Assembly (NCBI GenBank): GCA_017479935.1
Contig: JAFVBO010000020.1
Coordinates: 1-64,000, forward strand
DNA from: Lachnospiraceae bacterium
GTDB lineage: Bacteria > Bacillota > Clostridia > Lachnospirales > Lachnospiraceae
Length of the DNA stretch: 64,000 nt
Direction of reading: 5' to 3'
This document shows positions 1 through 64,000 of this stretch, one piece after another. The first letter of the stretch is position 1; every line of letters starts with the position of its first letter. Both the position numbers and the translations under genes were made by a program. The notes below the pieces were generated by a model that made no database searches, had not been told where the DNA came from, and worked only from the letters and a program-made list of their open reading frames with translations.

Positions 1-146
1 CAACCCTGAATACCTGTGACGGGAGTACTTGCCAAGGAGTGCAGCCATAGAATGGCCCACGGTGAATAGGCCGTTCGACGCGCTTGACGCGGACTTTAGA
101 AGCCCTTTCCAAACTCCGTTTGGGAGGGGAGTTTCACTTCCTCCCT
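1..146 (+). ncRNA. 3' part of an unidentified structured RNA (possibly 6S-like)
   Basis: This stretch has no credible reading frame but is rich in base pairing. AAACTCC (111-117) can pair with GGAGTTT (128-134), and GGGAGG (122-127) with CCTCCC (140-145); the two hairpins overlap and exclude each other. The GC-rich helical character ends sharply near 146 and the sequence becomes AT rich. This looks like the 3' end of a stable RNA whose 5' part lies outside the window. A 6S-type RNA is one guess from general appearance, but I could not match a family-specific motif. It does not look like the end of rRNA, tRNA, tmRNA or the core of SRP RNA. Confidence 0.25.
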
Positions 147-149
147 ATG

Positions 150-184
150 CATAACAGGGATTTATATTTTAACTATAACTGTTA
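150..184. repeat. AT-rich inverted repeat ahead of the trp promoter
   Basis: ATAACAG near 150 pairs with CTGTTAT near 184 around an AT-rich loop. It may be a weak terminator for the upstream RNA or an operator. There is no clear T tract. The rest of 147-257 shows no gene. Confidence 0.25.
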
Positions 185-257
185 TAAGATAAACTTTGCA
201 CAAATACAAAAAAGTGAGAAAGTTTTCAGAAGTTCATCACTTTATAGCAAAAAAGCG

Positions 258-285
258 TTGACACGAACCGAAAGTATGATAGAAT
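258..285 (+). promoter_or_regulatory. Promoter of the trp operon
   Basis: TTGACA (258-263) and TAGAAT (280-285) are separated by 16 bp. This is the best sigma-A-type match upstream of the T-box leader, and would start transcription near 292, just before stem I of the leader. Confidence 0.7.
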
Positions 286-294
286 AAGTACAAT

Positions 295-555
295 TTCATA
301 GCGACAAACCGAAGATGTGGAAGTAAAGGCGGGATACGCGCGTACAGAGAGTGGACTGGTGCTGAGAAGTCCGCGGCATACGGCTCGTCATAATGGACCA
401 CGGAGGGCGCGGTGAAAAGCCGCGACGTGCGGGCATACGTCAGTTGCCTGGGATATGTTGGTATCCTGTAAAGTGCGCGGCGTAAACGCCGCGAATCAAG
501 GTGGCACCGCGGATTAATTCGCCCTTGACTAAACGCAAGTTTAGTCAAGGGCGTT
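295..555 (+). promoter_or_regulatory. Tryptophan T-box riboswitch with terminator
   Basis: The leader carries the T-box signature AAGGTGGCACCGCGGA at 498-513. The stem I landmarks AGAGAG and AGTCC lie near 342-382. A TGG triplet at 394-396 precedes ACCAC at the expected specifier-loop position, fitting tRNA-Trp. The intrinsic terminator is a perfect 15-bp stem, 520-534 with 539-553. By the known mechanism, uncharged tRNA-Trp pairs with the T-box bulge and favours the antiterminator; charged tRNA allows termination. The leader therefore should switch on trpEGDCFBA when tryptophan is short. Confidence 0.93.
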
Positions 556-591
556 CGTCGTTTCTGGACAAAAAAGAGAGGAGCATCACAG

Positions 592-2067
592 ATGGCAGAC
601 AAATACTATCCTTCCTTGCAAGAAGCCATGACTTACCGGGAAGATTACAAAACGGTCCCGATCAGCCGCACCATCCTGTCGGACAGCCGGACACCGGTGG
701 AAACGTTGCGGATTTTAAAGTCCGTCAGCCGCCATGCATTTATCCTGGAAAGTCTGGAGGACGCGAAACGATGGGGACGGTACACCTTCCTGGGCTTTGA
801 TCCCAAGCTGGAATTCACCTGCTTGAACGGAACCGTACAGATTACGTCCGGAACCACCATGCGTTTCCCGGGTGTGAGGCCTGCGGATCTGATCCGGCAG
901 ATTGTAGAGGAGAACAAAGCTCCCAGGCTGCCGGGGCTGCCGAGCTTCACGGGCGGCCTGATGGGCTACTTCGCGTACGACTCCATCAAGTATGCGGAGC
1001 CGACGCTGGACCTTGCAGCGGAGGATGAAGATCATTTTAATGACATCGACCTGATGCTGTTTGACAAGATTATTGCCTTTGACAACTTTAAGCAGACCAT
1101 CACGCTGATCTGTTCGGCCAGGACAGACGGCCTGGAACAGAATTACCGGGCGGCCTGCATGGAGCTGGATAAGATGGCGGAGCTGATTTTGAGGGGAACG
1201 CCGGCCAGAAATGTGCCGCTTTCACTAAAGAGCGATTTTGCCCCGGCCTTTGACAAGAAAGAATACTGCGAGATGGTGGAAAAAGCGCGGCATTACATCT
1301 ACGAAGGGGACATCTTCCAGGTTGTGCTTTCCAACCGCATGTCGGCGGAGGCGGAAGGGAGTCTGTTGGACACGTACCGGCTCCTCAGAACCCGCAACCC
1401 TTCCCCCTATATGTTCTACATCTCCAGCGACAAGCTGGAAGTGGCTGGCTCTTCGCCGGAAACGCTGGTCAAGCTGGAAAACGGCATTCTGCATACCTTT
1501 CCGCTCGCAGGCACCCGTCCCCGCGGGCGCACTGAAGAGGAGGACAAAGCGCTCGAGGAAAGCCTGCTTTCCGATCCCAAGGAACTGGCGGAGCACAACA
1601 TGCTGGTGGATCTGGGAAGAAACGATCTGGGGCGGCTGTGCAAATTCGGGACGGTGGAAGTGGAAAAGTACATGAGCATTGAGCGGTATTCCCACGTCAT
1701 GCACATCGGATCCACTGTGCGAGGGGAGATCCGGGATGATCAGGATGCGCTTGACGCCATCGCCAGAGTGCTTCCGGCGGGAACGCTTTCCGGGGCCCCG
1801 AAAATCCGCGCCTGCGAGATTATTCACGAGCTGGAGAGGGGAAAACGCGGCATCTATGGGGGTGCGATCGGCTATGTGGATTTCACCGGGAACATGGATA
1901 CCTGCATCGCCATCCGGCTGGCCTACAAGAAAAACGACCATGTGATTGTGCGGGCGGGCGCCGGAATTGTGGCGGATTCGGTGCCGGAAAAGGAATTCCA
2001 GGAGTGCATGAACAAGGCGGCAGCCGTGGTGGAGGCGCTGAAACTTTCGGAAGGAGGGATCGACTGA
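592..2067 (+). CDS. trpE: Anthranilate synthase component I
   Basis: This 491-residue protein converts chorismate and ammonia (from TrpG) to anthranilate, the first committed step of tryptophan synthesis. The length matches TrpE. The chorismate-binding half contains LAGTRPRG, RNDLGR and a GTLSGAPK motif. An ILES sequence near residue 50 corresponds to the LLES element used for tryptophan feedback inhibition, so allosteric control probably adds to the T-box. The start is ATG 592 behind GAGAGG. The gene follows the T-box terminator directly and its stop overlaps the trpG start by one base, with AAGGAGGG just upstream. Confidence 0.96.
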   Translation: MADKYYPSLQEAMTYREDYKTVPISRTILSDSRTPVETLRILKSVSRHAFILESLEDAKRWGRYTFLGFDPKLEFTCLNGTVQITSGTTMRFPGVRPADLIRQIVEENKAPRLPGLPSFTGGLMGYFAYDSIKYAEPTLDLAAEDEDHFNDIDLMLFDKIIAFDNFKQTITLICSARTDGLEQNYRAACMELDKMAELILRGTPARNVPLSLKSDFAPAFDKKEYCEMVEKARHYIYEGDIFQVVLSNRMSAEAEGSLLDTYRLLRTRNPSPYMFYISSDKLEVAGSSPETLVKLENGILHTFPLAGTRPRGRTEEEDKALEESLLSDPKELAEHNMLVDLGRNDLGRLCKFGTVEVEKYMSIERYSHVMHIGSTVRGEIRDDQDALDAIARVLPAGTLSGAPKIRACEIIHELERGKRGIYGGAIGYVDFTGNMDTCIAIRLAYKKNDHVIVRAGAGIVADSVPEKEFQECMNKAAAVVEALKLSEGGID

Positions 2068-2639
2068 TGACGCTTTTGATCGACAATTACGACAGCTTTT
2101 CCTACAACCTGTTTCAGCTGGTCGGCTCGCTGGATCCGGATATTCGCGTGATCCGGAACAACGAGATGAGCGTCGATGAGATACGGGCGCTCAGGCCTTC
2201 GCGGATCATCCTGTCCCCGGGCCCGGGGCGGCCGAAGGACGCGGGCATCTGCGAGGAGGTGATCCGCCAGATGGCGGGAGAGGTGCCGATCCTGGGCGTC
2301 TGCCTGGGGCACCAGGCGATCTGTGAAGTGTACGGCGCCGTGATCACCTACGCGAAAGAGCTGATGCACGGAAAACAGTCAGAGGTCATTCTGGACAAGA
2401 GCTGCCCGCTGTTTGAGGGGCTGCCGGACCGCATTCCGGCGGCGCGCTACCATTCGCTGGCGGCCAATCCGGCCACGCTGCCCCGCTGTCTTTTAGTGAC
2501 GGCGCAGACGGAGGACGGAGAAATCATGGCAGTAGAGCACGCAGAATATCCGGTATACGGGCTGCAATTCCACCCGGAATCCATCCTGACACCGGACGGG
2601 AAGAAAATAATACAGAACTTTCTGAAAGCGGCGCGCTAG
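2067..2639 (+). CDS. trpG: Anthranilate synthase component II (glutamine amidotransferase)
   Basis: This 190-residue class I glutamine amidotransferase supplies ammonia to TrpE. The oxyanion strand (LSPGPGRPKD), the nucleophile elbow GVCLGHQ and the C-terminal FHPES with catalytic His and Glu are all visible. A longer in-frame start upstream exists, but ATG 2067 overlaps the trpE stop and has the strong site AAGGAGGG at 2051-2058, which marks translational coupling. It could also serve as PabA in folate synthesis, as in Bacillus; nothing here excludes that. Confidence 0.95.
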   Translation: MTLLIDNYDSFSYNLFQLVGSLDPDIRVIRNNEMSVDEIRALRPSRIILSPGPGRPKDAGICEEVIRQMAGEVPILGVCLGHQAICEVYGAVITYAKELMHGKQSEVILDKSCPLFEGLPDRIPAARYHSLAANPATLPRCLLVTAQTEDGEIMAVEHAEYPVYGLQFHPESILTPDGKKIIQNFLKAAR

Positions 2640-2649
2640 CACGAAGCGC

Positions 2650-2729
2650 GAAGCGACGCGTTTGCTTTCAGAATAACAGAGCAAAGCATGAAGCAACGCG
2701 TTTACTTTCAGAACACCACAGCAAAGTGA
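2650..2729 (+). repeat. Two 40-bp tandem repeats between trpG and trpD
   Basis: Units 2650-2689 and 2690-2729 share GAAGC-ACGCGTTT and CTTTCAGAA blocks and differ at several bases. Each copy has a short internal pairing (TTTGCT with AGCAAA in the first). They fill nearly the whole trpG-trpD gap. Confidence 0.7.
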
Positions 2730-2741
2730 GGAGAGGACATC

Positions 2742-3761
2742 ATGATTAGAGAAGCGATTATGAAGATTGTTGACAAGCAGGACCTGACCTACGAGGAAGC
2801 CTTCGCCGTCATGAACGAGATTATGAACGGCGAGACAACGCCCACCCAGAACGCCGCCTTCCTGGCAGCCCTGACCACCAAGAGCACCCGCGCGGAGACG
2901 ATCGCGGAGATCACCGGCTGTGCCGAGGCCATGCGGGAGCACGCGATCCAGGTGAAAACCGGCATGGATACGATGGAAATTGTGGGAACCGGCGGCGATA
3001 AGGCGCATTCCTTCAATATCTCCACGACCAGCCTGTTTGTGCTGGCAGCAGGCGGGGTAAAAGTTTCCAAGCACGGAAACCGAGCGGCTTCCAGCGATTC
3101 CGGCACAGCCGACTGTTTAGAGGCGTTGGGCGTTAAAATTGAGCAGGATCCGGATGAGTGCGTGCGCCTCTTAAAGAAAGTGGGAGCTTGCTTCATGTTT
3201 GCTCAGAAGTATCACACTTCGATGAAGTACGTGGGCTCTATCCGCAAGGAACTGGGCATCCGCACTGTGTTTAACATCTTAGGACCCATCACGAACCCGG
3301 CCAAGCCTGCGATGATCCTTCTTGGCGTGTACGATCCGCTGTTGGTGGAGCCGCTGGCCCGCGTGCTGACCGGACTGGGGATGAAACGCGGCCTGGTTGT
3401 CCACGGAACCGACTGCCTGGATGAAATCTCCGTTTCCGCGCCGACGCTGGTCTGCGAGTTTGACAACGGAAATTATAAAGCCTACGAAATCTGCCCGGAG
3501 GATTTCGGACTGCCCAGATGGCACAAATCAGATATCATCGGCGGAACGCCGCAGCAGAACGCCCAGATTACGACCGATATCTTAAAAGGTGTAAAGATGG
3601 GAGCCAAGAGGGACATCGTTCTGTTAAACGCCGGCGCAGGCCTGTATGTGGCCGGCAAGGCCGAGAGCATCGGTGACGGCGTGAAGCTTGCCGCGGAACT
3701 GATCGATTCGGGAGCTGCCTATCGGAAGCTGGAAGAAATTAAGCTGGAATCCAACCGATAA
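2742..3761 (+). CDS. trpD: Anthranilate phosphoribosyltransferase
   Basis: The 339-residue product transfers phosphoribose from PRPP to anthranilate. The signature [14 protein letters not shown], which binds PRPP and Mg2+, lies near residues 82-95, followed by KHGNRAASS. Length is normal for TrpD without a fused TrpG domain. ATG 2742 follows GAGGAGAGG. It is the third gene of the trp operon and is separated from trpG by the 40-bp repeats rather than being coupled. Confidence 0.96.
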
Positions 3762-3823
3762 GAAACAGACATGCTATGAAAGCGGCCGCGTCGCTTTCAT
3801 CAACCAGAAGGGGAGGGATGGAC

Positions 3824-4615
3824 ATGAGCACAATCCTGGACACAATCGCGGCTTACGCGAAAGAACGGGTGAAGGCGGACAAGGAAAAATGGCCGCTGAA
3901 GGACGTAAAGGCGCGCTGCCAGAACCTCGCGCCGGCAGACCGGGAAAGCTTTTACGACGCGGTAGCCAGGCCGGGGCTCTCCCTGATCTGCGAGGTAAAA
4001 AAGGCTTCCCCCTCCAAAGGCGTGATCGATCCGGTCTTTGACTACCTGTCCATCGCCCGGGATTACGAGGCAGCCGGGGCGGACTGCGTCTCCTGCCTCA
4101 CAGAGCCCCGGTGGTTTCTGGGGAGCGATCAGATTTTTACCGAGATCCGGCAGGAGATCCGCCTCCCCATGCTCCGCAAGGATTTTGTCGTGGACGAATA
4201 CCAGCTGTATCAGGCAAAGGCGATGGGGGCGGACTGCGTGCTCCTCATCTGTGCGATCCTGGATGAGCCCACGTTGCAACGATATCTGGGGCTTGCTAAG
4301 GAGCTTGGGCTGGCTGTTTTGACGGAGACCCACGACGAGGCGGAGATCGCCTGCGCCGTCAAGGCAGGCGCCCGGATGATCGGCGTCAATAACCGCAACC
4401 TGAAGGACTTTTCGGTGGACTTTTCCAACGCGGCAAGGCTGCGGGACAAAATCCCGGCGGGCGTTTTGTATGTGGCCGAATCCGGAGTGAAAACGCCGGA
4501 GGATCTGGAAATGATCCGGAAAATCGGAGCGGATGCGGCTCTGGTGGGCGAAGCGTTCATGAAGGCTCCGGACAGAAAAGCTTTCCTAAGGGAAATGAAA
4601 GGGAGGTGTCGTTAA
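3824..4615 (+). CDS. trpC: Indole-3-glycerol-phosphate synthase
   Basis: This 263-residue TIM barrel closes carboxyphenylamino-deoxyribulose phosphate to indoleglycerol phosphate. EVKKASPSKG holds the catalytic Lys of the first strand. LRKDFVVDEYQ and GVNNRNL are further family blocks, and AESGVKTPEDL forms part of the phosphate site. The frame is open upstream, but GGGGAGGG at about 3808-3815 suits ATG 3824, giving MSTILDT; the ATG at 3818 is too close to that site. A hairpin (ATGAAAGC with GCTTTCAT, about 3776-3799) lies just upstream. It is followed after one base by trpF. Confidence 0.95.
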   Translation: MSTILDTIAAYAKERVKADKEKWPLKDVKARCQNLAPADRESFYDAVARPGLSLICEVKKASPSKGVIDPVFDYLSIARDYEAAGADCVSCLTEPRWFLGSDQIFTEIRQEIRLPMLRKDFVVDEYQLYQAKAMGADCVLLICAILDEPTLQRYLGLAKELGLAVLTETHDEAEIACAVKAGARMIGVNNRNLKDFSVDFSNAARLRDKIPAGVLYVAESGVKTPEDLEMIRKIGADAALVGEAFMKAPDRKAFLREMKGRCR

Positions 4616-4616
4616 A

Positions 4617-5237
4617 GTGACTTGTGGTATCAAAATCTGCGGTTTATCTCGGGAGTTTGACATTCAGTACGTAAACGAAGCCAGGCCGGATTATGCCGGC
4701 TTTATCCTCTTGTTTCCCAAAAGCCACCGGAACATCCACCCCGAATGGGCCGCGGAGCTTAAAAAAGCCTTGCGCCCGGAAATCCGGGCGGTGGGAGTGT
4801 TTGTGGATCAGCCGCAGGAGGCGGTCTTAAGCGCGGCGGATGTGGCCGGGCTGGACGTCATCCAGCTGCATGGGCATGAGGAGGAAGCGTACATTCGGGA
4901 GTTAAAGAAGAAGACAGCCCGGCCGGTGTGGAAAGCCTTCCACGTCCGGACAAAAGAGGATGTGCGGGCGGCGGAAGAAAGCGCTGCCGACGAGATCCTT
5001 CTGGACAATGGGTACGGCACGGGACAAAGCTTTGACTGGTCGCTGTTGCCAGAGATTTCCCGCCCGTTTTGCCTGGCAGGGGGGCTTACGCCGGAGAATA
5101 TCCCGGAGGCGATCCGGCTGTTTTCCCCGAAGCTCGTGGACATTTCCTCCGGCGTGGAGACCGGGGGGCTGAAGGATCGGGAGAAAATCCGGCGGGCGGT
5201 AAAAGCGGTCAGGAGTTATTCGCGCGGCGGCATGTAA
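4617..5237 (+). CDS. trpF: Phosphoribosylanthranilate isomerase
   Basis: The 206-residue TIM-barrel enzyme isomerises N-(5-phosphoribosyl)anthranilate. Its N terminus reads TCGIKICGLSR, with the catalytic Cys of the KICG motif. QLHGHEE, the catalytic Asp in ILLDNGYGTG, and LAGGLTPEN complete the signature. The start is GTG 4617, one base after the trpC stop, with GGGAGGTG inside the end of trpC. The order trpC-trpF as separate genes, not fused, is typical of Firmicutes. Confidence 0.95.
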   Translation: MTCGIKICGLSREFDIQYVNEARPDYAGFILLFPKSHRNIHPEWAAELKKALRPEIRAVGVFVDQPQEAVLSAADVAGLDVIQLHGHEEEAYIRELKKKTARPVWKAFHVRTKEDVRAAEESAADEILLDNGYGTGQSFDWSLLPEISRPFCLAGGLTPENIPEAIRLFSPKLVDISSGVETGGLKDREKIRRAVKAVRSYSRGGM

Positions 5238-5354
5238 CTGGTGCAATCCGAAAATCCAGACAAGTTATGGAGCCAGTGAATGAGAAATCGATGTAGCAGG
5301 CATGTCTGGTGATACATGAAGATACAAACGGAACATAGGACAACGAGGAGAAAG

Positions 5355-6539
5355 ATGAGCAAAGGACGTTTTGGCATTCACGGCGGACAGTATATTCCGG
5401 AAACGCTGATGAACGCAGTGATTGAACTTGAGGAAGCTTACAACCGGTACAAGGATGACCCTGACTTTAACCGGGAACTGACGGAGCTTTTGAACGAATA
5501 CGCGGGCCGGCCTTCCCGGCTGTACTACGCGGCGCGCATGACCGAGGACCTTGGCGGCGCGAAGATCTATTTAAAGAGAGAAGACTTAAACCACACCGGA
5601 GCCCACAAGATCAACAACGTGCTGGGGCAGGTGCTCTTAGCCAAGCGCATGGGCAAGACCCGGGTGATCGCGGAGACCGGCGCCGGGCAGCACGGCGTTG
5701 CGACGGCGACGGCAGCAGCGCTCATGGGAATGGAGTGCGTGGTCTACATGGGGCGGGAGGATACGATCCGCCAGGCGTTAAATGTCTACCGCATGCGGCT
5801 GTTGGGAGCGGAGGTGCGGCCGGTAGATTCGGGCACGGGCACCTTAAAGGACGCGGTGAGCGAGACCTTCCGCGAGTGGACCAGCCGGATCGAGGACACG
5901 CATTACGTGTTAGGCTCGGTCATGGGGCCTCACCCCTTCCCGACCATCGTGCGCGATTTCCAGGCGGTTATATCCAGGGAGATCAAGCAGCAGATGCTGG
6001 AGAAGGAAGGGCGGCTGCCGGACGCGGTCCTGGCCTGCGTGGGCGGCGGTTCCAACGCCATCGGCGCGTTCTATCATTTTATTGAGGATCCGCAGGTGCG
6101 CCTGATCGGCTGCGAGGCAGCAGGGCGCGGCGTAGATACCTTCGAGACGGCGGCCACCATCGCCACCGGGCGGCTGGGAATTTTCCACGGTATGAAGAGC
6201 TATTTCTGCCAGGATGAGTACGGGCAGATTGCCCCGGTGTATTCCATCAGCGCCGGGCTCGATTATCCGGGCATCGGGCCGGAGCATGCGTATCTGCACG
6301 ATATCGGGCGGGCCGAGTACGTGCCGGTCACGGACGAAGAGGCGGTAAACGCCTTTGAGTACCTGTCCCGCACGGAAGGCATCATCCCTGCCATCGAATC
6401 GGCCCACGCCGTGGCGCACGCCATGAAAATCGCAGGGCAGATGGGCAAGGATAAAATCCTGGTGATCAACATTTCCGGCCGGGGTGATAAGGACTGCGCG
6501 GCGATTGCCCGCTACAGAGGGGAGGACATTCATGACTGA
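5355..6539 (+). CDS. trpB: Tryptophan synthase beta chain
   Basis: This 394-residue PLP enzyme joins indole and serine. It carries [14 protein letters not shown] at the N terminus, the PLP lysine in [15 protein letters not shown], and the phosphate-binding GGGSNAIG loop. I place the start at ATG 5355 behind GAGGAG (5344-5349); ATG 5316 would add 13 residues without a good ribosome site. It belongs to the standard TrpB1 type that partners TrpA, whose gene overlaps by 8 bases. Confidence 0.96.
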
Positions 6540-7371
6540 CGTAAGAGAGGCACGTGCCGGGATGAAAGGCGCAGAAAGCAGCCGGGCAGGCGGAAAAACC
6601 ATCCGGATCGCGGACGCGTTTGCAAACGGGAAGGCGTTTATCCCCTTTATCACCTGCGGGGATCCGGATCTGGAAACGACGGAAGCGCTTGTGAAGGCAG
6701 CGGCGGAAAACGGCGCGGACCTGATCGAACTGGGGATCCCCTTCTCGGACCCCACGGCGGAGGGCCCCGTGATCCAGGAGGCCAATGAAAGAGCGTTAAA
6801 GGCCGGGACCACCACGGACAAGGTGTTCGCCCTGGTTGCCAGACTGCGGGAAACCCTGACCATCCCGCTGGTGTTCATGACCTACGCGAACGTGGTGTTC
6901 TCCTACGGGACGGAGCGCTTTTTGTCCGAGTGCGTGCGCGTGGGCATTCAGGGGCTGATCCTGCCGGACATTCCGTTTGAGGAAAAAGCGGAATTTGAGC
7001 CCGCCTGCCGCGAAAAGGGGCTGGAGCTTGTGTCCCTCATCGCGCCGACCTCCGAGGAGCGGATCGGCATGATCGCGAAAGAGGCGGCCGGCTTTGTGTA
7101 CTGTGTCTCCTCGCTGGGCGTCACGGGCGTGCGTAAGGAGATCACGACCGATGTGGGCGCGATGGTGAAGCTGGTGAAGGCTGCGAAGGACATCCCCTGC
7201 GCCATCGGCTTTGGCATCTCCACGCCGGAGCAGGCCAGAAAGATGGCGGCGGTCTCCGACGGGGCGATCGTTGGCTCCGCCATCATGAAGCTGATCGCAG
7301 CCCATGGGAGAGAGTCCGTGCCTTACGTGGCACAGTACGTGCGCGAGATGAAGGACGCCGTGCGGATGTAA
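6532..7371 (+). CDS. trpA: Tryptophan synthase alpha chain
   Basis: The 279-residue TIM-barrel subunit cleaves indoleglycerol phosphate and channels indole to TrpB. The catalytic Glu and Asp are visible in ELGIPFSDP, and the loop segment [11 protein letters not shown] and phosphate-binding IGFGIST are present. ATG 6532 lies inside the last codons of trpB after GGGGAGG, so the two subunits are coupled. About 25 extra N-terminal residues precede the conserved IADAF segment. No clear terminator follows; the operon may end in the 7372-7500 gap. Confidence 0.96.
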
Positions 7372-7466
7372 GTCCTGAGAATCCAGCTTGTAAACCCGGT
7401 AAAGGCGGCGCCGCATTGAAGGCGAACAGGGGAAATAAGGAACATTTTGTCCAAAGGCAGGGAAAC

Positions 7467-7497
7467 GTCAAGTTTTTACACGTATGGGAAACTTGAC
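7467..7497. repeat. Perfect 9-bp inverted repeat after trpA
   Basis: GTCAAGTTT (7467-7475) and AAACTTGAC (7489-7497) enclose a 13-base loop and are followed by AAATTTTAAA. There is no proper T tract, so it could be a weak trp terminator or an operator of the cstA-like gene. The rest of 7372-7526 holds no gene. Confidence 0.5.
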
Positions 7498-7526
7498 AAA
7501 TTTTAAACGAAAATGAAATTTTTCTG

Positions 7527-7555
7527 TTGCATTTTAGACAAAAAAGGACTAAACT
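7527..7555 (+). promoter_or_regulatory. Candidate promoter of the cstA-like gene
   Basis: TTGCAT (7527-7532) and TAAACT (7550-7555) are 17 bp apart, about 65 bases upstream of the start codon. The region around is AT rich and contrasts with the coding DNA on both sides. Confidence 0.55.
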
Positions 7556-7618
7556 GAACTTACCATACAATGAGGGGCCAAGAGAGCTCCGAAAATTCAA
7601 AAAAGGGGTGAATGTTTT

Positions 7619-9091
7619 ATGGTAAGTTTTGTAGTATGTTTACTCATTCTGATCGTAGGGTATTTCACGTATGGTAAGCTCGTTGACAATACCTTTGGTC
7701 CGGATGACCGTGAAACGCCCGCCGTGGCAATCAACGATGGTGTCGACTACGTTGTTCTGCCGCAGTGGAAGCTGTTCATGATCCAGCTGCTGAATATCGC
7801 CGGCCTCGGCCCGATCTTCGGTGCTATGCAGGGTGCTTTATGGGGCCCGATCGTCCTTCTGTGGATCACCTTCGGTACGGTTTTCGCCGGTGCGGTTCAC
7901 GACTATTTCTCCGGTATGCTTTCCGAGAGAAACAACGGCGCTTCCATTTCCGAAGTTACCGGTATCTATCTTGGACCGGTCATGAAGTTCATCATGCGTA
8001 TCTTCGCAGTTGTCCTTCTGATCATGGTTGGTACCGTTTTCGCAGTTGGCCCTGCCGGACTGATTGTTAAGCTGCTCACCGAGAAGGGTGTCAGCGGTAT
8101 CTTTGCCAATACCATGGTATGGCTGGGTATCATCTTCGCGTACTACTTCATCGCCACCTTTATCTCCATCGATAAGATCATCGGTAAGATCTACCCGATC
8201 TTCGGCATCTGCCTGATCATCATGGCAGTAGGTGTTGCCTACGGTACTTTAACTGGCGGCTATGCGATCCCTGAAATTTTCCAGAACTTCACGAACATGC
8301 ATCCGAAGGGAACCCCCGTGTGGTCCTTCATGTTCATCACGGTTGCCTGCGGCGCCATCTCCGGTTTCCACGCAACCCAGTCCCCTCTGATGGCTCGTTG
8401 CTTAAAGAGCGAGAAACAGGGTCACTTCGTATTCTACGGCGCTATGACCGCAGAAGGTATGATCGCTCTGGTCTGGGCCTTAGCGGGCTGCTCCATTTAT
8501 GAAAAGACCGGCGGCCTTTCCACCGGACTTCAGGCTGTTCTGGCTGATGGCCAGGCGGCTGCCATCTACGATGTCTGCGTTACCACGATGGGTCCTGTCG
8601 GCGTTATCCTCGCCATGCTCGGCGTTGTAGCCTGCCCCATCACCTCCGGCGATACCGCATTCCGTTCCGCACGTCTTACCCTGGCTGACTGGTTCCACAT
8701 CGATCAGGAAAGCCTTGGCAAGCGTCTGGCGCTTTGCATCCCCGTTCTGGGTGTTGGTATCTTCTTAGGCTTTGGTAACAGCCTTGGATATTTCAGCTAT
8801 CAGGTTATCTGGAGATACTTCAGCTGGACGAACCAGACTCTGGCCATGATCGTTCTGTGGGCCGGTGCCATGTTCCTGGCGAAGGAAAAGAAGAACTACT
8901 GGGTTTGCGCGGTTCCCGCTACCTTCATGAGCGCGGTTTCCATTACCTACTTCGTGATGGCTCCCGAGTGCCTTGGCATGAACGAGTTCTTCGCAAACAA
9001 CACGATGGTCGCTTATCCGGCCGGTATCATCTGCGCGGCTCTGTTCCTGTTCATCTTCCTGGCCTGCGCTAAGAAGTATAAAACGGCTTAA
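7619..9091 (+). CDS. cstA: CstA-family carbon starvation / pyruvate or peptide transporter
   Basis: This 490-residue polytopic protein resembles CstA/BtsT transporters, which take up pyruvate or peptides. Family blocks are the N-terminal GYFTYGKLVDNTFGPD, LPQWKLFMIQLLNIAGLGPI, GALWGP and GAVHDYFSGM, and GFHATQSPLMARC in the centre. At least ten hydrophobic segments are evident. It is shorter than the roughly 700-residue enterobacterial CstA and corresponds to the compact form seen in clostridia. ATG 7619 follows GGGGTGA. It stands alone between a promoter and a terminator, so it is likely a single-gene unit. The substrate is not decided by the sequence. Confidence 0.88.
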   Translation: MVSFVVCLLILIVGYFTYGKLVDNTFGPDDRETPAVAINDGVDYVVLPQWKLFMIQLLNIAGLGPIFGAMQGALWGPIVLLWITFGTVFAGAVHDYFSGMLSERNNGASISEVTGIYLGPVMKFIMRIFAVVLLIMVGTVFAVGPAGLIVKLLTEKGVSGIFANTMVWLGIIFAYYFIATFISIDKIIGKIYPIFGICLIIMAVGVAYGTLTGGYAIPEIFQNFTNMHPKGTPVWSFMFITVACGAISGFHATQSPLMARCLKSEKQGHFVFYGAMTAEGMIALVWALAGCSIYEKTGGLSTGLQAVLADGQAAAIYDVCVTTMGPVGVILAMLGVVACPITSGDTAFRSARLTLADWFHIDQESLGKRLALCIPVLGVGIFLGFGNSLGYFSYQVIWRYFSWTNQTLAMIVLWAGAMFLAKEKKNYWVCAVPATFMSAVSITYFVMAPECLGMNEFFANNTMVAYPAGIICAALFLFIFLACAKKYKTA

Positions 9092-9162
9092 GTAAGTCCT
9101 GACGGACAAAACGGGAGAGGACGCATGAAAACGTGTAGCGATCCTGTTTAAAGAAGCAACCC

Positions 9163-9204
9163 AAGAGCAGCGGCGCTAAGAAAGAGCCGCTGCTCTTTCT
9201 GGTC
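9163..9204 (+). terminator. Terminator of the cstA-like gene
   Basis: AAGAGCAGCGGC (9163-9174) pairs perfectly with GCCGCTGCTCTT (9186-9197), loop 11 bases. The T run is short (TTT). Confidence 0.75.
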
Positions 9205-9222
9205 TGAAAAGAAAGGCTGAAT

Positions 9223-10230
9223 ATGATTTTTGCACCGAAACTGATTGGAAAAAAGGAACTGGATACGGAAACTCTGGCACAGGATAAGAAAACCTGTTAT
9301 CGGATCGGCCCGTGCGGACTGGGCAAGAAAGCGATCTACTTAAACAGCTTCTTCATCGATCGCCATTATTATGTACAATATAGTGAAGTAAGCCGCGTGT
9401 TTAAACGACTGGCGATGAGCAAGGGCGGCTTCACGGGAAAGGGCGTCTTTGGTTCGATCCCTTACCTGGTGGTCCTCATGAAGGATGGGACGGAGAAGGC
9501 CTGTAACTTTAAGTACGAGGATCTGGTGGATACCTTCCTTGTGGAGCTCGGAAAAGAGCATCCGGAAATCAAGCTGATGAGCGCGGATGCGGAGCGGAAG
9601 CTGCGCGAAGCCGAAGAGGCGGAAAAGGCCCGCTACGTAAAGGAGCTGACTCCGGAAGCATCGAAAACCTGGAATGAATTAAAGGAAGCGCAGGAATACT
9701 TAAAGGCCCGCCCGGCGTTATACACCACGCTGTCGGCCGCCGCGAAGCAGAAGCGGACGGTGGACGGCATGAAGAAGTCCTACCAGATCTTCGCCATGGT
9801 GATTTTAGGGCTGGCCATCGCCGCGCTCATCTTTGGCGTGTATGCCCTGATCAAGGGATTGGGCGGCGCCATCTATTTTGTGCTGTTTGGCATCGCGTTC
9901 ATGTTCTTCGTGATCTCCACGCGCGTGCTGCCGCTTGGCCGGAATAACCGGAAGGCGGCCCAAAAGGAGTGGGATGACGCGCTGGCGAAGATGACGGCGT
10001 ATGTGCAGAAGAATGCTTCGTTCCCGATTCCGCCCCAGTACGCCCATCCGCTTACCTTGGAGCGCATGATCCGGGTGATCCGGGAAGGCCGCGCGCAGAC
10101 GAAGGACGAGGCGTTTGAGGTGATGAAGAAGGATTTGAAGGCCTTAAACTCCAGCGTGACCGTGTCGCAGAAGGAGTACGACGAGGTGGTGGCCGTAAAG
10201 CCCATGTTCCTGCTGTGCAACTATGAATAA
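9223..10230 (+). CDS. Unknown membrane protein with PH-like N-terminal domain
   Basis: The 335-residue product is not a family I can name. Residues about 20-115 alternate short beta-like segments (AIYLNSFFIDRHYYVQYSE, GIPYLVVLMKDGT) and resemble a bacterial PH-like fold. A charged helix with EAEEAEKAR follows. Two hydrophobic segments near residues 188-232 form a hairpin, so most of the protein would be cytoplasmic. The C-terminal 100 residues are charged and helical. ATG 9223 follows AAAGG. It precedes the MoxR and VWA genes by 44 bases and may belong with them, but no function can be assigned. Confidence 0.75.
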   Translation: MIFAPKLIGKKELDTETLAQDKKTCYRIGPCGLGKKAIYLNSFFIDRHYYVQYSEVSRVFKRLAMSKGGFTGKGVFGSIPYLVVLMKDGTEKACNFKYEDLVDTFLVELGKEHPEIKLMSADAERKLREAEEAEKARYVKELTPEASKTWNELKEAQEYLKARPALYTTLSAAAKQKRTVDGMKKSYQIFAMVILGLAIAALIFGVYALIKGLGGAIYFVLFGIAFMFFVISTRVLPLGRNNRKAAQKEWDDALAKMTAYVQKNASFPIPPQYAHPLTLERMIRVIREGRAQTKDEAFEVMKKDLKALNSSVTVSQKEYDEVVAVKPMFLLCNYE

Positions 10231-10274
10231 AGGCGAAACGGCGGGTAAGTTAGCCCGCATGTGAGGAGAGAATC

Positions 10275-11207
10275 TTGGACAGACAAGAGGAACTGTTTGC
10301 GTTTCTGAAGGAGGAAGGTGTCAGTTCGGACCTGCTTGCGCAGGTCCGGCAGTTTCGGGCTGCCTACCCTTCAGGGGAAGAATGGGAGTATCGCATCGCG
10401 AATCCTGCCAGCTTTTATTACGGGAAGGATGTATGGGAAAAGGCGCTGGCCGTCCTCCTTGCCGGGGAAAACCTGCTGCTTTCGGGGCCGAAGGCAACCG
10501 GAAAAAATGTCCTGGCGGAGAATCTGTCGGCGCTGTTTGGGCGGCCTTCCTGGGACATTTCGTTTCATATCAATATGGACGCCTCCTTCCTGATTGGGAC
10601 GGATACCTTTGACGGCCAGAAGGTGATCTTCCGGCCAGGCCCGGTATCGCTCGCGGCGGAGAACGGCGGCTTTGCGGTGCTCGATGAGATCAATATGGCC
10701 AAGAACGAAGCGCTGGCGGTTCTGCACGCTACGCTGGATTTTCGCCGTGTGATCGACATGCCGGGGTACAAGAAGATCGCGGTTCACCCGGCGACGCGCT
10801 TTATCGGAACCATGAACTACGGCTATGCCGGCACCCGGGATCTAAACGAAGCTTTGTGCTCCCGCTTTGCGGTGCTCAGCATGCCGCTCATCCGCGAGGA
10901 GGATCTGACCAAGCTGATTTCGCGGCGCTTTTCGGACATCCGCCCGGAGTTTGCGCTGCAGTTCGCGCGTCTCTTTTACGATCTGCAAAAGAAGGCAGAG
11001 CATGGCGACATCTCGGAACGGGCGCTGGATCTGCGCGGGTTATTGGATGCCATCGCCCTGGTTCACACGGGGCTTCAGACCGGGCAGGCGTTAGAAATGT
11101 GTGTGACGAACAAGACGTTTGACGCGTATGAGCGCAGACTGGTCTCGGATGTCATCGCCGCGCGGCTTCCGCAGGACCTGCGAAGTGCGGAAGTCTTCCA
11201 GCTCTGA
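10275..11207 (+). CDS. MoxR-type AAA+ ATPase
   Basis: This 310-residue ATPase has Walker A GPKATGKN (residues 71-78), Walker B FAVLDEIN (133-140) and the sensor region FIGTMNYGYAGTRDLNEAL, followed by the arginine-finger region CSRF. The layout is that of MoxR/CbbQ-like AAA+ proteins, which remodel or insert cofactors with a VWA partner. The start is TTG 10275 behind GAGGAGAG. The next gene encodes a VWA protein, the classical pairing. The client complex is not identified in the window. Confidence 0.88.
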   Translation: MDRQEELFAFLKEEGVSSDLLAQVRQFRAAYPSGEEWEYRIANPASFYYGKDVWEKALAVLLAGENLLLSGPKATGKNVLAENLSALFGRPSWDISFHINMDASFLIGTDTFDGQKVIFRPGPVSLAAENGGFAVLDEINMAKNEALAVLHATLDFRRVIDMPGYKKIAVHPATRFIGTMNYGYAGTRDLNEALCSRFAVLSMPLIREEDLTKLISRRFSDIRPEFALQFARLFYDLQKKAEHGDISERALDLRGLLDAIALVHTGLQTGQALEMCVTNKTFDAYERRLVSDVIAARLPQDLRSAEVFQL

Positions 11208-11275
11208 GGCAGTGCACGCGCGGATGGGTCGAAGCCGGACGCATGTGCGTCACGTGGAAAGGGGAGGCTTACGAG

Positions 11276-13009
11276 ATGAGCGCAGAGAACAATCTGCAAA
11301 ACCGGCGCGCCCTCAATATGGTGTGGAACGCGGCCGGCCGGTACGGGTTTTCGCCGCCATTTCTGGCGTTCTACCCAGACGGCGACGCGGATTTTTACTG
11401 GAATACGGTGATCGGGCTGACCGAAAAGTATGTGGACGGAGAAGCTCTGGCCACGCTGTTTTCCTCCTATGCGGGGACAAGGCGGGCGGAGGAGTTTGAC
11501 GGGCTTGTCTGGCTGGCCCTGGAAAACTACGTGTTTGAGAGGGAACAACCAGAACGCCCCATCCTTCGGGCCATGCGGGAAGAGGCGGCAAGGCGGTTCT
11601 TTCAGGAAAGGGAGACTTTGTCCCGGCAGCAGATGATGGCGGTGTCCCCGCGGCTTTACGAGCAGCGGGAGGCGCGATTTGCCTATGTTCTGGGGAAAAA
11701 GCTCCCTTTTTTGTCACCCGCGGGGAAAAAACTGGAAGAAGATTTGCGCCTCCCGGGGAGCCTTCAGGCGGACAAGGTGCCGGACCGCCTGAAACTTATT
11801 CTGGCGGAAGATCTGCATTTTCAGAACTTCAAGCTGGGGGAGAACCGGGCGGGGAGACCTGTGTCCCCCTTCTTGTCGCAGATCTTAAAGGGAGTGCTTC
11901 GAACCGAATCAAGGCAGGTCGATTCTCTGATCATCCGTACCGGCGCCAAGGAAGCCGGAAACGCGCCCGGGGCGGAAGGCTTCCGTCAGCACCATCTGAC
12001 GTCGCGGCAGGAGGGGGATGAGGCCTTTATCCGTGAGGTGTTTGGCCCCTGTATGTACGGCGATGGACAGATGCGCCGCCTGGAGGCAGAGCTCTGCCGA
12101 GGAAATCACGAAGAATGCCGGCTCTGGATCACCAGGGAAAAGGATTTCTCCGGAGCCTTAGGCCGGGAGGCGGCAAGGCGGGCGCTTTCAGATGCGGAGA
12201 AACAACAGGGGAAAAACCGGCAGTTCTATGAAGCGTCCGGGCAGAGGGCGGAGGCGGTGATCAGGAGCCTGGCGGCGCAGTTTCAGACGCTCCTGTCATC
12301 CTATGCGCGTCCGCTTCCGGAAAAAGCGCGCACAGGGAAGCTAAACGCCCGGCTGGCCTACCGGATGGCGGTCTGCCAGGACCCGATGGTTTTTCTACGC
12401 CCCGGCGAGGAGACCGAGTATGACCTGACGGTGGATCTTCTTCTGGACGCCTCGGCCTCGCGCGCGGAAAACCAGGAAATGATTGCGGCGCAGGCGTTTA
12501 TGCTCTCGGAAAGCCTGGTCAGATGCCATATCCCGGTGCAGGTGACGGCTTTTCGGAGCCTGAGAGGCTTTACGGTGCTACAGGTCTTAAAAAGTTACGA
12601 GGAAGAAAAGAGCGACCGAATCTTCCGGTATTATGCCGGCGGCTGGAACCGGGACGGGCTTGCGATCCGCGCGGCCAGGCAACAGATGAAACCGCGCGCG
12701 GAGAGTTCGCTGCGGCTTCTGTTTGTGCTCACGGACGCCAACCCCGACGATTCCGTGAAGCTCCCTCCGGAGGAAGGCAGCTTCTTTCTGCGGGAGTACG
12801 GCGGCCCGGGCGGCATAGAGGATACGGAGGAAGCGGTGGCGGAGCTTAAGGAGGAGAAAATCCGGGTGGCCGCCATCTACTTAGGACCGACCACGCACCT
12901 GAAAAATGTGGAGAGGATCTACGGCGAAGAATATGTGCGGATTTCCCGCATCGAGCAGCTGGCGGACGGCGCCCGACGGCTTTTAGAGCGGGTGCTGATC
13001 AATCGGTGA
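11276..13009 (+). CDS. VWA-domain protein, MoxR partner (CobT/NorD-like)
   Basis: The 577-residue protein ends in a von Willebrand A domain (about residues 380-577) whose metal site DASAS is D391-S393-S395. The N-terminal 370 residues are charged and helical with no membrane segment or signal peptide, as in CobT or NorD-like proteins. ATG 11276 is preceded by GGGGAGG at about 11259-11265; an upstream ATG at 11243 lacks such a site. Together with the preceding AAA+ gene it should form an ATPase-VWA chaperone pair. Its target could be the neighbouring PH-like membrane protein, which is only inference. Confidence 0.85.
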   Translation: MSAENNLQNRRALNMVWNAAGRYGFSPPFLAFYPDGDADFYWNTVIGLTEKYVDGEALATLFSSYAGTRRAEEFDGLVWLALENYVFEREQPERPILRAMREEAARRFFQERETLSRQQMMAVSPRLYEQREARFAYVLGKKLPFLSPAGKKLEEDLRLPGSLQADKVPDRLKLILAEDLHFQNFKLGENRAGRPVSPFLSQILKGVLRTESRQVDSLIIRTGAKEAGNAPGAEGFRQHHLTSRQEGDEAFIREVFGPCMYGDGQMRRLEAELCRGNHEECRLWITREKDFSGALGREAARRALSDAEKQQGKNRQFYEASGQRAEAVIRSLAAQFQTLLSSYARPLPEKARTGKLNARLAYRMAVCQDPMVFLRPGEETEYDLTVDLLLDASASRAENQEMIAAQAFMLSESLVRCHIPVQVTAFRSLRGFTVLQVLKSYEEEKSDRIFRYYAGGWNRDGLAIRAARQQMKPRAESSLRLLFVLTDANPDDSVKLPPEEGSFFLREYGGPGGIEDTEEAVAELKEEKIRVAAIYLGPTTHLKNVERIYGEEYVRISRIEQLADGARRLLERVLINR

Positions 13010-13015
13010 TATAGC

Positions 13016-13194
13016 ATTCACGGGTCACCAACCCATCAGGTCCCAGGCCATCCGCCTACGGCGTATGTCGCACCTTCGGTGCTTTTGCCTGGGACTGATG
13101 GGTGGTGACTGCTTTCGCAGTTCACTGGCAATGCAAGCGTGCTTATGCATGCAAGCATGCAAAGCACCTCTTGCATTGCCAGTGCCCCGTGAAT
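13016..13194. repeat. Intergenic cloverleaf element A
   Basis: ATTCACGGG (13016-13024) pairs with CCCGTGAAT (13186-13194). Inside lie three arms. Arm 1 is 13025-13048 with 13087-13108, about 22 pairs with two bulges, ending in GTCCCAGGC/GCCTGGGAC and enclosing two small hairpins (GCC-tac-GGC, GCACC-ttc-GGTGC). Arm 2 is CTGC-tttc-GCAG (13109-13120). Arm 3 is 13123-13137 with 13170-13184, 15 perfect pairs. Only three bases at the junction are unpaired. No reading frame or ribosome site uses the region. It occupies almost all of the 290-base gap 13010-13299. Confidence 0.85.
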
Positions 13195-13299
13195 AGTAAC
13201 CGTGTTTACAAACTTTTTCCATTTGCAGGACGGGAAACAGTTGCCAAAAGCGGGATAAGTGAAGTAGAATATAGAAAAGAAAAAAAGGGGGCGTGGAAG

Positions 13300-13623
13300 A
13301 TGTTCTTTGAAAAGAAAGTAACCATCTTTAAAAAGAAGGATAAAGAAACCTGGTCGCAGATCAAAGATGCCTTAAAGGAAGCCGGGATCGACGCAAATGC
13401 CAGCCACTATTTTGCGGATACGGTGGCGGCAGGCGGCTGCGGCTCCAAGCTGGATCCCCGCAACTTTGGGGCGAAGGGAACCATCGACCGGGATATTTAC
13501 GTCATTAAGGTGAAGGAAGCGGATCAGGAAGCCGCGCTATCTGCCATTCGCGCCAAGGGGCTTGTGACCGTGGTGGACGAACAGGCGGCGGTGGATGCGG
13601 CGCTGAAACGGCCGCTGGTGTAA
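13300..13623 (+). CDS. Small conserved-looking protein of unknown function
   Basis: This 107-residue soluble protein begins MFFEKKVTIFKKKDKETW. It has a Gly/Cys motif AAGGCGSKLDPRNFG near residues 45-60 and ends in an alpha-beta segment resembling putative signal-transduction ACT-like folds. I do not recognise a family. ATG 13300 follows GGGGG; a longer upstream frame runs through the cloverleaf element and is not credible. It ends 3 bases before the YfbR-like gene, so the two are probably co-transcribed. Confidence 0.75.
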   Translation: MFFEKKVTIFKKKDKETWSQIKDALKEAGIDANASHYFADTVAAGGCGSKLDPRNFGAKGTIDRDIYVIKVKEADQEAALSAIRAKGLVTVVDEQAAVDAALKRPLV

Positions 13624-13626
13624 CAT

Positions 13627-14220
13627 ATGGGTCATACATTTTTTGCGACGATCTCCCGCATGAAATATATTGAGCGCTGGGCGCTCATGCGCAATTCCAG
13701 GCCGGAGAACTTAAGCGAGCACGCGATGGAGGTGGCCATGATCGCCCACGCGCTCTGCACAATCGGCAATGTCCGGTACGGACATACCCTTGACGCGGAG
13801 AAGGCGGCGTTAATCGGCATCTATCACGACGCGACCGAGATCATCACAGGCGACATGCCGACGCCGGTGAAGTATCACAATGAGATCATCCGCCACGCCT
13901 ACAAGGAAATCGAGAGGGAAGCGGAATGCGCGCTCTTACAGCGGCTGCCGGAGGATCTTCGCCCGGCGTACGAGCAGATCTTTTTTCAGACGGACGATCC
14001 GGAGGAGCGCTACATGCGCCGCCTGGTGAAGGCGGCGGACAAGCTGTCCGCGCTGGTCAAGTGCATCGAGGAGGAGCGGGCCGGAAACACCGAGTTTTTA
14101 AAGGCGCGCCTTTCCACGGAAAACATGCTGGAAAAGATGACGGCAGAAATGCCGGAAGTCAGGGATTTTATGGAAGAGTTTCTGCCTTCCTACGGAAAAA
14201 CATTGGATGAGCTTTCGTGA
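13627..14220 (+). CDS. yfbR: YfbR-like HD-domain 5'-deoxynucleotidase
   Basis: The 197-residue HD-domain protein matches YfbR, which removes phosphate from deoxynucleoside 5'-monophosphates. The metal ligands H32, H67-D68 and D138 fit the HD pattern, and R17-W18 and E71 correspond to the substrate-selecting residues of the Escherichia coli enzyme, shifted by one. It lies 3 bases after the small unknown gene. A role in balancing deoxynucleotide pools is the family expectation, not shown here. Confidence 0.87.
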   Translation: MGHTFFATISRMKYIERWALMRNSRPENLSEHAMEVAMIAHALCTIGNVRYGHTLDAEKAALIGIYHDATEIITGDMPTPVKYHNEIIRHAYKEIEREAECALLQRLPEDLRPAYEQIFFQTDDPEERYMRRLVKAADKLSALVKCIEEERAGNTEFLKARLSTENMLEKMTAEMPEVRDFMEEFLPSYGKTLDELS

Positions 14221-14339
14221 CGGTTCTTAAGCGTGGAACAGGTTACGGATTTTCATAAATGGCACTCATACAGGGCGTGCGCGCGAAGAGCCACGCGCTG
14301 TAGTCATAGCTAAGTGGTAACAGACAAGGAGGAAAACAA

Positions 14340-17018
14340 ATGGCAACACAGGCACCCAGAGGACGGAAACGGAACGTGACGGGAACCGGCAGCGGCGTCC
14401 ACGTGGGCGGATCCGGTTTGGGAACCGGTCCGGTCGGTTCGTCCGGCGGTAAAATGGGCGGCGGCGGAAGCGGACGCACGGGGCGCACGGGCGGCTCCTA
14501 TTCAGGCGGCTCAGGCGGCGGCGGAAGCTTTTATTCCGGCGGCGGAAGCTCCGGCGGAAGCTCCGGCGGCAGCAGAGGAAGCGGCGGCGGATTTGGTCTG
14601 CTTCCGATCCTGATCATCATCGCGATCGTCTTATTCGGCGGTGGCGGCGGTATCTTATCAAGTCTCTTTGGCGGCGGAACGTCAACGCCCAGTGGCAGCA
14701 ACCCTTCGGGCCAGATTAACCAGGGTGGAACAACGGTGCCCGATCTGTATAGTCTGTTTGGCGGCAACAGCAGCGTTTCAAACGGCTGGGCCGACAACGC
14801 GGCTTCCAAGCCCACGCTGAATACGTCCGTGGCAGCCGGCTCCCGCGCGAAGAGAACGCAGATTGTCGGAAACGGCCGGGACGAAATCACCATCATGGTG
14901 TACATGTGCGGAACCGACTTAGAGTCCAGAAGCGGTATGGCTTCGTCCGACCTTCAGGAGATGGCGGCCGCGAATATCAGCGACAACATCAACATCATCG
15001 TCTACACCGGCGGCTGCAACGGCTGGAAGATTAACGGCATCAGTAATGATGTGAACCAGATTTACCAGGTTCAGTCCGGAAGCTTAAAGCGCTTGGAGAG
15101 CAACATGGGCACCGGCGCCATGACAAACCCTGACACCCTGTCCGAGTTTATCCGGTACTGCAAGAACAACTTCACGGCAGACCGCTATGAGCTGATCTTT
15201 TGGGATCACGGCGGCGGCTCCGTAAGCGGCTACGGCTACGAGGAAAAGAACACCCGCACTGGTTCCATGGATCTGGCCAAGATTAACAAGGCCCTGCGCG
15301 ACGGCGGCGTTGCCTTCGATTTCATCGGCTTTGACGCCTGCCTGATGGCTACGATGGAAACGGGCCTGATGCTGAACTCCTACGCGGACTACATGATTGC
15401 GTCCGAGGAAACGGAGCCTGGTATTGGCTGGTACTACACAAACTGGCTGACGGAGCTCTCCAAAAACACGTCCATGCCTACTATTGAAATCGGCAAGAAC
15501 ATCGTGGACGGGTTCGTGGAAACTTGCGCGAAGAAGGTAGCGGGCCAGAAGGCTACGCTTTCCGTGATTGACCTGGCGGAACTTGCCTCCATTTCTCCGG
15601 CGGACTTTACGAATTTCTCCAAATCTATCAGTAGCCTGATCAAGAACAACAAATATCAGACTGTTTCGGATGCCCGGAATATGACGCGTGAATTCAGCGC
15701 CAGTTCCGGTATCGACCAGGTGGACCTGATTCATCTGGCCATGAATATGAATACGACGGAAGGAACCAAGCTTGCGAAGACGCTGCGTTCCGCCGTCAAG
15801 TACAACCGTACGTCAACCAACATGACGAACGCCTATGGTTTGTCCATCTATTTCCCGTACAAGAGCTCCAAGTACGTGGACAGCATGGCGAGAACCTATA
15901 ATTCCATCGGCATGGATTCCGAGTACACCAAGGCTATCCAGGAATTCGCCAATATGGAAGTGAGCGGCCAGGCGGCCGGCGGCGGCAGTTATACGTCCTC
16001 CCCGATCGGTTCTCTGTTTGGCGATCTGACGGGCGGATACAGCGGACTTTCCGGAGCCGACCTGGGCGATCTGGGTGATCTGGGAAGCCTGTTAACCGGA
16101 GCCTTAGGCGGATCGACCGGTTCGACCTCCAGCGCAGATCTGGTGGGCACGCTCCTTGGTTCTTTCTTAGGCGGTGATCTGGGAAGCCTTGTAGGCCTTA
16201 CGGATTCCACCAGCGGTTTCCTGTCCGGCAGAAGTGTGTCTCCGGAGGAAGTGGAAGAATACATCCTGGCCAACTACTTTGACGCGTCCCAGCTGACCTG
16301 GCAGGGAACAGCCGGAAATGAATATCTGAAGATCTCCGAGGATCAGTGGAAGCTGGTTCACGGCTTGGATCTGAACATGTTCTACGATACGGGCAAGGGC
16401 TACGCGGATCTCGGTCTGGACAATGTGTACGAATTTGACAAGGATGGCAACCTCCTTCCGGATTCCGGCGATGTCTGGCTGCATATCAACAACGAGCCTA
16501 TCGCGTATTATCACACGGATACGCTGGATGACGGCACGAACTACATCGTAACCGGCTACACGCCTGTTCTCTTAAACGGCGAGCTGGCCAGACTGATCCT
16601 GGTGTCTGAGAACGATGAGCCGTTCTATATCGCCGGCGCCATCTATGTCTATGAAGAGCAGGAAGACGAAGAGGAAACGGTTCTTACCATTCCGAAGACC
16701 ATCAACGCGGTAACTGGGGAGGCGGAAGAAGCCTTTAGCTTTACGATGGTGGACGAAAACGGCGAGTCTTCCGACGAGACCGTGGACGTAGCCGGCCTGC
16801 AGGCACTTCACGAGGGCGATGTCATCCAGTTGCTGTGCGATTTCTATGACTATGATGGCAACTATGACGATACCTACCCGCTTGGCAACCCGATCACGGT
16901 GACGAAGGATCTGACAGTCAGCGACAAGTATCTGGGTACCACCGGTCATGTCCGGATGATGTATGTCTTCACCGACATTTACAATCAGCAGTACTGGACA
17001 GCTGCGCTTACACGGTAA
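14340..17018 (+). CDS. Membrane-tethered clostripain-family (C11) cysteine protease
   Basis: The 892-residue protein starts with about 85 Gly/Ser-rich residues, then one membrane segment (LLPILIIIAIVLFG, about 86-100), another Gly/Ser stretch, and a peptidase C11 domain from about residue 180 (ITIMVYMCGTDLES). The catalytic pair is H290 in FWDHGGGS and C334 in FDACLM. A second Gly-rich linker (about 545-625) leads to a C-terminal beta-rich region (about 640-892) of unknown fold. There is no ordinary signal peptide; the membrane segment would act as an uncleaved anchor with the protease outside. ATG 14340 follows AAGGAGG. It appears to be transcribed alone. Confidence 0.87.
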   Translation: MATQAPRGRKRNVTGTGSGVHVGGSGLGTGPVGSSGGKMGGGGSGRTGRTGGSYSGGSGGGGSFYSGGGSSGGSSGGSRGSGGGFGLLPILIIIAIVLFGGGGGILSSLFGGGTSTPSGSNPSGQINQGGTTVPDLYSLFGGNSSVSNGWADNAASKPTLNTSVAAGSRAKRTQIVGNGRDEITIMVYMCGTDLESRSGMASSDLQEMAAANISDNINIIVYTGGCNGWKINGISNDVNQIYQVQSGSLKRLESNMGTGAMTNPDTLSEFIRYCKNNFTADRYELIFWDHGGGSVSGYGYEEKNTRTGSMDLAKINKALRDGGVAFDFIGFDACLMATMETGLMLNSYADYMIASEETEPGIGWYYTNWLTELSKNTSMPTIEIGKNIVDGFVETCAKKVAGQKATLSVIDLAELASISPADFTNFSKSISSLIKNNKYQTVSDARNMTREFSASSGIDQVDLIHLAMNMNTTEGTKLAKTLRSAVKYNRTSTNMTNAYGLSIYFPYKSSKYVDSMARTYNSIGMDSEYTKAIQEFANMEVSGQAAGGGSYTSSPIGSLFGDLTGGYSGLSGADLGDLGDLGSLLTGALGGSTGSTSSADLVGTLLGSFLGGDLGSLVGLTDSTSGFLSGRSVSPEEVEEYILANYFDASQLTWQGTAGNEYLKISEDQWKLVHGLDLNMFYDTGKGYADLGLDNVYEFDKDGNLLPDSGDVWLHINNEPIAYYHTDTLDDGTNYIVTGYTPVLLNGELARLILVSENDEPFYIAGAIYVYEEQEDEEETVLTIPKTINAVTGEAEEAFSFTMVDENGESSDETVDVAGLQALHEGDVIQLLCDFYDYDGNYDDTYPLGNPITVTKDLTVSDKYLGTTGHVRMMYVFTDIYNQQYWTAALTR

Positions 17019-17128
17019 GCCATCTGTATGAAGCCAACATAAAGAACCGTCCCCTGGCAGAAATTCTAATAAGGGACAGTCCTTGAATACGTTTCGAACA
17101 GTGTGGGTAAAGCGGTGTGATATAGGAC

Positions 17129-17156
17129 TTGCAAAACAGAATAGAAGTGCTATAAT
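17129..17156 (+). promoter_or_regulatory. Strong promoter facing a hairpin, upstream of DUF134-suf
   Basis: TTGCAA (17129-17134) and a consensus TATAAT (17151-17156) are 16 bp apart. The -10 box overlaps the left arm of the following palindrome, so the start would fall within that arm. The earlier part of the 328-base gap (17019-17128) holds only a weak GTCCC/GGGAC pairing. Confidence 0.75.
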
Positions 17157-17210
17157 GCAGCATATGTCAGAAATATAAAATTGACATATGCTGCATTGCT
17201 TTTTGCTTTA
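17154..17210 (+). terminator. Perfect 16-bp palindrome with T tract
   Basis: Bases 17154-17169 pair perfectly with 17182-17197 around a 12-base loop, then comes a T-rich run (17196-17210). It is both a good intrinsic terminator and a good operator shape. Because it begins at the promoter's own -10, a transcript from that promoter would be only about 45 bases long unless read-through is allowed. Confidence 0.8.
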
Positions 17211-17346
17211 TAGAAAAGTTCGATTCCAGGTCAGCAAAACGTATGTTCAAGGACATCTATTCACACGGCTGTCTAAGGGACCGTAGTTGCCTTACGGCAG
17301 CAGGGCGGCCGGTGAAAAGGATAGAGATATAGAATGGAGGAATTCC

Positions 17347-17796
17347 ATGGCTCGTAAAATGAAAAGCCGTCGGATTTGCCGGGAACCGCAGGTATCGTCC
17401 TTTGCTCCGCAGGGAGTAAAGGAGCAGGAGCAGGTGATTCTGACGGTAGACGAATATGAAACCATCCGTCTGGTGGACTACGAAGGCTGGACGCACGAAC
17501 AGTGTGCCGCTCACATGGACGTTTCCCGCGCAACGGTGACGGAGATCTATGAGGCAGCCAGGCATAAACTGGCGGACATGCTGGTGAACGGAAAGCACCT
17601 GTCCATCTCCGGAGGTGCCTATCGCTTGTGCTCCGGGGCGGGAGAAAAATGCGGGAAGCAAAACACATGCCCGGCGGCATCCCGGTGCGGAAAATGCGCG
17701 GATGCAGATGGGAAAAAGGAAAACGAAGAGCAGGAAAAGCACCCGGTGACGGTGCAAAGTTTTCTGAAGAAATTGCAGGATCAGGAAAGGAAATAA
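17347..17796 (+). CDS. DUF134-family predicted DNA-binding protein
   Basis: This 149-residue protein begins ARKMKSRRICREPQV and contains a helix-turn-helix (EGWTHEQCAAHMDVSRATVTEI), as in DUF134 proteins, which often sit near metal or Fe-S genes. The C-terminal half carries seven Cys residues in a CGKQNTC...CGKC pattern, a plausible metal or cluster site. ATG 17347 follows TGGAGG. It lies 7 bases before sufC, so it probably belongs to the suf operon and may sense Fe-S or iron status. That role is inference. Confidence 0.8.
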   Translation: MARKMKSRRICREPQVSSFAPQGVKEQEQVILTVDEYETIRLVDYEGWTHEQCAAHMDVSRATVTEIYEAARHKLADMLVNGKHLSISGGAYRLCSGAGEKCGKQNTCPAASRCGKCADADGKKENEEQEKHPVTVQSFLKKLQDQERK

Positions 17797-17803
17797 CAAA
17801 AAC

Positions 17804-18541
17804 ATGTCGGAACTGTTGCAGGTACGGGATCTGTCTGCCCGTGTAGAGGAAGCGGAAATACTGAAGGGAATCAACCTGACCATAGGCGAGGGTGAGGTGC
17901 ATGTCATCATGGGTCCGAACGGAGCCGGAAAGTCCACGCTGGGATATACCATCATGGGTGATCCGCGTTATCAGAAAACCGGCGGACAGATCCTGTTTAA
18001 GGGAGAGGATATCACCGGGGAGAGCACCGATAAGATCGCCAAAAAAGGACTGTTTTTATCCTTCCAGAACCCGCTGGAGGTGCCCGGGATTTCGCTTGGA
18101 AATTTTATTAAGAGCGCGTTGGAGCAGAGAAGCGGAAAGCGCATCCGCCTCTGGGATTTTAAGAAGCAGCTGGCGGCCACAATGGAAATTCTACAGATGG
18201 ACCCCGCGTACGCGGAACGCGATCTGAACGTGGGTTTCTCAGGCGGAGAGAAAAAGAAAGCGGAAATTTTGCAGCTTTTGATGCTGAAGCCTGAGTTGGC
18301 TATTCTGGATGAAACAGATTCCGGTCTGGACGTGGACGCGGTGAGGACAGTATCCGCCGGCATCGAAGAGTATAAGAAGAGCGTCAATGGCGCGCTTTTG
18401 ATCATTACGCACAATACCGGAATCTTAAAGTCTCTGCAGGTCGATAAGACGCATGTCCTGGTGGACGGCCGGATCGTAGCAGACGGGGACGCGTCCCTGG
18501 TAGCCGAAATCAACCGGGATGGATTTGAAAAATATATATGA
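17804..18541 (+). CDS. sufC: Fe-S cluster assembly ATPase SufC
   Basis: The 245-residue ABC-type ATPase powers the SufBCD scaffold. Walker A is GPNGAGKST, the signature is FSGGEKKKAEI, and Walker B is LAILDETDSGLDVDAV, typical of SufC. ATG 17804 follows the DUF134 stop closely. It opens the order sufC-B-D-S-U, the usual clostridial arrangement. Confidence 0.96.
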   Translation: MSELLQVRDLSARVEEAEILKGINLTIGEGEVHVIMGPNGAGKSTLGYTIMGDPRYQKTGGQILFKGEDITGESTDKIAKKGLFLSFQNPLEVPGISLGNFIKSALEQRSGKRIRLWDFKKQLAATMEILQMDPAYAERDLNVGFSGGEKKKAEILQLLMLKPELAILDETDSGLDVDAVRTVSAGIEEYKKSVNGALLIITHNTGILKSLQVDKTHVLVDGRIVADGDASLVAEINRDGFEKYI

Positions 18542-18630
18542 TATCGCCCGGTCGCGCGAAGCTGTGCGTAGGGCGATATCATATGGTGAAGATCGCCCGG
18601 TCGCGATGCGTAGGAAGATATCATATGGTG
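18539..18630. repeat. Hairpin repeat in the sufC-sufB gap
   Basis: TGATATCGCCC (18539-18549, including the sufC stop) pairs perfectly with GGGCGATATCA (18571-18581). A second, decayed copy follows to about 18630, sharing GATCGCCCGGTCGCG and GATATCATATGGTG. A related GCGATATCATGAT segment recurs between sufD and sufS (near 21264). Confidence 0.7.
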
Positions 18631-18663
18631 TAGAGCGGCCGTAAGGCTGCATGGGAGTTCCTT

Positions 18664-20073
18664 ATGAAAGAAAAAACACAAGTGGCCGACATAGACCGGA
18701 GCATGTACGACTTCCGCTATGAAGAAAATGATGCCTACAGAGTAGAAGAAGGACTGACACCGGAAATTGTCGATCAGATTTCGACAGAAAAAAAGGATCC
18801 CGACTGGATGCGCGAGTTCCGTCAGGAATCCTTGAAAATATATAACCGGATGGAAATGCCTGACTGGGGTCCGGATATCTCCGGCCTGAACATGGACAAC
18901 ATCGTCACCTACATCCGTCCGAACACAGACCGTATGCACGCGAAGTGGGAAGAGGTACCGGATGACATCAAAAATACCTTTGAACGGCTGGGAATTCCGC
19001 AGGCAGAGCGCCAGTCGCTGGCTGGCGTCGGCGCGCAGTATGATTCCGAACTGGTGTATCACAATGTGAAGAAGGAGGTCGCTGAGCAGGGCGTCGTCTA
19101 CACGGACCTGGAGAGCGCCCTTCACGGGGAGCATGCGGAGATGATCCGGAAGCATTTCATGAAGCTGGTGCCTCCCACGGACCACAAGTTCGCCGCGCTG
19201 CACGGAGCTGTCTGGTCCGGCGGATCCTTCGTATATGTACCTCCGGGCGTGTCGGTGGAGATCCCGCTTCAATCGTATTTCCGCTTAAACGCGCCGGGTG
19301 CCGGTCAGTTTGAGCACACCCTCATTCTGGTGGACGAGGGTGCCTATCTTCACTTCATCGAAGGCTGTTCGGCTCCGAAGTACAACGTTGCCAATCTGCA
19401 TGCCGGCTGCGTGGAACTGTACGTCGGAAAGAACGCTACGCTGCGCTATTCGACCATCGAAAACTGGTCGAAGAACATGTACAACCTGAACACCAAGAGA
19501 GCCAAGGTGGAAGAAGGCGGCAAGGTGGAATGGATTTCCGGTTCCTTCGGATCCCATGTTTCTTACCTCTATCCGATGAGTGTCCTGGCCGGACGCGGCG
19601 CCCGGGCGGAATTCTCCGGTGTTACCTTTGCAGGCCATGGTCAGAACCTGGACACCGGTACCAAGGTGGTACACAACGCACCAAATACCTCTTCGTACGT
19701 GAACACACGCTCGATTTCCAAGGACGGCGGCATCAGCACCTTCCGCAGCGCCGTGGTGATCGGGAAGAACGCGAAGGGAAGCAAGTCAGCTGTTTCCTGC
19801 CAGTCTCTTATGGTGGATGATATCTCCCGCTCGGATACGATTCCGGCGATGGATATCCGCACCAAGGACGCGGATGTGGGACACGAAGCTAAGATTGGCA
19901 GGATCAGCGATGAGACTGTTTTTTATCTGATGAGCCGAGGGCTCTCGGAGGAAGATGCCAGAGCATTGATCGTAAGCGGCTTTGCCGACAATGTCGGAAA
20001 AGAACTGCCTTTGGAGTACGCCGTGGAAATGAACAATCTGATCCGCCTGGAGATGAAGGGAAGCATCGGATAA
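18664..20073 (+). CDS. sufB: Fe-S cluster assembly scaffold SufB
   Basis: This 469-residue protein is the SufB scaffold subunit on which Fe-S clusters are assembled. Recognisable segments are PDWMREFR, PPTDHKFAALHGAVWSGGSF, VPPGVSVEIPLQSYF, and the C-terminal DVGHEAKIGRISDE with YLMSRGLSEEDA. Length is as expected. It forms a complex with SufC and SufD. The 122-base gap from sufC contains the hairpin repeats, so relative expression may be set there. Confidence 0.96.
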   Translation: MKEKTQVADIDRSMYDFRYEENDAYRVEEGLTPEIVDQISTEKKDPDWMREFRQESLKIYNRMEMPDWGPDISGLNMDNIVTYIRPNTDRMHAKWEEVPDDIKNTFERLGIPQAERQSLAGVGAQYDSELVYHNVKKEVAEQGVVYTDLESALHGEHAEMIRKHFMKLVPPTDHKFAALHGAVWSGGSFVYVPPGVSVEIPLQSYFRLNAPGAGQFEHTLILVDEGAYLHFIEGCSAPKYNVANLHAGCVELYVGKNATLRYSTIENWSKNMYNLNTKRAKVEEGGKVEWISGSFGSHVSYLYPMSVLAGRGARAEFSGVTFAGHGQNLDTGTKVVHNAPNTSSYVNTRSISKDGGISTFRSAVVIGKNAKGSKSAVSCQSLMVDDISRSDTIPAMDIRTKDADVGHEAKIGRISDETVFYLMSRGLSEEDARALIVSGFADNVGKELPLEYAVEMNNLIRLEMKGSIG

Positions 20074-20182
20074 TAAGAGGACTGGCAAGTGTTAAGCAGG
20101 TCGGAATAAGGTTGGCTGGCAAAAAGCCGGCAAGCAAAGGACCGGTTAGCATGAAGCCGAAACAGCATGTGAGAGGAACAAA

Positions 20183-21232
20183 ATGGAAGTGAAACTAAAT
20201 AAAATCCCGGCCCTTACCTGGAACTGGCTGCGCATGAACGAAGCGGCTATTTCGGATGTCCCGGTTTTGTCAGAAGGCACGCTTCTGGGACAGTTTCCGG
20301 ATGAAGTGCGGGCGGAAAGACGCCCCGGTGCAAAGCTTTCCTTCCGGACCGGAATGGGAACAGCTGTAGATGAGATGATACAAAAAAGCGGCGCGGAGAT
20401 CGTTTCCGTATATTCGGATCAGAAGGTGACAGAACCGGTCTATCTGCGTTTTTCGTATCAGGGTGGGGCAGCGGATGCTAACGCGTTTGAGCTGCACGCG
20501 GAGGAAAACAGCGAGCTGACGGTTGTGATGCACTTCTCGTCCGACCGGAAAGCAGGCGGGAATGCCTGTGTACAGACCCGGTATCACGTCGGAAAGAACG
20601 CAAAGATCACGCTGATCCAGATCCAGACGCTGGGGGATGAATTTACCTTTTATAACGATATCGGGGGAGAAGCGGACGAAAATGGGTCCTTTTGTCTGAT
20701 CCAGATGATCCTGGGAGGAAAGCATACCTACCTGGGAAGCTTTTCGGAGTTATCCGGGCGAAAAAGCAGCCTGACGGCTGACATCGCTTACCGGCTTGCC
20801 GGAACGGATACGCTGGATATGAACTACGTGGCCGATCACATCGGACAGAAAACCCGTTGCGGTATCTTAGCTTCCGGCGTTTTACGGGGAAGCAGTCAAA
20901 AGCTTTTCCGGGGAACGATCGATTTTCACCGGGGATGCGCCGGCGCGAAGGGCGATGAATCAGAGGACGTTCTTCTGATGGATGACAACGTTCAAAACCA
21001 GACCATCCCGATCATCCTGTGCGATGAAGAGGATGTGGAAGGAAATCATGGTGCCACCATCGGACAGCTGGATGAGAATCTGATGTTTTACCTGCAGTCT
21101 CGCGGCATAGAAGAGGAGGCAGTCCGGGAAATGATGGCCCGCGCCCGCTTAGATGCCGTCTGCGCGAAGATCGAAGATGAAAAAACCAGAGAAATCGTGC
21201 AAGCTTATTTAGATGAAGAAAACCAGATATAA
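20183..21232 (+). CDS. sufD: Fe-S cluster assembly protein SufD
   Basis: The 349-residue product is the SufB paralogue SufD. It shows the same right-handed beta-helix core and ends with EGNHGATIGQLDENLMFYLQ, including the conserved His of the SufBD interface. ATG 20183 follows GAGAGG. The preceding 109 bases hold no gene or clear repeat. Confidence 0.92.
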   Translation: MEVKLNKIPALTWNWLRMNEAAISDVPVLSEGTLLGQFPDEVRAERRPGAKLSFRTGMGTAVDEMIQKSGAEIVSVYSDQKVTEPVYLRFSYQGGAADANAFELHAEENSELTVVMHFSSDRKAGGNACVQTRYHVGKNAKITLIQIQTLGDEFTFYNDIGGEADENGSFCLIQMILGGKHTYLGSFSELSGRKSSLTADIAYRLAGTDTLDMNYVADHIGQKTRCGILASGVLRGSSQKLFRGTIDFHRGCAGAKGDESEDVLLMDDNVQNQTIPIILCDEEDVEGNHGATIGQLDENLMFYLQSRGIEEEAVREMMARARLDAVCAKIEDEKTREIVQAYLDEENQI

Positions 21233-21370
21233 GGCATAAGAACCCAAAGCGAACTTTGTGTAAGGCGATATCATGATACCAAGGTCAAAAGACCTTTTGA
21301 TCTCAACATCATATCATATCGTGTGAAGCAGCGCGGCAACGCTGCAGGGGTGTTATTTAGGAGAATTGAA

Positions 21371-22594
21371 ATGACAGATCGTGACAGAGAGATCCAGGCG
21401 GAGTTTCCGCTTTTCGCGAACCGCAGGCTGGTTTACCTTGACAACAGCGCAACCTCCCAGAAGCCGCAGTGCGTGATCGACGCGGTAAATGACTATTATC
21501 AGAAGAACAACGCGAACCCGATGCGCGGCCTGTATCCTTTAAGCCTGGACGCGACGGAGAGCTACGAAGAGGCCAGGCAGCTGACGGCGGAATGGATAGG
21601 AGCCGCTTTGGCAGAAGAAATCGTGTTTACGCGAAATGCCTCGGAAAGCCTGAACCTGATAGCCTACACCTACGGGGAAGCCTTTGTGAAAGAAGGGGAT
21701 GAGATCGTGGTCTCCATCGCCGAGCACCACAGCAATTTCCTTCCCTGGCAGCAGCTGGCGAAGCGGAAAGGGGCTGTTGTCCGTTTCTATGAATGTGAGC
21801 CGGATGGTTCCTTCTCCTTGGATCGGCTGAGGGAGCTGGTGAATGAGAGGACAAAGCTCGTCGCTGTGACGCAGGTGTCCAACCTGTTCGGCCGGGAGAA
21901 TGATATCAAGGGCATGGCAAAGATCGCCCACGAAAAAGAAGCTGTGTTCGTGGCAGATGGTGCGCAGAGCGTCCCGCATATCCCGGTGAATGTTCAGGAG
22001 CTGGACGTGGATTTTCTGGCTTTCTCCGGTCATAAGATGTATGCTCCTATGGGAATTGGCGCATTGTACGGTAAAATGGAACTGCTGGAAAAGATGCCAC
22101 CCTTCCTTTACGGTGGAGAGATGATCGAAACCGTGACGAAGGAGCGTGCAACATTTGCTGAGGTGCCGCATAAGTTTGAAGCGGGAACCGTGAACGCGGG
22201 TGGAGCCGTAGGCTTGGCGGCTGCCATCCGCTATATGAAGCGGATTGGCTGGGACGAAATGCTTGCCAGAGAGAAAGCGCTTACGAAGCTGGCCTTTGAG
22301 GAAATGACGAAGATTCCGCATGTCCATGTGATTGGCGGCGATAAGGCCGAGGACCACCTGGGGATCCTGACCTTCACCATCGACGGGGTTCACCCGCACG
22401 ACGTAGCCGCTGTTTTTGCCGACGCGGGCATCTGCATCCGGGCCGGTCATCATTGTGCGCAGCCGCTTCATAAGCATCTGGGCATCATGTCCTCCTCCCG
22501 TGCCAGTTTTGCGTTTTACAATACGGAAGAGGAGATTATGGAGTTCATTGCCTGCCTGAAGAAAATCCGGCGGGAGATGGGGTATGCGGAGTAG
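21371..22594 (+). CDS. sufS: Cysteine desulfurase SufS
   Basis: This 407-residue class II PLP cysteine desulfurase supplies sulfur to the Suf scaffold. It starts with the family pattern FPLFANRRLVYLDNSATSQKP. The PLP lysine is in FSGHKMYAPMGIG and the persulfide Cys in RAGHHCAQPLHK. I choose ATG 21371 because TTAGGAGA precedes it; the upstream frame enters an intergenic repeat. SufS works with the next gene's product SufU in Firmicutes. Confidence 0.95.
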   Translation: MTDRDREIQAEFPLFANRRLVYLDNSATSQKPQCVIDAVNDYYQKNNANPMRGLYPLSLDATESYEEARQLTAEWIGAALAEEIVFTRNASESLNLIAYTYGEAFVKEGDEIVVSIAEHHSNFLPWQQLAKRKGAVVRFYECEPDGSFSLDRLRELVNERTKLVAVTQVSNLFGRENDIKGMAKIAHEKEAVFVADGAQSVPHIPVNVQELDVDFLAFSGHKMYAPMGIGALYGKMELLEKMPPFLYGGEMIETVTKERATFAEVPHKFEAGTVNAGGAVGLAAAIRYMKRIGWDEMLAREKALTKLAFEEMTKIPHVHVIGGDKAEDHLGILTFTIDGVHPHDVAAVFADAGICIRAGHHCAQPLHKHLGIMSSSRASFAFYNTEEEIMEFIACLKKIRREMGYAE

Positions 22595-22632
22595 ATCAAA
22601 AGGAAAGCTACTGAATATTTAAGGGTAGACAT

Positions 22633-23052
22633 ATGGCGAATACGTTTTATAATGAGATTATCAATGAACACAATCTGCGTCCTTTTCACAAAAGAAAGCT
22701 CCCGGACGCTAACCTGACGCTGGAAGGCGTGAATCCGTCCTGTGGGGACGACATTATCCTGCAGCTGAAGGTGGAGGACGGCGTGATCACGGACGGAGCC
22801 TTTGAAGGGGATGGCTGCGCCATCTCTCAGGCTTCAGCGGATATCATGCTGGAACTGGTGATCGGGCGCGAGAAGGAGGAAGCCCTTCGCCTGGCGGAAA
22901 TTTTTCTGCGCATGATCAAGGGAAAAATCACGGATGAGGAAAAGGAAGAGCTGGAGGAAGCTGGTGTCCTGGAGGACATCGCCCACATGCCAGCCCGGGT
23001 CAAGTGCGCGGTGCTTGGCTGGCATACGATGCAGGAAATGTTTGAAGAATAG
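22633..23052 (+). CDS. sufU: Sulfur-transfer protein SufU
   Basis: The 139-residue IscU-like protein accepts sulfur from SufS via a zinc site. Cysteines are in NPSCGD, DGCAIS and VKCAVLGWH, the SufU pattern. The roughly 20-residue insertion distinguishing SufU from IscU is consistent with the LRLAEIFLRMIKGKITDEEK segment. It ends the suf operon; the 162-base gap that follows has small hairpins (near 23074-23096) but no strong terminator. Confidence 0.93.
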   Translation: MANTFYNEIINEHNLRPFHKRKLPDANLTLEGVNPSCGDDIILQLKVEDGVITDGAFEGDGCAISQASADIMLELVIGREKEEALRLAEIFLRMIKGKITDEEKEELEEAGVLEDIAHMPARVKCAVLGWHTMQEMFEE

Positions 23053-23214
23053 CAGGCGAAGGAAATACCGGGTGATGCATACTTTGCTATGCATTAGGTA
23101 AAAGCCTCATGCGGTTTGGTATTTGATACCTGACGGAATTGAAGCACGCGGCGCGACGGACTTTCGAGCGAGTCGTGACAATGGATAGGAAACGGTACGG
23201 AAAGGAAGAGGAGA

Positions 23215-24162
23215 ATGAAGATTGCCATCATGGAATCGCTGGGAATCAGCGAAGAGGAACTGAAAAAGCACGAAGCATCTTTTGTCGCGCAGGGACACGA
23301 GTTTGTTTCATTTGAAAAGACCGGAGATCCGGACAAGCTGGTGGATGAAGCGAAGGACGCGGATGTCATGATTCTGGCCAACATGCCTATGCCGGCGGAT
23401 GTTCTGCGACGCTGCGAGAACTTAAAGTATATCGACGTGGCGTTTACGGGCGTTGACCATGTGGGCCTGGAAGCCGCGAAGGAAAAGAACATTGCCGTGA
23501 GCAACGCGTCTGGCTACGCCACGGAAGCCGTGGCAGAACTCGTGATTGGCATGGCGTTATCGCTGATGCGCTATATGCCGCAGGTTGACGAGAAATGCCG
23601 TGAGGGCGGCACCAAGGTTGGCTTTATCGGAAACGAGATCACGGGCAAGACCGTGGGTATCGTAGGCCTTGGTAAGATCGGGACCCGCTCCGCGGAGCTC
23701 TTCCACGCCTTCGGCGCGGACGTGCTGGCCTACAGCCGCCACATCCACGCGGATGCGCCAGCCTATGTCTCCCAGGTTTCCCTGGAGGAAGTTCTGGCGA
23801 AATCCGACATCGTGGTTCTGCACTGCCCGTTAAATGACAGCACCCGAGGCCTGATTAACGCCGACAGACTGGCGCTGATGAAGAAGAGCGCAATCCTGAT
23901 CAACGTCGCCCGCGGCCCCGTGGTTGTCTCGCAGGATCTGGCGGACGCCTTAAACAACGGCACGATCGCCGCCGCCGGCATCGACGTGTTCGACAAGGAG
24001 CCGCCGCTTGACCCGGCCGACCCGCTGCTTCACGCGAAGAACACGGTCGTGACGCCGCACGTCGCTTTTGCCACGAAAGAATCCATGAGCAAACGCGCCG
24101 TCATCGTCTTCGACAACCTGGCCTCCTGGCTGGCTGGACAGCAAAAGAACGTCGTATTATAA
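23215..24162 (+). CDS. D-isomer-specific 2-hydroxyacid dehydrogenase
   Basis: This 315-residue NAD-dependent dehydrogenase has the dinucleotide motif GIVGLGKIG and the catalytic set Arg in NVARGPVV, Glu in DKEPPL and His in TPHVAF. It resembles hydroxypyruvate/phosphoglycerate dehydrogenases but lacks the C-terminal ACT region of SerA. The substrate is open: hydroxypyruvate, glyoxylate or a branched 2-oxo acid are possible. ATG 23215 follows AAGAGGAG. A strong terminator follows. Confidence 0.85.
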   Translation: MKIAIMESLGISEEELKKHEASFVAQGHEFVSFEKTGDPDKLVDEAKDADVMILANMPMPADVLRRCENLKYIDVAFTGVDHVGLEAAKEKNIAVSNASGYATEAVAELVIGMALSLMRYMPQVDEKCREGGTKVGFIGNEITGKTVGIVGLGKIGTRSAELFHAFGADVLAYSRHIHADAPAYVSQVSLEEVLAKSDIVVLHCPLNDSTRGLINADRLALMKKSAILINVARGPVVVSQDLADALNNGTIAAAGIDVFDKEPPLDPADPLLHAKNTVVTPHVAFATKESMSKRAVIVFDNLASWLAGQQKNVVL

Positions 24163-24206
24163 AAAACACCCCCGCTTCCGGCGAAGTGCCGCAGGCGGGG
24201 GTTTTG
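24163..24206 (+). terminator. Terminator after the 2-hydroxyacid dehydrogenase
   Basis: CCCCCGC (24169-24175) pairs with GCGGGGG (24195-24201), with further pairing inside, flanked by A-rich and TTTT sequences. Flanking A and T runs make it usable from both strands, which fits the convergent DUF1294 gene. Confidence 0.85.
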
Positions 24207-24207
24207 A

Positions 24208-24275
24208 TTTTTACCGGAGTTTTGAGTAAATCCCTGACACGTTTTTTACCGGAGTTTTAAGTAAATCCCTAACGC
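24208..24275. repeat. 35-bp direct duplication at the end of the DUF1294 gene
   Basis: The segments 24208-24241 and 24243-24275 are near identical (TTTTTACCGGAGTTTT, then AGTAAATCCCT). The second holds the last codons and stop of the minus-strand gene; the first is a copy downstream of the stop. Confidence 0.8.
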
Positions 24276-24518
24276 AATCTCTAAAAGAGCGATGATGGTG
24301 ACCGCAATCGGCAAGGCACGCGGCGTGGTCCGGTGGCGCAAAATCAGCATGGCAAGAAGAACGCCAAGGCCGCCGCCAAGCAAAGCCACACACACAAAGG
24401 TGCGCGTCGGGATGCGGAAAACGCTGTCGGAAGAAGCGTATTTCCTGTCGCGGTTGATCAGAATGAACCCGTGCACATTGATGAAAATTAGCCAGATAAT
24501 CAATAGTTTTTCAAGCAT
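24246..24518 (-). CDS. DUF1294 small membrane protein
   Basis: The 90-residue protein has three hydrophobic segments and the DUF1294 pattern: RDRKYASSDSVFRIPTRT, then LLGGGLGVLLAML and LRHRTT. Function of the family is unknown. The start is ATG at 24518 on the minus strand with AGAAAGGA upstream. It is the only well-supported gene on the minus strand in this window. Its end touches the duplicated 35-bp segment. Confidence 0.85.
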   Translation of the reverse strand: MLEKLLIIWLIFINVHGFILINRDRKYASSDSVFRIPTRTFVCVALLGGGLGVLLAMLILRHRTTPRALPIAVTIIALLEIALGIYLKLR

Positions 24519-24583
24519 AACCGTGAATCCTTTCTAATTTCTAATTTTTTCCCCTCAAAGACTAGGCAGAGCTACCTCACCCG

Positions 24584-24592
24584 TGGTATAAT
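24584..24592 (+). promoter_or_regulatory. Extended -10 promoter of glyA
   Basis: TGGTATAAT is a perfect extended -10 (TGnTATAAT). No good -35 is visible 16-18 bases upstream, which extended -10 promoters tolerate. Confidence 0.55.
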
Positions 24593-24626
24593 CGCCTAAC
24601 GTATAGGGGAAAGTTTGCCCTGCAGT

Positions 24627-24663
24627 CTCTTCATGATCTGCAACTTCATTATATCATGAAGAG
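24627..24663. promoter_or_regulatory. 11-bp inverted repeat in the glyA leader
   Basis: CTCTTCATGAT (24627-24637) and ATCATGAAGAG (24653-24663) are perfectly complementary with a 15-base loop. It lies about 35-70 bases downstream of the -10 and ends about 30 bases before the glyA start. It may be an operator or an RNA hairpin. No known riboswitch signature is seen. Confidence 0.55.
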
Positions 24664-24695
24664 GATGAAATGACAATTCGGAGGAATGATAAAAA

Positions 24696-25937
24696 ATGTA
24701 CTCACTTAATGACATCAAAGCAGTAGACCCGGAAATCGCAAAGGCTATTGAAGACGAGATGCAGCGTCAGGAAGATCATTTGGAGCTGATTGCTTCGGAG
24801 AACTTCACGAGCAAGGCTGTCATGGCAGCGATGGGAAGCCCCTTGACCAACAAGTATGCCGAAGGATATCCCGGAAAGAGATATTACGGCGGCTGCGAGT
24901 GCGTGGACGTGGTGGAAGAACTGGCCAGGGAACGGGCGAAAGAACTCTTTGGATGTGAATATGTAAACGTACAGCCTCACAGCGGTGCGCAGGCCAATAT
25001 GGCGGCCTTCTACGCGGTCTTAAAGCCGGGCGATACTTTCATGGGCATGAGCCTCGATCACGGCGGTCATCTGTCTCACGGAAGCCCCGCAAACCTCTCC
25101 GGCAGCTATTTCCATGCGGTTCCCTACGGAGTCAACGCGGATGGTTTCATTGATTACGATGAAATGCGCCGCATCGCGCTGGAATGCAAGCCGAAGATGA
25201 TCGTCTCCGGAGCAAGCGCTTACTGCAGAGCGCTGGATTTCAAGAGAATCCGCGAGATCTGCGACGAAGTCGGCGCCGTGATGATGGTCGACATCGCTCA
25301 CATCGCAGGCTTAGTGGCAGCAGGACTTCATGAGAGCCCGGTTCCCTATGCGGACATCGTGACCACGACCACGCACAAGACGCTTCGCGGACCTCGTGGC
25401 GGCATGATCATGGCGACAGCGGCAGCGAACGAAAAGTACAACTTCAACAAGGCCATCTTCCCGGGAACCCAGGGCGGCCCGCTGATGCATGTCATCGCGG
25501 CCAAGGCAGTCTGCTTCAAGGAGGCCTTAAGCCCCGAGTTTAAGGAATACCAGGCGCAGATCATGAAGAACGCGCAGGCGCTCTGCAAGGGGCTTATGTC
25601 CCGCGGGATCGACATTGTTTCCGGCGGTACGGACAACCACCTGATGCTGGTTGACCTTCGCCGTCTGGATCTCACCGGCAAGGCCATGGAAAAGGCCATG
25701 GATGCCGCGAACATCACCTGCAACAAGAACACGGTTCCGAATGATCCGAAGTCACCGTTTGTCACCAGCGGCCTTCGCTTAGGCACTCCGGCGGTCACCA
25801 CCCGTGGCCTCAAGGAGGACGATATGGATCAGGTGGCAGAAGCCATTGCGCTGATTTTGCAGAATCCGGAAGGAAACACGGAAAAAGCCAAAGCCATCGT
25901 GAAGTCCCTGACGGACAAGTATCCGCTGCATAAATAA
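24696..25937 (+). CDS. glyA: Serine hydroxymethyltransferase
   Basis: The 413-residue PLP enzyme interconverts serine and glycine and charges tetrahydrofolate with one-carbon units. The family start [15 protein letters not shown], the PLP-lysine motif [13 protein letters not shown], and [13 protein letters not shown] are clear. ATG 24696 follows CGGAGGA. It has its own promoter. The next gene begins 41 bases later, with no terminator between. Confidence 0.96.
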
Positions 25938-25978
25938 AAAAGATTGAAACCCCATGTCTAAAGGAGGCCTGAGGAATT

Positions 25979-28192
25979 GTGAAAACAAAAAAATTACTTA
26001 GGGTCCGGTTCTTGACAACAGCTCTGGCCCTGTTTACAGGGCTCTCCGGAAGTCTTTCCGGGAGCGTTGGGACTTTGCTGTACGCTGCGGAGCAGACGGG
26101 CGAAGAGACATCCTTGGACGAAGGGACGGTAGAGGACCTGGAGCTGGTGCTGGAGGAAGAAACGGGGCCGGAAGCCAGCTTTGCGTGGGAAGTGACGCAT
26201 GAGGAGGAAGAACCTGCCTCCACAGAGGAGATTGCATTACCGGAAGAGACCCCTTCTGCTGCGGAAGCGGAGCAGACGGAAGAATATTCGCCCGCCGTGG
26301 AAACAGAGCAGACCGAAGAGAATACTTCTGTTCCGGTGCCTGAGCAGACAGCAGAAACCCCTTCCACTGTAGAAACCGAGCAACTGGAAACCGAGCAGAC
26401 GGAGCCCGAGCAGCCCGAGGAAGAAATCGAACCGGAGCCGGTTCTGCGGGCCGGGACTGTGGAATTTGCCCAGCTGATGGACAAACTCTTCGAAGAAGAG
26501 ATCGAGGACATCGTCCTGGATGAAGAAGAGTTTGAGAAATCCATCGAAGTATTTCCTGAAAGCTACCGCGTCTGGCTGCGGGAGATTCACGAAGAATATC
26601 CCAGCTGGCGCTTTGTGCCGCAGGAGATGGGAATCGATTTTGAAGAGGCTGTGGACGCGGAGAACGTTCTGGGCATCAGCCTTGTGTATACAGGCAGCCC
26701 GTCCTCCTGGAAGTCCTTACAGCCCGGCGCCTACGACTGGGAAACCGGGAAATGGCGCGGCATGGACGGCAACTACTGGGTGGCGGCATCCCGCGAAATC
26801 ATCGAGTACTACATGGATCCCCGGAATTACCTGGATTCCACGTATGTATTCGCTTTCCTGGATTACAGCTATGATCCGGAGCTGCAAACGCTTCCCGGAC
26901 TCTACCAGATCATCAAGGGCACCTACCTGGAAGGAACCTTCACCGAGAATGACAAAACCTACAATTATGTGGATGTTATCATGGAAGCCGCGAAGGAAAG
27001 TGGTATGAATCCCTATCTGATCGCCTCCACCATTCTGGTGGAAAACGGTCTTCAGGGAACGGGCCGCAGCATCTCCGGCACGGTGGAAGGCTACGAAGGA
27101 ATCTACAACTATTTTAATATAGGAGCTTACGCAACGGCCACGATGGGAACCATCGAGCGAGGCCTGTGGGTCGCTTCCCTGGTTCCCTCCAATCCGGAGA
27201 AAACCTATCTGCGCCCCTGGGATTCCCGGTACAAATCCATCCGGGGCTGCGCGCTCTATTATTCGAACAGCTTCATCAAACAGGGGCAGGACACCCTGTA
27301 TAAGAAGAAATTCAACATTGTAAACGGCAGAGCGTCCCATCAGTACCTGACGAACATTCAGGCGGTATCGATTGAATGCCGGAAGCTGGGGCAGGGCTAT
27401 ACCGAAGACATGCGCAAGACTGCGCTCGTGTTCCGCATCCCGATCTATGAAAACCTGCCGGAGGAAGACGTTCCGAAGCCCTGGAAGGATGGCAGTCCGA
27501 ACTATAAGCTGCGCTCCATCTCCGTGGACGGGTACCGCTTAAATCCGATCTTCGACATGGACACGCTGGAATATGACGTGGCGGTGCGCGCCGGCACAAC
27601 GACTGTGGAAGTGGAAGCGGTGCCGATGGATGAAAAGGCTGCGATCAAGGGAGCGGGTACCATTCCGGTTGAGACCGGCGAGAACATCGTGGAGCTGGAG
27701 GTTACGGCCGAAAACGGCGATGTGCTGGTCTACACGCTGAACGTAACCGTCCGTCCGGACTGGGTGGAAGCCGGGCCTGTCACGGTGACATCCCCTTATA
27801 ATATTGAGGAGGAGATCGTGACCGGGCTTGTACCGGGAATGACCGCGGAGGAGTTTCTGGACAGTCTGACCGTGGAGGGCGGAACCGCCGCTTTGATAAC
27901 GGAAGACGGATCGGAAGCGGAACGGGCCGGAACCGGATGCCTGCTTCAGATTTACAATGAGGCCGGCGAAGTGGAGCAGAGTTATATGCTGGTGCTCTAC
28001 GGCGACGCCAACAAGGACGGGCGCATTACCAGTGCGGATCTTCTGCGAATTCAAAGATCTATTCTGCAGATGACAACCCTGGATGAGTCATCGAAAGAGG
28101 CGGCGGATGCCAATCATGATGGAAAAGTGAACAGCGCGGATTTATTGCGCATTCAGAAGGCGATCCTTGGCATGACGGAGATCGTACAGTAA
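25979..28192 (+). CDS. Secreted dockerin-bearing glucosaminidase-like cell-wall hydrolase
   Basis: This 737-residue protein starts with a signal peptide (residues 1-35, ending near LLYAAE). A Glu/Thr/Pro-rich repetitive linker (about 38-160) follows. A LytD-type beta-N-acetylglucosaminidase domain spans about 190-480, where ASTILVENGLQGTG carries the likely catalytic Glu355. A cadherin-like beta-sandwich (about 510-595) and a further beta region come next. A type I dockerin ends the protein (about 673-733), with two calcium-loop repeats DANKDGRITSADLLRIQ and DANHDGKVNSADLLRIQ. The start is GTG 25979 after AAAGGAGG. The next gene encodes a cohesin protein, the natural receptor. The peptidoglycan target is inferred from the family. 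Confidence 0.85.
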   Translation: MKTKKLLRVRFLTTALALFTGLSGSLSGSVGTLLYAAEQTGEETSLDEGTVEDLELVLEEETGPEASFAWEVTHEEEEPASTEEIALPEETPSAAEAEQTEEYSPAVETEQTEENTSVPVPEQTAETPSTVETEQLETEQTEPEQPEEEIEPEPVLRAGTVEFAQLMDKLFEEEIEDIVLDEEEFEKSIEVFPESYRVWLREIHEEYPSWRFVPQEMGIDFEEAVDAENVLGISLVYTGSPSSWKSLQPGAYDWETGKWRGMDGNYWVAASREIIEYYMDPRNYLDSTYVFAFLDYSYDPELQTLPGLYQIIKGTYLEGTFTENDKTYNYVDVIMEAAKESGMNPYLIASTILVENGLQGTGRSISGTVEGYEGIYNYFNIGAYATATMGTIERGLWVASLVPSNPEKTYLRPWDSRYKSIRGCALYYSNSFIKQGQDTLYKKKFNIVNGRASHQYLTNIQAVSIECRKLGQGYTEDMRKTALVFRIPIYENLPEEDVPKPWKDGSPNYKLRSISVDGYRLNPIFDMDTLEYDVAVRAGTTTVEVEAVPMDEKAAIKGAGTIPVETGENIVELEVTAENGDVLVYTLNVTVRPDWVEAGPVTVTSPYNIEEEIVTGLVPGMTAEEFLDSLTVEGGTAALITEDGSEAERAGTGCLLQIYNEAGEVEQSYMLVLYGDANKDGRITSADLLRIQRSILQMTTLDESSKEAADANHDGKVNSADLLRIQKAILGMTEIVQ

Positions 28193-28216
28193 GGGGAGAG
28201 TTTTTGGGAGGCAGAT

Positions 28217-31200
28217 ATGTTTTGGAAGAGAATGAAAAATAGCCTGAAGGGAATGGCCGTGGTCCTGTTCCTGTTCGCGGCGATGGGGCTGCAGGCGTTT
28301 GCGTCCAATGGTTCGGTCACCGTGGAGGGCTATGACGGAGAGCCGGGAGATACGTTTACGGTTTATGTGACAGTCAGTGGGGAAGACGCTAACCCTGGTT
28401 CGGTCGATATCGTATTATCCTATGATTCATCAATGCTGACGTTTGTAAGTGGTGGAGTTGGGAATGCGCTGGCTCACGGAAGTGATGGCGAGGTCCGTAT
28501 TTCGTGGTATGACGCGACAGCACCGGAACAAATTAGTATTCCACTTACCTTCACAGCTGATGCGGAGGGAGAATCGAGTCTGTCCATTGAAAGCATCGAT
28601 GTAACAGATGTGGACGGCGGTGCTATAGATGTAGGAACCGACTTTGGCCTGATCACCATCGCGTCATCCTACGTGCCCTCCGGGGAAAACCGCTTAAGCT
28701 GGCTGGAAACCGGAACATCTCTGACTCCGGAATTCGATCCGGATACGGAACAGTATTGGACCAGTGTGGATTCCGATGTCGATTTTCTTCTGATCAATTA
28801 TACGCCGATCGATGAGACCGCGACCGCTTCGGATGACAGCCACGATCTTTCTTACGGAACGAATGTCATCCACGTGTATTGTACAGCGGAAGATGGCAGC
28901 CAAAAGATCTATAGCATTTTCGTGGAACGGCCGGAGCCGGAAACGGAGCCGCCGACCGAGCCTTTAGAGACTGAACCGCAGGAGACGGAACCTTTAGAAA
29001 CGGAGCCGCTTGAGACCGAACCGCAGGAGACGGAGCCTTTAGAAACCGAGCCGCTTGAGACGGATCCGCCGGAAGAGCCGGAAACGCCTGTTCCCTATGA
29101 ACCCTCGAGTGAAGCGCGCCTTACCTGGTTAACTACCTCGGCCGGCCTGTATCCGGAGTTCTGGTCGGATATCTACAGCTATTCGGTCAGCGTGGATGCT
29201 ACCACCGACTATCTGGATGTCTCTGCCGTCCCCATGGATCAGGAGTATGCCAGCGTTTCCATCAGCGACCAGTCACTTTCCTATGGCGGCAATACCATTT
29301 ATATCTACGTGACGGCGGAAGACGGCACGGTAGAAACCTACACGATTTATGCGGAGCGGGCTTATCCGCCCGAGGAACCTCCGTATGTGCCGGAAACGGA
29401 ACCTCCGTATGTACCGGAGACCGAGCCTCCGTATGTGCCGGAGACGGAAGCACCCACCGAAGCTCCTACCGAAGCCCCGACTGAGGCTCCCACAGAAAGC
29501 GAGACGACTGCGGAAGCAGAAGATCCGATGGCTGTCGAAGTGTTTGGCGTCAACCTGAAGGTGGTTGAGACCCTCGAAGGGGTTGAGCTTCCGGAAGGCT
29601 TTGAGTACGGCCTGACGAGATACAAGGGCGAAGAGATTCAGATTGCCAAAGATCCTAAGCACGGCGTCGATCTGTTCCTTCTGGTGGACCCCAGTACCAT
29701 GCAGACGGCCTTCTTCCTGAAGTCGCAGGAGGATGTATTCACCCCGTACGTTCAGGTGCCTTCGGCAGAGCAGTACGTGATTGTACATAACGATAATCCT
29801 TCCGTCGTTCCGGCAGGGTATACGGAAACCGTCAAAGAAGTGGACGGAGCGCCCGTGCAGGCCTGGTATGCTACCGAGGAAGGTGAGGAAGCTCCTTCGT
29901 TCCTCTTATATCTGGCGGATGAAGAGGGCAAACGAGGGTTTTACACGTACAATCCGGAAGAAGGTACGGTAGAACTGGTGCAGGAGGTTGTGGAGACCGA
30001 GCCGGAGAGCACAACTGCTCCGGAAACGGAGACTGTACCGGAGACGACCAAGGCTCCTGAAAAGGAAACAACGGTTGCTCCGACCAATCCGGGCGAACGG
30101 GAAACGGAGACGGCCCCGGACCGGGTTACCCCTGTGATCGAACCGACGGACGGGCCGGATGATGGAAATCTTCTTGACCGGGCTCTTACCTTTGTCAAGG
30201 ATGGCATTGGAAAGATCAAGGATGGCATCGGAAAGCAACAATTGATCCTGTTCGCAGGAGTCGGCGTTGCAGTTCTGGCTCTGATTGCGATTCTTGCCAT
30301 GCTGCTTTCCCGCCGCGGAAAGAAGAAGGCGGATGCGGTCGAAGTGGCGACCTATGCGCGGATTAAACCGGACAGCGAAGCCGTAGAAAGCGATCCTCAT
30401 TTTAACGGAATAGATGAGGACGATGATGATGAGTACGATGACGACGAGTATGATGATGACGACGACTACTTTGATGACGATCCGTCCATCTTTGAAAAAC
30501 CGGCGTCCGTAAAGCAGAATGAATCCAAGGCGGCGGAGACCGCGGGCAATCCTGCGGAAGAAAGCAAAGCCGATTCCAATGAGAAGCAGACACCGTACCG
30601 GAACCGTTCCGAGGAAGTGAAGGCCAAGCTGGCGGAAATCAACGAGCGGAACGCAGGCCTGACAGAGGAACGCACCGAGAAGATTCGCCGTGGAACGTCC
30701 AGCCCGGCTTCCCTGCGCCGCAATACGGCGGTAGCGGAAGAACCGGCGGCTCCGAAGGAAAAGAAATCTTTCTTTGGGCGCAAGAAGGCAGTAGAAGCGC
30801 CGAAGGCAACGGAACCCGTAAAAGCGGAAGCTGTAAAGGCGGAAGCTCCGAAAGCGGAAGCCCCGAAGGCCCAGGCTCCGAAGGCAGCGGAAGCCGTAAA
30901 GGCGGAAGCCCCGAAGGCAGAGGCCCAGAAAGCGGTCAAGCCGGCTAAGGCGCAGGCGCCGAAAGCCGCCAAACCCGGAAAAGCAGAAGCGGCAAAAGCC
31001 TCCGCCACGGTCGTGGAACCTTTAGCGGCGGCCTCCGCCAGAAGCAGCAGGCCTCGGCGCGCAGCGGAAGACACCACGGATCTGTCGGAAGAACTGAATA
31101 AGATTCAGCAGCGCATGGACGAAAAGGAAAACAAGAATCAGAAGAAGTTTTCCAGACATCCGTTTGAAGAGGAAAGCACCGCCAGGCAGACAGCAGGCAA

Positions 31201-31306
31201 GCCTTCCAAGTCGAAAGGACGTATGGCCGTTCCCAAGGCGGACCGCGATCCTGACCGTGTCATCGACCAGGCCAATCTGGATGATTTTGACATGATCGAC
31301 TTCTGA
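28217..31306 (+). CDS. Membrane-anchored cohesin protein with long intracellular tail
   Basis: The 1029-residue protein has a signal peptide (1-29, cut after QAFA) and a cohesin domain (about 30-150, VTVEGYDGEPGDTFTVYVTV, VDIVLSYDSSMLTF). Two cadherin-like beta-sandwiches (about 160-238 and 292-385) are separated by ETEPLETEP repeats. Next are PPYVPETE and APTE repeats, a second globular region (about 440-600), a membrane segment (about 676-697, LILFAGVGVAVLALIAILAM) and RRGKKK. The cytoplasmic part of about 330 residues has an Asp/Glu/Tyr run (about 735-755) and KAEAPKAEA repeats (about 862-927). It fits a single-pass scaffold that displays dockerin proteins such as the upstream hydrolase. 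ATG 28217 follows GGGAGG. A terminator follows the gene. Confidence 0.85.
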   Translation: MFWKRMKNSLKGMAVVLFLFAAMGLQAFASNGSVTVEGYDGEPGDTFTVYVTVSGEDANPGSVDIVLSYDSSMLTFVSGGVGNALAHGSDGEVRISWYDATAPEQISIPLTFTADAEGESSLSIESIDVTDVDGGAIDVGTDFGLITIASSYVPSGENRLSWLETGTSLTPEFDPDTEQYWTSVDSDVDFLLINYTPIDETATASDDSHDLSYGTNVIHVYCTAEDGSQKIYSIFVERPEPETEPPTEPLETEPQETEPLETEPLETEPQETEPLETEPLETDPPEEPETPVPYEPSSEARLTWLTTSAGLYPEFWSDIYSYSVSVDATTDYLDVSAVPMDQEYASVSISDQSLSYGGNTIYIYVTAEDGTVETYTIYAERAYPPEEPPYVPETEPPYVPETEPPYVPETEAPTEAPTEAPTEAPTESETTAEAEDPMAVEVFGVNLKVVETLEGVELPEGFEYGLTRYKGEEIQIAKDPKHGVDLFLLVDPSTMQTAFFLKSQEDVFTPYVQVPSAEQYVIVHNDNPSVVPAGYTETVKEVDGAPVQAWYATEEGEEAPSFLLYLADEEGKRGFYTYNPEEGTVELVQEVVETEPESTTAPETETVPETTKAPEKETTVAPTNPGERETETAPDRVTPVIEPTDGPDDGNLLDRALTFVKDGIGKIKDGIGKQQLILFAGVGVAVLALIAILAMLLSRRGKKKADAVEVATYARIKPDSEAVESDPHFNGIDEDDDDEYDDDEYDDDDDYFDDDPSIFEKPASVKQNESKAAETAGNPAEESKADSNEKQTPYRNRSEEVKAKLAEINERNAGLTEERTEKIRRGTSSPASLRRNTAVAEEPAAPKEKKSFFGRKKAVEAPKATEPVKAEAVKAEAPKAEAPKAQAPKAAEAVKAEAPKAEAQKAVKPAKAQAPKAAKPGKAEAAKASATVVEPLAAASARSSRPRRAAEDTTDLSEELNKIQQRMDEKENKNQKKFSRHPFEEESTARQTAGKPSKSKGRMAVPKADRDPDRVIDQANLDDFDMIDF

Positions 31307-31367
31307 GAATTGCGCGGGCAGTCCGGAAAATAACAAGTGAGAGCTGTTTTTCACGATTGACAAAGGA

Positions 31368-31400
31368 AAGCAGGAGGACAAAACGTCCTCTTGCTTTTTT
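31368..31400 (+). terminator. Terminator after the cohesin gene
   Basis: AAGCAGGAGGAC (31368-31379) pairs with GTCCTCTTGCTT (31385-31396) with one G-U pair and a 5-base loop, then a T run to 31400. Confidence 0.85.
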
Positions 31401-31419
31401 ATTGCATGTGTGCTATCAT
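31391..31419 (+). promoter_or_regulatory. Candidate promoter of the gntR-mcsAB-clpC operon
   Basis: TTGCTT (31391-31396) and TATCAT (31414-31419) are 17 bp apart. The -35 lies in the right arm of the preceding terminator, so the call is weak; an alternative is TTGCAT with TATAAC at 15 bp just downstream. AACGTG (from 31435) and CACGTT (31464-31469) form a 6-bp inverted repeat between here and the GntR gene that could be an operator. No direct heptad repeats of the CtsR type are seen. Confidence 0.35.
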
Positions 31420-31485
31420 CACTATAACAAATATAACGTGCCCACTTCACTGCGACAAGCGGTCACGTTAAAAGGAGAGAAGGTC

Positions 31486-31878
31486 ATGTATATACAGATT
31501 GATTTTAACAGTGATGAGGCGCTGTATATGCAGCTTCGCAACCAAATCATCTATGGGATAGCCACCGATAATCTTCGGGAAGGAGATCAGCTGCCCTCTG
31601 TGCGGCAGCTGGCCGAAACCATCGGCATCAACATGCATACGGTGAATAAGGCTTATTCGGTATTGCGCCAGGAGGGATTTGTGAAACTGGACCGCCGGAA
31701 AGGGGCGGTCGTGGCGCTTGATGTAGATAAGATGCAGGCCATACAGGATCTGACCATGGACTTGACTGTGGTTCTCGCGAAGGCGGTCTGCAAGAACATA
31801 TCCAGAGAAGAAATCCATAAGGCAGTGGATCAGGTTCTGGATGGATATCTGGAGGATGAAAAGAACGATGCTTTGTGA
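31486..31878 (+). CDS. GntR-family (YtrA-like) transcriptional regulator
   Basis: The 130-residue regulator has a GntR winged helix (about residues 10-75: QLRNQIIYGIATDNLREGDQ, PSVRQLAETIGINMHTVNKAY). A short helical tail without a large effector domain follows, as in the YtrA subfamily. ATG 31486 follows AAGGAGAGAAGG. It overlaps mcsA and occupies the place where ctsR normally starts this operon. It could autoregulate and control the stress genes, which is inference; YtrA types often control membrane-transport or envelope genes. Confidence 0.88.
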   Translation: MYIQIDFNSDEALYMQLRNQIIYGIATDNLREGDQLPSVRQLAETIGINMHTVNKAYSVLRQEGFVKLDRRKGAVVALDVDKMQAIQDLTMDLTVVLAKAVCKNISREEIHKAVDQVLDGYLEDEKNDAL

Positions 31879-32452
31879 AAAGTGCGGGAGCCGGGAAGCG
31901 AACGTCCACTTCGTGGAGGTTGTGAACGGCAGCAAGACCGAACATAATCTGTGCGCGGAATGCGCCAGAACCATGGGCCTTGACCGGGTGATGGGGTCCC
32001 TCGCGGCGACGCTGTCGGGCGATGAGTCCATCGCGCGGGTGCTCTCCGGAATCCTGGGAATTCCGGCGGAAAATCAGCCCAGAAAACAGGAGGAATGGGA
32101 TCAGGTGCTTTGCCCGAACTGCGGCATGTCCTACAGCCAGTTCGTGGAGGAGAGCCGCTTTGGCTGCCCGGAATGCTACGGCACCTTTGATCTTTTGATG
32201 AAAGAAAACTTAAAAAAGCTGCAGGCAGGGGATACCCACACGGGGAAACGCCCCCGCTTCGGGCGGAAGGCCAACTTCCCGGAGGCCGGGGTGGTAAGCA
32301 GGGAAGAGACGCTGTCACCGGAAGAAAAGCTTCGCCTGTTGGAGGCTAAGCTTAAGAAGGCAGTGGAGGACGAAGAGTTTGAGGATGCCGCCTACTACCG
32401 GGATCAGATCAAGGAGTTAAAAGGAGCGAAGAAGACAAGTGAAATGGTTTGA
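31868..32452 (+). CDS. mcsA: McsA, zinc-finger activator of the protein-arginine kinase
   Basis: The 194-residue protein has two pairs of zinc-finger cysteines (CEKCGS and CAEC; CPNCG and CPEC) and a C-terminal UVR motif (LEAKLKKAVEDEEFEDAAYYRDQ), the McsA layout. McsA activates McsB and helps ClpC adaptor function. ATG 31868 overlaps the GntR gene by 11 bases with GGAGG 12 bases upstream; ATG 31856 is possible but too close to that site. It overlaps mcsB by 14 bases. Confidence 0.92.
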   Translation: MLCEKCGSREANVHFVEVVNGSKTEHNLCAECARTMGLDRVMGSLAATLSGDESIARVLSGILGIPAENQPRKQEEWDQVLCPNCGMSYSQFVEESRFGCPECYGTFDLLMKENLKKLQAGDTHTGKRPRFGRKANFPEAGVVSREETLSPEEKLRLLEAKLKKAVEDEEFEDAAYYRDQIKELKGAKKTSEMV

Positions 32453-33470
32453 AAATCCGGAGAGCGGAAATGATGTCTTTACCGCATCCCGCGTCCGGAT
32501 CTCGCGAAACATAGAAGGATATAAATTTCCGGAGAAGCTATCGGATGAGGAGCAGAAGGAACTGACCGATCTTCTGGCCGAAAAGCTGACCGGGATCGGC
32601 TTAGAGGAAGGGCAGCCGTTTCGGTACTACGCGTTAAGCGATCTGACGGAGTCCGAGAAAAACGCGCTGAAGGAGCGCCACGTTCTTCACGAAAAGTCCG
32701 TCACGGAGAAAAAGGCGTCCGGCTTCTTTTTGTCGGAGGATGAATCGACCGCCGTCGTCTTAAACCGGGACGATCACATCCGGATCCACCGCTTTGGGCT
32801 GGGCATGAACTTAAACCGCTTAGGGGCGGCGTGTGACCGGCTGGACGACTGGATCAACGAGCGCTTTTCCTATGCGTTTGACGAAAAGTACGGGTATCTG
32901 ACCAGCTATCCCACCAACATGGGAACGGGGCTTCGCGTCTCGGTTCTTTTACACCTCCCCTACCTGCAGGAAGGCAAGAATTTCCGCAAGCTTTTGCAGG
33001 AAGTGGGGCGCACGGGCGTACGCGTGCGTGGACTTGTGGGGGAAGGCCCCGAAAACTACGGCGGCCTGTTTGAGATCAGCAACCAGAAGACGCTGGGTCT
33101 GTCGGAGGAGGAAATCTTCTCCATGGTCTACCGGATGGCCTCCCATATCGCGGTGAACGAGCGGAAGGTCCGCTCGATGACACTTCGGGAAAACCGGCTT
33201 GCGGTGGAAGACCAGGCGTGGAAGGCCTACGGGGTCTTAAAGTACGCCAAGCAGCTCTCGGAAAAGGATGCGCTCATCTATCTGTCGGCGGTTCGGGCCG
33301 GGCTGTGCGAAGGCTTACTTTCCGCGGAAAACCCGACGGATCTGTTCCAGGCCATGTGGACCTGCCGGGATGGCTGCATCCGGGAGCGCCACATCGGCGA
33401 CATGACGCCCATGGAAGTGAACGCGGCCAGAGCCGAGATGGTGCGGGCGTACCTGCCGGAGATCCGGTAA
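32439..33470 (+). CDS. mcsB: Protein-arginine kinase McsB (active-site Cys replaced by Tyr)
   Basis: The 343-residue protein matches McsB, which phosphorylates arginines to mark proteins for ClpCP. Visible are ASRVRISRN, RDDHIRIH, and GEGPENYGGLFEISNQ. The motif usually reading CPTN-GTG reads YPTNMGTG here: codon TAT at 32907-32909 gives Tyr157. The corresponding Cys167 of Bacillus subtilis McsB is described as needed for activity. The rest of the active-site region looks intact and the frame is clean. The start is GTG 32439 after AAAGGAG. Genes mcsA, mcsB and clpC follow in standard order. Confidence 0.93.
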   Translation: MKWFENPESGNDVFTASRVRISRNIEGYKFPEKLSDEEQKELTDLLAEKLTGIGLEEGQPFRYYALSDLTESEKNALKERHVLHEKSVTEKKASGFFLSEDESTAVVLNRDDHIRIHRFGLGMNLNRLGAACDRLDDWINERFSYAFDEKYGYLTSYPTNMGTGLRVSVLLHLPYLQEGKNFRKLLQEVGRTGVRVRGLVGEGPENYGGLFEISNQKTLGLSEEEIFSMVYRMASHIAVNERKVRSMTLRENRLAVEDQAWKAYGVLKYAKQLSEKDALIYLSAVRAGLCEGLLSAENPTDLFQAMWTCRDGCIRERHIGDMTPMEVNAARAEMVRAYLPEIR

Positions 33471-33497
33471 AACAAAATGGAGGAATTTACATAGAAG

Positions 33498-35984
33498 ATG
33501 GCATATGAAAAGTTTACTGCCAAGGCCAGACACGCGCTGGAACTGGCAAAGGAATCGTCCCGTGAGTTCGAACACCGGTACATCGGGACGGAACATATCC
33601 TGCTCGGACTGGTGCGGGAAGGCACCGGAACGGCAGCCAAGGTACTGGAAAAACAGGGCGTAACCGAGGATAAGGTGGTCGCCCTTATGAAAAAACAGAT
33701 CGCTCCGGGAAGCGCGGTGGCAATCGCGGAGCGCGAAGGGTTTACACCGAAGGCGCAGAAGGTTCTGGATCAGAGCCAGCGGGAGGCCGAGCATTACCGC
33801 GCGGGCTTAACCGGCACCGAGCACCTGCTGATCGCGCTTTTAAAGGAAGGCGAGTGTGTGGCCACCCGGATGCTCAACACGCTGGGCGCCAGCATTCAGC
33901 GGGTGTATGTGGAGATCCTGGCCGCGATGGGCGAGGACACCACGGCTGGCAAGCTGCAGACCGAGGCAGGCCGCGGCGGCGCGCAGGGCGGCAACACGCC
34001 TGCCCTGGATCAGTTCAGCCGTGATCTGACACAGCTGGCGGCAGACGGAAAGCTGGAGCCTGTCATCGGGCGCCGGCAGGAGATCGAGCGCGTGATCCAG
34101 ATTTTAAGCCGCCGCACGAAGAACAATCCGTGCGTGATCGGTGAACCCGGCGTCGGCAAAACCGCCATCGCCGAGGGCCTGGCCCAGCTGATCGAGGCGG
34201 ATGAGGTCCCGGATACCATCAAAGGAAAACGCATTCTGATGCTGGATATGTCCGGCATGGTGGCCGGCACAAAGTACCGCGGCGAGTTTGAAGAGCGCAT
34301 TAAGAAGGTCATCGAGGAGGCGGAGCAGAACAAGAACATCCTCCTCTTTATCGATGAAATTCACACGATCATCGGCGCGGGCGGTGCGGAAGGCTCCATG
34401 GATGCCTCCAACATCTTAAAGCCGTCCTTAAGCCGCGGCGACATTCAGGTGATCGGCGCCACGACCGTGGACGAATATCGGAAGAGAATTGAGAAGGATG
34501 CGGCCCTGGAGCGCCGTTTCCAGCCGGTGCTTCTGGAGGAGCCCTCCGAGGAGGACACGGTTGAGATGTTAAAGGGTCTCCGCCCGAACTATGAAAAGCA
34601 CCACCATGTGGTGATCACGGACGAAGCCCTGGAGGCAGCCGCGCATCTGTCGGCCCGTTATATTTCGGATCGTTTCCTGCCGGATAAGGCCATCGATCTG
34701 ATCGATGAAGCGTCCTCCCGCCTGCGCCTGTTGGGCTATGAGGTGCCCGCGGACATCAAGCTTTTGGAGGCGGACATCACCGGCATGGAGGCGGAAAAGG
34801 AAGCGGCCATCAAGGCGGAAAATTATGAAAAGGCCGCCGAGATCAAGCGCGAGCAGATGAAGAAGCGCGAAGAGCTGAACGCCGCCAGGGAAGCCTTCGA
34901 AAAAGAGAAGAAAGAAAAGCCCCGCAAGGTGACCGAAAACGAGATCGCTGAGGTGGTGGCACAGTGGACCAAAATCCCGGTCAAAAAGCTGGCGGAAGGG
35001 GAGATGGAGCGTCTGCGCAGTCTGGAGAAGATCCTGCACGAGCGCGTGATCGGACAGGAAGAGGCCGTGGCCGCCGTGGCCAAGGCCGTGCGCCGCGGGC
35101 GCGTGGGCTTAAAGGATCCGCGCCGTCCCATCGGTTCCTTCCTGTTCCTGGGGCCTACCGGCGTCGGCAAGACCGAGCTTTCCAAAGCCCTCGCCGAGGC
35201 GCTGTTTGGCACCGAGAACGCCATGATCCGCGTCGACATGTCCGAGTACATGGAGAAGCACAGCGTGTCCCGTATGGTCGGCTCGCCGCCCGGATACGTG
35301 GGCTACGAGGAAGGCGGTCAGCTGTCTGAAAAGGTGCGCCGCAATCCCTACTCGGTCATTCTGTTTGACGAGATCGAAAAGGCACATCCGGATGTGTTCA
35401 ACATGCTGCTGCAGGTGCTGGACGACGGTCACATCACCGACGCGCAGGGGCGGAAGATCGACTTTAAGAACACGGTTCTTATTATGACCTCCAACGCCGG
35501 CGCGCAGAACATCATCGCGCCCAAGCGCCTGGGCTTCTCGGCGGAAAACGATGTGAAAGCCAACTACGAGTTTATGAAGAACGGCGTGATGGAGGAAGTC
35601 CGCCGGATCTTCAAGCCGGAGTTTTTAAACCGTATCGATGAAACCATTGTCTTCCATGCTCTCACCAAGGACCACATGAAGGACATCGTCAACATCATGC
35701 TCCGTGATATCGAAAAGAGAACGAAAGAGCAGATGCACGTCACCCTGCAGCCGGACGATGCGGCGAAGGTATTCCTGGTCGAGAAGGGGTACGACGAAAA
35801 GTACGGCGCCCGCCCGCTGCGCAGAACCATCCAGAACGAGCTGGAGGATCCGCTGGCGGAGGAAATCCTGGCCGGCCGGATCGTGGACGGCGATGAAATC
35901 AAGGTATCTGCCAAAGACGGAAAGATCACCTTCGACAAGGTGAAAAAGCGCGGCAGGAAAAAAGCGGCGGCCGTAACAGTGTAA
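33498..35984 (+). CDS. clpC: ATP-dependent Clp protease ATP-binding subunit ClpC
   Basis: This 828-residue Hsp100 unfoldase feeds substrates to ClpP. It has the double Clp-N domain (about residues 1-145), a first AAA+ module with GEPGVGKTA, a short coiled middle domain ([18 protein letters not shown]), and a second module with GPTGVGKTE. The length fits ClpC rather than ClpB. ATG 33498 is 13 bases after GGAGG. Its position after mcsB supports a role in degradation of arginine-phosphorylated proteins. Confidence 0.96.
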
Positions 35985-36015
35985 CAGTTTGGAAACACAA
36001 GCTGTATAGAATGCT

Positions 36016-36076
36016 ATGCGGGATTCTTTCGAGCCGGGAAGGGCTTGCTTGGAAGGAATCCCGCATATATGTTTTT
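36016..36076 (+). terminator. Terminator after clpC
   Basis: ATGCGGGATTC (36016-36026) pairs with GAATCCCGCAT (36056-36066), with the stem continuing inwards, followed by a GTTTTTG tract. Confidence 0.8.
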
Positions 36077-36156
36077 GTTCAGTAAAGCGTAACCTTGCGT
36101 GTTTATTTTACGTCATATAGGGTGAGGGCGTTTTCGTTGGGACATAGAAGGAAAGG

Positions 36157-37539
36157 ATGAAACCGGATATGGCAAAAGCGGCAAAAACCGTGTTCTTCTG
36201 CAAGGAATGCGGCTATGAATCCGGAAAATGGCTGGGGCAATGCCCCGGCTGTTTTGCGTGGAATTCTTTTGTGGAGGCGCCGCAGGCTCCTAAAAAAGCG
36301 GCAGTGAAGGCAGCTGGGCCAAGCGCGCTTCTGTTTGAGCGCCCGAAGAGACTCTCGGAGATTGAAAGCTCCGAGGAAGACCGGACCGGAACCGGCTTTG
36401 GTGAGCTGGACCGGGTGCTGGGCGGCGGCCTGGTGAAGGGATCCCTCATCTTGGTGGGCGGCGATCCCGGCATCGGAAAATCCACCCTGCTTTTGCAGGT
36501 TTGCCGGAACCTGTCCACAAATGAGCAGCGGGTTTTATACATCTCCGGCGAGGAATCCTTCCGGCAGATTAAGATGCGCGCAGACCGGATCGGAAGCTTT
36601 TCTGAAAACCTGACGATCCTGTGCGAAACCAGCCTGGACCGCATCACAGAGGTGCTGCAGGAAGAAAAGCCGAATGTCGCGGTGGTGGATTCCATCCAGA
36701 CCATGTATAAGGAAGACGTGGATTCCGCAGCGGGCAGCGTCTCGCAGGTGCGGGAGGGAACCAACCTGCTCATGCAGATCGCCAAGGGCCTTGGCATCAC
36801 CATCTTCCTCATCGGACACGTGACGAAGGAAGGCGTGGTGGCTGGCCCGCGCACGCTGGAGCACATGGTGGACACGGTGCTGTATTTTGAGGGCGAAAAG
36901 AACGCCTCCTACCGGATCATCCGGGGCGTCAAAAACCGTTTCGGCGCCACGAACGAGATCGGGGTGTTCGAGATGGCGCAGGAAGGCCTCAGGGAGGTCA
37001 AAAATCCGTCCGAGTATATGTTAAGCGGAAGGCCGCTGGAAGCCTCCGGATCCGTGGTGTCGTGTTCCATGGAAGGAACCAGGCCCATCCTGGTGGAGAT
37101 CCAGGGGCTGGTGTGCAAGACAAACTTCGGACTTCCGAGGCGCACGGCGGCAGGAGTGGATTACAACCGCATGAACCTGCTGCTCGCGGTGCTGGAGAAA
37201 CGGGCCGGGCTTCACATGTCCGAGTGCGATGCCTATGTCAACCTGGCCGGCGGTGTGAAGATCACGGAACCTGCCATGGATCTGGGCATCGTGATGGCGC
37301 TGGTGTCAAGCTACAAAGACCGGCCGGTGGACGATCAGACGATCATCTTTGGCGAGGTTGGCTTAGCGGGCGAAATCCGCTCCGTGAACATGGCACAGGC
37401 CCGGGTGCGCGAGGCGGCCAAGCTGGGCTTTACCACCTGTATTTTGCCGAAGAGCAATTTAAAAGGACTGAAGGAAGAGAGCGGAAACATGCGTCTTGTC
37501 GGCGTGCAGACGCTGAGGGAGGCTATTGGGCTTTTATAG
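36157..37539 (+). CDS. radA: DNA repair protein RadA (Sms)
   Basis: This 460-residue RecA-like helicase assists recombinational repair. It has the N-terminal zinc finger CKECGYESGKWLGQCPGC, Walker A GGDPGIGKST, the RadA motif VKNRFGATNEIG and a Lon-protease-like C-terminal domain. ATG 36157 follows AAGGAAAGG; ATG 36169 (MAKAAK) is an equally reasonable start. The DUF2079 gene begins 10 bases later. Confidence 0.95.
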   Translation: MKPDMAKAAKTVFFCKECGYESGKWLGQCPGCFAWNSFVEAPQAPKKAAVKAAGPSALLFERPKRLSEIESSEEDRTGTGFGELDRVLGGGLVKGSLILVGGDPGIGKSTLLLQVCRNLSTNEQRVLYISGEESFRQIKMRADRIGSFSENLTILCETSLDRITEVLQEEKPNVAVVDSIQTMYKEDVDSAAGSVSQVREGTNLLMQIAKGLGITIFLIGHVTKEGVVAGPRTLEHMVDTVLYFEGEKNASYRIIRGVKNRFGATNEIGVFEMAQEGLREVKNPSEYMLSGRPLEASGSVVSCSMEGTRPILVEIQGLVCKTNFGLPRRTAAGVDYNRMNLLLAVLEKRAGLHMSECDAYVNLAGGVKITEPAMDLGIVMALVSSYKDRPVDDQTIIFGEVGLAGEIRSVNMAQARVREAAKLGFTTCILPKSNLKGLKEESGNMRLVGVQTLREAIGLL

Positions 37540-37549
37540 GGGGACGTTT

Positions 37550-39295
37550 ATGGAACAGACATGGGAAAAATGGAAGAAACTGACATGGTCGGACGTGGGC
37601 GGCGCGGCGGTGCTGGCCTGGCTTGGCATGAATTTCCTCCTGGGATCATTTTTTCACGCGGGGGATATCCAGTTTGTGGGGGAGGGATCGCTTGTCAAAT
37701 CCGTTCTCGTGTTTCTCCTGCTCTGGATGTTTTTCCTGGCGGGCGAGGTATACGGGGGAATGCCGTTTAAGGCCGCGGTTTTAGGCGGTCTGGTTCTGGC
37801 GGCAGCGGTTGCCGCGATCTGGAAGAAAAATGATTATTTTTCGGTTGGCCTTGCCACGCTGATCCTGTTGTGCTTCCTGTGTCAGAAACGGGAATTCTGG
37901 AAGGATGTGGCGGCGTTTCAGTGCCCTCTAAGCATCGTAAAATGGATTTACCTGACGCTGTTTTTGTTCCTGGCCATCTATATCGGGGCTGTCACCGTGT
38001 GCCGGTATCTGGCTTTCCGCAGCCCCACCTTCGACATGGGAATCTTTTCCCAGATGTTTGAAAGCATGCGCCGCACCGGGATTCCCTATACCACCTGTGA
38101 AAGAAACGAGCTTTTGTCACATTTTCTGGTGCATCCGTCGTTTGTCTTTTACCTGGTTCTGCCCATCTATATGCTGGCTCCCTCGCCGGCGACGGTGCAG
38201 ATCATCCAGGCGCTGGTGGTTGCCTCGGGCCTCGTGCCGGTGTATCTGCTGGCAAAGAAGAGAGGACTTCCCTCGGCGGCAATCATCTTTTTGGGGCTCC
38301 TGTACGTGGGAATGCCCGGCCTTTCCGGCAGCTGCTTCTATGATTTTCACGAGAACTGCTTCCTGGCTCCCGGCATTTTGTGGCTGGTTCTGGCGATGGA
38401 AGGAAAACGCGCATGGTGCGTGATTCCGGCCGCGCTCCTCATGTGGAGCATCAAGGAGGACGCCGGCATCTACACAGCCTTCATCGGCCTGTACTTCTTA
38501 CTGTCCGGGCGGCAGAAGAAGCGGGGCGCGGTGCTGTTTATCGCCTCCTGTGCCGTCTTTGCCTTCATCAACCATTACCTGTCCCAGACCGGGTACGGGG
38601 TGGCGGATGTGCGCTATCAGAATCTGGTGCTCGACAAGGACGGAAGCATGTACCAGATCCTGCAGACCGCCTGGTTTCACGCAGGTTACCTGCTTCAGGA
38701 GTGCCTGGATCTGGAAAAGATCTGGTATCTGATTGTGGTCACGCTTCCCGCGATCCCGCTCATTTTCCGCAGAAAAGACTGGAGCGCGTTCCTGCTGCTG
38801 GGCCCCATGGCGCTGCTCAATCTGATGCCGGACTATGCCTATATGCATTCCGTCAACTACCAGTACAATTTCGGAAACTCCGCGTTGCTGCTGTACCTGG
38901 TCCTGATCTGCCTGGATCATGTGGAGAAGGAAGACATGGTTCGCTTCGCAGCGGCCGCTGCCGGCTGCGCGCTGGTTCTCTTAAGCGGCTTAAAGCTCTG
39001 GCGCCTGGATCTGGTGAAAGAGTGGTGGGGCAAGCGCCGGGAGTATGAGCACCTGGACAATGTGCTGCAGGCCATACCCGAGGATGCCTCGGTGACCGCG
39101 TCCACCTATCTGACCGCCCACCTGTATAAGCACGAGAAACTGTATCCCATGACCAGCGGGAAGGTGAGCGAGTATCTGGTGCGGAGCCTGATGCATTCCT
39201 CCACTGTGACGGAGGAGTTTTTGCTGGAGCACTACGACTACGAAGAATTCTACTACGAGGAGGGACTCGTGGCGATTTATAAGCTGGCGGAGTAG
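37550..39295 (+). CDS. DUF2079 polytopic membrane protein
   Basis: The 581-residue protein has about 11-12 hydrophobic segments and the DUF2079 block of a membrane glycosyltransferase-like fold: FRSPTFDMGIFSQMFESM, then FHENCFLAPG. The family is related by layout to GT-C enzymes, and the Asp in FDMG may act like a catalytic residue. The substrate is unknown. ATG 37550 follows GGGGGA. It lies close behind radA, likely by operon habit rather than function. Confidence 0.82.
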   Translation: MEQTWEKWKKLTWSDVGGAAVLAWLGMNFLLGSFFHAGDIQFVGEGSLVKSVLVFLLLWMFFLAGEVYGGMPFKAAVLGGLVLAAAVAAIWKKNDYFSVGLATLILLCFLCQKREFWKDVAAFQCPLSIVKWIYLTLFLFLAIYIGAVTVCRYLAFRSPTFDMGIFSQMFESMRRTGIPYTTCERNELLSHFLVHPSFVFYLVLPIYMLAPSPATVQIIQALVVASGLVPVYLLAKKRGLPSAAIIFLGLLYVGMPGLSGSCFYDFHENCFLAPGILWLVLAMEGKRAWCVIPAALLMWSIKEDAGIYTAFIGLYFLLSGRQKKRGAVLFIASCAVFAFINHYLSQTGYGVADVRYQNLVLDKDGSMYQILQTAWFHAGYLLQECLDLEKIWYLIVVTLPAIPLIFRRKDWSAFLLLGPMALLNLMPDYAYMHSVNYQYNFGNSALLLYLVLICLDHVEKEDMVRFAAAAAGCALVLLSGLKLWRLDLVKEWWGKRREYEHLDNVLQAIPEDASVTASTYLTAHLYKHEKLYPMTSGKVSEYLVRSLMHSSTVTEEFLLEHYDYEEFYYEEGLVAIYKLAE

Positions 39296-39355
39296 ATGGC
39301 ATCCTGTACATGGCTGAAATAACGGCTTTTTCTTCCTTATATAAGTGCAATACGC

Positions 39356-39384
39356 TTGACCGCGCCCGCAGGATGTTGTATACT
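39356..39384 (+). promoter_or_regulatory. Promoter of nrdR
   Basis: TTGACC (39356-39361) and TATACT (39379-39384) with a 17-bp spacer, about 45 bases before the nrdR start. Confidence 0.8.
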
Positions 39385-39429
39385 CGGAAAAACCGGCATC
39401 TATTGCCGATCTTTTTAGGAGGAACACAG

Positions 39430-39891
39430 ATGAAATGCCCTTTTTGCGGGGAAGAAGACACCAAGGTGATCGACTCCCGCTCTGCAGATGACAATACTTC
39501 CATCCGGCGCAGGCGCCAGTGCGAATCCTGCGGCAAACGTTTTACCACCTATGAAAAGGTGGAAACGATTCCGCTTCTCATCATCAAAAAGGATAACAGC
39601 CGCGAAATGTACGACCGCGCCAAGCTGGAGGCCGGCGTTTTGCGTGCCTGTCACAAACGTCCGATTTCCGTGGAAGCGATCGGCCGTCTCGTGGATTCCG
39701 TGGAAAATCAGATTTTCACACGCGAAGAGAGGGAAGTAAAAAGCTCGATCATTGGCGAGTTGGTCATGGAGCAGTTAAAAGAGCTGGATGCCGTTGCCTA
39801 TGTGCGTTTCGCCTCCGTCTACCGGGAGTTTAAGGATGTCAACACCTTCCTGGAGGAACTGGAGAAGCTGTATAAGAAAGAGCAAATGTAA
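39430..39891 (+). CDS. nrdR: Transcriptional repressor NrdR
   Basis: The 153-residue repressor controls ribonucleotide reductase genes according to ATP/dATP. It starts MKCPFCGEEDTKVIDSR, with a zinc ribbon (CPFC and CESCGKRF), followed by an ATP-cone domain (about 49-139). ATG 39430 follows AGGAGG. No ribonucleotide reductase gene is in the window, so control is in trans. Confidence 0.96.
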   Translation: MKCPFCGEEDTKVIDSRSADDNTSIRRRRQCESCGKRFTTYEKVETIPLLIIKKDNSREMYDRAKLEAGVLRACHKRPISVEAIGRLVDSVENQIFTREEREVKSSIIGELVMEQLKELDAVAYVRFASVYREFKDVNTFLEELEKLYKKEQM

Positions 39892-39950
39892 CAGACATCC
39901 TTGCCAATGCGCCCGCGTTTTTGAAATACGGATTATTTTTGATATTTACT

Positions 39951-40478
39951 ATGATTTCTACGTTTTACCCCGATGAATACCTGGACTCCCCATACACCAT
40001 AGACTTTGCTCCCTATTACGAATCGGGATTTCGCGGTATTCTGTTTGACATCGATAACACCCTGGTTCCCCACGGCGCCCCGGCAACGGGGGAGGCGGTG
40101 GCCTTCTTTAAGAGGCTCCATGCGCTCGGTTTTGCCACCTGCCTGATTTCTAACAACAAGGAAGCGCGGGTAAAGCCCTTCGCGGACGCGGTAGGATCCG
40201 GCTATGTTTTTAAGGCGGACAAGCCGCTGGCCCACGGATACCGGGAAGGCATGACAAAGATGAACACCATCCCGGCCACGACCCTGTTTGTCGGGGATCA
40301 GCTGTTTACCGATGTGTGGGGAGCCAAACGTCTGGAAATCCATACCATTCTGGTGAGGCCCATCGACAAAAAGGAAGAGGTGCAAATTGTCCTGAAACGC
40401 TTCCTGGAAAAGCCTGTCCTGTGGATGTATGAACGGAAACAAAGGAAGCCAAATAGAAGCAAAGAATCCCGAGCATAA
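39951..40478 (+). CDS. YqeG-family HAD-type phosphatase
   Basis: The 175-residue protein has the HAD motif I LFDIDNTLV (D33, D35), motif II LISNN and a late motif VGDQLFTDVWGAK, matching the YqeG family. The start is uncertain: ATG 39951 (MISTFYPDEY) has no strong ribosome site, and a TTG at 39921 is the alternative. Family members dephosphorylate small substrates, some of lipid type; none is indicated here. Confidence 0.85.
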   Translation: MISTFYPDEYLDSPYTIDFAPYYESGFRGILFDIDNTLVPHGAPATGEAVAFFKRLHALGFATCLISNNKEARVKPFADAVGSGYVFKADKPLAHGYREGMTKMNTIPATTLFVGDQLFTDVWGAKRLEIHTILVRPIDKKEEVQIVLKRFLEKPVLWMYERKQRKPNRSKESRA

Positions 40479-40528
40479 GGTAGTGGAACCTGAACAGGAA
40501 CAATCATCTGCCCTGAAAAAAGTTTCAC

Positions 40529-40557
40529 TTGATTTATGCGCGGATTTGTTATAAAAT
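40529..40557 (+). promoter_or_regulatory. Promoter of efp
   Basis: TTGATT (40529-40534) and TAAAAT (40552-40557), 17-bp spacer, about 40 bases upstream of efp. Confidence 0.7.
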
Positions 40558-40595
40558 TTTTGCGATTGAATTTGATTTGAAAGGAGTTTTTCTCT

Positions 40596-41153
40596 ATGAT
40601 TTCTGCTGGCGAGTTTAAGAACGGTTTAACCATCGAATACGACGGCAACATCTGGACCATTATCGAATTTCAGCATGTAAAACCCGGCAAAGGCGCCGCT
40701 TTTGTCAGAACCAAACTGAAAAATATCAAGACCGGCGGCGTGATTGAACTGTCCTTCCGCCCGACTGAGAAATTCCCTCTGGCGCACATTGACCGCGTTA
40801 CCATGCAGTACCTGTATGACACGGGCGATGCCTACTGCTTCATGAACAACGAAACGTTCGAGCAGATGGAGCTGATGCACGATGTGGTTGGCGATGCCAT
40901 GAAGTTCGTGAAGGAAAATGATGAAGTGAAGATCTGCTCTTGCAAGGGCGACATCTTCTCCATCGAGCCTCCGCTGTTCGCGGAACTCGTGGTTACGGAA
41001 ACGGAACCCGGCCTGGCCGGCAACACCGCTACCAACACCACCAAGCCCGCAACCGTGGAAACCGGTGCTCAGGTCCGTGTTCCGCTGTTTGTCAACATCG
41101 GCGACAAGATCAAGATCGATACCAGAACCGGTGAGTATCTGTCCCGCGCGTAA
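40596..41153 (+). CDS. efp: Elongation factor P
   Basis: This 185-residue three-domain factor rescues ribosomes stalled at proline runs. The tip loop KPGKGAAF places Lys32 at the modification position. The C terminus shows the family's [19 protein letters not shown] 40596 follows AAAGGAG. No modification enzyme is adjacent. Proline-rich linkers in the cohesin protein are the sort of sequences EF-P helps translate. Confidence 0.97.
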
Positions 41154-41177
41154 AACAGGATTTTTATGTTGGATTTT

Positions 41178-41218
41178 AGGGGCTGCCGCTATATGCGGCA
41201 GCCTCTAATTCTATTTTC
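41178..41218 (+). terminator. Terminator after efp
   Basis: AGGGGCTGCCGC (41178-41189) pairs with GCGGCAGCCTCT (41195-41206), one G-U pair, 5-base loop, then AATTCTATTTT. Confidence 0.85.
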
Positions 41219-41235
41219 CATGAAAGGATACGAGA

Positions 41236-43005
41236 ATGAAAAAACTGATCGATCAGATGACGGCGCAGCTGGAGGCCGCGTTTGCCGCGGCCGGGTATGA
41301 CACCCGCTACGCGAAGGTGACGCTGTCGAACCGCCCGGATCTGTGCGAATACCAGTGCAACGGCGCGCTGTCCGCGGCCAAGGAATATCACAAAGCGCCG
41401 GCCATGATCGCCAAGGAAGTGGCCGAAAAGTGCCAGGGCAACCCGGCTTTTGAGAGCGTGGAGACGGCAGGCCCGGGCTTCATCAACATCAAACTGGGCG
41501 CGTCCTTCCTGAAGGATTACTTAAATGAAATGGCCGAGAACGAAAAACTGGGCGTGGAAGAGTGCGAAAAACCGGAAACGGTTCTGATCGACTTCGGCGG
41601 CGCCAACGTAGCCAAGCCCCTGCACGTAGGCCATCTGCGCTCCGCCATCATCGGCGAGAGCGTCAAGCGCATCTGCCGCTACAAGGGCAACAAGGTGATC
41701 GGCGATGTGCACCTGGGCGACTGGGGCCTGCAGATGGGCCTCATCATCACGGAGCTTCGGGTGCGCCAGCCGGACCTTGTCTACTTCGATGAGTCCTACG
41801 AGGGCGAGTATCCCGCGAAAGCGCCGTTTACGATCAGCGAGCTGGAGGAAATCTACCCTTGCGCCAACGCCAAGTCCAAGGAGGACGAAGCCTTCCGCGA
41901 GGAAGCGAAGAACGCCACCTTCGAGCTGCAGAACGGCCGCCGCGGCTACCTGGCCCTGTGGAACCACATCCTGAACGTGTCCGTGACCGACTTAAAGCGC
42001 AACTACGACAACCTGAACGTCACCTTCGACCTCTGGAAGAAGGAGAGCGACGCGCAGCCGTACATCCCGGACATGGTGAAGTATCTGAAGGACGAAGGCT
42101 ACGCGCACATCAGCCAGGGCGCCCTGGTTGTGGACGTGGCGGAGCCGGACGACACCAAGGAAATTCCTCCTTGCATGATCTTAAAGTCCGACGGCGCGAC
42201 CCTGTACAACACCACCGACCTGGCGACCTTAGTGGAGCGCCGCAAGCTCTTTGATCCCGACCGCATCATCTACGTGGTCGACAAGCGCCAGGGCCTGTAC
42301 TTCGAGCAGGTGTTCCGCTGCGCCCGCAAGACCAAGCTGGTGAAGGACGGCATCCGCCTGGACTTCCTGGGCTTTGGCACCATGAACGGAAAGGACGGCA
42401 AGCCCTTCAAGACCCGTGACGGCGGCGTGATGCGTCTGGAGCACCTGATGCGCGACATCAACGAGGCCGTTTACGTGCGCATGATGGAAAACAAGACCGT
42501 CTCCGAGGAAGAAGCCCGCGCCACCTCGCGCGTCATCGGCCTGGCCGCCTTAAAGTACGGCGACCTGTCGAACGCAGCGGTGAAGGACTACATCTTCGAT
42601 GTGGACCGCTTTACCTCTTTTGAAGGAAACACCGGCCCCTACATCCAGTACACCATCGTCCGCATCCAGTCCATCCTGAAGAAGTACGAAGCGCTGCCGG
42701 AAAGCGAGCGCCCGGCATCCGCCATCCGCGAGGCATGCAGCAAGAGCGAGCGTGATCTGGCGCTGCAGCTCTGCAAATTCAACGAGATGATGGACAGCGC
42801 CTACGAGGAGCTGGCCCCGCACAAGATTTGCTCTTACATCTACGAGCTGTCCGACGCCTTCAACAGCTTCTACCACGAAATCCGCATCCTGGCGGAGGAA
42901 GACACCGTCAAGCGCGCCGGCTACATCGCTCTCTTACGCCTCACCGTCCGCGCCCTGGAAACCGGCATTGAATTGTTAGGCTTTGCGGCGCCGGAGAGAA
43001 TGTAG
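41236..43005 (+). CDS. argS: Arginyl-tRNA synthetase
   Basis: The 589-residue class I synthetase charges tRNA-Arg. It has an N-terminal tRNA-binding domain (about 1-110), the HIGH-like PLHVGHLRS, and a C-terminal anticodon-binding DALR region (FEGNTGPYIQYTIVRIQSIL onward). It lacks a canonical KMSK; the area reads MNGKDGKPFKTRDGGVM, usual for many ArgRS. ATG 41236 follows GAAAGGA. The gene is followed by the 64-bp repeat array. Confidence 0.95.
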   Translation: MKKLIDQMTAQLEAAFAAAGYDTRYAKVTLSNRPDLCEYQCNGALSAAKEYHKAPAMIAKEVAEKCQGNPAFESVETAGPGFINIKLGASFLKDYLNEMAENEKLGVEECEKPETVLIDFGGANVAKPLHVGHLRSAIIGESVKRICRYKGNKVIGDVHLGDWGLQMGLIITELRVRQPDLVYFDESYEGEYPAKAPFTISELEEIYPCANAKSKEDEAFREEAKNATFELQNGRRGYLALWNHILNVSVTDLKRNYDNLNVTFDLWKKESDAQPYIPDMVKYLKDEGYAHISQGALVVDVAEPDDTKEIPPCMILKSDGATLYNTTDLATLVERRKLFDPDRIIYVVDKRQGLYFEQVFRCARKTKLVKDGIRLDFLGFGTMNGKDGKPFKTRDGGVMRLEHLMRDINEAVYVRMMENKTVSEEEARATSRVIGLAALKYGDLSNAAVKDYIFDVDRFTSFEGNTGPYIQYTIVRIQSILKKYEALPESERPASAIREACSKSERDLALQLCKFNEMMDSAYEELAPHKICSYIYELSDAFNSFYHEIRILAEEDTVKRAGYIALLRLTVRALETGIELLGFAAPERM

Positions 43006-43016
43006 TTGAAGAAGTG

Positions 43017-43448
43017 GTTGCATGGGGAAGAGCGGGATTTGCTTCGAACCCCATGCAAATGCGGGCTTGCGGAGAAACGAAATGCATGGGGTTCAAGCGG
43101 AATTGGCTCAAACCCCATGCAAATGTAGGCTTGCGGAGAAGTGAAATGCATGGGAAAGAGTGGAATATGCCTCAAACCCCATGCAAATGCGGGCTTGCGG
43201 AGAAGTGAAATGCATGGGAAAGAGTGGGATATGCCTCAACCCCCATGCAAATGTAGGCTTGCGGAGAAGTGAAATGCATGGGAAAGAGTGGGATATGCCT
43301 TAAATCCCATGCAAATGTAGGCTTGCGGAGAAGTGAAATGCATGGGGAAAGGGCAGAAACAAGCCAAACCCCATGCAAAAGCAAGATTGAAGAGAAATGA
43401 AATGCATGGGAAAGAGAGGAAACAAGCTCAAACCCCATGCATGAGATC
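43017..43448. repeat. Tandem array of six 64-bp palindromic units
   Basis: The CCCCATGC block recurs at 43049, 43113, 43177, 43241, 43305 (as TCCC), 43369 and 43433: an exact 64-bp period over six units plus partial ends. Each unit carries CCCATGCA near its start and TGCATGGG about 45 bases on, so it can fold on itself, and a more variable 19-20 base link. Open frames across it shift every unit because 64 is not a multiple of three, so it is not coding. It fills the 463-base gap between argS and the flavoprotein gene. Confidence 0.92.
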
Positions 43449-43468
43449 GTTTAGAGTGAGGAACGCGC

Positions 43469-44845
43469 ATGAAAATTGCGGTTGTGGGCGGCGGGGCCGC
43501 TGGCATGATGGCGGCCATTGCCGCAGCGCAGGCAGGAGCCAGGGTAACGCTTCTGGAAAAAAATGAAAAGCTGGGCAAGAAGGTCTACATCACTGGCAAA
43601 GGCCGCTGCAATGTGACCACCGCGTGCGAACCGCCGGACTTCTACGCGAAGGTGATTACCAACCCTCGTTTCTTGTACAGTTCCTTTGCAGCCTTCAACA
43701 ACAAAGACATGCAAGAGTTTCTGGCAAGCGAAGGCCTTCGCCTAAAAACCGAACGCGGCCTTCGGGTCTTTCCGGAATCGGACAAGGCGTCGGATGTCAC
43801 CCGGACGCTGTCGGAAAAGATGAATTCTCTGCACGTAAGCGTGCGCTTGAACACGGAGGTGCTGGAAATTCATCAAAACGATCGCCTGAACACTAATGCG
43901 TTGGAAGTTCATCAAAATGATCGCCTGAACCCCGAAGTGTCGGATATTCATCAAAAATATCGCCTGAACACGGAAGCAATGGACATTCATCAAACAGCAG
44001 AAGTGCCGCCTTCCTTTACGCTCCTCCTTCGCGATCCCCGCGGTACGCGGGAGGAAACCTTCGACAAGGTAATCGTGGCCACGGGTGGCAAGTCCTACCC
44101 CTCCACCGGCTCCACCGGGGATGGCTACCGCTTTGCGGAAGGCTTTGGCCTCAAGGTGGAGACGCCCATCCCCTCGCTGGTCCCCTTCGTGGCCAAGGAA
44201 GAGTGGGTGAAAGAGTTGATGGGGCTTTCTCTTCGGAACGTGGAAGTGACCATCAAGGACGGGAAGAAAAAGCTCTTCACCGAATTTGGCGAGATGCTGT
44301 TTACGCACTTTGGCGTCAGCGGGCCGGCGGTGCTCTCCGCCAGCGGCGTGTGCGCCAAGGCGATCCGCAAAACTCCGCTCACGCTTACGATCGATTTAAA
44401 ACCGGCTCTCACCGAAGAACAGCTGGACAAGCGGATGGTGCGCGAATGGGAGGAAAACAGCAGAAAGCAGTTTAAAAACGCCCTGGGCTCGTTCCTTCCG
44501 GCAACGCTCGTACCTGTGATGGTGCGCCTTTCCGGGATATCGCCGGAAAAAGAGGTCAGCGGTATTTCGAAGAAAGAGCGCCAGAACCTGATCGCGCTCA
44601 TGAAAGGGTTTTCTCTGACACTCACGGGTGTGCGGGACTTTGCGGAGGCCATCGTCACACAGGGCGGCGTATCCGTCAAAGAGATCGCGCCAAAGACCAT
44701 GGAATGCAAGAAGGTGCCGGGCCTGTACTTTGCGGGCGAGGTACTGGACGTGGATGCCTGTACCGGCGGCTATAATCTGCAAATCGCCTGGTCTACCGGT
44801 CGCGCGGCGGGCAAAGCCGCGGCGGAGGAAACCCAAAGAATCTAA
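43469..44845 (+). CDS. HI0933/BaiN-family flavoprotein
   Basis: This 458-residue FAD-dependent oxidoreductase begins with the dinucleotide motif VVGGGAAGMMAA. It shows the family blocks EKNEKLGKKVYITGKGRCNVT, VATGGKSYPSTGSTGDGY, GVSGPAVL and the C-terminal FAGEVLDVDACTGGYN. This type includes BaiN, a bile-acid reductase, but most members have unknown roles. Residues 126-177 consist of four 13-residue repeats (LNTEVLEIHQNDR type) that seem to be an insertion. ATG 43469 follows a GTGAGGAA site. It is next to cmk, a common clostridial order. Confidence 0.88.
   Translation: MKIAVVGGGAAGMMAAIAAAQAGARVTLLEKNEKLGKKVYITGKGRCNVTTACEPPDFYAKVITNPRFLYSSFAAFNNKDMQEFLASEGLRLKTERGLRVFPESDKASDVTRTLSEKMNSLHVSVRLNTEVLEIHQNDRLNTNALEVHQNDRLNPEVSDIHQKYRLNTEAMDIHQTAEVPPSFTLLLRDPRGTREETFDKVIVATGGKSYPSTGSTGDGYRFAEGFGLKVETPIPSLVPFVAKEEWVKELMGLSLRNVEVTIKDGKKKLFTEFGEMLFTHFGVSGPAVLSASGVCAKAIRKTPLTLTIDLKPALTEEQLDKRMVREWEENSRKQFKNALGSFLPATLVPVMVRLSGISPEKEVSGISKKERQNLIALMKGFSLTLTGVRDFAEAIVTQGGVSVKEIAPKTMECKKVPGLYFAGEVLDVDACTGGYNLQIAWSTGRAAGKAAAEETQRI
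43844..43999 (+). repeat. Four 39-bp in-frame tandem repeats inside the flavoprotein gene
   Basis: Units begin at 43844, 43883, 43922 and 43961 with CGC(C/T)TGAAC and end in ATTCATCAAA-type blocks. The 39-bp period keeps the frame and encodes R-LN-E---IHQ repeats (residues 126-177). Confidence 0.93.
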
Positions 44846-44888
44846 TAGGAAGCCGGACCTTTCCGGCAAGGATAAGGAGAGAAGAAAA

Positions 44889-45572
44889 ATGGCTCAGAGC
44901 ATTGCACTGGACGGACCGGCCGGAGCCGGAAAAAGCACCATCGCGAAGCGCCTGGCGGCGCTCCTTGGCTTGAAATACGTCGATACCGGCGCCATGTACC
45001 GCACGCTGGGGCTGGCCTGCACCCGTCGCGGGGTGGACGCGACGAAGGAAGAGGAAGTGATCCCGGTTCTTCAGACGGCGGACATTCGTGTCGGCTATGT
45101 GGGGGACACGCAGCACGTCTACTTAGACGGCGAAGACGTCAGCACCCTCATCCGCACCGATGAAGCGGGCGCCATGTCCTCCAAGGTCAGCGTGCATCCG
45201 CCCGTGCGCGAGAAGATGGTGGATATGCAGCGGAAGCTGGCGGACGAAATCAGCGTCATCATGGACGGGCGCGACATCGGGACCGTGGTGCTTCCGAACG
45301 CCTTCCTGAAGGTTTTCCTAACCGCATCGGTGGAAGAGCGGGCGAGACGCCGCCGCCAGGATTACCTGCTTCAGGGGAAGAATAAGACCCAGGAAGAGGT
45401 GGAAGAAGAAATCCGCGAGCGCGACTATCGCGATTCCCACCGGGAAGTGGGGCCGTTAAAGCAGGCGGAGGACGCAATTCGAGTGGATACCACCGGCCTG
45501 TCGATTGAGCAGGTCGTGGATACCATCCGGGAGCTGTACGAAAACCGGCAGAAGGAAGCTGCCAACGCGTAA
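44889..45572 (+). CDS. cmk: Cytidylate kinase
   Basis: The 227-residue kinase phosphorylates CMP and dCMP. It starts MAQSIALDGPAGAGKSTIAK with the P loop, then YVDTGAMYRTLG and MDGRDIGTVVLP. ATG 44889 follows GGAGAGAAG; the long upstream frame is an overlap with the flavoprotein gene in another frame. It begins the frequent cmk-ispH-rpsA series. Confidence 0.95.
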   Translation: MAQSIALDGPAGAGKSTIAKRLAALLGLKYVDTGAMYRTLGLACTRRGVDATKEEEVIPVLQTADIRVGYVGDTQHVYLDGEDVSTLIRTDEAGAMSSKVSVHPPVREKMVDMQRKLADEISVIMDGRDIGTVVLPNAFLKVFLTASVEERARRRRQDYLLQGKNKTQEEVEEEIRERDYRDSHREVGPLKQAEDAIRVDTTGLSIEQVVDTIRELYENRQKEAANA

Positions 45573-45596
45573 ATAAGCTCTGGAGACAAGCTGGCC

Positions 45597-45720
45597 TGGG
45601 AAGCACACACACGCAAAACAACAGGCATGGGAAGCACACATACGCAAAACAACAGGTCTGGGAAGCACACATACGCAAAACAACAGATCTGGGAAGCACA
45701 CATGCGCAGAACAACAGGCC
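45597..45720. repeat. Four 31-bp tandem repeats between cmk and ispH
   Basis: Units start at 45597, 45628, 45659 and 45690 and share TGGGAAGCACACA and CGCAAAACAACAG. The period is not a multiple of three. The unit has little self-complementarity. Confidence 0.92.
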
Positions 45721-45782
45721 AGAGAAACAGGTATCTGACTAAGGAGCATCACACGCAGAAGGCGAAACGAGGGAGGTAACCC

Positions 45783-46631
45783 ATGGAACATCCAGCCAGC
45801 GTAACCGTCGCAAAGACAGCCGGTTTCTGCTTCGGAGTAAAACGGGCAGTGGACCGCGTCTACGAATTGATCGAATCAGAAAAAGGCCCCATCTACACCT
45901 ATGGCCCCATCATCCATAATGAGCAGGTGGTGGAAGACCTGAAAAAGCGCGGCGTGGATATCTATGACCCGGAAACGGCTGCCCCCGGCTCTGTGGTGGT
46001 GCTGCGCTCCCACGGTGTGGGAAAGCAGGTGTACCGGGAACTGGAAGAAAAAGGCCATACCATCGTAGACGCTACCTGTCCGTTTGTGGAGCGCATTCAC
46101 AAGATTGTGGAAGAGGAGTCTGCCGCGGGAAAGAAAATCCTGATTGCGGGCGATGCCACGCACCCGGAAGTGGAAGGCATTATGGCTTTCGCCTCGGGCG
46201 AGGTTCGCTGCATAACAAAATTGGATGAAATAGACGAATTGCCCTGGGAGAAGGGCACCCCTGTCTGTTTCGTGGCGCAGACCACATTTAATCACCAAAA
46301 TTTTCAGAATATGGTTGAAAAAATATTCGAAAAGGGGTATGATACTCGTATTGTAAATACTATCTGTAATGCTACTCAGGAGCGGCAGGAAGAAGCAGGC
46401 CGGCTCGCCGAAGCTTCAGACGTCATGATCGTCGTCGGAGGCAGAAGCAGCTCTAACACGCAGAAGCTGTATGAGATTTGTAAAGGCAAATGCGCACGTA
46501 CCTATTTTATCCAAACGGCTGAGGATTTTCATTCAGAAGTGTTACACGGAGGGGATAACGTAGGCATAACTGCTGGTGCATCGACCCCGAGCAATATCAT
46601 ACAGGAGGTCAAAACGAAATGTCAGAATTAA
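45783..46631 (+). CDS. ispH: 4-hydroxy-3-methylbut-2-enyl diphosphate reductase
   Basis: This 282-residue Fe-S enzyme makes IPP and DMAPP in the last step of the MEP pathway. The three cluster cysteines are in AGFCFGVKRAV (C16), DATCPFV and TICNATQERQ; HPEVEG holds the catalytic Glu. ATG 45783 follows GGGAGG. In many clostridia IspH is fused to ribosomal protein S1; here the two are separate genes overlapping by 13 bases, an arrangement close to a fusion. The cluster ties it to the Suf system. Confidence 0.95.
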   Translation: MEHPASVTVAKTAGFCFGVKRAVDRVYELIESEKGPIYTYGPIIHNEQVVEDLKKRGVDIYDPETAAPGSVVVLRSHGVGKQVYRELEEKGHTIVDATCPFVERIHKIVEEESAAGKKILIAGDATHPEVEGIMAFASGEVRCITKLDEIDELPWEKGTPVCFVAQTTFNHQNFQNMVEKIFEKGYDTRIVNTICNATQERQEEAGRLAEASDVMIVVGGRSSSNTQKLYEICKGKCARTYFIQTAEDFHSEVLHGGDNVGITAGASTPSNIIQEVKTKCQN

Positions 46632-47806
46632 GTTTTGAACAGTTATTGGAAGAATCTTTAAAAACAATCCATACGGGGGAGGTCGTTACCGGTAAGGTTA
46701 TCGATGTCAAAGATGATGAAATCATCCTGAACATCGGCTGCAAATCTGACGGTATCATCAGCAAGAGCGAGTATTCCAATGATAACAGCATCAACCTGAA
46801 GGAAGCAGTCAAGGTTGGTGACGAACTGGAAGCCAAGGTGCTGAAGGTGAACGATGGCGAAGGTCAGGTAGCTCTTTCTTACAAGAGACTGGCTGCAGAC
46901 CGCGGAAACAAGAGACTCGAAGAGGCTTATGAGAACGCGGAAGTCTTAAAGTCCACGGTTAAGCAGGTTGTGGACGGCGGACTGATTGTTGAGGTAGAGG
47001 GAAGCCGCGTGTTTATCCCCGCCAGCCTGGTTTCCGATTCTTACGAGAGAAATCTTGAGAAGTACAACGGCCAGGAAATCGAATTCGTTATCACCGAGTT
47101 CAATCCGAAGAAGAGAAGAATCATCGGCAACCGTCGTCAGCTGGTTTCCGCTCAGAGAGCCGCTGCGAAGGAAGCTCTGTTCTCCCGCATCGAAGAAGGC
47201 ATGACCGTTACCGGTACTGTGAAGAACATCACCGAGTTCGGCGCGTTCATCGATCTTGGCGGAGCGGATGGCCTGCTTCATGTTTCCGAGATGAGCTGGG
47301 GCCGCATCGAGCGCCCGAAGAACCTGTTCACTGTTGGACAGGAAGTCAAGTGCTTCATCAAGAACATCACCGGCGAGAAGATCGCCCTCAGCATGAAGTT
47401 CCCGGGCGAGAACCCTTGGGAGAAGGCCGTTACCAAGTATGCCGTTGGCAACGTGGTTACCGGTAAGGTTGCCAGAATGACTGATTTCGGCGCTTTCGTA
47501 GAGCTGGAAGATGGCATCGACGCCCTGCTGCATGTTTCTCAGATCTCCCGCAACCGCGTGGAGAAGCCTTCGGATGTTCTGAAGGTTGGCCAGGAAGTTA
47601 CCGCTCAGGTAGTGGACTTCAACGGCGAGAACAAGAGAATCAGCCTGAGCATGAAGGCCCTTGAGCCCGCTCCGGAGAAGCCCGAAAGAGAGCCTCGTCC
47701 GAAGAAAGAGCGCGAGCCCGAACCGATCGTTCCGGGTCTGGAGCAGCCCGAAGCCATGACCATGGCAGACGCGCTGAAGGCCGCTGTTCAGTCTGTGGAG
47801 CAGTAA
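46619..47806 (+). CDS. rpsA: Ribosomal protein S1 homologue
   Basis: The 395-residue protein has four S1 RNA-binding repeats (about 18-90, 105-170, 190-258, 275-345), shown by GKVIDVKDDEIILNIG, GTVKNITEFGAFIDLG and GKVARMTDFGAFVELE. A charged Pro/Glu tail follows. It is shorter than the six-repeat enterobacterial S1, as is normal in Firmicutes. ATG 46619 lies inside ispH behind GGAGG, so translation is probably coupled. Confidence 0.93.
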   Translation: MSELSFEQLLEESLKTIHTGEVVTGKVIDVKDDEIILNIGCKSDGIISKSEYSNDNSINLKEAVKVGDELEAKVLKVNDGEGQVALSYKRLAADRGNKRLEEAYENAEVLKSTVKQVVDGGLIVEVEGSRVFIPASLVSDSYERNLEKYNGQEIEFVITEFNPKKRRIIGNRRQLVSAQRAAAKEALFSRIEEGMTVTGTVKNITEFGAFIDLGGADGLLHVSEMSWGRIERPKNLFTVGQEVKCFIKNITGEKIALSMKFPGENPWEKAVTKYAVGNVVTGKVARMTDFGAFVELEDGIDALLHVSQISRNRVEKPSDVLKVGQEVTAQVVDFNGENKRISLSMKALEPAPEKPEREPRPKKEREPEPIVPGLEQPEAMTMADALKAAVQSVEQ

Positions 47807-47855
47807 GCAAAACTGTATAAAGGAAGGGATTCCGTAAAACGGAACAACCTTATGG

Positions 47856-47891
47856 ATAGCCCTGTGGATGTCATATCCGCAGGGCTATTTG
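47856..47891 (+). terminator. Terminator after rpsA
   Basis: ATAGCCCTGTGGA (47856-47868) pairs with TCCGCAGGGCTAT (47876-47888), one G-U pair, short T tract. Confidence 0.75.
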
Positions 47892-47907
47892 AACGTAAAA
47901 TATATTT

Positions 47908-48071
47908 ACAGCACAGCTATGCAGAAAAGAAAGGAAAATAGCTGCTTGCAGCTACTTTTCCATTCTTTTCTGCATAGGTCGTGGTGGGCCCCCCACCACG
48001 ACAGTCCCAGGCAAAAGCCGCGAAAGCGGCGAGCGTCGTGCGAAGCAGGACGCGCCTGGGACCTGTGCTGT
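47908..48071. repeat. Intergenic cloverleaf element B
   Basis: ACAGCACAG (47908-47916) pairs with CTGTGCTGT (48063-48071). Arm 1, 47917-47945 with 47948-47977, has about 28 pairs with one mismatch and one bulge. Arm 2 is GTCGTGGTGGG (47978-47988) with CCCACCACGAC (47992-48002). Arm 3 is GTCCCAGGC (48004-48012) with GCCTGGGAC (48054-48062), enclosing GCCGC-gaaa-GCGGC and GCGTC/GACGC. Only base 48003 is unpaired at the junction. The layout is the same as element A at 13016. No credible gene overlaps it. Confidence 0.88.
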
Positions 48072-48093
48072 AAGCATCACGAAACAAAAAATC

Positions 48094-48141
48094 AGTCCCA
48101 GGCTTTTAGCCGCGTACGCGACGTGCCTGTGACCTGTGCTG
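48094..48141. repeat. Partial second copy of cloverleaf arm 3 and closing stem
   Basis: GTCCCAGGC (48095-48103), a GCCGCGTACGCG core and a GTGCCTGTGACCTGTGCTG end repeat the right half of element B in decayed form. It ends about 17 bases before the next gene and its partner strand is missing. Confidence 0.65.
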
Positions 48142-48157
48142 CACACTCAGGTGAACT

Positions 48158-49252
48158 ATGAAAGTAAGCGAATGCGTATATACCCCAGTCCGAACATCCA
48201 CAGCGGTCCTACATACTCTGCCCGGCCGGTACGTGTTCTTTGACATCGAGACCACCGGTCTGTCCTCCAAAAACAGCACGGTTTACCTGATTGGCGTCAC
48301 CTGGCCCGTGTCCTACGAAAATCCGGACAGGGAATGGAACTTTTGCCAATGGTTTGCCGACACGCGGGAGAGTGAACGCGAGGTTTTGCGGGAATTCACC
48401 CTGTGCCTTGCCGGGTTCGACACCCTGGTGCACTTTAACGGCGATACCTTCGACATCCCCTTTGTGCGTGGACGCCTCTTTTATCACCGCATGTCCGATC
48501 CGTTTTCGCTGATCACCAGCGTGGATCTGTATCGAATGGCCAGGCCGTTAAAGAAAATGCTTCCGATCGGAAGTCTGAAATTAAAAAGCCTGGAAAGTTT
48601 CCTGGGGATCCACAGGGACGATCCGTATACGGGCGGGGAGCTGATCGATGTCTACAATCAGTACCTGAAGTGCCCTACCCGGGAAGCGGAAAAAGACCTG
48701 ATGCTTCACAATGAGGAAGACATCAAAGGCATGCCGGAGCTTCTTCCCATCTTCGCGTATCTGGATATGAAAAAGGCGTCGTATCGCCTGGTCGGTCAGA
48801 AAAGGGAGCGCTACAGCGGGTTTGACGGGACGGAAAAGACCGAGGTCTGTCTGACTTTCGAGAGCAGCCTCGCCCTCCCGGCCGCGTATACACAGCGAGG
48901 AGAGGACGTAACACTGCATGTGGATGGCAACATCTTCACCTTCTTTTTCACGCCCTATGTCGGGGCGCTGCGCCACTTTTTTCCCAATTATCGGGACTAT
49001 TTTTATCTGACGATGGAAGACAAGATTGTCCATAAGAGCATCGGACAGTTCGTGGATAAAGCTGTTCGCCGCAAGGCCCGCCCGGAAGAGTGCTACGTGG
49101 AAAAAGAGGGCCTGTTCCTGCCGCAGAAAGAACCGCTCATCACGCCGGTGTTTCAGAAAGAAGGAAAAGGAAGGGAATGGTTCTTCCTTTTGGAAGAGGA
49201 ACTGAAGTGGGATGAGGAAACGGCCACCCGCTTTGTGCAGGGTTGGCTGTAA
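48158..49252 (+). CDS. YprB-like ribonuclease H-fold 3'-5' exonuclease
   Basis: The 364-residue protein has an RNase H-like DEDD exonuclease core: FFDIETTGLSS (D29, E31), HFNGDTFDIPFV and HNEEDIKGM. This is the YprB pattern; the natural substrate is not known. The C-terminal 160 residues are of unknown role, and TPR repeats seen in some YprB proteins are absent. ATG 48158 has a modest site AGGTGA and begins soon after the partial cloverleaf copy. Confidence 0.83.
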   Translation: MKVSECVYTPVRTSTAVLHTLPGRYVFFDIETTGLSSKNSTVYLIGVTWPVSYENPDREWNFCQWFADTRESEREVLREFTLCLAGFDTLVHFNGDTFDIPFVRGRLFYHRMSDPFSLITSVDLYRMARPLKKMLPIGSLKLKSLESFLGIHRDDPYTGGELIDVYNQYLKCPTREAEKDLMLHNEEDIKGMPELLPIFAYLDMKKASYRLVGQKRERYSGFDGTEKTEVCLTFESSLALPAAYTQRGEDVTLHVDGNIFTFFFTPYVGALRHFFPNYRDYFYLTMEDKIVHKSIGQFVDKAVRRKARPEECYVEKEGLFLPQKEPLITPVFQKEGKGREWFFLLEEELKWDEETATRFVQGWL

Positions 49253-49266
49253 GGAGATTTACGATT

Positions 49267-50088
49267 ATGAAAAATACAACATCCGAGACGGCAGCTAAGT
49301 ACGCTTTCCAGATCCCGGTCAACAAAAATGCTTTCGCAAACGGAGCCCGGGACGGTTTCCCGATCGGATTAGGCTACCTGGCAGCCGCCTTTTCCTTAGG
49401 AATTGCGGCCCGAAACGCTGGCCTTACGCCGTTCCAGTCCACGCTGGCAAGCCTCCTCTGCAACGCATCCGCCGGAGAGTATGCCGGCTTTACGCTCATC
49501 GCCGCGGGAGCAAGCCTTTTGGAGATCGCGGTGGTCATCTTCATCACCAATGCCCGCTACCTCCTGATGAGCTGCGCCATGAGCCAGCGAATGGCCACGG
49601 ACATGCCTGGAAAGCATCGGATGGCCATGGCTTTTTTCATCACGGATGAGCTGTTCGCCATCAACATGGCCAGGCCGGGCTACTTAAACCCGTACTATTC
49701 CTATGGCTCCGCCGCTACCTCGCTCACGTTGTGGGCGCTTGGAACCGCCCTGGGAACCATAGCGGGAAACATCCTGCCCATGCGCCTGGTGAGCGCATTT
49801 TCTGTCACGCTGTATGGCATGTTTCTGGCAGTCATCATTCCGCCGGTCCGGCATGATCGAATTGTCGGGGCTCTGGTGATCATCAGCTTTATAGGCAGCT
49901 GGCTCTTTTCCCAGCTGGAGATTTTCTCATCGATCTCGGCCGGAACCAAAACCATCCTGCTGACCCTTCTCATTGCGGGCGGCGCAGCGCTGCTGTTCCC
50001 CAGGGAAGCAGAAGGCGGGCAGGAAGAGGACAGAGATATTTCGCATGTGGAAGAGGCAAAAAGCGAAGAAACGCGGGAGGACGTATGA
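49267..50088 (+). CDS. azlC: AzlC-family branched-chain amino acid exporter, large subunit
   Basis: This 273-residue membrane protein has the AzlC pattern: GARDGFPIGLGYLAAAFSLG, LLCNASAGEYAG and NARYLLMSCAMSQ. It has about seven membrane segments and works with AzlD to export branched-chain amino acids. ATG 49267 follows AAGGAG. A charged tail of 30 residues precedes a 4-base overlap with azlD. Confidence 0.92.
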   Translation: MKNTTSETAAKYAFQIPVNKNAFANGARDGFPIGLGYLAAAFSLGIAARNAGLTPFQSTLASLLCNASAGEYAGFTLIAAGASLLEIAVVIFITNARYLLMSCAMSQRMATDMPGKHRMAMAFFITDELFAINMARPGYLNPYYSYGSAATSLTLWALGTALGTIAGNILPMRLVSAFSVTLYGMFLAVIIPPVRHDRIVGALVIISFIGSWLFSQLEIFSSISAGTKTILLTLLIAGGAALLFPREAEGGQEEDRDISHVEEAKSEETREDV

Positions 50089-50399
50089 AATCAGATCTTT
50101 ACATCTTTGCAGGCCTGTTTGTGATGGCGGCGGTGTCCTATGCGGTCCGCTCCGTGCCGATCGCCTTCCTGAAAAAGCCGATCACGAATAAGTACGTGCA
50201 GGCGTTCCTGTACTACGTACCCTATGTGACGCTGGCCGTCATGACCTTTCCGGCCATCATATACGCCACGCAGACGCCGATCTCCGGCCTGATTGCCCTG
50301 ATCGTAGGCTGTGTCCTGGGCCTTTTTGGCGCCGGCCTGTTTCCTATTGCGATTTCCTGCTGCGGCGCGGTGCTGATCGCGGAATTCTTTCTTGTATAA
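50085..50399 (+). CDS. azlD: AzlD-family branched-chain amino acid exporter, small subunit
   Basis: The 104-residue protein has four hydrophobic segments and the AzlD block RSVPIAFLKKPITNKYVQAFLYYVP reduced to its core AFLYYVPYVTLAVMTFPAI. It starts in an ATGA overlap with azlC and has GGGAGG upstream, so the two are coupled. Confidence 0.92.
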   Translation: MKSDLYIFAGLFVMAAVSYAVRSVPIAFLKKPITNKYVQAFLYYVPYVTLAVMTFPAIIYATQTPISGLIALIVGCVLGLFGAGLFPIAISCCGAVLIAEFFLV

Positions 50400-50445
50400 A
50401 AGCGTGTGGCGGAGCAGCCGGAAGATATCTGACGTAGCGCGGGGC

Positions 50446-50560
50446 TAAAAAAGGCCTTGACGCCCCGTATGAAGAGAAGCAAGAAGAGCGCGGGATACGT
50501 GGTGTGAAGCGTAAAAAAGCCCCGGTGCCCCGTACGAAGAGAAACAGCAACGAAATCGAA
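50446..50560. repeat. Degenerate 65-bp repeat between azlD and ruvA
   Basis: TAAAAAAGGCC and GCCCCGTATGAAGAGAA (from 50446) recur about 65 bases later (from 50512), with a vague third copy around 50590. No gene is seen in the 238-base gap. Confidence 0.55.
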
Positions 50561-50637
50561 CGTCTGTGCGGTTTGCGCTTGCGTGAAAACGAAATACGTG
50601 GTAGGATAAAGAAAACGAAACAAAGGAAGAAATACGG

Positions 50638-51249
50638 ATGATCTCTTATATTAAAGGAACCCTGGCGGAAAAGCGCGATGCCGGTGCTGTCGTGGAAGCC
50701 AGCGGGATCGGCTACTTCATCTACATGTCAACCACGTCTCTTTCAGGCCTTCCGGCAGAAGGAAAAGAAGTCAAAGTGTATACACACTTCTCCGTGGGGC
50801 AGGATGCCATGCGCCTGTACGGTTTCCTGGATGAAGAAGAGCGAGATCTGTTCCGCATGCTGATCCGTGTCAGCGGCCTTGGACCGAAGGGCGCCCTGGG
50901 TATCCTGTCCACGTTGTCGGCGGACGAACTTCGCTTCGCCATTCTGGCGGATGATGAAAAAGCCATCTCTCGGGCACCGGGCGTGGGCAAGAAGATTGCG
51001 CAGAAAATCATTGTGGAACTGAAGGACAAGATGGATCTGCAGGAAGCTTTCGATGCCAAATCCGCCCATGTGGCAGCAGCGGCGGTCGCAGGTTCTACTG
51101 CCATGGACGATGCGCGGGATGAGGCCGTGCAGGCGCTTGTCGCTTTGGGCTACGGTGGCGCAGCCGCTTTAAAGGCTGTCAAGGCCAGTCAGCTGCCGGA
51201 AACTGCTTCCGCGGAAGACTGGATCCGCGAAGCACTGAAGCACATGTAA
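50638..51249 (+). CDS. ruvA: Holliday junction helicase subunit RuvA
   Basis: This 203-residue protein binds four-way DNA junctions and recruits RuvB. It begins [12 protein letters not shown] and has two helix-hairpin-helix motifs ([25 protein letters not shown]) and a C-terminal RuvB-binding domain ([12 protein letters not shown]). It precedes ruvB by 22 bases. Confidence 0.96.
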
Positions 51250-51271
51250 TGATCATACGGGAAGGAACACT

Positions 51272-52267
51272 ATGCCGGATCGCATCATCAGCACCGATGT
51301 CACGGATGAAGACATCGTCATAGAAAATCATTTAAGGCCCCAGCTTCTGAGTGACTACATTGGTCAGACCAAAGCGAAGGACACCCTGAAAATCTATATC
51401 GAAGCCGCCAAAAACCGCGGGGAGCCATTGGACCACGTGCTGTTGTACGGCCCTCCTGGATTGGGAAAAACCACGCTGGCCGGCATCATCGCCAACGAAA
51501 TGGGCGTGAATATGAAGATTACGGCCGGTCCCGCCATCGAAAAGCCGGGTGAGATGGCCGCCATCCTGAATAACCTGAAAGAAGGCGATGTGCTTTTTGT
51601 GGATGAAATCCACCGTTTAAACCGGCAGGTGGAAGAAGTTCTGTACCCCGCCATGGAAGATTACGCCATCGACATCGTGATCGGAAAGGGAGCCACTGCC
51701 AGATCCATCCGCTTAAACCTGCCCCATTTCACGCTGGTAGGTGCCACGACGCGCGCCGGTATGCTGACCGCCCCGTTGCGGGACCGCTTTGGTGTGGTGC
51801 ATCGTCTGGAGTTTTACACGAAAGAAGAGCTGAAGACTATCGTGCTGCGCTCCGCCAAGGTCCTGAATGTGGAAATCGAGCCGGAAGGGGCGGCCCTGAT
51901 CGCCGCACGTTCCCGCGGGACTCCGCGAATTGCCAACCGTCTCTTAAAACGCCTCCGCGACTTTGCGCAGGTCAAGTACGATGGACGCATCACGGCGGAC
52001 GTGGCTGAGTTTGCGCTGGATATTCTGCAGGTGGACAAACTGGGGTTAGATCGCATGGACCGGGAAGTGCTGCTCTCCATCATTCAGAAGTTTGGCGGCG
52101 GTCCGGTTGGACTGGAAACGCTGGCTACCTCGGTGGGAGAGGATGTGGGGACCCTGGAAGATGTGTGCGAACCCTATCTGATTCAAAGCGGCTTGCTCCT
52201 TCGGACACCCCGCGGCCGCATGGCCAGCGACCTGGCGTACAGCCATCTGGGATTGGAAAAGAACTAA
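51272..52267 (+). CDS. ruvB: Holliday junction helicase ATPase RuvB
   Basis: The 331-residue AAA+ motor drives branch migration. It has [15 protein letters not shown], Walker [11 protein letters not shown], Walker [10 protein letters not shown], and the C-terminal winged helix ending [15 protein letters not shown]. Length is standard. ATG 51272 follows GGGAAGGA. Confidence 0.97.
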
Positions 52268-52275
52268 AAAGGTAA

Positions 52276-52315
52276 GCATCCGCCGAGGCGGCGAACAGCG
52301 TGCGAAGCGCGATGC
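52276..52315. repeat. Small bifurcated hairpin after ruvB
   Basis: GCATC (52276-52280) pairs with GATGC (52311-52315) around CCGC-cgag-GCGG and a GCGTGCGAAGCGC segment. The inner part resembles the inside of cloverleaf arm 3 at 48012-48053 (CGAAAGCGGCGAGCGTCGTG type). It may be a solo arm of that family. Confidence 0.5.
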
Positions 52316-52367
52316 GATTCAGGTTTTTGCGAGAAAATTGCCATCTTTTCGAGGTGGAAAAATGGGC

Positions 52368-52397
52368 CTCGGCACGCCATTTACAAGGTGTGCCGAG
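52368..52397. repeat. 11-bp hairpin upstream of the lepB promoter
   Basis: CTCGGCACGCC (52368-52378) pairs with GGTGTGCCGAG (52387-52397) with one G-U pair. No T tract follows, but it could end ruvAB transcripts. Confidence 0.5.
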
Positions 52398-52451
52398 AGA
52401 AATATCCGAAAAGTGTATATTTAAATCGAAATTATTAAGGGTAACTTTCTA

Positions 52452-52479
52452 TTGACAGTTATCGAATTTGAACTATAAT
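52452..52479 (+). promoter_or_regulatory. Strong promoter of the signal peptidase-pilin unit
   Basis: A consensus TTGACA (52452-52457) and consensus TATAAT (52474-52479), 16-bp spacer. Both boxes are perfect, the best promoter in the window. A leader of about 115 bases follows. The gap 52268-52600 otherwise holds the two hairpins listed. Confidence 0.88.
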
Positions 52480-52600
52480 AGAAGTTGAATTGGGTGGTAG
52501 GGATCATTTTGTCTGAATGAAGGTGTTGCTCTACATTCATGTACAATATCTTTTAAAGATGGATGATAACCGCCTTTTAAGTCATTCAAAAGGGTAAAAG

Positions 52601-53233
52601 ATGAGTAGACAAAGCGTGGCTCTCCCGAGCGTGGGGAGCATTGAGGAAGAACTCAGACGCGTACGCTACCAGAAGAACTTCGGACAGGAATTGCGAAACA
52701 CCATTTTCCTGCTGGTCGTGGTAGCGGCAGCAGCCGTACTGGTTGCCGTTCTTCTCCTGCCAATTCTTCGTATTTATGGTAGTTCCATGAACGACACCCT
52801 GCAGGAAGGCGATATTGTCGTTTCTGTCAAGGGCGGACGTTTTCAAACAGGAGATATAATCGCGTTCTACTACAATAATAAGATTCTTGTGAAGAGGGTT
52901 ATCGGCGTATCCGGAGACTGGATCGACATAGATGAAAACGGAGAAGTCTACGTCAACCAGCGTCGGATCGATGAACCATATCTGATGGACAAGGCACTGG
53001 GAGACTGCAACATCGAGCTCCCTTACCAGGTCCCGGAATCCCGTATCTTCGTGATGGGGGATAACCGCAGCGTATCGGTTGACTCACGAAACACTGCCGT
53101 CGGCTGTGTGGCCGAAGAGCAGATCGTGGGAAAGATCGTCTACCGCGTGTGGCCCTTAGAGCAATTCGGAGTGATCGGAGAAGGACTGGATGTCGGCCAG
53201 ACTTTCTTCTCATTTGGGATATCGGAATCATAG
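52601..53233 (+). CDS. lepB: Signal peptidase I
   Basis: The 210-residue protease cuts signal peptides at the outer membrane face. It has one membrane segment (about 34-57), the catalytic Ser62 in YGSSMNDTL, Lys98 in KILVKRVIG, and FVMGDNRSVSVDSR. The dyad is intact, so it is not the inactive SipA type of some pilus loci. It precedes an LPXTG pilin under a very strong promoter, suggesting it is made for pilin export. ATG 52601 follows AAAGGG. Confidence 0.93.
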   Translation: MSRQSVALPSVGSIEEELRRVRYQKNFGQELRNTIFLLVVVAAAAVLVAVLLLPILRIYGSSMNDTLQEGDIVVSVKGGRFQTGDIIAFYYNNKILVKRVIGVSGDWIDIDENGEVYVNQRRIDEPYLMDKALGDCNIELPYQVPESRIFVMGDNRSVSVDSRNTAVGCVAEEQIVGKIVYRVWPLEQFGVIGEGLDVGQTFFSFGISES

Positions 53234-53359
53234 TAACTATTGGCAACTGCACGGCACAGCAAGCACCGCTAATCCGGTGCAGGCGCACAAGAAACTGTTC
53301 ACATTACCCCGGGTGTGGAATCTTCACGCAGGACATCAAACAAAGGAAAGGTGACTCAT

Positions 53360-53413
53360 ATGAAGAAATCAAAGTTCCCCTGCATTCGGGGAAAGCCTCT
53401 GAAGCCTGGATAG
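53360..53413 (+). CDS. Possible 17-residue small ORF
   Basis: ATG 53360 follows AAAGGAAAGG and reads MKKSKFPCIRGKPLKPG. It is basic, has no known relation, and may be chance or a leader peptide in the 638-base gap between lepB and the pilin gene. Confidence 0.25.
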   Translation: MKKSKFPCIRGKPLKPG

Positions 53414-53518
53414 ATACCTCTTTTAAGATCCTGGCTTAGAGGAAGAACGAAAGATGCAGTTTCAACAGTAGTACGAACTGTGCCTTTCGAAAAACAGTGT
53501 GAGAAGTTCCTGCTGTTT

Positions 53519-53544
53519 GCGTTTTGCATGTTTCACAAAACGCA
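53519..53544. repeat. 9-bp hairpin before the pilin leader
   Basis: TGCGTTTTG (53518-53526) pairs with CAAAACGCA (53536-53544). No T tract. The segment 53234-53359 also has a GCACCG/CGGTGC hairpin near 53266. Confidence 0.45.
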
Positions 53545-53591
53545 CCAGGTGGAAACCAATCAGACCGGATCCTTTATGAAAGGAGGTACAG

Positions 53592-53678
53592 ATGGCATTA
53601 CCGGAAAAGAATAACCAATCTTTCCCGGGAAAACTCTTTGCACGTCTTTATTCCAATAAAGGAAGCAGTACGGAATGA
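53592..53678 (+). CDS. Possible 28-residue small ORF with optimal ribosome site
   Basis: ATG 53592 sits 5 bases after AAAGGAGGT, a near-perfect ribosome site, and reads MALPEKNNQSFPGKLFARLY, ending in SSTE. It has no signal peptide and no family I know. The strength of the site, better than that of the pilin itself, argues that it is translated. It might be a leader peptide, or a remnant of a gene. It ends 193 bases before the pilin start. Confidence 0.4.
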   Translation: MALPEKNNQSFPGKLFARLYSNKGSSTE

Positions 53679-53871
53679 ATGCATGCTGAAGGGGACAACG
53701 TTCAGAACCGGGCAGAATGCTTGGCAATTAGTTAAACACTCTGCGAGCAACGCTAGGTGCTGCGAAAGATCAGGGGCTGAGTGTTGGAAGGAAAGGGAAA
53801 CATTCTCTTTGAATAGTTACTATGCAATGAGGATGGAAAAAGACAATATTAGAAAAGAAAGGACAATAAAC

Positions 53872-55539
53872 ATGAGAAACACATGGAAGAAGATGATGGC
53901 TTTAGTCATTGCTATGGTAATGGTACTGGGAACCATGAGCATGACTGCATTTGCAGATCCTGGTGATCCAATCACAGCAACTACAGGTACAATTACAGTA
54001 GAAAACGCTGCTAAAGGTGAAACTTATAAGCTCTATAAGATCTTTGGCGCAACGATCTCAAAAGTTGAAGGCGAAAATGGCGTAGCTGATGCTGTTGCGT
54101 ACACATTTAGTGGAGATCTTCCCTCTACGCTTTCTGGAGTATTTGAGAAGATCGGCGATACCGATTATGTTCAGAGGAAAGAAGGCGCAACAGATGATGC
54201 GATTATCGCTGCTGTAAAAGCTTACGCTGCAACTCTGGCTGAGCCTACTGGTAGCAATGTCACAACTGGCACAGGCGATCCCGTTGTATTCAGCGGCCTT
54301 GATTTCGGTTACTACTATGTAACATCTAGCCAGGGTGCTAACGTTACAATTGACTCTGCGAATCCCAATGCTACAATTTACGACAAGAACAGCAAGACTC
54401 CGGTACCTGAGAAGACAGTTGAAGAAGAATCCTATTCCATCGGTGACACTGTTAAGTATACTGCCACTTTCTCCACTCCTAACTTCCTGGGTAGTGGCGC
54501 AGATGCTAAGCAGGTTACAAAGATTAAGGTTGAGGATACTCTGCCGCCTTATCTTAGTAATGTGAAAATTACCAAAGTGAAGGTAGTTACTACTCAAGCA
54601 GTAGCTGATGATCCGGATACACCTGAAGATGAGACAGTTGCAGAAGTTGCTACTACACTTTCCGGCTATACCACCTTTGGCGATTCCAAGACCATCTTTA
54701 TTCCGTGGGCAACTTATACAGCTGACCCTGATGATCCTACTAATTCCGATAAGGGTACGTGGACCAGCTTGTATCCTAACAATGCACAGTTAGTGATCGA
54801 GTATGAAGGTACTTTGACAGACACCACGAACATCAACGCTGATGATACGAACGAAGTCACATTTACGCCTTATGTCGATTCGACAAACAATGGCGATGAC
54901 GACGATGACGACGACGACGATACTCCTTGGAGCGAGCCGTTCAGCGACGATGCAAAGATTCAGACATATGCTGCCGCTCTGAAGAAGGTTGATGGCTCTG
55001 CATCTGGCGCTGCTGGCCTTGCTGGTGCGAAGTTCAAGTTCAAAGGCCTGACAGTGAAAGAGACGGAATCAGGCGTAGTAGGTAACTATACCGTTGTTTC
55101 TTATGATCCAGAATCCACGACACTTGGGACCGAGATGGAAGTGGATGCCGACGGTATGCTGTACATCGTTGGTCTTGCTGATGGTGTTGAACTGACCGGT
55201 GAAGAAACTGTCGCTCCTACTGGCTATAACAAGCTTACTGGCGAGGTTACCCTTTCTCCCACGAAAATGGAAGAAGAAATCTTTAATACATCTGGTACCC
55301 GTTACTATGATGCGGCGGGAAACCTTGTTAAGGAAGAGGTGACAGGTGGTTCTACCAAGACTGTTACCAAGAACCTCTCCGACCTTGACGCTACTGCTGT
55401 GAAGGTAGTCAACAACAAGGGTACTGAGCTTCCGAGCACTGGTGGTATCGGTACTACGATCTTCTACGTGATTGGTGCCATCCTTGTTCTTGGTGCTGGC
55501 ATCCTGCTGGTAACCCGTCGCCGCATGAACGCAAACTAA
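53872..55539 (+). CDS. LPXTG-anchored fimbrial major subunit (isopeptide pilin type)
   Basis: The 555-residue precursor has a signal peptide (1-28, cut after TAFA), then Ig-like pilin domains. A motif like the pilin E box is EETVAPTGYNKL near residue 450. The sorting signal LPSTG is at 520-524, followed by a hydrophobic stretch and RRRMNAN. It also has an Asp run of nine residues near 344-352. ATG 53872 follows AAAGGA; an in-frame extension upstream has no leader character. Base use is more AT rich than the genes before 52 kb. No sortase is found in the window, so polymerisation or anchoring must use one elsewhere. Confidence 0.9.
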   Translation: MRNTWKKMMALVIAMVMVLGTMSMTAFADPGDPITATTGTITVENAAKGETYKLYKIFGATISKVEGENGVADAVAYTFSGDLPSTLSGVFEKIGDTDYVQRKEGATDDAIIAAVKAYAATLAEPTGSNVTTGTGDPVVFSGLDFGYYYVTSSQGANVTIDSANPNATIYDKNSKTPVPEKTVEEESYSIGDTVKYTATFSTPNFLGSGADAKQVTKIKVEDTLPPYLSNVKITKVKVVTTQAVADDPDTPEDETVAEVATTLSGYTTFGDSKTIFIPWATYTADPDDPTNSDKGTWTSLYPNNAQLVIEYEGTLTDTTNINADDTNEVTFTPYVDSTNNGDDDDDDDDDTPWSEPFSDDAKIQTYAAALKKVDGSASGAAGLAGAKFKFKGLTVKETESGVVGNYTVVSYDPESTTLGTEMEVDADGMLYIVGLADGVELTGEETVAPTGYNKLTGEVTLSPTKMEEEIFNTSGTRYYDAAGNLVKEEVTGGSTKTVTKNLSDLDATAVKVVNNKGTELPSTGGIGTTIFYVIGAILVLGAGILLVTRRRMNAN

Positions 55540-55580
55540 TAACAAAACCTGGTAAGAATAAAAGTTCTTCAAGGCTTTAA

Positions 55581-55608
55581 TTGATCAAGTGATTTGAACT
55601 TTGATCAA
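55581..55608. promoter_or_regulatory. Pair of TTGATCAA palindromes
   Basis: TTGATCAA at about 55580-55587 and again at about 55601-55608. They may form an operator or an AT-rich hairpin after the pilin stop. Confidence 0.3.
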
Positions 55609-55615
55609 CTGGGAT

Positions 55616-55646
55616 TCCCCGGGGCGGTATAGTCCCGGGGAGTTTT
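55616..55646 (+). terminator. Terminator after the pilin gene
   Basis: TCCCCGGG (55616-55623) pairs with CCCGGGGA (55634-55641), then GTTTT. It separates the pilin from the envelope cluster. Confidence 0.82.
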
Positions 55647-55732
55647 CATGTTTCTACTGTTTTACACGTCGTTACTCCCCTGTCATCAAGATTTCTCTAA
55701 GCCATACTTCACGGAAAGGATGTTAATATAAA

Positions 55733-57499
55733 ATGAAACGGAAAAGACTCTTGTGGCTGATACCAATACTGGTCGCCATCGTAGCTGTCATTCTTTGGCG
55801 CATGCCCCGAACCAATGAGAATCAGAAAATGTTTCAAGCCAAAGCCGATATTCTAAAAGCCCAGGTTGTTACAGATGCAACGATGGAGGAGATCGGAGAT
55901 GCGCCGGTGGAGTCTGTAGGCTATGTGGTCTTCTTTTCCGTTTCGGATGGTTTCACCCGCGCGAAGGTGTACAACGGAACAGGTGCTTCTCTGGAGGTTG
56001 CCTGGGATAAAGCCGTGAAGGGTGCTTTGCACGAGCTGAAGGCTAACTCCACAGAGCCGAAGTGGCTCCGTGTAGATGTGGTCAGCAAATCTTGGCCTAT
56101 CAATTCTCTGGAAATCTTGAACGAACTTGCCGACACTCCTTCCGGCTTTGACTATCACGGCCTGTCCTTCGATCCTGAGTTTAACACCGCTTTTCCTGAG
56201 ATCTGGATGAATGGAGCAGGTATTTACGATTATAAGGACGACCGGGTATCCGTGGAGCGAGTGAACCAGTGGCTTGTGGAAAATGACCGTGAGCCCCTGA
56301 AGATGTTGCCAGATAATATGGTGGAATTCGATTGTCTTGGCTGGTTCTGCGATGAGAATGACGAAATCTACGACCTCTGTAATGAAGGTGCTGACACGGG
56401 AAGGCGTATGGTTGAAGCCCTTGATGCTGACTACGCCAAGAACATAATCGATGCCGCATCATCCTTCCTGATGGATCAGGTAAAGGAGGATGGCAGCTTT
56501 ATTTACGGGATCCGTCCACAGTTTGATAAGGAGATTGATGACTATAACATACTGCGTCACAGCGGCACAATCTGGTCGCTCATCTGTCGGTACCGGATGT
56601 TCCCGGATGATGCGCTGAAGGAGAAGATTGACAGCACCATCGGTTACATGCTCGAACAGCTCCTTTATGATGAAGACGGTGCAGCATACCTGTTGGAAGC
56701 AAACGACAGTGAATTGAAACTCGGTGCCAATGGGATCGCTGTAGTTACACTCACAGAATACATGGATGTGTTTGAGAACGAGGATTACAGGGAGATCTGT
56801 GAAGCCCTTGGCGAGGGTATCCTCAAGCAACAGGGAGATGACGGCAGCTACTGGCATGTGCTTTTCACGGACTTTTCGCAATTAGAGGCTTTTCGCACCG
56901 TCTACTATGACGGCGAGTGCACCTTTGCACTAACCAGGCTCTACAGCCTGACTGGTGATCAGAAGTGGCTGGATGCGGCATGCCTCGCCATCGATCACTT
57001 TATAGAATATGACTACACACAGTATCGCGACCACTGGGTGGCGTACAGCCTCAATGAAGTCACGAAGTACGTAGATAAGCAGGAATACTACGATTTCGCC
57101 CTGGCAAACGCCACGAACAATTATAGCCGGATCCTGGGACGGTGGCGCACCTATCCCACGAACCTTGAACTGTTGATCTCCAGTTTTGAGACCTGGCAGC
57201 GTATGGTGGAAAAAGGGATCGATACAGGCGACTTCGAAGTCCAGGATCTGCTGGATGCGATTGCTGCCCGTGCAAACCGCCAGCTCAGCGGTTACTTTTA
57301 CCCTGAAACTGCAATGTTCATGCAGAATCCAGAAAGGATCCTTGGCTCCTTCATGATGCGGAATGACAAGTTCCGTGTGCGCATTGATGATGTGCAGCAC
57401 AATATAGGCGGATACTACCTATACTGGAAGAACTATGACGCTATGCTGGAGGCGGGGCTGGATCCGGGCAGGATGGATGTGTCAAAGGTGAACGATTGA
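55733..57499 (+). CDS. Membrane-anchored protein with probable alpha/alpha-toroid domain
   Basis: This 588-residue protein has an N-terminal membrane anchor (residues 5-22, LLWLIPILVAIVAVILW) and a region of about 200 residues of unknown fold. From about residue 240 to 560 come repeated helical hairpins with Trp/Tyr and Asp-rich turns (EDGSFIYGI, QGDDGSYWHVLF, YDGECTFALTRLY). That looks like the (alpha/alpha) barrel of glycosidases, lyases or epimerases. I cannot name the family. ATG 55733 follows GGAAAGGA. It is 1 base from the next gene and shares its operon, so a role in an envelope glycan is likely. Confidence 0.7.
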   Translation: MKRKRLLWLIPILVAIVAVILWRMPRTNENQKMFQAKADILKAQVVTDATMEEIGDAPVESVGYVVFFSVSDGFTRAKVYNGTGASLEVAWDKAVKGALHELKANSTEPKWLRVDVVSKSWPINSLEILNELADTPSGFDYHGLSFDPEFNTAFPEIWMNGAGIYDYKDDRVSVERVNQWLVENDREPLKMLPDNMVEFDCLGWFCDENDEIYDLCNEGADTGRRMVEALDADYAKNIIDAASSFLMDQVKEDGSFIYGIRPQFDKEIDDYNILRHSGTIWSLICRYRMFPDDALKEKIDSTIGYMLEQLLYDEDGAAYLLEANDSELKLGANGIAVVTLTEYMDVFENEDYREICEALGEGILKQQGDDGSYWHVLFTDFSQLEAFRTVYYDGECTFALTRLYSLTGDQKWLDAACLAIDHFIEYDYTQYRDHWVAYSLNEVTKYVDKQEYYDFALANATNNYSRILGRWRTYPTNLELLISSFETWQRMVEKGIDTGDFEVQDLLDAIAARANRQLSGYFYPETAMFMQNPERILGSFMMRNDKFRVRIDDVQHNIGGYYLYWKNYDAMLEAGLDPGRMDVSKVND

Positions 57500-57500
57500 T

Positions 57501-59441
57501 ATGAACCAAGGTAGCAAAAAGAAAAAAAATCTGCTCGGCGCGTTGTTCATCACGTTGCTGTTATATTTCATCTTCTCTATCTCTGGCAGGATATATACCT
57601 TTACAGACAATATTACAGTAGCGGTGGTGACCGGCGGGATGTATGGCGACAACAACATGTGCCAGTACCTGCATCCGTTATTCTGCCTGATCATCAAAGT
57701 CCTGAACCCGATCCTGCCCACAGCGGATGTGTTTGCCGTTCTTATGCATGCGGCGCTGCTCTTGGGCATCTTTGTCATGTCTTATATGACGATAGAGAAT
57801 TCGTTCCGGAAACCGATAAAGAAATGGGATATTGAGGACTATATCTTTTTCGCCGTGTTGCTCTGCGCCATCACATACTTTGTCCTTGGATTCAAACTCT
57901 TTGGTGTGAATTATACGGTGCAGTCTGCCGGGATCCTCGCGATGGGGCTGATCACCCTTTTCTACGCAAGATACCGTGGTAAGGGCCGGCGGTGGATCAT
58001 CGCAGGAACGCTCCTGGTATTTGCCGGATTCCTTGGGCGGATGGAAGCCTGCCTGCTGTTCCTGCCGTTTATTGCGCTGGAGCTTTTTATCGAGTTTGTC
58101 CGCCACAGGGGACGGATAAAAAGGGCAAAGGAAGGGCTGAGATACTTCCTTCCGATGTTTGTGGTCATCATCGGACTGCTCGGTTCTAAGGCGTTGTTCT
58201 TACAATTTGAGCCATACAAATCCGATGCCGCTTATAATGAGTACCGTACCGTCGCGGAAGATTATCCGATGGAAACCTACGGGGTTTCGTATAAGGATTT
58301 CAGCGAGATCGACCACAGTACCTATACCATGGTTCTTCACTGGATGCTGGCGGATACGGATCTGATCAATGAGGAATCCCTGAGGAAGATCGCGGAGGTT
58401 GGCAGCCGGAACGAGTTTCAGGCTACCGAACAGGGGATCAAAGGAACCTTCCGGGACATGAAATGGATGGCGACCACGCAGGATATCCATATTATGGTAC
58501 TGATTTTCCTGGCCGTAGTGCTGACCCTCTGGAGCCTGATCGCAGTCAGGAGCATATGGCTGAAGCTGGAAGCCCTTTTCAGCTTTGGCGGCGGTTTTAT
58601 CATACTGTTCTATTTCGCCTTCCGTGGCCGGGCACCTATCCGTGTGTGGCAGTGTACCCTGATTGCATGTCTTACGAACCTGGCTTTGATTATGATTAAA
58701 AACCGGATGGACAGGCGGGAGAGGGCAGCCCACAAAACCACTGTTGACCAGGGGAATGCGTGTGGCCAGGGGAATGCGTGTGAACAGGGGAATGCGTGTG
58801 AACAGGGGAATGCGTGTGAACAGGGGAGTGTGTGTGAACAGGGGGGTGTGGGTGACCAAGGGAGTGTGGGTAATCAGCGGGATGCGGGTGACGCGCAGGA
58901 GACGGTCTTACAGCAGAACGGTGAACAGAGAAAGGTTAGCACGCGCCCTGTCCCCATCTTCACGGTTGTATTCCAGCTCTTCTTATGTATCGTCTTGTAT
59001 TTCGGAGTAGGGCAGGTGCTTGCGCATTCAAGTATCCACGCGCCAACATCGCCTTTAACAGCCCGAATCGGCCAGGACGACAGTGGGTATGAGATGACGT
59101 TCGAAGATAATGCCCTTTACATCTGGCCGGGATGGTATTCCGCGATTCCGGACTATTTCTCTAAACAGGACAAGCTACCGACACAGCGGGTAATTGAGCA
59201 TAACATTGCTATAGGGGACTGGGTGTATGATCAGGTATATTTCAGGGAGTTTTTGAGTCGGATCGATGCGGAAAATCCGGCGCTGGCGCTTCTTGACAGG
59301 CCGAACACATACCTGGTAGAAGGTCAGGAGAAGATTTTCCTTGAATACATGCAGGAACACTACGGGAACGACATACAGCTTGAGTACTCCCATGAGATAC
59401 TTAACCGGAAGGTGTATAAGCTTGTAAGGGGTGAGAAATAA
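57501..59441 (+). CDS. Polytopic membrane protein (GT-C-like) with repeat insert
   Basis: The 646-residue protein has about nine hydrophobic segments in residues 10-410, one more near 490, and an extracellular-looking C-terminal tail of about 140 residues. The layout resembles membrane glycosyltransferases or polymerases, but I see no decisive motif. Residues 417-464 are eight six-residue repeats (QGNACE type) between two membrane regions. It starts 1 base after the previous stop, with AAAGGTGA upstream, and is followed directly by a GT2 gene. Confidence 0.65.
   Translation: MNQGSKKKKNLLGALFITLLLYFIFSISGRIYTFTDNITVAVVTGGMYGDNNMCQYLHPLFCLIIKVLNPILPTADVFAVLMHAALLLGIFVMSYMTIENSFRKPIKKWDIEDYIFFAVLLCAITYFVLGFKLFGVNYTVQSAGILAMGLITLFYARYRGKGRRWIIAGTLLVFAGFLGRMEACLLFLPFIALELFIEFVRHRGRIKRAKEGLRYFLPMFVVIIGLLGSKALFLQFEPYKSDAAYNEYRTVAEDYPMETYGVSYKDFSEIDHSTYTMVLHWMLADTDLINEESLRKIAEVGSRNEFQATEQGIKGTFRDMKWMATTQDIHIMVLIFLAVVLTLWSLIAVRSIWLKLEALFSFGGGFIILFYFAFRGRAPIRVWQCTLIACLTNLALIMIKNRMDRRERAAHKTTVDQGNACGQGNACEQGNACEQGNACEQGSVCEQGGVGDQGSVGNQRDAGDAQETVLQQNGEQRKVSTRPVPIFTVVFQLFLCIVLYFGVGQVLAHSSIHAPTSPLTARIGQDDSGYEMTFEDNALYIWPGWYSAIPDYFSKQDKLPTQRVIEHNIAIGDWVYDQVYFREFLSRIDAENPALALLDRPNTYLVEGQEKIFLEYMQEHYGNDIQLEYSHEILNRKVYKLVRGEK
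58749..58892 (+). repeat. Eight 18-bp in-frame tandem repeats
   Basis: Units start every 18 bases from 58749 with CAGGGG and continue AATGCGTGTGAA or a variant; the last three are degenerate. The period preserves the frame of the membrane protein. Confidence 0.93.
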
Positions 59442-60431
59442 ATGCTGAGAGAAAAACCAATACTCTATATCGTCATCCCCTGCTATAACGAGGAAGAAGT
59501 GCTTCCTGTGACTGCTCCGATGTTTAAAGCAAAGATTGAATCGCTCGTTGCTTCTGGGCTGATTGACGATGGGAGCCGGATCCTTTTCGTCAATGACGGC
59601 AGTAGGGATCGGACATGGGAAGTATTGACAGAGTTGTGTGCTTCAGATCCAGTGTTCACAGCTATAAAACTCTCCCGTAACCGTGGCCATCAGAACGCAC
59701 TTCTCGCCGGTCTCATGGAAGCAAAAGATCTGGCCGACATTACTATATCTATTGACTGTGACGGGCAGGATGATATTGATGCCATGGACGAGATGGTGAG
59801 AGCTTATAACGACGGATGTGAGATCGTCTATGGTGTGAGGAGTGACCGCTCGTCAGACAGCTTTTTCAAACGCTCCACAGCACAAGGCTACTATAAGATC
59901 CTGAATGCACTCGGCGGAGAAGTGATCTATAACCACGCGGATTATAGACTCGTGTCAAGCCGGGTATTGAACGAGCTGGCAAATTATAAAGAGGTGAATC
60001 TGTTCCTGCGCGGGATGTTTCCAATGATCGGATTTAAATCTACGTGTGTGGAATACAGTCGCCATGAGCGTCTGGCAGGGAAAAGCAAGTATCCGCTTTC
60101 CAAGATGCTCACACTGGCATTCGATGGGATAACATCTTTCTCTGTCAAGCCGATCCGGATTATTACCGGGCTGGGTGCTCTGACTGTTGTCCTGTCCTTG
60201 GTTCTTATCATCTACGCCCTGGTGTCCTGGGCTACTGGTCACGTTGTCCCCGGTTGGAGTAGTTCTTTCATCGGCACCACACTGATCGGCGGCATCCAGC
60301 TGATATCTCTTGGCGTGATCGGAGAATATGTCGGAAAGATCTATATGGAAACCAAAGGGAGACCGAGATACATTGTAGAAGAACGTACATGGAGTAATAC
60401 GGATGGCGGAGAGAGTGGAGAGAAAATGTGA
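59442..60431 (+). CDS. GtrB-like family 2 glycosyltransferase
   Basis: The 329-residue enzyme has the GT2 start LYIVIPCYNEEEVLP, a DGSRDRT motif, SIDCDGQDD with the metal-binding aspartates, and two C-terminal membrane segments (about 230-255 and 265-290). That is the GtrB/DPM1 pattern, which loads a sugar onto undecaprenyl phosphate. The neighbouring polytopic protein could use this lipid-linked sugar. ATG 59442 immediately follows the previous stop. It overlaps the next gene by 29 bases. Confidence 0.9.
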   Translation: MLREKPILYIVIPCYNEEEVLPVTAPMFKAKIESLVASGLIDDGSRILFVNDGSRDRTWEVLTELCASDPVFTAIKLSRNRGHQNALLAGLMEAKDLADITISIDCDGQDDIDAMDEMVRAYNDGCEIVYGVRSDRSSDSFFKRSTAQGYYKILNALGGEVIYNHADYRLVSSRVLNELANYKEVNLFLRGMFPMIGFKSTCVEYSRHERLAGKSKYPLSKMLTLAFDGITSFSVKPIRIITGLGALTVVLSLVLIIYALVSWATGHVVPGWSSSFIGTTLIGGIQLISLGVIGEYVGKIYMETKGRPRYIVEERTWSNTDGGESGEKM

Positions 60432-62271
60432 TCGTATTGATATACTTCTTAAGGCTTTGGTGGCGGCTTTATGTGTCGCTCAAGTGTTGATCGCCCAGAC
60501 TATTTCAACAAACCAGGTCACGAATACATTTCATGAGATCAGCCGAAATCCTTTATTATATTTAGCAGGCACAGTGATGTTGTTCCTACTGTTCTATGCG
60601 GTTGCCCTGTTTTCAAGAAGGACACTTCTGGTATCCGGCATTATAGCAGCCTTTTTCAATTTCATTGCTTTTGTAAATTACTATGAACTTCAGCTTCATG
60701 GGACGGTGCTCACGGTACAGGATGTGAAAAACATTCCTACAGCTGCCAGAGCATTGGGTGGATATACGATTCAGATCACCTCAGAGACGGGAGCAATTTT
60801 CTTTTCTTTCTCGATCCTACTCTTTGTTCTTGCTGTGTTTTACTCCAAAGGGGTTTCTTTCAAGTCGAGTAGGAAGGCAGGAGCGTTCACGCTTCTTCTC
60901 CTTTGCTTCTTTACATATTGCCTGGTATTCTCTCCTTTCTCCCCGCTGAGATTCCTGGATGGCTGGAGCTGGGAAATCCGATACTATGTAGACAGCGTGC
61001 CAGTTGGAGTGACTGAGAATATCCGGAGAGCCCTTCTTGGAATTGAGAAGCCGGAAGGGTATGATGTGACGGAGATCACTGACATCACCGGTCTGCCCGG
61101 CTCAGATAACCGGCCGGATATCATATTCGTATTGAATGAGACCTGGTACGACATGGATCATCTGATCGACTTTAACACAGACGTTTCCTACATGGAGAAT
61201 TATGATGCCCTGGATGCCATCAAGGGCTATGCGACCGTTCCTATGATCGGCGGAGGAACCAATGCCAGCGAGTATGAACTTCTGACAGGCAACAGTATGA
61301 TGCTGGTCAATACAACTACGCCCTTTAATGACCTGAACCTGAATGACAGTAAAAGCATTGCAGAGTACCTGAAAAAAATGGGGTATGCCACCATGGCCGC
61401 CCATACTGAACCCGCCGGTAATTACCATAGAGGGGATGCATGGAAAGCACTGGGATTTGACGTGACCTACTTCCAGCCAGATATGAGGGGACTTGAGTAT
61501 TATGAAGCCCGCTACTCCGCAAGCGATTCATCGCTCTTCAGGAATTTCACTAGATTTTATGAAGCCATGCCGGAAGATCAGCCCCGGTTTGCTTATCTTC
61601 TGACCATCCAGAACCATGGAGGATGGGATCGTAATAGCCCCGATAAGGACACGGTGCATATCCAGGACAGCCAAGGGTTCTCGGAATATGAGCAGCAGAT
61701 CAACGAATACCTGACCTGCATCCAACAGACGGACGATTTTATCGGCGAGATGGTGGAGTATTTTTCTAATACCGGCCGGGATGTAATCGTCTGCATGGTA
61801 GGGGATCATGGCCCGTCTTTCCTGCGGGAGTGGGATCTTGGAGAAGAATATAATCTTAGCAAACGGCAGGTTCCTTACTTCATATGGAGCAATAAGGGGA
61901 CTGAGGAAGCTGGAAGTAGGGATACAGACGGGGCTGAGGATGAGGATGCAGACGGAACTGTGGATGTAGACGGGAACGTAGCCACAGTCGCAGAAAAGGA
62001 TGCACACAGAAATGTGGACATATGTGCACTGGCTCCGATGGCGCTGAAGGCAGCGGATATGCCGTTGTCAGCCTATTATACACAGATCCTTCGCCTGTCC
62101 GAAAATGTCCAGGTGCTGACTGGAGGGTCTGACGAGTATATCGATAAGAATGGTGACGGGAAGGATATCTATAGCGGCATCGAAGAAGCAGAACTTGTTC
62201 GGAAGTACTATTATATGGAATATAACAGCCTGCTTAAGAAGGGCAGAATCGATGCGCTGTTTGATCCGTGA
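60403..62271 (+). CDS. LtaS-like phosphotransferase / sulfatase-fold membrane protein
   Basis: The 622-residue protein has about five N-terminal membrane segments (to about 205) and an extracellular sulfatase-fold domain from about 245. The pattern NETWYDM...GGGTNASEYELLTGN gives T286 as the likely nucleophile, and CMVGDHGPSF holds metal ligands. This is the layout of lipoteichoic acid synthases and phosphoglycerol transferases. An acidic insert (about 507-535, DTDGAEDEDADGTVDVDG) is unusual. ATG 60403 lies inside the GT2 gene. A role in adding phosphoglycerol or a similar group to a surface polymer is inferred. Confidence 0.87.
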   Translation: MAERVERKCDRIDILLKALVAALCVAQVLIAQTISTNQVTNTFHEISRNPLLYLAGTVMLFLLFYAVALFSRRTLLVSGIIAAFFNFIAFVNYYELQLHGTVLTVQDVKNIPTAARALGGYTIQITSETGAIFFSFSILLFVLAVFYSKGVSFKSSRKAGAFTLLLLCFFTYCLVFSPFSPLRFLDGWSWEIRYYVDSVPVGVTENIRRALLGIEKPEGYDVTEITDITGLPGSDNRPDIIFVLNETWYDMDHLIDFNTDVSYMENYDALDAIKGYATVPMIGGGTNASEYELLTGNSMMLVNTTTPFNDLNLNDSKSIAEYLKKMGYATMAAHTEPAGNYHRGDAWKALGFDVTYFQPDMRGLEYYEARYSASDSSLFRNFTRFYEAMPEDQPRFAYLLTIQNHGGWDRNSPDKDTVHIQDSQGFSEYEQQINEYLTCIQQTDDFIGEMVEYFSNTGRDVIVCMVGDHGPSFLREWDLGEEYNLSKRQVPYFIWSNKGTEEAGSRDTDGAEDEDADGTVDVDGNVATVAEKDAHRNVDICALAPMALKAADMPLSAYYTQILRLSENVQVLTGGSDEYIDKNGDGKDIYSGIEEAELVRKYYYMEYNSLLKKGRIDALFDP

Positions 62272-62307
62272 CGGAGTGTTTGTTCCTTGACGAAGGAGGA
62301 GCGAGAG

Positions 62308-63390
62308 GTGGCTGGAAAACGAAATAACGGAATTGAGCTCCTGCGGATCGTTGCCATGATCATGATTGTAAGCCACCACATCCTTTACCACGGTGGCATA
62401 CTGGAGAATGTTATTCCATTTACAGGAACCTATAAAGCTGCCTGGCTGCTTGACATAGCCACAGCCTGTGCGGTTGACATTTACGGATTGATTTCAGGCT
62501 ATGTCGGATACGAGACGAAGCATGGCATAAAGAGAATCCTGAGATTGTACCTCCAGGTTATCTTCTACACCCTCACAGCGACAGTACTATTCTGGATCAT
62601 AAGGCCGGAACTTGTTGACTGGATTGTGATAAGGAATGCGGTTTTCCCTTTTGCGTACCGCACGTATTGGTACTACACGGCGTACTTCTGTCTGAGCTTT
62701 ATCATGCCATTCCTGGATGAGTTAACGGCGGCACTTGACCGGAGAAAAAACCGGCAGTTGCTGCTGGCTCTGTTTGTTGTGACCTCTGTACTCACCACAG
62801 TCTTCGGCCGGGATTTCGCCTATACGGACAGGGGCTATACCTTCCTGTGGCTTGCCATTCTTTATCTCGCCGGAGCCTACATCAAAAAATACGATGGGGA
62901 GAAAAAAGGCGAGAGACGTCATCTGGCAGGCTACCTGCTGTGCACAGTTTTCACCTGGCTTACCAAAATGGGTGTAGAGCAGGTGATATATTCAGTCGAA
63001 CACACCTATCGGAAGTTTTCTCTTCTCATGGAGTACATATCGCCGTTTATTGTGATCTCTGCTGTATGCCTGGTCGTGGCGTTCAAGGAAATGAAGTGTG
63101 GAGATAGATTGAGGAAGATGGCAAGCTTTTGGGCTCCGACTTCATTCGATGTGTACCTTCTCCACGATGAACCACTCGTCCGTGACACCTTTATTATCGG
63201 AGCGTTTGCAGTGTGGCTGGCATGGAATCCGGCTTTGATGGTACTAGCCGTGATCGGAACAGCTGTGGGTATCTTTCTCATTGGGTCTCTCGCCGGTCGG
63301 CTCCGGATACTGATATTCAGGCTGCTGCGAGTGGAGCGGTTCTGTGAGTGGGTGGAGGAGAGAACTGCGGTATTATTTCAAAGGATGTGA
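62308..63390 (+). CDS. Acyltransferase family 3 membrane protein
   Basis: This 360-residue protein has about ten membrane segments and the acyltransferase-3 start NNGIELLRIVAMIMIVSHH, with the conserved Arg and His. Such proteins O-acetylate surface sugars. The start is best placed at GTG 62308, 8 bases after AAGGAGG; a TTG at 62287 would lie before that site. Its place after the GT2 and LtaS-like genes fits decoration of an envelope glycan. Confidence 0.87.
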   Translation: MAGKRNNGIELLRIVAMIMIVSHHILYHGGILENVIPFTGTYKAAWLLDIATACAVDIYGLISGYVGYETKHGIKRILRLYLQVIFYTLTATVLFWIIRPELVDWIVIRNAVFPFAYRTYWYYTAYFCLSFIMPFLDELTAALDRRKNRQLLLALFVVTSVLTTVFGRDFAYTDRGYTFLWLAILYLAGAYIKKYDGEKKGERRHLAGYLLCTVFTWLTKMGVEQVIYSVEHTYRKFSLLMEYISPFIVISAVCLVVAFKEMKCGDRLRKMASFWAPTSFDVYLLHDEPLVRDTFIIGAFAVWLAWNPALMVLAVIGTAVGIFLIGSLAGRLRILIFRLLRVERFCEWVEERTAVLFQRM

Positions 63391-63396
63391 CTATCT

Positions 63397-64000
63397 ATGC
63401 AAACATCGATCAAAGAAATCCTGACAAGAATTGTTAAGACAGACTGGGATGATGAAACAGAAATAGAGACTGAAAATTATTCTGTCCGCCTTTTCAGTCC
63501 GACAACGATATCCAGCGCTTTCCAATGCTTTGAAGTTCATATAGACAAGGCTTCGGTCGACACAGATGAGTATGATGTTCCTGAAGTTTTTGTGGTTAAG
63601 ATTGGTCAGGAGAAGGCTGATCGTGAGGGAGAGATACTGGAGGTATTATACGAGAAGGGTTTTTCTGTCCCAAAAGTCTACGGAAGAATTGAACTGAGAA
63701 ATCCTCGCGTGAGCATCAACATTATTCTTGAGGAATTCATTCAGGGTCATACGCTATTTGAGGATGGAAGCAGAGAAAACTGGTTGCATTTTGCGGGTTC
63801 TCTTGCAGACTTCCACAAGGGGCTGTGGAATATGGATACCGGAGTTGTAAGCCCGAGAATTGGGAATCGTGTGAATGCAGCTTCATGGTTCGCTAATCGG
63901 TATCGTCAGTATATTCCGACCTGTAAAACTGCTTTAGCGATAGTTGATCGTTGCACAAGGACTTTCCTGCATGGAGACTTGGTTCCCACAAATGTCATGA
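63397..64000 (+). CDS. APH-type phosphotransferase (truncated by window end)
   Basis: An open frame of 201 codons runs from ATG 63397 off the window edge. It shows FVVKIGQEKADREGEIL (nucleotide-binding Lys), VPKVYG, ILEEFIQGHTL and HGDLVPTNVM, the catalytic loop of aminoglycoside phosphotransferase-like small-molecule kinases. In an envelope cluster it may be a choline, sugar or nucleoside kinase rather than a resistance gene. It starts 6 bases after the acyltransferase stop. Confidence 0.83.
   Translation, partial: MQTSIKEILTRIVKTDWDDETEIETENYSVRLFSPTTISSAFQCFEVHIDKASVDTDEYDVPEVFVVKIGQEKADREGEILEVLYEKGFSVPKVYGRIELRNPRVSINIILEEFIQGHTLFEDGSRENWLHFAGSLADFHKGLWNMDTGVVSPRIGNRVNAASWFANRYRQYIPTCKTALAIVDRCTRTFLHGDLVPTNVM

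Follow-up and report, generated by a model that had tools for sequence, protein, structure and literature searches.

An intergenic cloverleaf of a Lachnospiraceae genome is probably an old copy of a modular MITE family with IS66/ISBst12-type ends

The cloverleaf and its locus

The window, by which we mean the whole 64,000-nt stretch of Lachnospiraceae DNA analysed here (contig JAFVBO010000020.1), carries a 164-bp cloverleaf between two co-directional genes, about 101 nt past a gene for an S1-domain protein and 87 nt ahead of one for an RNase H-superfamily protein. Read on the forward strand, positions 47908–48071 run from arm 1 through arm 2 to arm 3, with a single unpaired A at 48003 between the last two arms. 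The parts of the cloverleaf, its neighbours and a related element elsewhere in the window (element A) are listed below.

46619–47806, + strand: co-directional gene upstream, coding for a protein that has several S1 RNA-binding domains (PF00575, E = 3e-64)
47908–48071, − strand: whole B-family cloverleaf core, 164 bp (match to covariance model R1 and fold z-score)
47908–47916, + strand: left half of the closing stem, ACAGCACAG, with no GTAACTA tip of the kind seen in intact copies beyond it
47917–47977, + strand: arm 1, a long hairpin; changes on both sides across copies in 13 of 23 pairs (helices 6 and 7)
47978–48002, + strand: arm 2, GTCGTGGTGGG/CCCACCACGAC hairpin; both partners vary in three pairs, and 100% of cells are paired
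48004–48062, + strand: arm 3, GTCCCAGGC/GCCTGGGAC stem, a module common to family A
48017–48030 and 48033–48053, + strand: the two sub-hairpins of arm 3
48063–48071, + strand: closing stem, right half CTGTGCTGT; 9 bp with the left half
48095–48141, + strand: damaged second copy, with a diverged arm 3 and the right closing stem
48158–49252, + strand: downstream co-directional gene, RNase H-superfamily protein (PF13482, E = 3e-31)
13010–13200, + strand: element A, a family A MITE; right IS66-type end intact, ending at 13200 (C48:13186–13199), left tip degraded

As DNA, the region 47880–48100 folds at −75.6 kcal/mol, compared with −29.0 ± 3.1 kcal/mol for its dinucleotide shuffles (z = −14.8), and the fold confirms the architecture that an earlier note had read from the letters: a 9-bp closing stem, three arms, a split GTCCCAGGC/GCCTGGGAC arm and one unpaired base. 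Three-arm folds also arise in 19–41% of cores that were shuffled between the same closing ends, so the number of arms is unremarkable, and it is the stability and the covariation that are unusual. We therefore rejected three arms as a conserved signature; related MITEs have none, two or three.

The core matches R1, a covariance model that we built from 14 B copies, on the − strand over its full length (158 bits, model positions 1–160), and the copy is of type B2. On both sides, its outer sequence has 4/8 mismatches to a GTAACTA-type tip. For the window copy alone, we looked for terminal repeats of its own and for a recognisable target duplication and found neither, and its putative membership of the MITEs described below is by homology of the core only. 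The damaged second copy downstream, which the earlier note had not described, retains stem matches at 48095–48103 and 48125–48133. Comparable damaged tandem copies occur at L207, L215, L216 and L217, all of them tip-less loci, and because they share the private variants of their neighbours, they are local duplications.

Searches for a known identity were negative. No Rfam family reached its gathering score anywhere in the window, and a permissive scan returned generic long-hairpin miRNA models only, far below the cut-off, so that a known RNA family was rejected. A phage or plasmid origin was also rejected, as phage and plasmid records held no match; the arm-1 apex was absent from viral contigs, and R1 matched none of the 18 viral contigs in which the arm-3 stem pattern occurs.

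Intact relatives and their IS66/ISBst12-type ends

Copies were counted by model and pattern searches of the host genome, a 3.7-Mb draft in 139 contigs. The covariance-model scan, set as a test beforehand, found further members, with 15 full-length B copies in all (E = 9e-37 to 3e-19, window copy included), and also picks up family A and many fragments. Because most of the B copies were in the R1 alignment, their scores do not count as independent evidence; C71:53857, a copy outside that alignment, scores 141 bits. The arm-3 pattern GTCCCAGGC-N(20–50)-GCCTGGGAC occurs at 31 sites of the host genome, copies that the earlier note had not seen, and at none when reversed as a control. None of 144 other genomes from the same family and order contains the exact arm 3; the genus was represented by this one genome.

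Full-length intact copies are 176–192 bp long and contain only hairpins, without a transposase gene. Both ends bear terminal inverted repeats, GTAACTAYTCAGCA in family B or GTTACTATTCACGGGTC, and the closing stem sits immediately inside them; family A copies begin GTTACTATTCACGGGTCA, with the inverted repeat at the opposite end. Perfect 8-bp target duplications are present at L002, L004, L014, L015, L038, L041, L042 and L046; the duplicated sequence is gatcaaat at L002, for instance, and gtgttgcg at L042. Families A and B are thus MITEs, being shorter than about 600 bp and gene-free, with terminal repeats, a duplication of fixed length and dispersed copies. Element A, which has the same general plan as the window cloverleaf, belongs to the first of these families. 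The earlier note knew of no described family with this plan; that statement has to be corrected, since the intact members are MITEs with IS66/ISBst12-type ends and 8-bp duplications.

The same ends recur outside the host genome. In other gut Lachnospiraceae, the family-A end bounds a different multi-hairpin MITE of about 145 bp, and perfect 8-bp duplications are found in about 28 of 46 pairs of family-A ends from such genomes. In one relative, G053, the B-type end is matched, within one mismatch, 86 times on one strand and 95 times on the other; one G053 element with this end is 165 bp long and folds into three unrelated arms. On an Atopobiaceae contig (JAFWLX010000238.1, 3046–3267; L135), a 222-bp element with the family-A end folds as one near-continuous hairpin of about 80 pairs and is flanked by inverted sequences (tagctgct / agcagcta), without a duplication.

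ISDge4, a member of the ISBst12 group caught transposing in Deinococcus, bears GTGACTACTCAGCA at one end and GTAACTGCTCAGCA at the other, with an 8-bp repeat (PMC12898284), and IS66 elements of Paracoccus are likewise listed with 8-bp repeats (PMC3281130). The family B end, GTAACTAYTCAGCA, is one base off each ISDge4 end. The MITEs share near-identical ends and the length of the direct repeat with ISBst12-group IS such as ISDge4, whereas the latter are autonomous, with a transposase gene, and the elements here are gene-free and made of hairpin arms. One IS66-family gene was found in the host genome (L109, PF03050), bounded by GTTACTGTTCAGGGGGCGGGG. The end of this copy (GTTACTGTTCAGGGGG) differs from the MITE ends, and no clear target duplication was seen at it, the only IS66 copy of the genome. 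In relatives, as in genomes carrying the family-A end, IS66 genes have GTTACTTTTCACGGGG, GTTACTGTTCACAC or GTAACTGTTCAGAACC at their boundaries. The MITE ends thus resemble closely those of IS66 elements both in the host genome and in relatives. No autonomous IS with exactly the MITE ends was found, the 139-contig host draft included. From the matching ends and the length of the duplication, we infer mobilisation by an IS66/ISBst12 transposase that would have acted in trans, binding the terminal repeats and moving the intervening DNA, with the hairpin arms probably carried as passenger modules.

A further family, C (L100, L101, L103, L104 and L260), has the ends GTATCTACTCAGCA and GTAACTGCTCAGCA, the second identical to the second ISDge4 end. 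One of its ends is a 27-bp palindrome, and its 8-bp target duplications include aatactat at L100 and aagcaaaa at L101. Lone IS66-type ends, with no partner within about 400 bp, occur at L049, L052, L063, L068, L072, L079, L080 and L095, often just upstream of a gene, as if left behind by deletions.

Exchanged arms and covarying pairs

Between family A and type B1, the interior of arm 3 is 89% identical, whereas the rest is 55% identical, which is at chance level (shuffles: mean 50, maximum 58). Types B1 and B2 show the opposite pattern, with 82–85% identity outside arm 3 and 62–67% inside it (chance maximum 67). The interior of arm 3 has a history different from that of the rest of the element. 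As A and B have arm 3 alone in common and are otherwise unrelated, the arms are modules, common to several families and exchanged or dropped as units. A family of modular elements, one of the possibilities raised in the earlier note, is borne out by the many genomic copies, by the sharing of arm 3 among families with unrelated other arms, and by compensatory changes that lie far above the controls. Two 95-bp B copies at different sites consist of arm 3 alone, each with its own 8-bp duplication, and the other arms thus look dispensable for movement. Other reduced copies hold a single arm of A or the ends alone.

The arms themselves host a second structured module of 112–119 nt (GGAGCGGAGCACTTAGCG...GTGCAATGG), with 14 long copies in the host genome (L255–L268; for example, C29:1468–1586, C117:27–145, C10:1388–1505 and C98:76710–76816). 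It lies in arm 3 of three B copies, in a family C hairpin and in other palindromic repeats, usually directly after GCT and with no visible target duplication, and may be mobile in its own right, with hairpins as its landing sites. We rejected a Y1 (IS200/IS605-type) transposase as the origin of the module, which flanks none of the eight such host-genome genes examined.

Chunjie of Geobacter and QMITE2 of Coxiella are bacterial MITEs (reviewed in PMC10969869) that resemble the present families in their size of about 180–235 bp, terminal repeats, stable folds, size variants and end-less copies. QMITE2 has direct repeats of 7–9 bp and has been hit by another element in a hairpin, and Chunjie has inserted into an operon, both comparable to copies here (PMC10969869). 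Unlike Chunjie and QMITE2, the present elements have IS66/ISBst12-type ends, end-less copies with an orientation bias, and arms that serve as modules in families whose ends and remaining arms are unrelated. REPs are palindromes of 20–40 bp with a GTAG or CGTC tag, and G-U pairs are often seen in the GTAG repeats (PMC3733652). Like these tagged palindromes, the elements here are dispersed and intergenic, with alternative complementary residues in their stems (PMC3733652); unlike them, they measure about 160–190 bp, have terminal repeats and 8-bp duplications, and rarely contain G-U pairs. With its 164-bp three-arm core and no GTAG or CGTC tag at its ends, the window element was rejected as a REP.

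In the open-access literature, we found no description of Lachnospiraceae MITEs that combine a link to IS66 with exchangeable cloverleaf arms, which is no proof of novelty. We regard the family as a modular form of the MITE, a kind of element already known. The elements link structured intergenic repeats of gut Lachnospiraceae to IS66/ISBst12-type ends, and show clearly that mobile elements can have hairpin arms in common as modules and that such arms can harbour a second structured element.

Of the 57 consensus pairs, 19 have changed on both sides, a number reached by 0 of 500 shuffles, and slid pairings give 2–6. The pairs are nearly all Watson–Crick, with G-U making up about 1–3%. Counted by strand, family A has 7 G-U pairs on each, and family B has 23 on one and 16 on the other; among tip-less copies, 4 fall on the sense strand and 11 on the antisense. 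If selection acted on RNA, such pairs should be tolerated on the transcribed strand, and as few are seen, the pairing looks kept as DNA. RNA-level selection as the cause of the covariation was rejected, being unsupported by the G-U counts, which have no consistent strand bias. The data favour upkeep at the DNA level and fit both selection on DNA hairpins and the correction of palindromes during replication. Selection for structure, as proposed in the earlier note, is therefore no more than possible, as DNA-level palindrome correction explains the covariation equally well. The scarcity of G-U pairs offers a handle on whether selection or a DNA repair process lies behind covariation in palindromic repeats, which matters wherever covariation serves as proof of RNA structure.

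Tip-less copies and the explanations weighed

Tip-less copies, the window copy among them, lie for the most part in gaps that separate co-directional genes. They are more diverged than tipped ones, with nearly all pairs kept. On the B tree, the window copy groups with the divergent copies that lack tips, and a single change of the tip label is needed (0 of 500 shuffles are that low), although the split is weakly supported (35/72). With forward defined as arm 1 to arm 3, a post hoc test on the same data, with few copies, hand-classified tips and a simple codon-usage gene caller, places tip-less copies between co-directional genes 16 times in sense and 3 times in antisense (p = 0.004), and 12 times in sense and never in antisense where neither gap exceeds about 110 nt; only 1 of 9 tipped copies between co-directional genes is in sense (Fisher p = 0.0009). 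Given how it was obtained, the orientation bias is a lead and not proof. Tipped copies occur in all contexts and are paired equally well. Many tip-less copies begin 1–20 nt past a stop codon, with A/T-rich DNA before them and no visible target duplication. Terminator-like sites inside the element number two on the antisense strand and one, weaker, on the sense strand. Antisense copies may terminate transcription and get purged, or sense copies may be useful, and both fit the bias, which suggests tolerance or exaptation in mRNA. A promoter-like TATACTGT motif precedes three tip-less B copies (left flanks of L207 and L210; L294), and the element may there start the 5′ leader of the next gene.

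We consider the window cloverleaf to be probably an old copy of a family of non-autonomous mobile elements (MITEs), a reading that is well supported for the family and less directly for this copy. Its outer GTAACTA tips would have been lost, or were perhaps never present, and a copy without them should no longer move. It now sits between co-directional genes, in the orientation favoured by tip-less copies, and any present effect would be cis-acting, as a hairpin-rich spacer between genes that may be tolerated or exapted in this orientation, since stronger termination of transcription would be expected from the opposite one. Counting against decay from a MITE is the different genomic distribution of tip-less and tipped copies, a difference not expected from simple decay. 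An unlikely alternative reverses the order of events: the tip-less core (TCAGCACAG-arm 1-arm 2-arm 3-CTGTGCTGA) would be the original, a functional, orientation-fixed paired-DNA element that trades arms and acts in cis between co-transcribed genes (as an attenuator, processing site or mRNA stabiliser), and one capture by IS66-type ends would have produced mobile B. The sense bias of tip-less copies, which tipped copies do not share, their greater divergence with nearly all pairs intact and the single change of the tip label on the tree all agree with such an origin. However, the orientation test is post hoc and draws on few copies, the sense strand shows no tolerance of G-U pairs, purging of antisense insertions yields the bias without function, and the tree split is weakly supported. 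If the biased copies are functional, the cargo of a mini-transposon would have become a cis-acting element between co-directional genes.

The position of many tip-less copies just past stop codons, after A/T-rich DNA and with no visible duplication, could also reflect a core that is itself mobile through a non-IS66 enzyme favouring such gaps, but we regard this as distinctly improbable: insertions into the short gaps of operons are bound to lie near a stop codon, a candidate enzyme was not found, the two ends form a plain palindrome, and the tandem copies are local duplications with common private variants. Strong covariation and the constant sense orientation in tight gaps are likewise what a structured RNA selected as RNA (a leader, riboswitch or sRNA), with incidental mobility, might show. 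G-U pairs are very few, with no excess on the transcribed strand, no Rfam model matches at its gathering score, and tipped copies are equally paired in all contexts, all of which make an RNA of this kind very improbable. Some arms are terminator-like by score, but a chance likeness of elements A and B as unrelated terminators, named in the earlier note as what would overturn its proposal, has practically no probability left and is already refuted by homology of sequence and structure at about 15 sites across the genome (E down to 9e-37), by common ends and target duplications, and by the identity of arm 3 between A and B1.

The window holds other repeats of a simpler kind. A 64-bp unit is repeated five times head-to-tail at 43019–43413, between open reading frames, its copies 78–86% alike, and a 31-bp unit (GGCATGGGAAGCACACATACGCAAAACAACA) about four times head-to-tail at 45593–45716, directly before the LytB gene (PF02401) at 45783. 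At 58727–58906, an 18-bp tandem repeat (TGAACAGGGGAATGCGTG) lies within a long open reading frame.
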